DNA from: a virus | Virus record (IMG/VR): IMGVR_UViG_3300044972_000183 | Coordinates: 1-22,634 of that record | Strand: one strand, 5' to 3' | DNA: 22,634 nucleotides | Part shown: positions 1 through 22,634 of the stretch, piece after piece | Position numbering within the stretch: the stretch's first letter is position 1 | Layout: the number at the start of each line of letters is the position of its first letter | The notes under the pieces: generated by a model | What the model was told of the DNA's origin: nothing | Databases searched by the model: none | Seen by the model: the letters and a program-made list of their open reading frames with translations, nothing else | Translations under genes and position numbers: made by a program

Positions 1-63
1 GATGATGAATACTGGAATAAACTCCACTTTTTGTTCATCATCGGTCCATCTTACTCTGTCCAT
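1..63 (-). CDS. 5' end of an unknown small gene, cut by the window edge
   Basis: An ATG at 63 opens a frame that stays open to base 1 (21 codons visible, beginning MDRVRWTDDEQK). It starts three bases after the stop of the upstream gene, and a purine-rich GGGGG stretch lies just before it as a plausible ribosome binding site. The visible residues are charged with a Trp-Thr-Asp-Asp-Glu run; no family is recognisable. It looks like the next member of the leftward early run, but its length and product cannot be told from here. Confidence 0.5.
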   Translation of the reverse strand, partial: MDRVRWTDDEQKVEFIPVFII

Positions 64-65
64 GA

Positions 66-308
66 CTAGCCCCCCATGAAGTCGCCACCTTCAACCGCAG
101 CGTTTACATCCCGGCCAGTGTAAGACGCTTTGTTGTCCGCATGGATTTGCTCCGTGCTTCTGGCTGGCTGAAGCGACTGGGCATATACGAGAAGTTCGTA
201 AGCATCAATGACGCCTTCGATTTTTATTTTGTTGCCGTCCCGTTTGGTGAAGCCGTGTGTGTTGTTGTCGATCCACTCGGCCAGTTGTGCTGCTTGTACC
301 TGTTTCAT
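66..308 (-). CDS. Hypothetical 80-residue early protein
   Basis: Small soluble protein, 80 residues, beginning MKQVQAAQLAEWIDNN. A strong GAAGGAGAAGAG ribosome binding site precedes the ATG. The first half reads like a compact alpha/beta domain (AQLAEWIDNN, then KIKIEGVIDAYELLVYAQSL), and the C-terminal third is Gly/Asp-rich and probably disordered. It sits in a leftward run of small genes headed by the DNA-binding protein at 989-1759 and is spaced 14 bases from the 25-residue micro-gene upstream. I recognise no family; as a phage early protein it could be a host-takeover or regulatory factor, but nothing in the sequence shows that. Confidence 0.7.
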   Translation of the reverse strand: MKQVQAAQLAEWIDNNTHGFTKRDGNKIKIEGVIDAYELLVYAQSLQPARSTEQIHADNKASYTGRDVNAAVEGGDFMGG

Positions 309-322
309 TTGCTCTTCTCCTT

Positions 323-400
323 CTAAAATCTAATCTCATCGTCGGCCCAGTCGTAAATATCCCAGCCGAAATTATCGTGCAGGAATTGGCGCAGGGTCAT
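323..400 (-). CDS. Micro-gene encoding a 25-residue acidic peptide
   Basis: A 25-codon frame (begins MTLRQFLHDNFGWDI, ends DDEIRF) occupies the otherwise empty space between the 146-residue gene and the 80-residue gene. Its ATG overlaps the upstream stop in an ATGA arrangement, and GAAGGGG lies immediately upstream as a good ribosome binding site. The stop is followed directly by the ribosome binding site of the next gene. The exact tiling and translation signals argue for a real gene despite the size. Composition is acidic with several aromatics. Function is unknown; it could alternatively be a short coupling frame that carries ribosomes to the next gene. Confidence 0.5.
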   Translation of the reverse strand: MTLRQFLHDNFGWDIYDWADDEIRF

Positions 401-837
401 TGCCCCTTCTCCCGTATCTCAAGGTCAAAAAAGTCCAGTGTGGCGCGGACAACAGGAACGTAATCACTACCCCATCCTAGTCTTGCCACCACATCTACCA
501 GCGGGTCAGGCTTGGGCTTGCGTATAACGAAAGCGCCTATAGCGCCTGCCGCAGAAGCAGACCGTCCATCTTTGATATGGTCAATCGCCTTTGCTACCGC
601 ATCGCTCACCTCTTGCTTAAAGGCTTCGTGCTGTTCTTCTGTCTGCGCGATGCGGGAGTGCATGGCGTATATCTGAGATGCGTGTGCGACCTTATCCGCT
701 TCGTGCGCTTCGATGGCACGGCATAGTGCTTCGTCTTGTGCTTGAGATAATCGACACATCTGTAGTTTTAGTGGCAACTCTCGCTCCGCCAATACCTCAT
801 TCACCAGCGCCAAGGCTTTTGCTTCAATGTCTGTCAT
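397..837 (-). CDS. Hypothetical 146-residue protein, helical
   Basis: Protein of 146 residues starting MTDIEAKALALVNEVLAE. The first two thirds are charged and predicted helical (for example EAHEADKVAHASQIYAMHSR and EEQHEAFKQEVSDAVAKAID), with heptad-like spacing that could form a coiled coil. The C-terminal third carries RKPKPDPLVDVVARLGWG and ends in an acidic/basic helix. The start overlaps the preceding stop in an ATGA junction and its own stop overlaps the start of the 25-residue micro-gene the same way, so translation is probably coupled along the run. I do not recognise a family. It is most likely a cytoplasmic early phage protein. Confidence 0.72.
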   Translation of the reverse strand: MTDIEAKALALVNEVLAERELPLKLQMCRLSQAQDEALCRAIEAHEADKVAHASQIYAMHSRIAQTEEQHEAFKQEVSDAVAKAIDHIKDGRSASAAGAIGAFVIRKPKPDPLVDVVARLGWGSDYVPVVRATLDFFDLEIREKGQ

Positions 838-989
838 TTCAAATGCTCCCCTTCTTCAATCCGATCCGCCAGCCAACGTGTGTTGCGTTCGAACATGTTC
901 ATCTTACCTGAGCGAAGCCAAGCGATGATTGCTTCCTTCTCATTCACGACAGGCATTTTCTCTTCCGTAGTTTTTGTAGGACGTGTCAT
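834..989 (-). CDS. Hypothetical 51-residue protein
   Basis: The chosen start at 989 (MTRPTKTTEEKMPVV) overlaps the stop of the regulator gene in a TAATG junction and has a strong AAGGAG six to nine bases upstream; a longer frame beginning at 1052 would lie inside the regulator gene and lacks these signals. The 51-residue product is charged, with a central helix (NEKEAIIAWLRSGKM) and a second helix rich in Arg and Glu. No family recognised. Its tight coupling to the DNA-binding protein upstream suggests co-expression early in infection, which is inference. Confidence 0.65.
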   Translation of the reverse strand: MTRPTKTTEEKMPVVNEKEAIIAWLRSGKMNMFERNTRWLADRIEEGEHLK

Positions 990-1759
990 TATATTAACTC
1001 CTTGATTGTAAACCCTTTTGTCTGAGCGTAGGCGATGAGGTCGTCGATCCACATGATGCCTTTACCTGAAACAAAATACTGATTGACGCCCCGGTAGGGT
1101 ACGTTCTTCACGTCGCCCCATGTGTGGGCCGATTGCTCGTACATTCGTATATCTGCACGATGAACCGACGGGTGCGTGCGGCGCAGAAAGTTCGCAGCCT
1201 CAGCCGCGATCAATTTCGTGTGGCCTCGGAACTCCCGCCGAGCGACCGTCTGCTCTATTTCTGTATCGGCTGGGACGAATTTAGTTACCTCGGCGTATCG
1301 TTCCGTCTTCGATACAGCGACGGTTCCCGTTTCTTTAAGCCAACCCTTAATCGTTCTGCGGTCGCTGCCGTATAGACGCATAAGTTGAGCGCATGTCATG
1401 GTCGGGGCCATCGTGCAGAAGGTATCTGGAACAGACCGCTTCCTTCCGCTTGAACTGACAACGATCTCCGTAAGTTTAAGTTCATCCATCCAACGAACGA
1501 CCACCGACCTAATCCGGCCATAATGTTTAACGAGTTGCGACACATTCATAGTGCGCGCCAACTCCCGTAGGTCCTCCGGCGGTGGCGATTTATGGGAAAC
1601 AAATTCCCGCTTCAGCCCTATCTTTCTACGCCGCGTATCAACGGCGTCGGCAGAACGGCCAAGCACTTCTCCGATCTGCCCGTATGTCAGATTCTTATGG
1701 TAAAGTTCTGTGAGTGTAGCGTCCTCTTCGGCGCGCCACGGCATAAAACTGTTAGACAT
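989..1759 (-). CDS. Putative DNA-binding regulator with multiple helix-turn-helix segments
   Basis: A 256-residue protein. Residues 5-50 (MPWRAEEDATLTELYHKN, then YGQIGEVLGRSADAVDTRRR) match the pattern of a SANT/Myb or GcrA-like helix-turn-helix as found in phage regulators. Residues 71-93 and 121-143 are two related copies of another helix-turn-helix-like unit (QLVKHYGRIRSVVVRW and QLMRLYGSDRRTIKGW), 50 residues apart. The C-terminus holds a small domain with WGDVKNVPYRG and MWIDDLIAYAQ. I chose ATG 1759 because GAGGGAG lies just upstream; an ATG at 1771 is also possible. The gene is divergent from the polymerase operon, fitting a transcription switch protein. The DNA-binding role is inferred from motifs; the target is unknown. 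Confidence 0.7.
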   Translation of the reverse strand: MSNSFMPWRAEEDATLTELYHKNLTYGQIGEVLGRSADAVDTRRRKIGLKREFVSHKSPPPEDLRELARTMNVSQLVKHYGRIRSVVVRWMDELKLTEIVVSSSGRKRSVPDTFCTMAPTMTCAQLMRLYGSDRRTIKGWLKETGTVAVSKTERYAEVTKFVPADTEIEQTVARREFRGHTKLIAAEAANFLRRTHPSVHRADIRMYEQSAHTWGDVKNVPYRGVNQYFVSGKGIMWIDDLIAYAQTKGFTIKELI

Positions 1760-1902
1760 AAACTCCCTCATTTGTTGTTGCCCTTCTTGGGTGGCACAGT
1801 TTTAATATCGAACGCAAGAACTTTTTTTTGTTGACGACACTATGCTGTTTGTGCCAGCTATACGGAAAGCAAACGTGACACCGACGAAAAAGAGGGAAGA
1901 GT
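1760..1902. promoter_or_regulatory. Divergent intergenic region, likely promoters for both directions
   Basis: This is the only sizeable spacer between divergent transcription units, separating the leftward regulator run from the rightward polymerase operon, so promoters for both must lie here or nearby. It contains an eight-T run at 1822-1829 followed by TTGACG at 1831-1836, which resembles a -35 box, but the TATACG at 1859 is about 22 bases away, too far for a standard sigma-70 promoter. AGAGGGAAGAG before ATG 1903 is a good ribosome binding site for the polymerase. The exact promoter and operator sites are not determined. Confidence 0.4.
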
Positions 1903-3810
1903 ATGGTAGTAAGCATCGACTTCGAGACGCGTAGCGCCGTCGATCTCCGCAAGACTGGCGTCTATAAGTACGCCTCCGATCCCTCAACCGACATCTGGTG
2001 CATGGCATACAAAGCGCCGTGGTCTGACGACGTGCTAGTATGGCAGCCGGGCGATGCGGTAGATACCCACCTCGAAGATTGGATCGTTGAAGGCGGATTG
2101 CTCTCGGCATGGAACGCGAACTTCGAGCGCACGATCTGGAACGAGATCATGGTTGGCCGCTACCAATGGCCCCGCACCGGCATTAAACAATGGCGCTGCA
2201 CAATGGCGCAGGCCAGCGCGATGGGGCTACCTCGCGCACTAGGCCAAGCGGCGTCTGTCCTTGGCGTTGAAGAACAGAAGGACAAAGCTGGCGCGGCCCT
2301 TATGCTCCGGATGGCACGGCCCCGTAAGGTGAACGCCGACGGCAGCTATACTTGGTGGAACACGAAAGACAAGATCGATACGCTAGTAGCGTACTGCATC
2401 CAAGATGTTAAAACAGAACTATCCGTAGCTGCGACACTGAACGACATGCCCGACAGTGAGCGTCGTCTTTATCAACTTGACCAGCGCATCAACGACCGTG
2501 GCGTTAAGGTTGACCTTGACCTCATCGAACGGGTTAGCAAACTTGCTAACTCCGCGTCAGAGAATATCGACGCAGAGATCAAGCGCCTTACTAACGGCCA
2601 GGTCAAAGCAGCAACGAACGCAATGGACTTAACTGCGTGGCTTCGTGGCTATGGGTTAAAGGTGAACTCCGTGGACAAGCAGACCGTGACGCGGATGCTG
2701 GGCATGGAGAAGCTACACCCCATCATCAAGCAGGTGCTGCGACTACGCCAAGACGGAGCCAAGTCTAGCACCGCTAAGTATGAGGCAATGGTCAACGCGG
2801 CTAACGCCGATGACCGTATGCGCGGCCTTCTTATGTATCATGGCGCGGCAACGGGCCGCTGGTCTGGTCGGCTGGTGCAGCCGCAGAACTTTCCACGTCC
2901 GCAAAAGAAGCAAGCCGAGTTGGACGAGATCATCGCCAAGCTAAAGGCTGACGAGGATGTGTCAGAATATGGGGCCGGAACGGTCCTAGCTTCCGACCTG
3001 TTACGCTCGATGCTGATTGCCGACGATGGCCACCGCCTTATGTTTGCCGACTACTCCGCGATTGAAGCGCGTGTCTTGGCGTGGATAGCTGGGCAGACTG
3101 ATCTGGTTGAGACGTTCCGCAATGGCGGGGACGTGTACAAAGAAATGGCATCGGCCATCTATAACGTAAACGTAGAGAGCGTGACAGACGGGCAGCGCCA
3201 AGTTGGCAAGATGGCAATCTTGGGTTGTGGCTATGGCATGGGCGGCAAACGCTTTGCCGAGCAGTGCGCAACGATGGGTATCAATGTAGACGAGGACGAA
3301 GCCAAGCGCATTGTCTCCGTGTACCGCGAGAAGAACAATCGGATCGCGCAATACTGGCGTGATAGTGAGAACGATTTTGTAGAGATGGTGAAGGGAGCAG
3401 GCCGTGTTGGGTCGGTCGAACTCCCACTACCTAGCGGGCGGTCGCTAACGTACCACAATCCGCGCATCATTCAGCGAGAGACACCTTGGGGGGCTATGCG
3501 CGACACAGCCCAAGTCGATACGCTGAATAGTGTGACGCGTCAGTGGGTGTCCCAGATAATCTGGGGCGGTCTATTGACGGAGAATGTGGTGCAAGCGACC
3601 GCCCGCGACCTGATGGCCACGGCCATGATGGCGTTGGAACTTAAAGGCTACAACGTAATCCTGTCCGTACACGATGAAATCATTAGCGAAGTGCCAGATG
3701 ATTTTGGTTCGCTTGAAGAGATGATTGAAATCATGACACGAGTTCCGGCATGGGCGGATGGATGCCCAGTCAACGCCGAAGGCAAAGAAGGAAAGAGGTA
3801 TCGCAAATGA
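1903..3810 (+). CDS. polA: Family A DNA polymerase (Pol I-like) with 3'-5' exonuclease
   Basis: Replicative phage DNA polymerase of 635 residues; the 5'-3' exonuclease domain of bacterial Pol I is absent, as is common in phages. The N-terminal DEDD proofreading domain shows IDFET (Asp6, Glu8), NANFE (residues 71-75) and YCIQD (Asp168). The polymerase domain shows motif A FADYSAIEAR (Asp383), motif B RQVGKMAILGCGYG (432-445) and motif C VHDE (589-592). At the position of E. coli Phe762 the residue is Leu440, a variant known among viral PolA. First gene of a rightward operon; its TGA overlaps the ATG of the nuclease gene. AGAGGGAAGAG precedes the start. Family assignment is secure. Confidence 0.96.
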   Translation: MVVSIDFETRSAVDLRKTGVYKYASDPSTDIWCMAYKAPWSDDVLVWQPGDAVDTHLEDWIVEGGLLSAWNANFERTIWNEIMVGRYQWPRTGIKQWRCTMAQASAMGLPRALGQAASVLGVEEQKDKAGAALMLRMARPRKVNADGSYTWWNTKDKIDTLVAYCIQDVKTELSVAATLNDMPDSERRLYQLDQRINDRGVKVDLDLIERVSKLANSASENIDAEIKRLTNGQVKAATNAMDLTAWLRGYGLKVNSVDKQTVTRMLGMEKLHPIIKQVLRLRQDGAKSSTAKYEAMVNAANADDRMRGLLMYHGAATGRWSGRLVQPQNFPRPQKKQAELDEIIAKLKADEDVSEYGAGTVLASDLLRSMLIADDGHRLMFADYSAIEARVLAWIAGQTDLVETFRNGGDVYKEMASAIYNVNVESVTDGQRQVGKMAILGCGYGMGGKRFAEQCATMGINVDEDEAKRIVSVYREKNNRIAQYWRDSENDFVEMVKGAGRVGSVELPLPSGRSLTYHNPRIIQRETPWGAMRDTAQVDTLNSVTRQWVSQIIWGGLLTENVVQATARDLMATAMMALELKGYNVILSVHDEIISEVPDDFGSLEEMIEIMTRVPAWADGCPVNAEGKEGKRYRK

Positions 3811-4952
3811 CAGAACACGCAAAGTTTGGCGCGTCGAATGCAAAGCGCCGCATGGGTTGCCCAGGTTCACTTAAAGCCGAGGCTCCGTTCCCTAATGAGA
3901 GTTCGCCATACGCTGAACTCGGTACGGCAGCGCACGAACTCGGTGAGTTCTGCTTAGTCAATGGACATGAAGATGCCTTCGCCTTCATTGGCCAAGAGCA
4001 TAACGGCCACAAGGTTGACGACAACATGGCCCGTGCGGTGCAGGTTTACATCGACTACATTCGAGATGTGGCCACATCGGAACCAAGCATCTGCCGCTAT
4101 GAGAAACGCTTTAGCCTAGACAAACTTGATCCACCCATGCCGATGTTCGGCACGGCTGACTGTATTATCTACGCCAAAGCAACCGGGACGCTTTACGTCA
4201 TCGACTATAAGCACGGCCAAGGCGTTGCGGTTGAAGTCACAGACAACGAGCAGCTTAAATACTATGCGCTTGGCGCTATCCTTGAGATAGGCGAGAAGGC
4301 TCCAGTCAATAAGGTTATCACGGTTGTTGTGCAGCCACGCGCCATGCACCACGATGGGCCGGTGCGTCAGTATAGCTACAGCCGTGACGAGATCATGGAC
4401 TTTGGAACCGAACTGATTGACGCAGCGCACGAAGCCATGAAGCCAGACGCAGCGCGCATATCTGGTAAGCACTGCACATTCTGTCTGGCAGCAGGAACTT
4501 GTTCGGCTCTGCGCAACAACGCCCTTGAGATCGCACAAGACGAGTTCGGCACAGTGCGAAACATCAATGACCTATCCCCTCAAGAGATAGCGGACTTCCT
4601 GCAAAGGGTTCCGCTGATTGAAGAATGGATCAAGTCTTTGCGCCGCCACGCCAATAACATACTTGACGCTGGCGCGGAACTTCCCGGCTACAAGCTGGTT
4701 GAGAAACGACCGACTCGCCGCTGGCGGGTTGAGGAAGAGTTTGTGGCTTGGGCCACAGAAGAAGGTCTCGATGACGACGACATCTACGAAAAGAAGTTGA
4801 AGTCGCCACCGCAGATCGAGCGCCTTGTGGGTAAGAAGAACTTGCCTGCCTCGCTCGTTATAGCTGTATCATCCGGCACATCTATGGTCGCTGATACAGA
4901 TAACCGTCCGGCTGTTGCCCTGTTGGCAGCAGACGAATTTACCGTTGAATAA
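3807..4952 (+). CDS. DUF2800-type PD-(D/E)XK nuclease with probable Fe-S cysteines
   Basis: A 381-residue protein that I assign to the DUF2800 family, related in plan to Cas4/RecB-type nucleases. Visible signatures are GTAAHELGEFC (39-49, the conserved His), FGTADC (Asp118), VIDYKHGQG (Asp133, Lys135) and QLKYYALG (149-156). Cys18 (GCPGSL) plus CTFC and Cys232 (223-232) give the one-plus-three cysteine layout of an iron-sulfur nuclease. The start at 3807 overlaps the polymerase stop (ATGA) with GAAAGAGG upstream; an in-frame upstream ATG at 3750 lies inside the polymerase gene and is unlikely. It is probably an exonuclease or end-processing enzyme in phage replication or recombination with its operon partners; substrate is not shown. 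Confidence 0.88.
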   Translation: MTEHAKFGASNAKRRMGCPGSLKAEAPFPNESSPYAELGTAAHELGEFCLVNGHEDAFAFIGQEHNGHKVDDNMARAVQVYIDYIRDVATSEPSICRYEKRFSLDKLDPPMPMFGTADCIIYAKATGTLYVIDYKHGQGVAVEVTDNEQLKYYALGAILEIGEKAPVNKVITVVVQPRAMHHDGPVRQYSYSRDEIMDFGTELIDAAHEAMKPDAARISGKHCTFCLAAGTCSALRNNALEIAQDEFGTVRNINDLSPQEIADFLQRVPLIEEWIKSLRRHANNILDAGAELPGYKLVEKRPTRRWRVEEEFVAWATEEGLDDDDIYEKKLKSPPQIERLVGKKNLPASLVIAVSSGTSMVADTDNRPAVALLAADEFTVE

Positions 4953-4962
4953 GGAAACACCG

Positions 4963-5523
4963 ATGTCAAAAGTTATTACACCTGAAGCAATCATCTCTTA
5001 TCCGCATGTGTTTGAACCACAGATTCCGCCGGGTGCAAGTGAGCCAGTCTATTCTTGCTGCCTTGTATTCCCTGACGGGACGGACATGTCCGAACTGAAA
5101 GCGGTTGCGGCGTCTGTTGCTAAGGAAAAGTGGGGAGACAAGACCAAATCGTTAATGGAAGGCGGCAAAATCCGTATGCCTTTCCGTAACGATGGCGAAG
5201 AGAAGGGCTACCCTGAAGGGTCGGTCTTCATGAACGTCAAATCTAAGCAAGCCCCCGGTGTGGTCAGCAAGTTTGCTGGCGAGAACGGCAAGCCTGCTCC
5301 GATCACTGACCCCAAGGAAATCTATCCGGGGGCCAAGGTCCGTGCCTCGCTGCGTGCGTATGCGTACAGCGTCAATGGCAACAATGGCGTTGCCTTCTCA
5401 CTGGGCAATCTTCAGAAGGTAGCCGACGGTCCCCGTATGGATGGCCGTCTGTCTGCTGCGGACGAGTTCACTGCGACGGAACGTCCGTCCGCAGACATCT
5501 CCGACCTTGACGATTTGCTCTAA
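4963..5523 (+). CDS. DUF2815-type single-stranded DNA-binding protein
   Basis: A 186-residue protein starting MSKVITPEAIISYPHVFEP, preceded by AAGGAAACACCG as ribosome binding site ten bases after the nuclease stop. The start YPHVFEPQIPPG, the PEGSVFMNVKSKQAPGV and the IYPGAKVRASLRAYAYS segments are typical of DUF2815, a family that pairs with family A polymerase and DUF2800 in many phages and is considered a T7 gp2.5-like OB-fold single-strand binder. The C-terminus is acidic and ends DISDLDDLL, as in single-strand binding proteins that recruit partners through an acidic tip. Last gene of the rightward operon, followed by the hairpin at 5537-5570. Binding activity is inferred from family. 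Confidence 0.88.
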   Translation: MSKVITPEAIISYPHVFEPQIPPGASEPVYSCCLVFPDGTDMSELKAVAASVAKEKWGDKTKSLMEGGKIRMPFRNDGEEKGYPEGSVFMNVKSKQAPGVVSKFAGENGKPAPITDPKEIYPGAKVRASLRAYAYSVNGNNGVAFSLGNLQKVADGPRMDGRLSAADEFTATERPSADISDLDDLL

Positions 5524-5536
5524 GTGAAGGGAAGGG

Positions 5537-5570
5537 AAGGGCCGAGGAGTTGGAAGTCACCTCGGCCCTT
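5537..5570. terminator. Strong hairpin between convergent operons, probable bidirectional terminator
   Basis: An 11-base perfect inverted repeat, AAGGGCCGAGG at 5537-5547 and its complement at 5560-5570, with a 12-base loop. It lies between the stop of the single-strand binding gene (5523) and the stop of the helicase gene (5572), exactly where rightward and leftward transcription meet. Neither side has a long T run (CTTAATCT on one side, CCCTTCCC on the other), so termination may be incomplete or rely on hairpin strength. Position and GC-rich stem make the terminator role likely. Confidence 0.8.
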
Positions 5571-5571
5571 C

Positions 5572-6855
5572 TTAATCTAAAGCCTCAGAAATCATCTGGG
5601 CTTTCTTGGCTAGGGTCTTAGCCACAATCTCATCGACAGAATTGACAAGGCCAAACGTCCGCACGATGACGGGCTTTGTCTGGCCGATACGGTGGCAACG
5701 CTTAGCCGCCTGCGCGTTCACCGCCGGAACCCAATCCATCTCCACAAACGCCACCTGATTTGCAGCCGTCAATGTAATGGCGGTGGAGCAGGCCGTGATC
5801 TGGCCGATGAAGACGCGCACCTTCGGGTCGGTCTGGAAGTTATCAATCGCCGCTTGACGGTCAGCGGAAGACATACCGCCTGCCACTACCACCGGATTGA
5901 AGTCTTTCAGTCTATCGTACAACGTCTGGATTGCGTCGGTGTGGTAGGCAAAGATTACGATTTTGTCGTAGGCATCATCAGCCAACTCGCCCGCTATCTG
6001 TGTGGCGATAGGCGCTGCCTTGGCCGCACCAGTTAAGCGACGTAGTGACGCGATGTGAGGGGCAATGCTTTCGATCTCGGTAGACAAGTCTTGATTTGTC
6101 AGCGAATGCGCGAGAATCATATCGACCGCTTCGGCTTGGCGTGGATCGTCGATGTGTTTGCGGTCGCTCCAATTAGCAATCTCAACAGGTACATCTTGCC
6201 ACCATATTGGAGGTAAATCTTTCAGCACGACCTCGCCCTTGCGGCGGAGCATGATTGCTTTTAGCACGGTCTTGAACTCATCCATGCGCTCGGCCTTGTT
6301 GCCAAGAATTTGCAAGCCGAACTGTCCGCTCCAAGTCTTGCAGAAGTAGGTCGTAAACTCGGTGAAGTTTAGTGGGTACTTCCAAATCGCTTTGAGATGC
6401 GTCCAGAAATCACTGACGTTGTTAGGAATGGGAGTACCACTAAGAAGCCAAACACGATCAGCGAAACGAATAAGACCATCGCCGCGACAGTACTGACCAT
6501 ATAGATACTTTGTGCGCTTAGCAGTACGGTTCTTGAGATAATGCGCTTCATCCAAGACAAGAACGTCTGGCTCAAACTTTGCGATTTCATTGCGAACCTC
6601 CTTCGATTGCGTAATCTTATCGTAGCTAAAGACTTTGACTTCGCGCTCGACCGTACCCCACTTGTCGAACTCACGACGCCAGTTAATCTTGGCGATGGCA
6701 GGACAAACGACAACGATCTTTGTTAAGCCGAGTGTATCACACGCTGCGATAACTTGAAGTGTTTTGCCAAGGCCCTGCTCATCCGCAAGGAATGCGGCGG
6801 GGTTCTTACAGAGAAAGTCTGCGCCGACCTTTTGGTAATCAAACAGATGATCCAT
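5572..6855 (-). CDS. SNF2-family DNA helicase/ATPase
   Basis: A 427-residue superfamily 2 ATPase. Visible motifs: DYQKVGADF at the start (Q-like region), Walker A DEQGLGKT (25-32), DEAH (102-105), motif III SGTP (139-142), and motif VI QAAKRCHRIGQ (382-392), the last being diagnostic of SNF2 proteins. It is short, as in phage helicases of this type, without extra domains. I chose ATG 6855, which gives the usual family N-terminus; an in-frame TTG at 6885 is less likely. The first 17 bases overlap the HNH gene. It is transcribed leftward at the end of the late run yet likely serves DNA replication or recombination with the polymerase operon. Confidence 0.92.
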   Translation of the reverse strand: MDHLFDYQKVGADFLCKNPAAFLADEQGLGKTLQVIAACDTLGLTKIVVVCPAIAKINWRREFDKWGTVEREVKVFSYDKITQSKEVRNEIAKFEPDVLVLDEAHYLKNRTAKRTKYLYGQYCRGDGLIRFADRVWLLSGTPIPNNVSDFWTHLKAIWKYPLNFTEFTTYFCKTWSGQFGLQILGNKAERMDEFKTVLKAIMLRRKGEVVLKDLPPIWWQDVPVEIANWSDRKHIDDPRQAEAVDMILAHSLTNQDLSTEIESIAPHIASLRRLTGAAKAAPIATQIAGELADDAYDKIVIFAYHTDAIQTLYDRLKDFNPVVVAGGMSSADRQAAIDNFQTDPKVRVFIGQITACSTAITLTAANQVAFVEMDWVPAVNAQAAKRCHRIGQTKPVIVRTFGLVNSVDEIVAKTLAKKAQMISEALD

Positions 6856-7420
6856 TGATTCGGTAGCTCCCCGTTTCCGTATCAAATTTTATGATATTAT
6901 GTTCTAATAAAAAAGGGACACAATCCATTAAAGAATTATGTGCGTCAGCATGTTCTTTTTTAGAACACACGAACAGGTTGCCCAAACGGTTGTCTGTATC
7001 TACGCAATTTATATGATGAACAACTTCTTCCGGAGTTAGAAACCGGCCAATGGCGCGCTCAACAACTAGGCGGTGTTGGTGAACGTATCCTTTTTTAGCG
7101 TATGGGTGGCCCGTGCATTTCTCTATAATGCTGCCTTTGTTAGTTCCTCTGCGTCTACGAACAGACCCGTCCGGTTTACTTACAATTGCCTTACGGCACT
7201 CCTCGGAACAAACCGCCGAGCCGTACCTTTTGTAGTTACTTAAGTGCGCCAAAACTACCGCGCCACAGACGCACTTAGTTTCTATGAAATATCTATTGGC
7301 CGATTTCCCTCGGTATAAATACGGCTTCCTAAATATGCCGTCGCCTTTTTCTATTAAGCCAGCATATTTATCGCTGTATCGTTCGTTTTCTTGGAGTTTC
7401 ACTCCGCGCTTTGTTGGCAT
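6839..7420 (-). CDS. HNH endonuclease with zinc-finger cysteines, probable homing-type intruder
   Basis: A 193-residue protein. Cys50, Cys52, Cys71 and Cys75 form a likely zinc-binding knuckle. The HNH core follows: HQHRLVVERAIGRFLTPEEV (114-133), then VVHHINCVDTDNRLGNLF (133-150) with His135/136 and Asn144/148, and KKEHADAH (154-161). The N-terminal part may bind DNA. The ATG at 7420 has GGGGA upstream. The gene overlaps the 3' end of the resolvase gene by 53 bases and the helicase start by 17 bases, and is visibly more AT-rich (about 45% G+C over 6901-7380 by hand count) than the helicase gene, consistent with a mobile free-standing homing endonuclease. A packaging-related HNH role is less likely because of its site. 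Confidence 0.87.
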   Translation of the reverse strand: MPTKRGVKLQENERYSDKYAGLIEKGDGIFRKPYLYRGKSANRYFIETKCVCGAVVLAHLSNYKRYGSAVCSEECRKAIVSKPDGSVRRRRGTNKGSIIEKCTGHPYAKKGYVHQHRLVVERAIGRFLTPEEVVHHINCVDTDNRLGNLFVCSKKEHADAHNSLMDCVPFLLEHNIIKFDTETGSYRINGSSV

Positions 7421-7895
7421 TTTCTAGTCCCCAAACAGCAAGCAACGCCGCATCGGCACGCCCGTCGTCCTTCTTTCTAGAAAACATAGTAGCGTGTTCT
7501 GGGAATAATTCAATAGCACGTTCTCTACTTGCGTCTTTTCCCTTAAATAGACGCATTGTTTTTGTCCAAGTCGCAGGGGGCACAAGCGTTACAGCCGCGC
7601 CCAAAGTGGCGAGGACACCTTCCAATACACCGCCTGCACGGCCAAACGCAAAAGAACTGGATACGCCCTGCCCGGGCATGGCCCATGTTTTCTCAACATA
7701 AGCCTGATCGTTTTCATGTATATGTGGGCGGAGGGCTTGGGCTAAAAGAGCAGGGTCTACTTGGTTAACCACCCGTGTCCCGCGCTTAACTTTTATAGTT
7801 GGCATATCTATAATCGTAAGCTGTCGGGTTTCGGTATCCAATATAACTATTGCTCCGAAGGCTCCAGGATCACATCCAACTATATTCATGGGCAT
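7368..7895 (-). CDS. RuvC-like Holliday junction resolvase
   Basis: A 175-residue RNase H-fold nuclease. VGCDPGAFGAIVIL (6-19, Asp9) is the RuvC-type first strand; YVEKTWAMPGQG (67-77, Glu68) and DDGRADAALLAVWG (143-156, Asp144/Asp148) supply the other acidic residues. It probably resolves branched DNA before packaging or during recombination. The start may be ATG 7895 or ATG 7889 (MNIVGCDPG); neither has a clear ribosome binding site. After the usual end near LLAVWGLEN the frame runs on for a short basic tail overlapping the HNH gene, which could be a by-product of HNH insertion. The family is recognised with good confidence; whether it acts on Holliday or other junctions is inferred. Confidence 0.87.
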   Translation of the reverse strand: MPMNIVGCDPGAFGAIVILDTETRQLTIIDMPTIKVKRGTRVVNQVDPALLAQALRPHIHENDQAYVEKTWAMPGQGVSSSFAFGRAGGVLEGVLATLGAAVTLVPPATWTKTMRLFKGKDASRERAIELFPEHATMFSRKKDDGRADAALLAVWGLENANKARSETPRKRTIQR

Positions 7896-7906
7896 TCTGT
7901 ACAGTA

Positions 7907-8038
7907 TTAGAAGCTAGTTCGCAAGTTACTGCGTGGCCCCAAAGACTTACGATGGCGAAGCCCGTCGGGTTTGTGGCGACGCTTTGACTTTGGCTGTGGT
8001 CGCCATGACATATCTTTAACGCTAGTCTTCTTGGCCAT
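7907..8038 (-). CDS. Small very basic protein, 43 residues
   Basis: A 43-codon frame starting MAKKTSVKDMSWRPQPKS, ending NLRTSF, that fills the gap between the transglycosylase stop (8041) and the resolvase start (7895). It begins two bases after the upstream stop. The product is rich in Lys and Arg (KSKRRHK, RHRKS), so it could bind nucleic acid. The ribosome binding site is weak (CCGGGA at some distance), so reinitiation from the upstream gene may be used. No family recognised. Confidence 0.5.
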   Translation of the reverse strand: MAKKTSVKDMSWRPQPKSKRRHKPDGLRHRKSLGPRSNLRTSF

Positions 8039-8040
8039 TA

Positions 8041-8634
8041 CTAAATCCCGGAGAGAAGTCCGATTAACTGATCGCGCTTAGTCTTCTTAGCACCTCTGCC
8101 AAGAGATGCCATGATAGCCGAAAATTGTTCGGCGACATCTTCTGGCGATGCTTTAGGGGCTAGTGAAGCCGGAGCGGCAGCCATAGCGACTTTAGGCGTC
8201 GTCTCTTTCTTCGTAGACATAACCATCTCTGTATCCGGCTTCCCCATAAGGTCTTCCGCGCCAACGAGTTTTACGAATTTACGGACATAATTCTTCGTTT
8301 CGGCGAAGGGAGGTACGCCGCCGTACTTGCTGACGTTTCCGGGACCGGCGTTATACGCAGCCGCAGCAACCACAGGATCGCCAAACTTCTTCAGCATCTT
8401 TGCGTAGTATTTAACACCGCCTTCGATATTCTGATACGGATCGGATATATCAGCGACACCCATTTCTTTTGCGGTGCTGGGCATAAGTTGCATATGCCCT
8501 TGCGCCCCCGCTGAGGAAGAACGAACATTCTTACCGCTGGCGGTTTCATTTTGGTAGATAGCGCGAACATGCGAACGCGGAACGCCGTACTTGTCGGCCA
8601 TCTGATCTACATAACCTGTATAGTTTTTCGGCAT
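8041..8634 (-). CDS. Virion-type lytic transglycosylase (SLT domain)
   Basis: A 197-residue protein with a lysozyme-like SLT domain. Catalytic Glu30 lies in IYQNETASG, followed by SSAGAQGHMQLMPSTA (40-55) and AAAYNAGPGNVSKYGG (91-106), all classic transglycosylase motifs. A Ala/Pro/Lys-rich linker and a C-terminal helix follow. I chose ATG 8634 because GAGG precedes it and the domain begins directly after; an upstream in-frame start at 8703 lies inside the previous gene. No signal peptide is seen. Its location after the ejection-type genes rather than in the lysis cassette suggests a particle-borne enzyme that opens peptidoglycan during DNA entry, in line with many podoviruses. The placement argument is inference; the domain is secure. 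Confidence 0.92.
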   Translation of the reverse strand: MPKNYTGYVDQMADKYGVPRSHVRAIYQNETASGKNVRSSSAGAQGHMQLMPSTAKEMGVADISDPYQNIEGGVKYYAKMLKKFGDPVVAAAAYNAGPGNVSKYGGVPPFAETKNYVRKFVKLVGAEDLMGKPDTEMVMSTKKETTPKVAMAAAPASLAPKASPEDVAEQFSAIMASLGRGAKKTKRDQLIGLLSGI

Positions 8635-8641
8635 AAATACC

Positions 8642-10441
8642 TCAGATTCCCTTACCGAAAGATCGTTTTTCACCATAGACAGGCGCAAAGCCGCCCATCT
8701 CATCGGACTGTACGTCTATCAAGACCTGCCCCTTTGGCGCTAACTTACGAAATCTCTGAAGCATATCACTTGACGCCTCAACCGGAGGTTTAATTACAGG
8801 TTCTGTAGTAGCGGCTGCAGCAGTTGCCGGACTCAGACCAATCCGCGCCATATTAGCTAGTTGCTGCGCTGCGGGGCCAGCTTCACGGGTCATGACATAC
8901 TGCAAGCCCCGCCGTCCTTGCGGGCTATACAACGCGGCCAGTGTGGCCAATGTAGATACCGGCAATTCGTAAGGAACTGCGCCTTCTTGCTGCGCCAGAT
9001 ACGTCCCACCGGCCCCGGCCCCAATGAGGCCAAGTGCTTGCGCGGTAGCCGCACGAGTAAATGTGCCGCTTTCGGCGAGGCCCTTGGGCAACTCCATACC
9101 GGCACGGGCGAGGTCTTCGTAGAAGCCGCCTATCTTACCCCCGCTTAGGGACTTAACTGCGCGAGTAAGACTTGAAGGGCTAACAGTGTTTCCACTGTAC
9201 CCAACAGCCTTATCCAGAACTGTCTGAGCGTTCCACGCCTTATTAAGCCGAAGAAGTTCCTCTGCCTGAGCCGGATTTTGTTCGGCTAAAGTATCGAGCA
9301 TCCAACTACGAACCTGCGCCAAACCGGAACCGACACGACGCTCGAACCCGTCATCGGACTTCATAAAAGTACGAGCAGTATCTGAAAGGCCGCTTAATGA
9401 GTTTTGTAGATTACGGCCAGAGATACGGCCCATAGTATCGGATACGGCCTCTACATTCTGTGTTACCGTAGACAGGAAATCATCCAGCAAACCCTTACGG
9501 CTGGCTGGAAGGTTCAGACTGCTAAAGATATCAAGAGTTTGGTTCTGCCAGTTATCTGGCAGCGCCATATCTAGATTTGGCACAAGGTCGTTAAACTTAT
9601 TAGAAATACTTTTCTTTACCCAACTGACAGCCCTATCTCCCGATAAGTTGCTGGGAAGGTCTACATTAATGAAATCGGCAAGTTTAGTCACCGCCGCCTT
9701 TTCAAAATCCTCTGGAACCGTACCACGGGCTTGGCTAATAAGCGCGCCAAGACCGGGAATAGAAGTAAGGGCCGTCTCCGCCATATTTGCGGCTCGGCCA
9801 ATCGCAGTATCGGTAGCGCCGAGAATAGCACCCGGCGTAAGACGAACGCCGAGATCAGTAAGCGCACGGACACCTTCCGTTACCTTCGGGGCGATAGTGC
9901 TTCCAACAAAATCGCCAACACCCTTCCCGACAACCCCAAGGCCCGCGCCGGTAGCCGTTTCCCCCGCAAATTCGGTAGGCGTCTGTGCTTGCGAAAGAAG
10001 CGCGCTAGTCGCGCCACCCGTTACCGCAGACCCACCAAAAGTAGCGGGAGCCACAGAGCCACCTCCGGCTACGATAAAAGGAGCTACGCCAGCTACATTG
10101 CCGACAATTTGCGACACCTTGGCGGGGGACTGCGCACGCGAAATGTTCTGCTGAGCCAATATATCAGCCGCAGATTCAAATCCTAAGTTTTGAAAAAAAC
10201 GATTTCCTGAAGGAAACGCTTGTTCAAGCCGCATAGCCGCAGTATCCAACGGCTGACGAGCGCCAAGATAAAGTCCTTCGACAATATCAGCAACAGTACC
10301 CAAAGCACCGGGAGACGATGGCCGTTCCGCTACCGGCCTAGAACGAGCATACGACTTCATAGCCGCATCGATAACTTCTTGCGACGTTCCGTCTGGAAAC
10401 TCGTGGGCTACCCCATCTGCGGATACCGCCTTAATGGTCAT
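8642..10441 (-). CDS. Large internal virion / DNA ejection-type protein
   Basis: A 599-residue protein. The N-terminus (MTIKAVSADGVAHEFPDG, then SQEVIDAAMKSYAR) is a short domain common at the start of phage and GTA internal proteins. Residues from about 110 to 200 are Gly/Ala-rich (FIVAGGGSVAPATFGGSAVT, GAGLGVVGKGVGDFVG), consistent with membrane-active stretches; the middle is helical and the C-terminal part is again Ala-rich. The start overlaps the upstream stop (ATGA). It is followed directly by the transglycosylase, an arrangement seen for ejection proteins of podoviruses such as P22 gp20/gp16 or T7 gp15/gp16. I infer a role in forming the DNA conduit; there is no catalytic motif. Confidence 0.7.
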   Translation of the reverse strand: MTIKAVSADGVAHEFPDGTSQEVIDAAMKSYARSRPVAERPSSPGALGTVADIVEGLYLGARQPLDTAAMRLEQAFPSGNRFFQNLGFESAADILAQQNISRAQSPAKVSQIVGNVAGVAPFIVAGGGSVAPATFGGSAVTGGATSALLSQAQTPTEFAGETATGAGLGVVGKGVGDFVGSTIAPKVTEGVRALTDLGVRLTPGAILGATDTAIGRAANMAETALTSIPGLGALISQARGTVPEDFEKAAVTKLADFINVDLPSNLSGDRAVSWVKKSISNKFNDLVPNLDMALPDNWQNQTLDIFSSLNLPASRKGLLDDFLSTVTQNVEAVSDTMGRISGRNLQNSLSGLSDTARTFMKSDDGFERRVGSGLAQVRSWMLDTLAEQNPAQAEELLRLNKAWNAQTVLDKAVGYSGNTVSPSSLTRAVKSLSGGKIGGFYEDLARAGMELPKGLAESGTFTRAATAQALGLIGAGAGGTYLAQQEGAVPYELPVSTLATLAALYSPQGRRGLQYVMTREAGPAAQQLANMARIGLSPATAAAATTEPVIKPPVEASSDMLQRFRKLAPKGQVLIDVQSDEMGGFAPVYGEKRSFGKGI

Positions 10442-11109
10442 TGGATTCGGTTCCCCTTAGCATCGTATGTAAGAGTCTTTTTAGGTTTGGGGAGAATAGC
10501 GGCCTGCGCGGCGCGCATAGCTGGCGACCTACCGGGCCGTACTTCAGAAATACGAGCATCAAGAAACGCACTACGCTCATTCATTAAAGAACGAATTCCA
10601 CTCATTTTTTCTTCGATTTTTGAGTCGCTATCGTTAGAACTTGGCTTAAAGGCATCCAACTTCTGCTGAAATTCCGCCCTGTCTTGCGAACCTTCACCTG
10701 GAACACGAGTGATCTGTGACGCAAGAGAATACAACTGACTTGCCGCAGTATTAAACCTGCCTACATCTTTACTAACAGACGACGTGGGGGCTATGCTTGG
10801 GAAATATTCCCGCGCTACCCGCCAAGGCTCAACACCCTTCAGCGAACGATTATAGATCTGCTCTACGCGGTTAAGCTGCTTTTCGACGCTGCGTACTTGC
10901 GATCTTGCAGCAGTCAAATCTTGGTAGATTTGCTGAGTAGGAACGGGTGCTTCAGCCTGCGCCGCCGCAGCCTTACCGCCCGGCGTTTCAAGCGGCTTTA
11001 GGGGGCCAGTAGTAGCGGGCAATACAACACGCGGCGCGGCGGGTCGAGCGCCGCCCATGTTTAGCTGACGAAGGATTTCAGGGTCAGTAATTTGATCGCC
11101 AGTTGCCAT
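10438..11109 (-). CDS. Probable internal virion protein, 223 residues
   Basis: The start ATG 11109 (MATGDQITDPEILRQ) has AAGGA upstream and follows the previous stop by ten bases; a longer frame from 11154 would overlap the upstream gene. The N-terminal 60 residues are Ala/Pro-rich; the remainder is helical and charged with Gln, Arg and Ser (for example TAARSQVRSVEKQLNRVEQI), suggesting a coiled coil. It sits between other Ala/Gln-rich candidates and the 599-residue ejection-type protein, and so is likely a virion component. No family recognised. Confidence 0.62.
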   Translation of the reverse strand: MATGDQITDPEILRQLNMGGARPAAPRVVLPATTGPLKPLETPGGKAAAAQAEAPVPTQQIYQDLTAARSQVRSVEKQLNRVEQIYNRSLKGVEPWRVAREYFPSIAPTSSVSKDVGRFNTAASQLYSLASQITRVPGEGSQDRAEFQQKLDAFKPSSNDSDSKIEEKMSGIRSLMNERSAFLDARISEVRPGRSPAMRAAQAAILPKPKKTLTYDAKGNRIQ

Positions 11110-11119
11110 CTCGTGTTCC

Positions 11120-11758
11120 TTATTCTTCGTATACTTTGCCGTTGATAACAACAACGTTCATTGGTTTGCCATCTTTTACAACAGCCCTGCGGTCAATAGT
11201 TACACCGGGAATTTCTATAAGACCTTGCGGAGTATTGATGGTTTTACCAGCGCCGCTGAGCGCGTCAAGATATGCTTTATACGCAGGGCTTCCTACCGGG
11301 AACCTAGCTGCGGCGTTTTTCATGTCTTCGGTTGGGGCGTAAGTTTCCGGCGCGATAAACTTCTCGAATTTCTTACCGTAAGACGCAAAAAATACGTCGT
11401 CGGGAATTAAACGGGCTTCCGCTTGCATTTCAGCAGGAAGTGTCGAGATAATTTGATCTTTCTGGGCCTTCATCAGAGCCGAACGCTCCGCGCTTTTACG
11501 CGCCTGATCTATAGTAATACGGTTCTGAAGTTCAGCGGATTTCTGCTGCTGAAGCTGAGCTATAGCTTGTTGCGGCGTTGTCTGACTTCCCCGTGCCACT
11601 GATTTAAGGAGCGCGCTAAGCCCCATAAGTTTGTCGGCCCCAGTGAGCGTACCGCTCAAGTTGCCGCCCATAACCTGCGCCAACTTCTCGGCGTCAGTGA
11701 GCGGCGTAGCGGACGGCATAGGGTTTTTGCCAAAAAGACCGAGCGGATTGAATGCCAT
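11120..11758 (-). CDS. Probable internal virion protein, 212 residues
   Basis: A 212-residue protein starting MAFNPLGLFGKNPMPSAT. It has a Gln/Ala-rich helix (TPQQAIAQLQQQKSAELQNR), a central region with LPAEMQAEARLIPDDVFFAS, and a C-terminal small beta domain (INTPQGLIEIPGVTIDRR, then NVVVINGKVYEE). AAGG lies upstream and the start is three bases beyond the previous stop. Composition and position match a group of internal or ejection proteins in this region, but I cannot name it. Confidence 0.62.
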   Translation of the reverse strand: MAFNPLGLFGKNPMPSATPLTDAEKLAQVMGGNLSGTLTGADKLMGLSALLKSVARGSQTTPQQAIAQLQQQKSAELQNRITIDQARKSAERSALMKAQKDQIISTLPAEMQAEARLIPDDVFFASYGKKFEKFIAPETYAPTEDMKNAAARFPVGSPAYKAYLDALSGAGKTINTPQGLIEIPGVTIDRRAVVKDGKPMNVVVINGKVYEE

Positions 11759-11761
11759 TAT

Positions 11762-12613
11762 CTATGCCTTACCAAAAATACCAAGGGTTTTAAGACCCGC
11801 AAGCACACCTGCAATATCACCGGCGGTTCCGATGGCACCTTGCCCCGGCTGAGTTGTCGTTTGCGTGACTGGGGACGGAAGACCCTGCGAACCCATGAGC
11901 AACGTCTGAAGCTGCTGCTGCGGGAAGCCACGCTGTTCCAAGAAGTCCTTGTAGGCCAGATCAATGTTCTGCTGAGCCATGCCGCGTTGTGCTTGACCCG
12001 CGCCCTGAAGCATCGCCGCATAAGTCTGCTGATTGCCCAGCGCCTGTTGACCGTAGCCTGCAAGAGCCTGTGCACCCGCAAGCTGCTGACTCGGCAGACC
12101 CTGTGCAAACCCAGCGGCTTGCGTGTATCCACGATTATAGAGATCAGCCAGCGTCTGAGCCGTATTCAAATCTTCTTGACCTGCAAGCTGCGCTTCGTAG
12201 ACACCACGGCGTTCGTTACCAAATGCCTTGGCTGAAGCAAGCTGCGCCCGCGTTGATGCGTCACGTTCAGCGCGGTTCTGTGCCAAGCGGGCCATCGTGG
12301 CGTCGATGACGTTGGTCTGGAACGGCGACATGAAGCCGGAGACATCTTGCTGGAACTGTTGCGGCGTGTAGCCCGCTGCGCGTTGGGCAACCTGTGTAGC
12401 TTGGTTAAGCTGCGGCATACCAACTTGCTCGGTGGCTGCGCGGGTGGCGACACCGAACGCCTGCTCTTCAGCGGGTCGGAACTGCGCAATGCGCGGGCCA
12501 CCGTAGGCCTGATACGGAATGGACGCAACCTGCTGTGCGGCTCCATAGTTACGCGCCAGAATATCCTGAATGAAAGGATTGAGCGCCTGAGTTTGCGTAG
12601 TAGTTACCGCCAT
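11762..12613 (-). CDS. Gln/Ala-rich probable ejection protein, 283 residues
   Basis: A 283-residue protein starting MAVTTTQTQALNPFIQDIL. It is extremely rich in Ala, Gln and Gly, with a long helical centre (ARLAQNRAERDASTRAQL, GNERRGVYEAQLAGQ) and ends with a Gly-rich hydrophobic stretch (GTAGDIAGVLAGLKTLGIFG) that could be membrane-active. This composition is typical of phage internal core or ejection proteins. The start overlaps the stop of the 23-residue micro-gene in a TAATG junction. It lacks enzyme motifs. Assignment to the ejection apparatus is inference from composition and neighbours. Confidence 0.65.
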   Translation of the reverse strand: MAVTTTQTQALNPFIQDILARNYGAAQQVASIPYQAYGGPRIAQFRPAEEQAFGVATRAATEQVGMPQLNQATQVAQRAAGYTPQQFQQDVSGFMSPFQTNVIDATMARLAQNRAERDASTRAQLASAKAFGNERRGVYEAQLAGQEDLNTAQTLADLYNRGYTQAAGFAQGLPSQQLAGAQALAGYGQQALGNQQTYAAMLQGAGQAQRGMAQQNIDLAYKDFLEQRGFPQQQLQTLLMGSQGLPSPVTQTTTQPGQGAIGTAGDIAGVLAGLKTLGIFGKA

Positions 12614-12684
12614 TATAATCTCCGTGCGGACTGGCCGCCTAATCCTTCGTTATTACCATATAAATTAAACAATTGACAGCCCAT
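12613..12684 (-). CDS. Micro-gene encoding a 23-residue peptide
   Basis: A 23-codon frame (MGCQLFNLYGNNEGLGG, ending SARRL) exactly fills the gap between the C1q-like gene and the 283-residue gene. Its ATG follows the upstream stop by two bases, with AGGTG seven to nine bases before; its TAA overlaps the next ATG (TAATG). Both junctions match the coupling style of the surrounding operon, supporting translation. The peptide has one Cys, a Gly-rich middle and a basic end. It may be a functional peptide or a translational bridge. Confidence 0.45.
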   Translation of the reverse strand: MGCQLFNLYGNNEGLGGQSARRL

Positions 12685-12686
12685 TA

Positions 12687-13280
12687 CTACTGCACCTGCA
12701 TCACTGATAAAAGGCAAGATGGCCCAGATGGAGCAAATGCCGTTGCAGGAGAAGCATGAAGTTCAAGGTTGGTACTATCAGCAGCCCACATTAATTCAAT
12801 ATAATCGCCAGCAATTAAGGGAAAGAAGTGATCTATGCCCGACGCCGCATGACCGCCGTTGATGTTATCTGTTACCAAAATCGCACTTGCAGGTACATCG
12901 GTTCCATTTTTCCTGAACCAAAACCATGTAGTTTTTGCGCTACTATTGTTGGATAGAATTGTAAAATGACTTGAAAAATTATACACGCCGTCTTCCGCTA
13001 CGACAATCCGAGATGCAGGCGAACCGATTGAGACGCTCTTGCTATTCTCGGTTGTGTCAAAGGTAATGGCATACGCCGTATTTGCAGCGGCAGGAGACAC
13101 ACTAGTAGTTTTCTTAAACTGGCCGTAGAACCCTTCGTAGATCAGCTTGGCTGGTGAGTAAATCCCAACGTCCTGACCCTTCTCGTAAACATTATTCGAG
13201 AAAAGTTCTATAAGGCGGTTGCGTTGCGACTCATAATTCGGATCGTATGCGCCTGGGGGTGGTGGTAGCCTAACGCTCAT
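12687..13280 (-). CDS. Tail-associated protein with C1q/TNF-like jelly-roll domain
   Basis: A 197-residue protein. The first 50 residues (LPPPPGAYDPNYESQRNRL) look like an attachment segment. Residues about 60-197 fit a C1q/TNF-like beta jelly roll: RIVVAEDGVYNFSSHFTI (91-108), WFWFRKNGTDV (119-129), IAGDYIELMWAADST (156-170) and PSCLLSVMQV (187-196). Such domains usually form trimers and in phages are found in fibre tips and other receptor-contacting parts. It directly follows the nozzle gene (ATGA overlap). Assignment comes from motif pattern alone; a different beta-sandwich is possible. A role in host contact or fibre attachment is inference. Confidence 0.68.
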   Translation of the reverse strand: MSVRLPPPPGAYDPNYESQRNRLIELFSNNVYEKGQDVGIYSPAKLIYEGFYGQFKKTTSVSPAAANTAYAITFDTTENSKSVSIGSPASRIVVAEDGVYNFSSHFTILSNNSSAKTTWFWFRKNGTDVPASAILVTDNINGGHAASGIDHFFPLIAGDYIELMWAADSTNLELHASPATAFAPSGPSCLLSVMQVQ

Positions 13281-14758
13281 CTACGGCCACCCGGAATAGC
13301 ATTCAGTCGCTGCGTCCCTACACGCCAACTAGACGGCGTTGTAGTTGTCACGCGCATTTTAATCTGACGCCCGTTGAAACGAACAGATGTCGGCTGTGTC
13401 AAACTATACGGGCCGTAAGTTGTCTCCGCACTTGTCGGATAATAGCGCGTTGTAAACGTGGCGGAGACGCTGCCCAGATTGCGCTCGTCTGGGATTATCT
13501 CATTGATATATAAAACCTGATCGCCTTGGCCAATCTGAAACGGGCCAGTCTCCGCGTATGGTAGCGCCCCGCTGTAATTCAAACCAACTTCATGGTCGTA
13601 TATAAGCCCATCCGTTCCGATCATAATCGGGTTACGGAACACGCCGCGATCAGTACCAGCGGTTCTAGCAAGCGTCCCAATTGACCAATGGTTCTCTACA
13701 TAATCCCAAGAAACGTAGCTGTCGTTTTCGTTGGCTCCAGCCGATGGATAGAACCACCAGACTTCATTGTACTGGCTATTGTTAACGGCGTATACTTTGG
13801 AGATTTGGTCGGCGTTAATGTCATTAAAAACGTAATCATAAACTTCGCATGGTAATGGCTTCACATAGCCATCATAAACGTGGAAGCCCTTCTGCCCCAT
13901 CCAGACAGCCATGTTATCAAGAACGGCAACGCAGTTTGCGGACACAGCGCCACAGGCCCGACCGGCGATTTCAGCCTGGTACACAAACGGCTGGCCGACA
14001 TAGGTAAGCGTGTGCGCGTCGATGTCCGTCAGTATAAGGTTCTGGCCACGGACACGTTTGCCTGTGACAATCCGCCCAGCAGTTTGCAGTTTAATGCTAC
14101 CCGCAAGATTTGTGGAAGAAGCTGTCCAGATAGTGTTGTTTTCAAGGTCTGACCACGCGACCGTCCGCGCATCACCCGAAGCGCCAAGCGCGAACAGGGA
14201 GCGTTCGGCAGATACAAGAAGGCCAATGCAATTTGTTGGCGCGTTTGTAATGACAGCGGCTTTTGTTGGCGTTGTAAAATCAAGCTGCCACTCGTACAAC
14301 TTGCCGTCAGACGTAGAACATCCAACAAGATATTCACCCCAAGTGTCGAGGCTCCACGTTGTAGCAGGCGTTACAGAACCAGTGTCAGGACGAGGTGTGC
14401 CGTAAAAGCCACCACCATAAGTACCGATCCCATAGCCAGCGCCCGTAGAAGCATTGTCCGACCCCGCAGTAAAACTAACAGGGGTAATGTCTACCAGAAC
14501 ATTGGATTGGGTAACAGCATATAGTTTCGACGATGTTCCGGCTGCCATCAAGCGGATATTGCCGTTTGTTTTCCATGTGATAAGAGAACGAGCCTTGCCC
14601 GTTAAGGCAGAAATAGGGCGAACTTCCCAGCCCCCGACAGGCTCCATAGCTCCCTCTGTCCAGCGCACAAGATTAGTGTCATACCAACGTCCTGTTGACT
14701 GAAGTTCAGTTCCGCTGCGATATACGCCAGGTGGTATGGAAATAGGGATCAGTGTCAT
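13277..14758 (-). CDS. Tail nozzle / DNA stabilisation protein (P22 gp10-like)
   Basis: A 493-residue protein that closes the short tail below the adaptor in podoviruses. The N-terminus IPPGVYRSGTELQSTGRW followed by NLVRWTEG and VGGW is characteristic of the gp10-like stabilisation protein family. The rest is beta-rich with repeated WxxL/Y and aromatic turns (for example YNEVWWFYPS, YVSWDYVENHWSIG), consistent with a beta-propeller fold. Start ATG 14758 lies 34 bases after the Rz1 stop; the ribosome binding site is weak. The gene overlaps the next by ATGA. The family assignment is based on pattern recognition; the structural role follows from P22 and SU10-type particles. Confidence 0.8.
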   Translation of the reverse strand: MTLIPISIPPGVYRSGTELQSTGRWYDTNLVRWTEGAMEPVGGWEVRPISALTGKARSLITWKTNGNIRLMAAGTSSKLYAVTQSNVLVDITPVSFTAGSDNASTGAGYGIGTYGGGFYGTPRPDTGSVTPATTWSLDTWGEYLVGCSTSDGKLYEWQLDFTTPTKAAVITNAPTNCIGLLVSAERSLFALGASGDARTVAWSDLENNTIWTASSTNLAGSIKLQTAGRIVTGKRVRGQNLILTDIDAHTLTYVGQPFVYQAEIAGRACGAVSANCVAVLDNMAVWMGQKGFHVYDGYVKPLPCEVYDYVFNDINADQISKVYAVNNSQYNEVWWFYPSAGANENDSYVSWDYVENHWSIGTLARTAGTDRGVFRNPIMIGTDGLIYDHEVGLNYSGALPYAETGPFQIGQGDQVLYINEIIPDERNLGSVSATFTTRYYPTSAETTYGPYSLTQPTSVRFNGRQIKMRVTTTTPSSWRVGTQRLNAIPGGRR

Positions 14759-14773
14759 GCTGTTGTCCGTGTT

Positions 14774-14787
14774 GGGGCGCTGCGCCC
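14774..14787 (-). other. Small GC-rich hairpin between spanin and nozzle genes
   Basis: A short inverted repeat (GGGCG, three-base loop, CGCCC) sits in the 34-base spacer between the stop of the Rz1-like gene and the start of the nozzle gene. No T run follows on either strand, so it is not a typical terminator. It may slow or process the transcript between the lysis and tail genes, or simply be chance. Confidence 0.3.
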
Positions 14788-14792
14788 TTATA

Positions 14793-15146
14793 TCACTTTT
14801 TAGAAGTTTTTACAGCCTCTTCCCATGCTTCTACAGTCAAGCGATGTTTCAAGGCACAATCGCCGTATTTAGCTATAAGATCAACTTCCCAAGTTGCGCG
14901 CTCTGGGTCGATAAGTTGCGATGGCGGGGCTGCGAGTACTGGACAATTACTTGCCAGATTCGCCGGAGGCAGCGGCATTGGCACGATTGATACCGCCTTC
15001 GAGCAGCCCGACAATCCGATAGTCAGCAGCACAATCAGCAGGAACAGCAGGGAGAGTTTTGTATATCTCCCGTATTTCGCGGGTTGTTCCGGCGACCACG
15101 ACATCGGCTTGATCTCGTTGGGTTTGATAAAGCGTAGAAACCTCAT
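14793..15146 (-). CDS. Rz1-like outer-membrane spanin lipoprotein
   Basis: A 117-residue protein in a different frame from the Rz-like gene, overlapping its 3' part and extending beyond. It has a hydrophobic signal segment (KLSLLFLLIVLLTIG, 30-44) followed by the lipobox LSGC with Cys48 as lipidation site. After it comes a Pro-containing stretch (PMPLPPANLASN) as is usual for Rz1. AAGGA lies seven bases before ATG 15146; a second in-frame ATG (15104) has no good site but would give a more usual short signal peptide. It should anchor in the outer membrane and pair with Rz to fuse membranes at lysis. The mature part is longer than in lambda Rz1. Confidence 0.85.
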   Translation of the reverse strand: MRFLRFIKPNEIKPMSWSPEQPAKYGRYTKLSLLFLLIVLLTIGLSGCSKAVSIVPMPLPPANLASNCPVLAAPPSQLIDPERATWEVDLIAKYGDCALKHRLTVEAWEEAVKTSKK

Positions 15147-15306
15147 CTATCTTTCCTTGCATTTCTTGGCGTTGCTTATCCGCCTTTTCCAAAGCCTTGG
15201 AATACGCAGCATCACACCGCCAGTCTCTGACCGTCCACCCGGAGGCAAGGCCAATAACAAGAGCGCCCGCCGCCACATAACCCATGATTGGATTAATCAG
15301 CCCCAT
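14947..15306 (-). CDS. Rz-like inner-membrane spanin
   Basis: A 119-residue type II membrane protein. An N-terminal transmembrane helix (PIMGYVAAGALVIGLASG, 6-23) is followed by a charged helical periplasmic region (SKALEKADKQRQEMQGKI, then VSTLYQTQRDQADVVVAG) that should form a coiled coil. Two Cys residues lie in the periplasmic part (one in WRCDAAY, one in VPADCAADY). GGGGC lies before ATG 15306, and the first 14 bases overlap the holin gene. The overlapping lipoprotein gene in another frame is the defining feature of a two-component spanin. Identification rests on topology and gene arrangement. Confidence 0.85.
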   Translation of the reverse strand: MGLINPIMGYVAAGALVIGLASGWTVRDWRCDAAYSKALEKADKQRQEMQGKIDEVSTLYQTQRDQADVVVAGTTREIREIYKTLPAVPADCAADYRIVGLLEGGINRANAAASGESGK

Positions 15307-15511
15307 TTATTTTGCCCCATTCCCTCACCGCAAATATAGTAGAACACGCTGCAATCGTAGCCGCCAAGTCTGTAAGTGAGATCGGCTCACTGCTCATAAT
15401 TGGCAAGACTACTGCGTTTACAATAACACCCGCAGCGATACCGATGCAGGTGAAAGGACGCCACCAAATACGGACACGCTCAAGTAATGCAGTCTCTATT
15501 TGTTTCAACAT
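15293..15511 (-). CDS. Holin (GTA-type small membrane protein)
   Basis: A 72-residue membrane protein starting MLKQIETALLERVRIWWRPF. Two hydrophobic segments are seen, CIGIAAGVIVNAVVLPI (about 22-38) and LTDLAATIAACSTIFAV (about 46-62), with WWRPF before the first and REWGK after the second, as in the GTA holin family. It is placed between endolysin and spanins. The start overlaps the endolysin stop (TAATG). It should form the inner-membrane lesion that starts lysis. The membrane nature is visible; holin activity is inferred from context and family resemblance. Confidence 0.8.
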   Translation of the reverse strand: MLKQIETALLERVRIWWRPFTCIGIAAGVIVNAVVLPIMSSEPISLTDLAATIAACSTIFAVREWGKINGAD

Positions 15512-15903
15512 TATTTTGGGTCCGGATGTTTATCGTGAGGGAGTTCCCAATGCGGACCATCTTTAAATGTTTTCCAGTCACCGCCCCAAGTGATTGGAAC
15601 ATTCTCTAGCTTGGCGGCTTTCTTCATAGCAGTTTCAATTTTATCAAACAGCGGCCAATCCCAACGGATGCTGCCGCCCACATATGGCGCGATGTCTACC
15701 GCAAAGCCATGAATGTGGCGTGAGCGCATGGTCTTGGTAGCGCCTTTGGCAAAGAGTTCACGTTGGCGTGCTGGTGAGCGCAGCCCTTCGATCACCGTAA
15801 AGTCTATGTCGGAAATGCTGATAGCGCGCTTAACGACGCGCACCATATCTGGATGCACGCCGCGCAAGTTTAACAGAGAACGTGGGCCTAACTTAAACGC
15901 CAT
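15511..15903 (-). CDS. Endolysin, M15 family peptidoglycan endopeptidase
   Basis: A 130-residue zinc peptidase that cuts peptide cross-links in peptidoglycan. SRHIHGFAVD (61-70) is the SxHxxGxAxD zinc motif of the M15/VanY group (His63, Asp70), and GPHWEL (116-121, His118, Glu120) gives the third ligand. IEGLRSPARQRELFAKG (38-54) is the conserved stretch before it, and ITWGGDW (104-110) is also typical. There is no signal peptide, so release depends on the holin. TAATG junctions at both ends couple it to the neighbouring membrane protein genes. Length is normal for phage endopeptidases of T5 type. Confidence 0.93.
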   Translation of the reverse strand: MAFKLGPRSLLNLRGVHPDMVRVVKRAISISDIDFTVIEGLRSPARQRELFAKGATKTMRSRHIHGFAVDIAPYVGGSIRWDWPLFDKIETAMKKAAKLENVPITWGGDWKTFKDGPHWELPHDKHPDPK

Positions 15904-16121
15904 TACCGATCTGCCTTATGGTCCAGCTTGTCTTCGATCCGGCGGAGGTGCATCATTACCTCATCAAACTTCTTATCAATGGCGTTGAACTTCTCTTCGC
16001 CGTAATCTAGCTTTGTTTCTAGAATTGCTAGGCGGTTGCTCAACTGCGTCCAAACGCCAATAAGGCCGAAGACGCCAGCGATTAAAGTCAGAAGTGTATC
16101 AAGGCCAAAGCTGGTATCCAT
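15903..16121 (-). CDS. Small membrane plus coiled-coil protein, possible second holin or lysis accessory
   Basis: A 72-residue protein. Residues 6-26 (GLDTLLTLIAGVFGLIGVW) form one transmembrane helix; residues 28-70 form a charged helix with heptad pattern (NRLAILETKLDYGEEKFNAI, then KKFDEVMMHLRRIEDKLD). This topology is like XhlA-type or one-helix holin-associated proteins. Directly upstream of the endolysin with TAATG overlaps at both ends, it probably belongs to the lysis cassette. Since a two-helix holin lies downstream of the endolysin, this one may be an accessory or antiholin. The role is inference. Confidence 0.68.
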   Translation of the reverse strand: MDTSFGLDTLLTLIAGVFGLIGVWTQLSNRLAILETKLDYGEEKFNAIDKKFDEVMMHLRRIEDKLDHKADR

Positions 16122-16297
16122 TAGCTTTTCTTACTCAGTGCAAGGATTAACTGCTGCACACTGGCGTCTGTAGCCACTGTATCACAAGTACCGTCAGGGT
16201 TAAACGTAGCGGGAACTTCAAAGTAAGTGCCGCCCTCAAGCGTACCCTTGGCGTACCATTCAGCTTCGTTTGCTGGGTAGTGTATTGTTAAGACCAT
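16121..16297 (-). CDS. Hypothetical 58-residue protein
   Basis: A 58-codon frame starting MVLTIHYPANEAEWYAKGTL and ending LALSKKS. It overlaps the upstream 132-residue gene by ten bases and the next gene by a TAATG junction, so it tiles the operon exactly. The product is soluble, with no membrane segment, and a Gly-rich beta-like middle (GGTYFEVPATFNPDGTC). No family recognised. Between tail-fibre-like and lysis genes it might be a small fibre-associated protein or chaperone, but this is a guess. Confidence 0.62.
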   Translation of the reverse strand: MVLTIHYPANEAEWYAKGTLEGGTYFEVPATFNPDGTCDTVATDASVQQLILALSKKS

Positions 16298-16686
16298 ACG
16301 AGTGCCCTCGTAGCACCAGTGGTTGTTCCGTAAGGGTTAGCTGGTGGTGGGGAACTCCAAATCCATTCGGTGGTACTATCAGTGGCATAACTAGCCGCTG
16401 TACGGTCAAACGAAACGCCACCTATAGTTAAAGTCGTCCACCCTTCATTGGGAAATACCCCGTCAACTATAAATGATACATATTTGTCGCCGATATCCAA
16501 CCAGCCTAGCTGCAAAAAATTAGCTCCAGTACTAGCCCAAGTGGCGGGGGTAACACTACCCGCCAAATCGGATGCATACCCCCAAAATGTAACATCGTCG
16601 AGTACGAACAAACCGACTGTAACGGTAGCGGAGCCAGTATATTTTGAACCACCACTGCTAGCTAGTGCGCAAGTAATTCCAGTCAT
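16288..16686 (-). CDS. Small beta-rich tail-tip or fibre-associated protein
   Basis: A 132-residue protein starting [18 protein letters not shown]. The pattern TVTVGLFVLDDVTFWGYASD (21-40), GSVTPATW, GWTTLTIGGVSFDRTAA and NPYGTTTGATRALVW at the end resembles a small beta domain that recurs in phage tail-fibre and virion proteins, though I cannot give a family number. Its start overlaps the stop of the fibre-like gene (TAATG). Likely a structural partner of the upstream fibre. It lacks enzyme motifs. Confidence 0.6.
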   Translation of the reverse strand: MTGITCALASSGGSKYTGSATVTVGLFVLDDVTFWGYASDLAGSVTPATWASTGANFLQLGWLDIGDKYVSFIVDGVFPNEGWTTLTIGGVSFDRTAASYATDSTTEWIWSSPPPANPYGTTTGATRALVWS

Positions 16687-17447
16687 TAGCTCAGCCCCGA
16701 GCCGCTAATTACCCATGTAGTAGAAGCAACTTTAACGCACGTTGCTACGCCGTACTGCGCAAGCGCACGCGTGCCTGTGTTCGCAGTCCCTGCTTGGCGT
16801 AGTGTATCCGTCGTGATAGATATGTTCTGGCTGCTAGTGCTATTGTTAAACACAACAATGGCTGTGCCGATAGGGAACGCTACCGAACCGTTGGCTGGAA
16901 TAACCACGCCGCCAGTCGTAATCGATATGTGCTTACCTGCATCAGCAAGAGCCAAGGTATAGGAAGCTGTCTGACTGTTCTGCGGCAAGCCGCGATAGCC
17001 AAGAGTATTAGCCGCGATAGTGCCTGTCGCGGTGATTGTTACGTCTTGGTCAAGGGCTGTGATGTCGGTGTTAGCACCTGACGCCGCCGCGCCAAGTGAA
17101 GTCAGAGCAGCGCCCGCAGTCGCTGCGTTAGTCCCGCCCTTGGCAATGGACAGCGTGGTGATCGTTGGCTCTTTGGCGTTAAGCTGCGTCTGGATATTTG
17201 AAGAAACAGTATCCAGATAGCTGAGTTCTGTAGGGCTGAGTGTCGCGCCATTGGCGGATACGTTGCCCGCTATGGCCAGCGTCTTACCCGCACCGATGTT
17301 AAGGCCAACAGAGGTTCCGCTACCGGCCGCAGCAAAAAGCGCATCGACCAGATCGAGATCAGTATTGACCTTTGTTCCCCAAGTATCGGCGGATGCACCG
17401 ACTTCTGGTTTAGTAAGGCCAAGGTTGGTTGTTGTTGTATCTGCCAT
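16686..17447 (-). CDS. Tail fibre-like virion protein
   Basis: A 253-residue protein. [20 protein letters not shown] with [18 protein letters not shown] is the common N-terminus of many phage tail fibre or appendage proteins. It is followed by fibre-type repeats ([20 protein letters not shown], then [20 protein letters not shown]) and a Thr/Ala-rich beta C-terminus ending WVISGSGLS. It is short for a complete fibre and may be a small spike or fibre-base subunit. TAATG overlap with the adaptor gene. Assignment to a virion appendage is good; receptor binding is not shown. Confidence 0.75.
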
Positions 17448-18067
17448 TAACCAAATGTCCTTGTCCGAGTAACCAACCGACTTGAGCCTGTCTTGGCCCG
17501 CTGTTCTGCAACTTCGTATTCAGCCATGAGGCGGTCTAATATACCAGCCCAGACACCAATGCGCTCATCTTCTTTCAAATATGGCGCGCTTTGGACAAGC
17601 GTTGCGTAGAGATATATATCAGGATTGGCAGTTAAAAGCCAGTTAGAAGTGTTCGCATCTGACAGACCAGCAACGCGGGCGTAGTACATTAACTCGCCCG
17701 TGTAAGACCCGTCTGGCGCAGGAACGTGTTGAAACTGAGTACCAACAGTTGAGAAGAACATCGGTACACCAGCCGCAGAAAACTTTGTCTTCTGGATGCT
17801 GGCTTCTTGCGGCGTGACAAACTCAAGAACCGTAATTGGGTTTGTGGTGATCTGATACCGGATCGTCTCAAGCCAATCAGCCGGACGTGTCTCGTACTCT
17901 GCATCAACCGTTACCGTTGCCCGCGTCACCATTTCAGGAGCGCGCATCCGGCGGTTTAAAGACGCTTCCGCTAATGCAACGAAATTTGGAATGGCCGAGG
18001 TAAGATCGCTCCTGTTAAGGAAGTCAGCGACGGCGGTCTTTAGTTCAGAGTACGTCGTAATTGCCAT
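17447..18067 (-). CDS. Head-tail adaptor protein (SU10/P22 gp4-like)
   Basis: A 206-residue protein starting [20 protein letters not shown]. Segments [20 protein letters not shown] (25-44), a central beta region around the [19 protein letters not shown] stretch, and a helical C-terminus ([20 protein letters not shown], then [16 protein letters not shown]) match adaptor proteins that dock under the portal in SU10- and P22-like phages. AGGAAATATCTA precedes the ATG, which overlaps the upstream stop. It follows capsid genes and precedes tail genes, as expected. Identification is by pattern recognition and location. Confidence 0.8.
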
Positions 18068-18372
18068 TAGATATTTCCTGACCTTGTGCGGAACGCTCTG
18101 TTGTCAGGGTCGTTCAACCATTTAGCGAGTGCCTTCTGATCTTTCAGAATGCCCTTACGTTCAAGTTCATAGTACAGCGAAAGTGGAATGCTGCCAACCT
18201 TAGACCATTCACCAAAGCGTTCAGGCGCATCATTAAACTCACGTTTGTTCTGTTCGATAATAGGGGCAAAATCCTGTTCTTTGGAGATCACCGCTTCATC
18301 AGTACTGGCATCATAATCATAAAATGTTTTAATGCCGGTAAACTTATCGTCGTTAATAAGACGTTTTGTCAT
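18067..18372 (-). CDS. Conserved-looking 101-residue protein between capsid and adaptor
   Basis: The start at 18372 (MTKRLINDDKFTGIKTFYDY) has GAGGG upstream; an in-frame ATG at 18402 lies within the hairpin spacer and is less likely. The C-terminus, LAKWLNDPDNRAFRTRSGNI, resembles a C-terminal pattern I have seen in small proteins beside capsid genes of podoviruses, function unknown. The middle is charged and helical. It may be a head-completion or capsid-associated factor; that is inference from location. The stop overlaps the adaptor start (TAATG). Confidence 0.68.
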   Translation of the reverse strand: MTKRLINDDKFTGIKTFYDYDASTDEAVISKEQDFAPIIEQNKREFNDAPERFGEWSKVGSIPLSLYYELERKGILKDQKALAKWLNDPDNRAFRTRSGNI

Positions 18373-18391
18373 AGAGCCCTCTATAGTTAGA

Positions 18392-18414
18392 TGAGGGGGC
18401 ACTTGGCCCCCTCA
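18392..18414 (-). other. Strong hairpin just downstream of the major capsid gene
   Basis: Nine-base perfect stem TGAGGGGGC / GCCCCCTCA with a five-base loop, starting 12 bases after the capsid stop codon and ending 19 bases before the next start. There is no T run in the direction of transcription. A hairpin after the major capsid gene may be a partial terminator or an mRNA-stabilising 3' structure that raises capsid expression over downstream genes. The structure is seen; the role is inference. Confidence 0.6.
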
Positions 18415-18426
18415 CCCAGTTAGTTC

Positions 18427-19389
18427 TTACGAGGTAGTCAAGTCAGCTACGATACCGTGAGCAGCTTGGGTGTTAACCTTCAGGCCATACTCAACGAGCA
18501 TCAAACGCTTCTCGGCATCGCCGGTCTTAGCAAGAAGGTCTTGCTGGATCGGACGAAGAACTGCCAACGAGGCGTAATCGGGATCGACGACGAACGCGTC
18601 ACGGTCACGCTGGAAGCGGTTAGGGACGATGTTGACCGTACCAAAGTCAGACACATACACGTCAGCAGCGCCGACGATCTGAGCCTGTTGACCAGCCGGA
18701 ACATCACGGAACCGAGTAGCAATACCCGAGAATGCCGAGGCAGCCGTCTTGTTGAACGGACCAACCATAAGCATCTTAGGCGTACCACCTGAAGTCCAGA
18801 CGCTCTGGATAACACTCTTCAGCAAGGTTTCCGTGAACGCACGCTGCGTACCATCGGTACGAGCAGCAGTTGGGGTTGAGCCAACAGTCGGGTTCGCACC
18901 GCCTGAACCGAACGAGGTGTTTGAAGTCAACCACGCAGGGAGACCAGCAGTACGACGGGCAACCGTGGTGCTACCAGCAGCGGATGCTTGGTTAGCAAGC
19001 AATGCGCTTTCCATGTCGCGCTTCAGTTCTGAACCCAGCTTAGCAAGCTGATAGGTCAGTTCCGAACGACGACCGGCTTTGTCAACAGCTTCGAGCGTAC
19101 CGGAGATGATAACATTCTTTGTGCTGATCTGCGTGTAGTTACCAACGCGAGCGGTTGGGACAACAGCAGTGAACGAGGAAACGTCATCACCTTCAAGCGC
19201 GGCGTTAGAGGCTGAGGCCGAAGCCAAGGCGTCTGTCTGCCACTCGAAGTAGGTGTTCTTAACGCTTTCGCGGCCGATGTTCGAGATGAACGGAGTTTCT
19301 TCTGGCGAGATGTTATAGATAACATTCGACAAATCTTCACGAATACCGATAGCAGAGTACCGGGTATAGGTATTACCAACAATAGCCAT
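18427..19389 (-). CDS. Major capsid protein (SU10 / DUF5309 type)
   Basis: A 320-residue HK97-fold coat protein. The N-terminus (YSAIGIREDLSNVIYNISPE followed by TPFISNIGR) and the TYFEWQTDALASAS segment are typical of DUF5309/SU10-like major capsid proteins, as are the AKLGSELKRDMESALLANQ helix (133-151) and the C-terminal AEKRLMLVEYGLKVNTQAAH stretch. AAGGA precedes the ATG by eight bases. It follows the scaffold gene and is followed by a strong hairpin. The family is recognised with confidence; there is no sign of a fused protease. Confidence 0.92.
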   Translation of the reverse strand: MAIVGNTYTRYSAIGIREDLSNVIYNISPEETPFISNIGRESVKNTYFEWQTDALASASASNAALEGDDVSSFTAVVPTARVGNYTQISTKNVIISGTLEAVDKAGRRSELTYQLAKLGSELKRDMESALLANQASAAGSTTVARRTAGLPAWLTSNTSFGSGGANPTVGSTPTAARTDGTQRAFTETLLKSVIQSVWTSGGTPKMLMVGPFNKTAASAFSGIATRFRDVPAGQQAQIVGAADVYVSDFGTVNIVPNRFQRDRDAFVVDPDYASLAVLRPIQQDLLAKTGDAEKRLMLVEYGLKVNTQAAHGIVADLTTS

Positions 19390-19404
19390 TAGCTTAAATC
19401 CTTA

Positions 19405-20412
19405 TTAAATGAGTTTATCCAAAAGAGCGGCTGCGTCAGAAACGCGGCCACTACGCACAAGGCGCTGGGAAGCTCTCTTTACATCGGTCGAACGTGTGTT
19501 GGTTTGAGTACCAGAAGAACCTGGGCGAACAATCCGCGCAACCCTTTTTGGCTGTGCTTTTGCTTTTTCCACTTTCTTTGAACCCTTATCAAACATCATC
19601 GCTTTGCGTAGGATTGAAACGTGAGTAGCCTGAACAAGTGCGCTTAGGTCGCGTTCGCTAAACCCATTAGTCAAAGCCCATTCACGAAGTTCCTTAGCTT
19701 CGCTCTGCATTGTGCCTTCGTCTTTCCATTCAGGAATTACGTCGGTGAGTTTGGCGCGCTCTGACTGTACAATGTCAGCCAATGCCCGCTGTTGCTCTTT
19801 GCTCATCTCTTCAGCAATCCGCTGCTGTTCAGTATTAATAGCCTGAAGTTTAGCGGCTCGCTCTTGACGAGATTTATTCCAATGCCGTTCTAACCGCGCC
19901 GCCTCAATGGGGTCTTCGTTATAAAGATTGTCCCAGTCAGGCTCAGCCTCGGACTGCACTTCGATCTGCGCTTTAAGCGTCGGGAGCAGTTCCGCGTATT
20001 GAGCGCGTTCCATACGGATCGCTTCGGCTTCGCTATGGAACGACTTGCGTTCTTCAGCTAATGCCTGAGTTTTCCGTGTGTAATCCGAATAACGAGAATA
20101 ACCTTTCCGAAGTTCGTCAAGGGTGACTTCCACTTCTTTGCCATCATCTTTTACCTTGATGACTAGATCGTCAGGAAGTTCCTGTTCGATAACCTCTTCG
20201 TTGTCGTCCTCTTCATACGGGTCAGACTCTTCGGTATCCTCTTCTTCCGAGTAATCCTCGGCCTCAGTTTCTTCCGGTTCGTCTTGAGCCTCTTCAGGCT
20301 CTTGCGCCTCGGCCTGATCTTGGTTGTCCTCATTCGGGCCAAGTAGTTGGTCGATGGCTAGTGTTGCTTCGTGGAGGCCGATCCCACCGGGGTTGCCGAC
20401 TTGTTCCGTCAT
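19405..20412 (-). CDS. Capsid scaffolding protein
   Basis: A 335-residue protein with an extremely acidic N-terminal region (residues about 25-80, mostly Glu/Asp), a small middle domain (VKDDGKEVEVTLDELRKGYS, then YSDYTRKTQALAEER) seen in many phage scaffold proteins, a long helical coiled-coil part (RQERAAKLQAINTEQQRIAE), and a basic C-terminus (KVEKAKAQPKRVARIVRP) suited to contact the capsid. It lies directly before the capsid gene, the usual place for a scaffold. AGAAGG precedes ATG. No protease motif is seen, so the scaffold is probably released rather than self-cleaved; this last point is inference. Confidence 0.85.
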   Translation of the reverse strand: MTEQVGNPGGIGLHEATLAIDQLLGPNEDNQDQAEAQEPEEAQDEPEETEAEDYSEEEDTEESDPYEEDDNEEVIEQELPDDLVIKVKDDGKEVEVTLDELRKGYSRYSDYTRKTQALAEERKSFHSEAEAIRMERAQYAELLPTLKAQIEVQSEAEPDWDNLYNEDPIEAARLERHWNKSRQERAAKLQAINTEQQRIAEEMSKEQQRALADIVQSERAKLTDVIPEWKDEGTMQSEAKELREWALTNGFSERDLSALVQATHVSILRKAMMFDKGSKKVEKAKAQPKRVARIVRPGSSGTQTNTRSTDVKRASQRLVRSGRVSDAAALLDKLI

Positions 20413-20434
20413 ATAGCACCTTCTTTAATAAATG

Positions 20435-20665
20435 TTAACTCCTCGATTTGGCGACTAAGCCATCGTCAAGGATTGCCTGTAGGCGGGCTTTCAAACGCTC
20501 AAGTCCTTTGAGCGTGTGAAACATGTCAGAGCGGGCGTCGTTGTCGGCGTAGCCAGACATGCGCCACTCTTCAAAAATATCTCTCTCGACTTCAGCAAAC
20601 GCACCCTTGAGAATGTCATCATCAAGAAGTCGCTTTGCGTGGCCAGCTTTTGTTATAGGGTCCAT
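20435..20665 (-). CDS. Hypothetical 76-residue helical protein
   Basis: A 76-residue protein starting MDPITKAGHAKRLLDDDILK. It is almost wholly helical and charged, with ILKGAFAEVERDIFEEWRMS and MFHTLKGLERLKARLQAIL; small proteins of this kind often lie between portal and scaffold genes in podoviruses. The start overlaps the previous stop (TGATG). It may assist portal or terminase assembly, but there is no direct indication. No family name can be given. Confidence 0.68.
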   Translation of the reverse strand: MDPITKAGHAKRLLDDDILKGAFAEVERDIFEEWRMSGYADNDARSDMFHTLKGLERLKARLQAILDDGLVAKSRS

Positions 20666-22161
20666 CAGATTAACGGCATGTACGCAGGGTTGATGGTCAT
20701 TGCTGGCGGTGCTTGGGTAGGCGCAGTGCCTCCAGAAACAAGACCGCTATACTCTGGCCGGAAGAACATAGCTTCTGGGCCAAAACCATAACGCTCATAG
20801 TCTAGGATGTTTGGATTGGCGCGCATATCTTGGCCGCGGGCAAAACCTACGCCCGTGCCAAATGGCGAGACATACGGCACTCCTGTACCTGTACCACCGC
20901 TACCGGCGAGAAGGCTTTTTAGAAGATCGGCCCCGACACCACCAATGGACAGAAGTTCAGGTATGCTTAGGCCAGTGCCAAGAACGCCGTCCTTTGTAGA
21001 AGGCGGCGTTGTGGTTGAAAAAGTCGGTGGCAACGGATTAACCGTGCCCCCAAGCGTCCCACCAAGCACTTGACCAAGCACACCGCCGATGTTCGGTTCT
21101 TGCGGTCTTGTTCCCGTAACAACAATTTCATCGGGCATGGAAGGCTGTGGGTTGATAAGCGAAGCCACCGGTCCAAGCGTTTCGCCAAGGTTCGGCTCTA
21201 CCGGTCTCCTTCCCGAAACAACAATTTCATCTGGCGTGGTGGGCGACGTACCTACAAGCGAGGGGATTGAACCCAACGCGCTGCCTGCTGCGGAGCCGAC
21301 AAGGCTAGGCGCGGCTGCTCTCGCTGCGTTTACGAGGATGTCGCCCGCAGCACCACCGACGGCAGCAGGGATTGACGCGCTTGCAAGGCTACCAAAGTTA
21401 AGACCTTGAAGTGCATTCGGAATTAAGTCTGCGTTGATGCCGGTCATTGGGGCTGACGCTCCCGACCCAACTTGGCCAAACAGTTGACCGCCAAGAGCAG
21501 AACCACCAGCGGACAATCCGGCGCGGAGCAATGTGTTTTCTAAACTACGCCCTTGAGCAACGCTTGATGCCGCAGAACCCAAAGCCGCACCAAGAACGGG
21601 GCCAATGCCAGGGATAAAGCCTGCGGCAATTGGTAAGGCCACATCCGCAATCTGGCCGAGAACGCTCTTGTTAGCCTTCTCGTTGGCTACGGTTACATAT
21701 GCACCGGACGGGTCTGCGGTTTGAATGTCGTAATTCGCCTTGCGGCCTAGTGTGTCGGTTAGGTTCTGACCCAGTTCGGTTGCCTTGCGCGCTGCGTCAA
21801 CGCCTGCGCCCTCAAACACAACCTGATTGGTGCGGAGGTCAACGAGGCGTACCGGCTGATCTGGCGTTACTGCAAAAACATTGCCGCCCATTTTTCCTGT
21901 AGGGTTGCCTTTGTTGGATACTGGCGCGGTTATATACTCTATGTTTGGGTCTTGAATTACGCCACCCATCCGACCGCCGCCAAAGCCGCCTAGACCGCTT
22001 AGGTCCAAGCCAGCCAACATGCTTAGATAATCCGGAGTAACAGCCTGTTGCGTCATTGGCATAACTGCCGCCTGACGGGGCGCGTCCATGATAGGCCCCG
22101 CAGCAGCGGCTGCTAGAAGTCCCTGTAGTGCAGGATCATCATAGTAATAATCTTCAAACAT
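20665..22161 (-). CDS. Glycine-rich virion protein with duplicated TonB-box-like motif
   Basis: A 498-residue protein of unknown function between portal and scaffold. The N-terminus is Tyr/Asp-rich (MFEDYYYDDPALQG). Residues about 174-230 form Gly-zipper hydrophobic stretches (ALPIAAGFIPGIGPVLGAAL) suited to a membrane channel. Residues 311-324 (DEIVVSGRRPVEPN) and 344-357 (DEIVVTGTRPQEPN) are a direct repeat 33 residues apart that resembles the start of TonB-dependent receptors. The C-terminus is Gly/Pro/Ser-rich and ends with NILDYERYGFGPEAMFF. AGAAGG precedes the ATG. Composition suggests an ejection or tail-attached protein; no family is named. Confidence 0.65.
   Translation of the reverse strand: MFEDYYYDDPALQGLLAAAAAGPIMDAPRQAAVMPMTQQAVTPDYLSMLAGLDLSGLGGFGGGRMGGVIQDPNIEYITAPVSNKGNPTGKMGGNVFAVTPDQPVRLVDLRTNQVVFEGAGVDAARKATELGQNLTDTLGRKANYDIQTADPSGAYVTVANEKANKSVLGQIADVALPIAAGFIPGIGPVLGAALGSAASSVAQGRSLENTLLRAGLSAGGSALGGQLFGQVGSGASAPMTGINADLIPNALQGLNFGSLASASIPAAVGGAAGDILVNAARAAAPSLVGSAAGSALGSIPSLVGTSPTTPDEIVVSGRRPVEPNLGETLGPVASLINPQPSMPDEIVVTGTRPQEPNIGGVLGQVLGGTLGGTVNPLPPTFSTTTPPSTKDGVLGTGLSIPELLSIGGVGADLLKSLLAGSGGTGTGVPYVSPFGTGVGFARGQDMRANPNILDYERYGFGPEAMFFRPEYSGLVSGGTAPTQAPPAMTINPAYMPLI
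21092..21247 (-). repeat. Two-copy direct repeat coding DEIVV(S/T)G motif, 99 bases apart
   Basis: The DNA around 21092-21148 and 21191-21247 is similar, sharing for instance ACAACAATTTCATC in both copies, 99 bases (33 codons) apart and in frame. It encodes the two DEIVV(S/T)G(R/T)RP motifs of the glycine-rich virion protein. The copies differ at several positions, so the duplication is not very recent. Confidence 0.7.
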
Positions 22162-22634
22162 TACATCATACCTTCTGGGGGGAGTTCAGGTTGCATTGGC
22201 ATTTCAGGTTGCATCTGTGCTTGCTGAACAGCCTGCGCCATCTGCTGGGCTTGTGCCATCTGCGCCATCTGCGCATCCTGTTGGGCCTGCATAGCGGCGC
22301 GTTGCATTTCTTCCTGCTGACGCACCATCTCACGATCACGCTGGATCATGGCTTCGATGCTGGCCGTGTTAACCGGCGTGCCGTACTTAGCTTCAATCTC
22401 AGCGGCCTTAATCATAAGGTCGGCGTCAAGTTTGTCGCGCTCACGGTCATCCTTGCGCAGCATGTCTTCGCGTTGCAATTCAAGTTCTGCGGCCTTCTTC
22501 TGAATGTCCGCACGAATTGCTTCCATCTGAACCTGAGACAGCATCTCTTCCGGTGTTGGCTGCGGTGGTGCAGGCGGTGGTGGAGGCGGCATCGTGGCTG
22601 GGTCGTTGAAGAATACGGTCGGGTCTTTGTATCC
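22161..22634 (-). CDS. C-terminal part of the portal protein (5' end outside the window)
   Basis: The frame is open from the right window edge to the stop at 22161, giving 157 residues. It begins GYKDPTVFFNDPATMPPPPP; a motif of this kind (GYKDPxxFFxDP followed by a Pro stretch) is the usual end of P22-like portal proteins. The Pro stretch is followed by a long charged helix (MEAIRADIQKKAAELELQRE) and a Met/Gln/Ala-rich tail. An internal ATG at 22592 exists, but the open upstream frame makes a truncated portal more likely. Location ahead of scaffold and capsid fits. The portal ring feeds DNA into the head and holds the adaptor. Confidence 0.75.
   Translation of the reverse strand, partial: GYKDPTVFFNDPATMPPPPPPAPPQPTPEEMLSQVQMEAIRADIQKKAAELELQREDMLRKDDRERDKLDADLMIKAAEIEAKYGTPVNTASIEAMIQRDREMVRQQEEMQRAAMQAQQDAQMAQMAQAQQMAQAVQQAQMQPEMPMQPELPPEGMM

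Follow-up and report, generated by a model that had tools for sequence, protein, structure and literature searches.

TonB was discovered through phage T1, and the use of TonB energy by phages has stayed unclear. In T1 and phi80, the role of TonB is generally attributed to its action on the FhuA receptor, and to our knowledge no TonB box has been reported in the proteins of either phage. In the TonB-dependent receptors themselves (PF07715/PF00593; BtuB, FepA, and the receptors of Caulobacterales and Sphingomonadales), the box is a flexible stretch of nine residues in which an acidic residue and IxV are followed by [TS][GA]x[RK]. Group B colicins (M, B, and Ia, and also 5 and 10) are foreign proteins that bring a TonB box of their own for pulling. 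A colicin must itself contain a box in order to be taken up, and T1 adsorbs irreversibly only with TonB and energy (PMC11658791). The ejection proteins of podoviruses (T7, P22, and epsilon15) enter the periplasm (PMC8954989). The locus described here may bear on the way in which short-tailed phages bring these proteins and their DNA through the envelope. No earlier report of phage-encoded TonB boxes, including boxes in phage tail proteins, was found in the open-licence literature.

We analyzed a stretch of viral DNA of 22,634 nucleotides (IMG/VR record IMGVR_UViG_3300044972_000183, positions 1 to 22,634; hereafter the window), which is no part of any cellular genome and comes from a freshwater-type bacterial virus. 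All of its features given below with positions lie on the minus strand. One gene (20665..22161), an ORF with homologues in IMG/VR, codes for a 498-aa protein with an array of TonB-box-like motifs. The array resembles the boxes of receptors in sequence, but it belongs to a phage gene, is followed by neither a plug nor a barrel, and consists of several internal copies instead of a box at the mature N-terminus. Whereas group B colicins are free toxins, usually with one box, the array lies in a probable ejection protein in which no toxin domain was seen. In related phages the protein family occupies the same module as the podovirus ejection proteins (T7 gp14-16, P22 gp7/16/20; phrog_4287 as a neighbor), although by profile search its members are none of these.

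The array gene and its product

The array gene and the gene upstream of it overlap at the start codon of the one and the stop codon of the other (TAATG; ATGATGTAATG). The upstream gene, of which the C-terminal part is present (22161..22634), probably encodes the portal, as indicated by synteny with phiM5, Venkman, and others; its own family match was weak. On the other side lie the genes for a 76-aa protein (20435..20665; phrog_8161), a head scaffolding protein (19405..20412; phrog_3927), and a SU10-type major capsid protein (18427..19389; PF17236). Toward the other end of the window there is a podovirus-style module composed of an adaptor, a virion structural protein of the packaged-DNA-stabilization type (13277..14758; phrog_3287), a DNA ejection protein (11762..12613; phrog_4287), and, closing the ejection module, an SLT transglycosylase (8041..8703; PF01464). 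The array gene thus sits between the probable portal gene and the genes for the 76-aa and scaffolding proteins, outside the ejection module. In the capsid relatives compared (Sinorhizobium phage phiM5, Methylophilales phage Venkman, Pelagibacter phage HTVC106P, and Manatee Spring phage ctyzp037), the gene was absent between portal and scaffold; because these nearest relatives are without it at that place, phages with that capsid type can dispense with it. A comparison of DNA polymerases for predicting the host of the window phage was uninformative.

In PHROG and Pfam profile searches the 498-aa protein matched no known family, a full-length viral search returned only phage homologues of unknown function, and neither a whole-protein tblastn search in INPHARED nor a 56-aa motif query gave matches. 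The Pfam scan revealed no Plug and no barrel domain, and with neither a Plug domain nor a 22-strand barrel the protein was ruled out as a TonB-dependent receptor. Identity as a tape measure, the annotation in GB2A and DSL-LC04, was also rejected, since PHROG tape-measure matches were confined to the C-terminal LSDGEYVI stretch of the long homologues; there was no such match in the window protein, which ends in TINPAYMPLI and is without that domain.

The AlphaFold2 model contained a folded alpha/beta domain common to the family (aa 71-165; 21667..21951), with a pLDDT of about 90 in the full-length model and a mean of 88 when the domain was modelled alone; comparison of this domain with the PDB gave no significant or informative fold match. 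A Gly/Ala-rich hydrophobic segment (aa 167-226; 21484..21663) was predicted, at low confidence, to form helices. The region holding the motifs (aa 311-357) was predicted to be disordered, with pLDDT values of 31-37 around it, which is as expected of a TonB box, and a folded domain containing the motif was thereby ruled out. The domain of colicin M that contains its essential TonB box is likewise unstructured (PMC11658791).

TonB-box-like copies in the window

When 152 six-frame ORFs of at least 60 aa were scanned with a matrix derived from receptor TonB boxes, the three best sites in the window were all in the 498-aa protein. Copy 1, DEIVVSGRRPVEPN (aa 311-324; 21190..21231), scored approximately 14.3-14.5 bits, and copy 2, DEIVVTGTRPQEPN (aa 344-357; 21091..21132), scored 19.7-21.2 bits and was the best site across all six frames. 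A diverged third copy, GDILVNAARAA (aa 273-283; 21313..21345; 11.3 bits), has counterparts such as GDIIVNAAR in homologues. The next site, at 10.6 bits, was in a spurious-looking ORF. A 260-aa DNA-binding-type protein (989-1771) carried LTEIVVSSSGRK, at 9.8 bits, probably a chance match. In 100 dinucleotide-shuffled windows, DEIVVTG was never encoded.

The sequence-only reading had described a duplicated motif. Copies 1 and 2 are indeed 33 residues (99 nt) apart. The third copy was not mentioned in that reading, and the motifs form an evolving array and not just two boxes. At the DNA level, both lie inside one 79-nt direct repeat with a spacing of 99 nt, of which copy A (21067..21145) holds motif copy 2 and copy B (21166..21244), 76% identical to copy A, holds motif copy 1; the two motifs are therefore paralogous copies of one duplicated unit. 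A duplication as simple as this would be in keeping with a neutral expansion of repeats in a disordered tail that evolves fast, in which the likeness to TonB boxes would be a convergence, or the trace of a receptor N-terminus captured long ago, with no present function. The comparison with homologues bears on this explanation and is given below.

Similarity to receptor TonB boxes

Plug-selected receptors of five alphaproteobacterial genomes carried VDEIVVTGTR, LDEVIVTGSRI, VDDIVVTGTRV, LDKVTVTATRSE, and the like, and the receptor matrix was composed of 27 TonB boxes chosen by eye from 30 Plug-selected receptors. Applied to 293 phage ORFs, it placed 23 proteins of the family among the top 27 (family versus other phage ORFs, p=2e-21). 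The family (24,300 aa) had 42 sites of at least 10 bits where shuffles had 0.55, and the other phage ORFs (95,695 aa) had 4. All four of these non-family sites were in a protein of approximately 1000 aa, unrelated to the family and encoded in L270, L303, L323, and L328 by the large ORF that closes the ejection module, with a single site in a linker near the C-terminus (PSEEIVVTATEGY, AEEQITVTGTRNP). From these matches, the protein appears to be a second, unrelated entry protein with a box, present in four relatives. The resemblance to TonB boxes extends far beyond one protein: it is seen throughout the family and also in this other ejection-module protein. In the reverse direction, a matrix of 76 phage sites was applied to the 1217 ORFs in 1.6 Mb of Brevundimonas alba DNA, where the nine receptors ranked 1, 2, 5, 8, 15, 34, 48, 297, and 354 (one-sided p=4e-6).

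A scan of 84,980 bacterial and archaeal genomes for DEIVVTGxR gave at least 105 sites. Among the matches listed, 92 of 105 lay directly before a Plug domain, and several of the remaining ones were in exported-type proteins, so distributed that DEIVVTGxR in cells reads as a receptor signature. The bacterial proteins other than receptors included SIMPL, VIT, and small proteins with signal-peptide-like starts (L220, L268, L178, L211, L174, and L156), and may be unrecognized TonB clients.

The full 9-mer was found in 27 stretches of IMG/VR, 15 of them in the protein class of the family, some of these 15 being duplicate contigs of one phage. The other viral carriers included the N-terminus of a hub resembling Mu gpP, a tape-measure-like protein, one true receptor, and two tail-tube proteins, which had the peptide in an extension at the N- or C-terminus. 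The loci of the hub, tail-tube, and tape-measure-like proteins, in unrelated phages, were L073:8433-9674, L105:2513-3454, L076:2181-2897, and L103:6841-10557. Some viral DEIVVTG matches were set aside, namely those in AGDEIVVTGVDxTFNGT contexts, those in very short ORFs, and the true receptor in a viral contig. A small phage protein (L082:3037-3468 and L113:4670-5083) had MARKKVKRYAAGDEIVVTGQRK, a Gly-rich middle, and the C-terminus SSASKRADGCATKGKTRG.

The resemblance to TonB boxes proposed from the letters of the window thus came through every sequence test that was run, with the receptor matrix and the phage matrix alike; as a likeness between sequences it is solid and not due to chance.

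Recurrence of the box among homologues

Homologues were gathered with a motif-free stretch of the protein as the query, which gave 37 non-redundant proteins. The sequence-only reading had made its case depend on conservation of the DEIVV core and had called for a count of copies. At least one copy was kept in 36 of the 37, the exception (L012) being a 251-aa fragment that ends before the motif region, and box number varied up to about six, with position and flanks differing as well. With regular expressions composed after the sequences had been inspected, for which reason the receptor-matrix test is the stronger one, 84 TonB-box sites were matched in the 37 homologues, whereas residue shuffles gave 2.9 and the neighboring ORFs, over 87,882 aa, gave 17; a stricter expression matched 35 sites in the homologues versus 0.06 in shuffles, and 1 in the neighboring ORFs. 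A chance origin of the motif was ruled out by these shuffles and neighboring ORFs. The pattern of the array, [DE]-x-I-x-V-[TSN]-[GA]-x-[RK], is of the receptor type.

An internal-repeat search that made no use of the motif found lineage-specific modules, many of them built around the same core (DLIKVTGSRVVPG, EEILVEARKPLAP, PNEIVVDATKAVV, DEIVVTGQRPGAV). This core peptide was written in many synonymous codon sets, for example 9 encodings in 10 copies of EIVVTG. The pN/pS ratio, with synonymous sites near saturation, was 0.39 for the motifs, 0.51 for the linker, and 0.14 for the folded domain; the motifs being only slightly below the linker, the constraint on them is real but modest. The fast evolution of the linker and the lineage specificity of the modules agree with the neutral expansion mentioned above. 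However, different lineages have amplified different flanking modules while keeping the same core, one peptide is encoded in many synonymous ways, and the unrelated protein of the ejection module has the box too, and we consider neutral expansion improbable.

The family, its gene order, and possible docking inside the virion

Relatives of the 498-aa protein were numerous in IMG/VR. They have in common an alpha/beta domain of about 95 aa and a hydrophobic part rich in Gly and Ala, after which comes a proline-rich region that is disordered, and the longer types end in an IPAxLSDGEYVI domain. Among cultured phages, the homologue is gp066c of Caulobacter phages RW, RLK, KcrB, and GB2A, which is like the window protein in having the box and which is syntenic with the ejection module. 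In RW it is preceded by the stabilization protein and a 78-aa ORF on one side and flanked on the other by the DNA ejection protein; a transglycosylase protein is encoded two genes further. The relative L295 has the RW gene order by profile (stabilization protein, family protein, DNA ejection protein), and L288 has the ORF layout of RW and a similar ejection-protein sequence. Unlike the window protein, gp066c of RW has the LSDGEYVI C-terminal domain and a proline in place of the usual glycine after the box: its single strong copy (16 bits) reads VDEIVVTPSQP, and its other repeats are weaker but box-like. From gene position and homologues, the 498-aa protein is probably present in the virion, and its family is proposed to consist of podovirus DNA-ejection-module proteins.

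The same gene order is relevant to another explanation, in which the array is a docking peptide inside the virion: a short linear motif of the beta-strand type, by which the disordered tail would bind the portal, an ejection protein, or the core, its likeness to TonB boxes reflecting the same beta-addition chemistry. The array adjoins the portal and scaffold genes in the window, its gene beginning where the probable portal gene stops, and adjoins ejection proteins in relatives; disordered peptides in multiple copies would also suit assembly. Docking leaves unexplained, however, the match with the whole receptor signature, including the [ST]Gx[RK] after the box, the reciprocal matrix matches, and the occurrence of the same peptide in unrelated hub, tail-tube, and tape-measure-like proteins. 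We regard it as rather unlikely.

A possible role in TonB-dependent entry

The reading that we favor is that the array engages TonB, the virion protein displaying boxes for TonB and ExbBD to pull, in the manner of group B colicins, a proposal that in our judgment could equally well prove right or wrong. The protein would leave the particle early in infection and reach the periplasm, where its disordered boxes would pair with the C-terminal domain of TonB by beta-strand addition; TonB-ExbB-ExbD, driven by the proton-motive force, would then pull the protein and the attached ejection complex inward, and several boxes would offer several chances of capture. The sequences themselves show the array, its match with receptor boxes, its recurrence, its predicted disorder, and the synteny of relatives with the ejection module; that the protein is part of the virion, gets to the periplasm, binds TonB, and is pulled are all steps that we infer. 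With T1 and phi80 the proposal shares TonB dependence, as known for the irreversible adsorption of T1 (PMC11658791). Against it stand the position of the window gene outside the ejection module, the missing LSDGEYVI domain of the window protein, the lack of the gene at that place in the nearest capsid relatives, the single strong copy in RW with its proline for glycine, and a constraint on the motif that is little above that on the linker. TonB boxes are, moreover, short and loosely defined, and this too counts against the TonB reading.

The same boxes could instead serve as a decoy that sequesters or jams TonB after entry, blocking receptor uptake or superinfection. The many boxes per molecule would lend avidity to such a decoy, and a precedent is the phage-encoded superinfection exclusion of T5 at a TonB-dependent receptor (PMC9586334). 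However, the window protein showed no signal peptide, without which molecules synthesized in the cell would fail to get to the periplasm, and a virion probably injects too few copies to titrate TonB. A decoy thus seems to us very unlikely.

Returning to engagement of TonB for entry, the box copies carried by this family suggest that these phages borrow the Ton motor of the host to get into the cell. The extension of this reading to a widespread group of short-tailed phages of receptor-rich bacteria, which would drive the entry of ejection proteins and genome with the host TonB-ExbB-ExbD through a periplasmic tail bearing the box array, is offered tentatively. If true, TonB-driven phage entry would be encoded by the phage itself. 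A phage-encoded box array would offer a concrete entry mechanism that can be tested genetically, and, since cultured Caulobacter phage RW and its relatives carry a homologue, without new isolation. The array also provides a signature by which such phages could be recognized from sequence, and it may help to predict host dependence. As a minor observation, the Manatee Spring phage ctpbd312 (L147) had, at 4402-7563, unusually cysteine-rich virion-module proteins, in which runs like CCSCCCSCCC occur, along with one EVEITGQR site.
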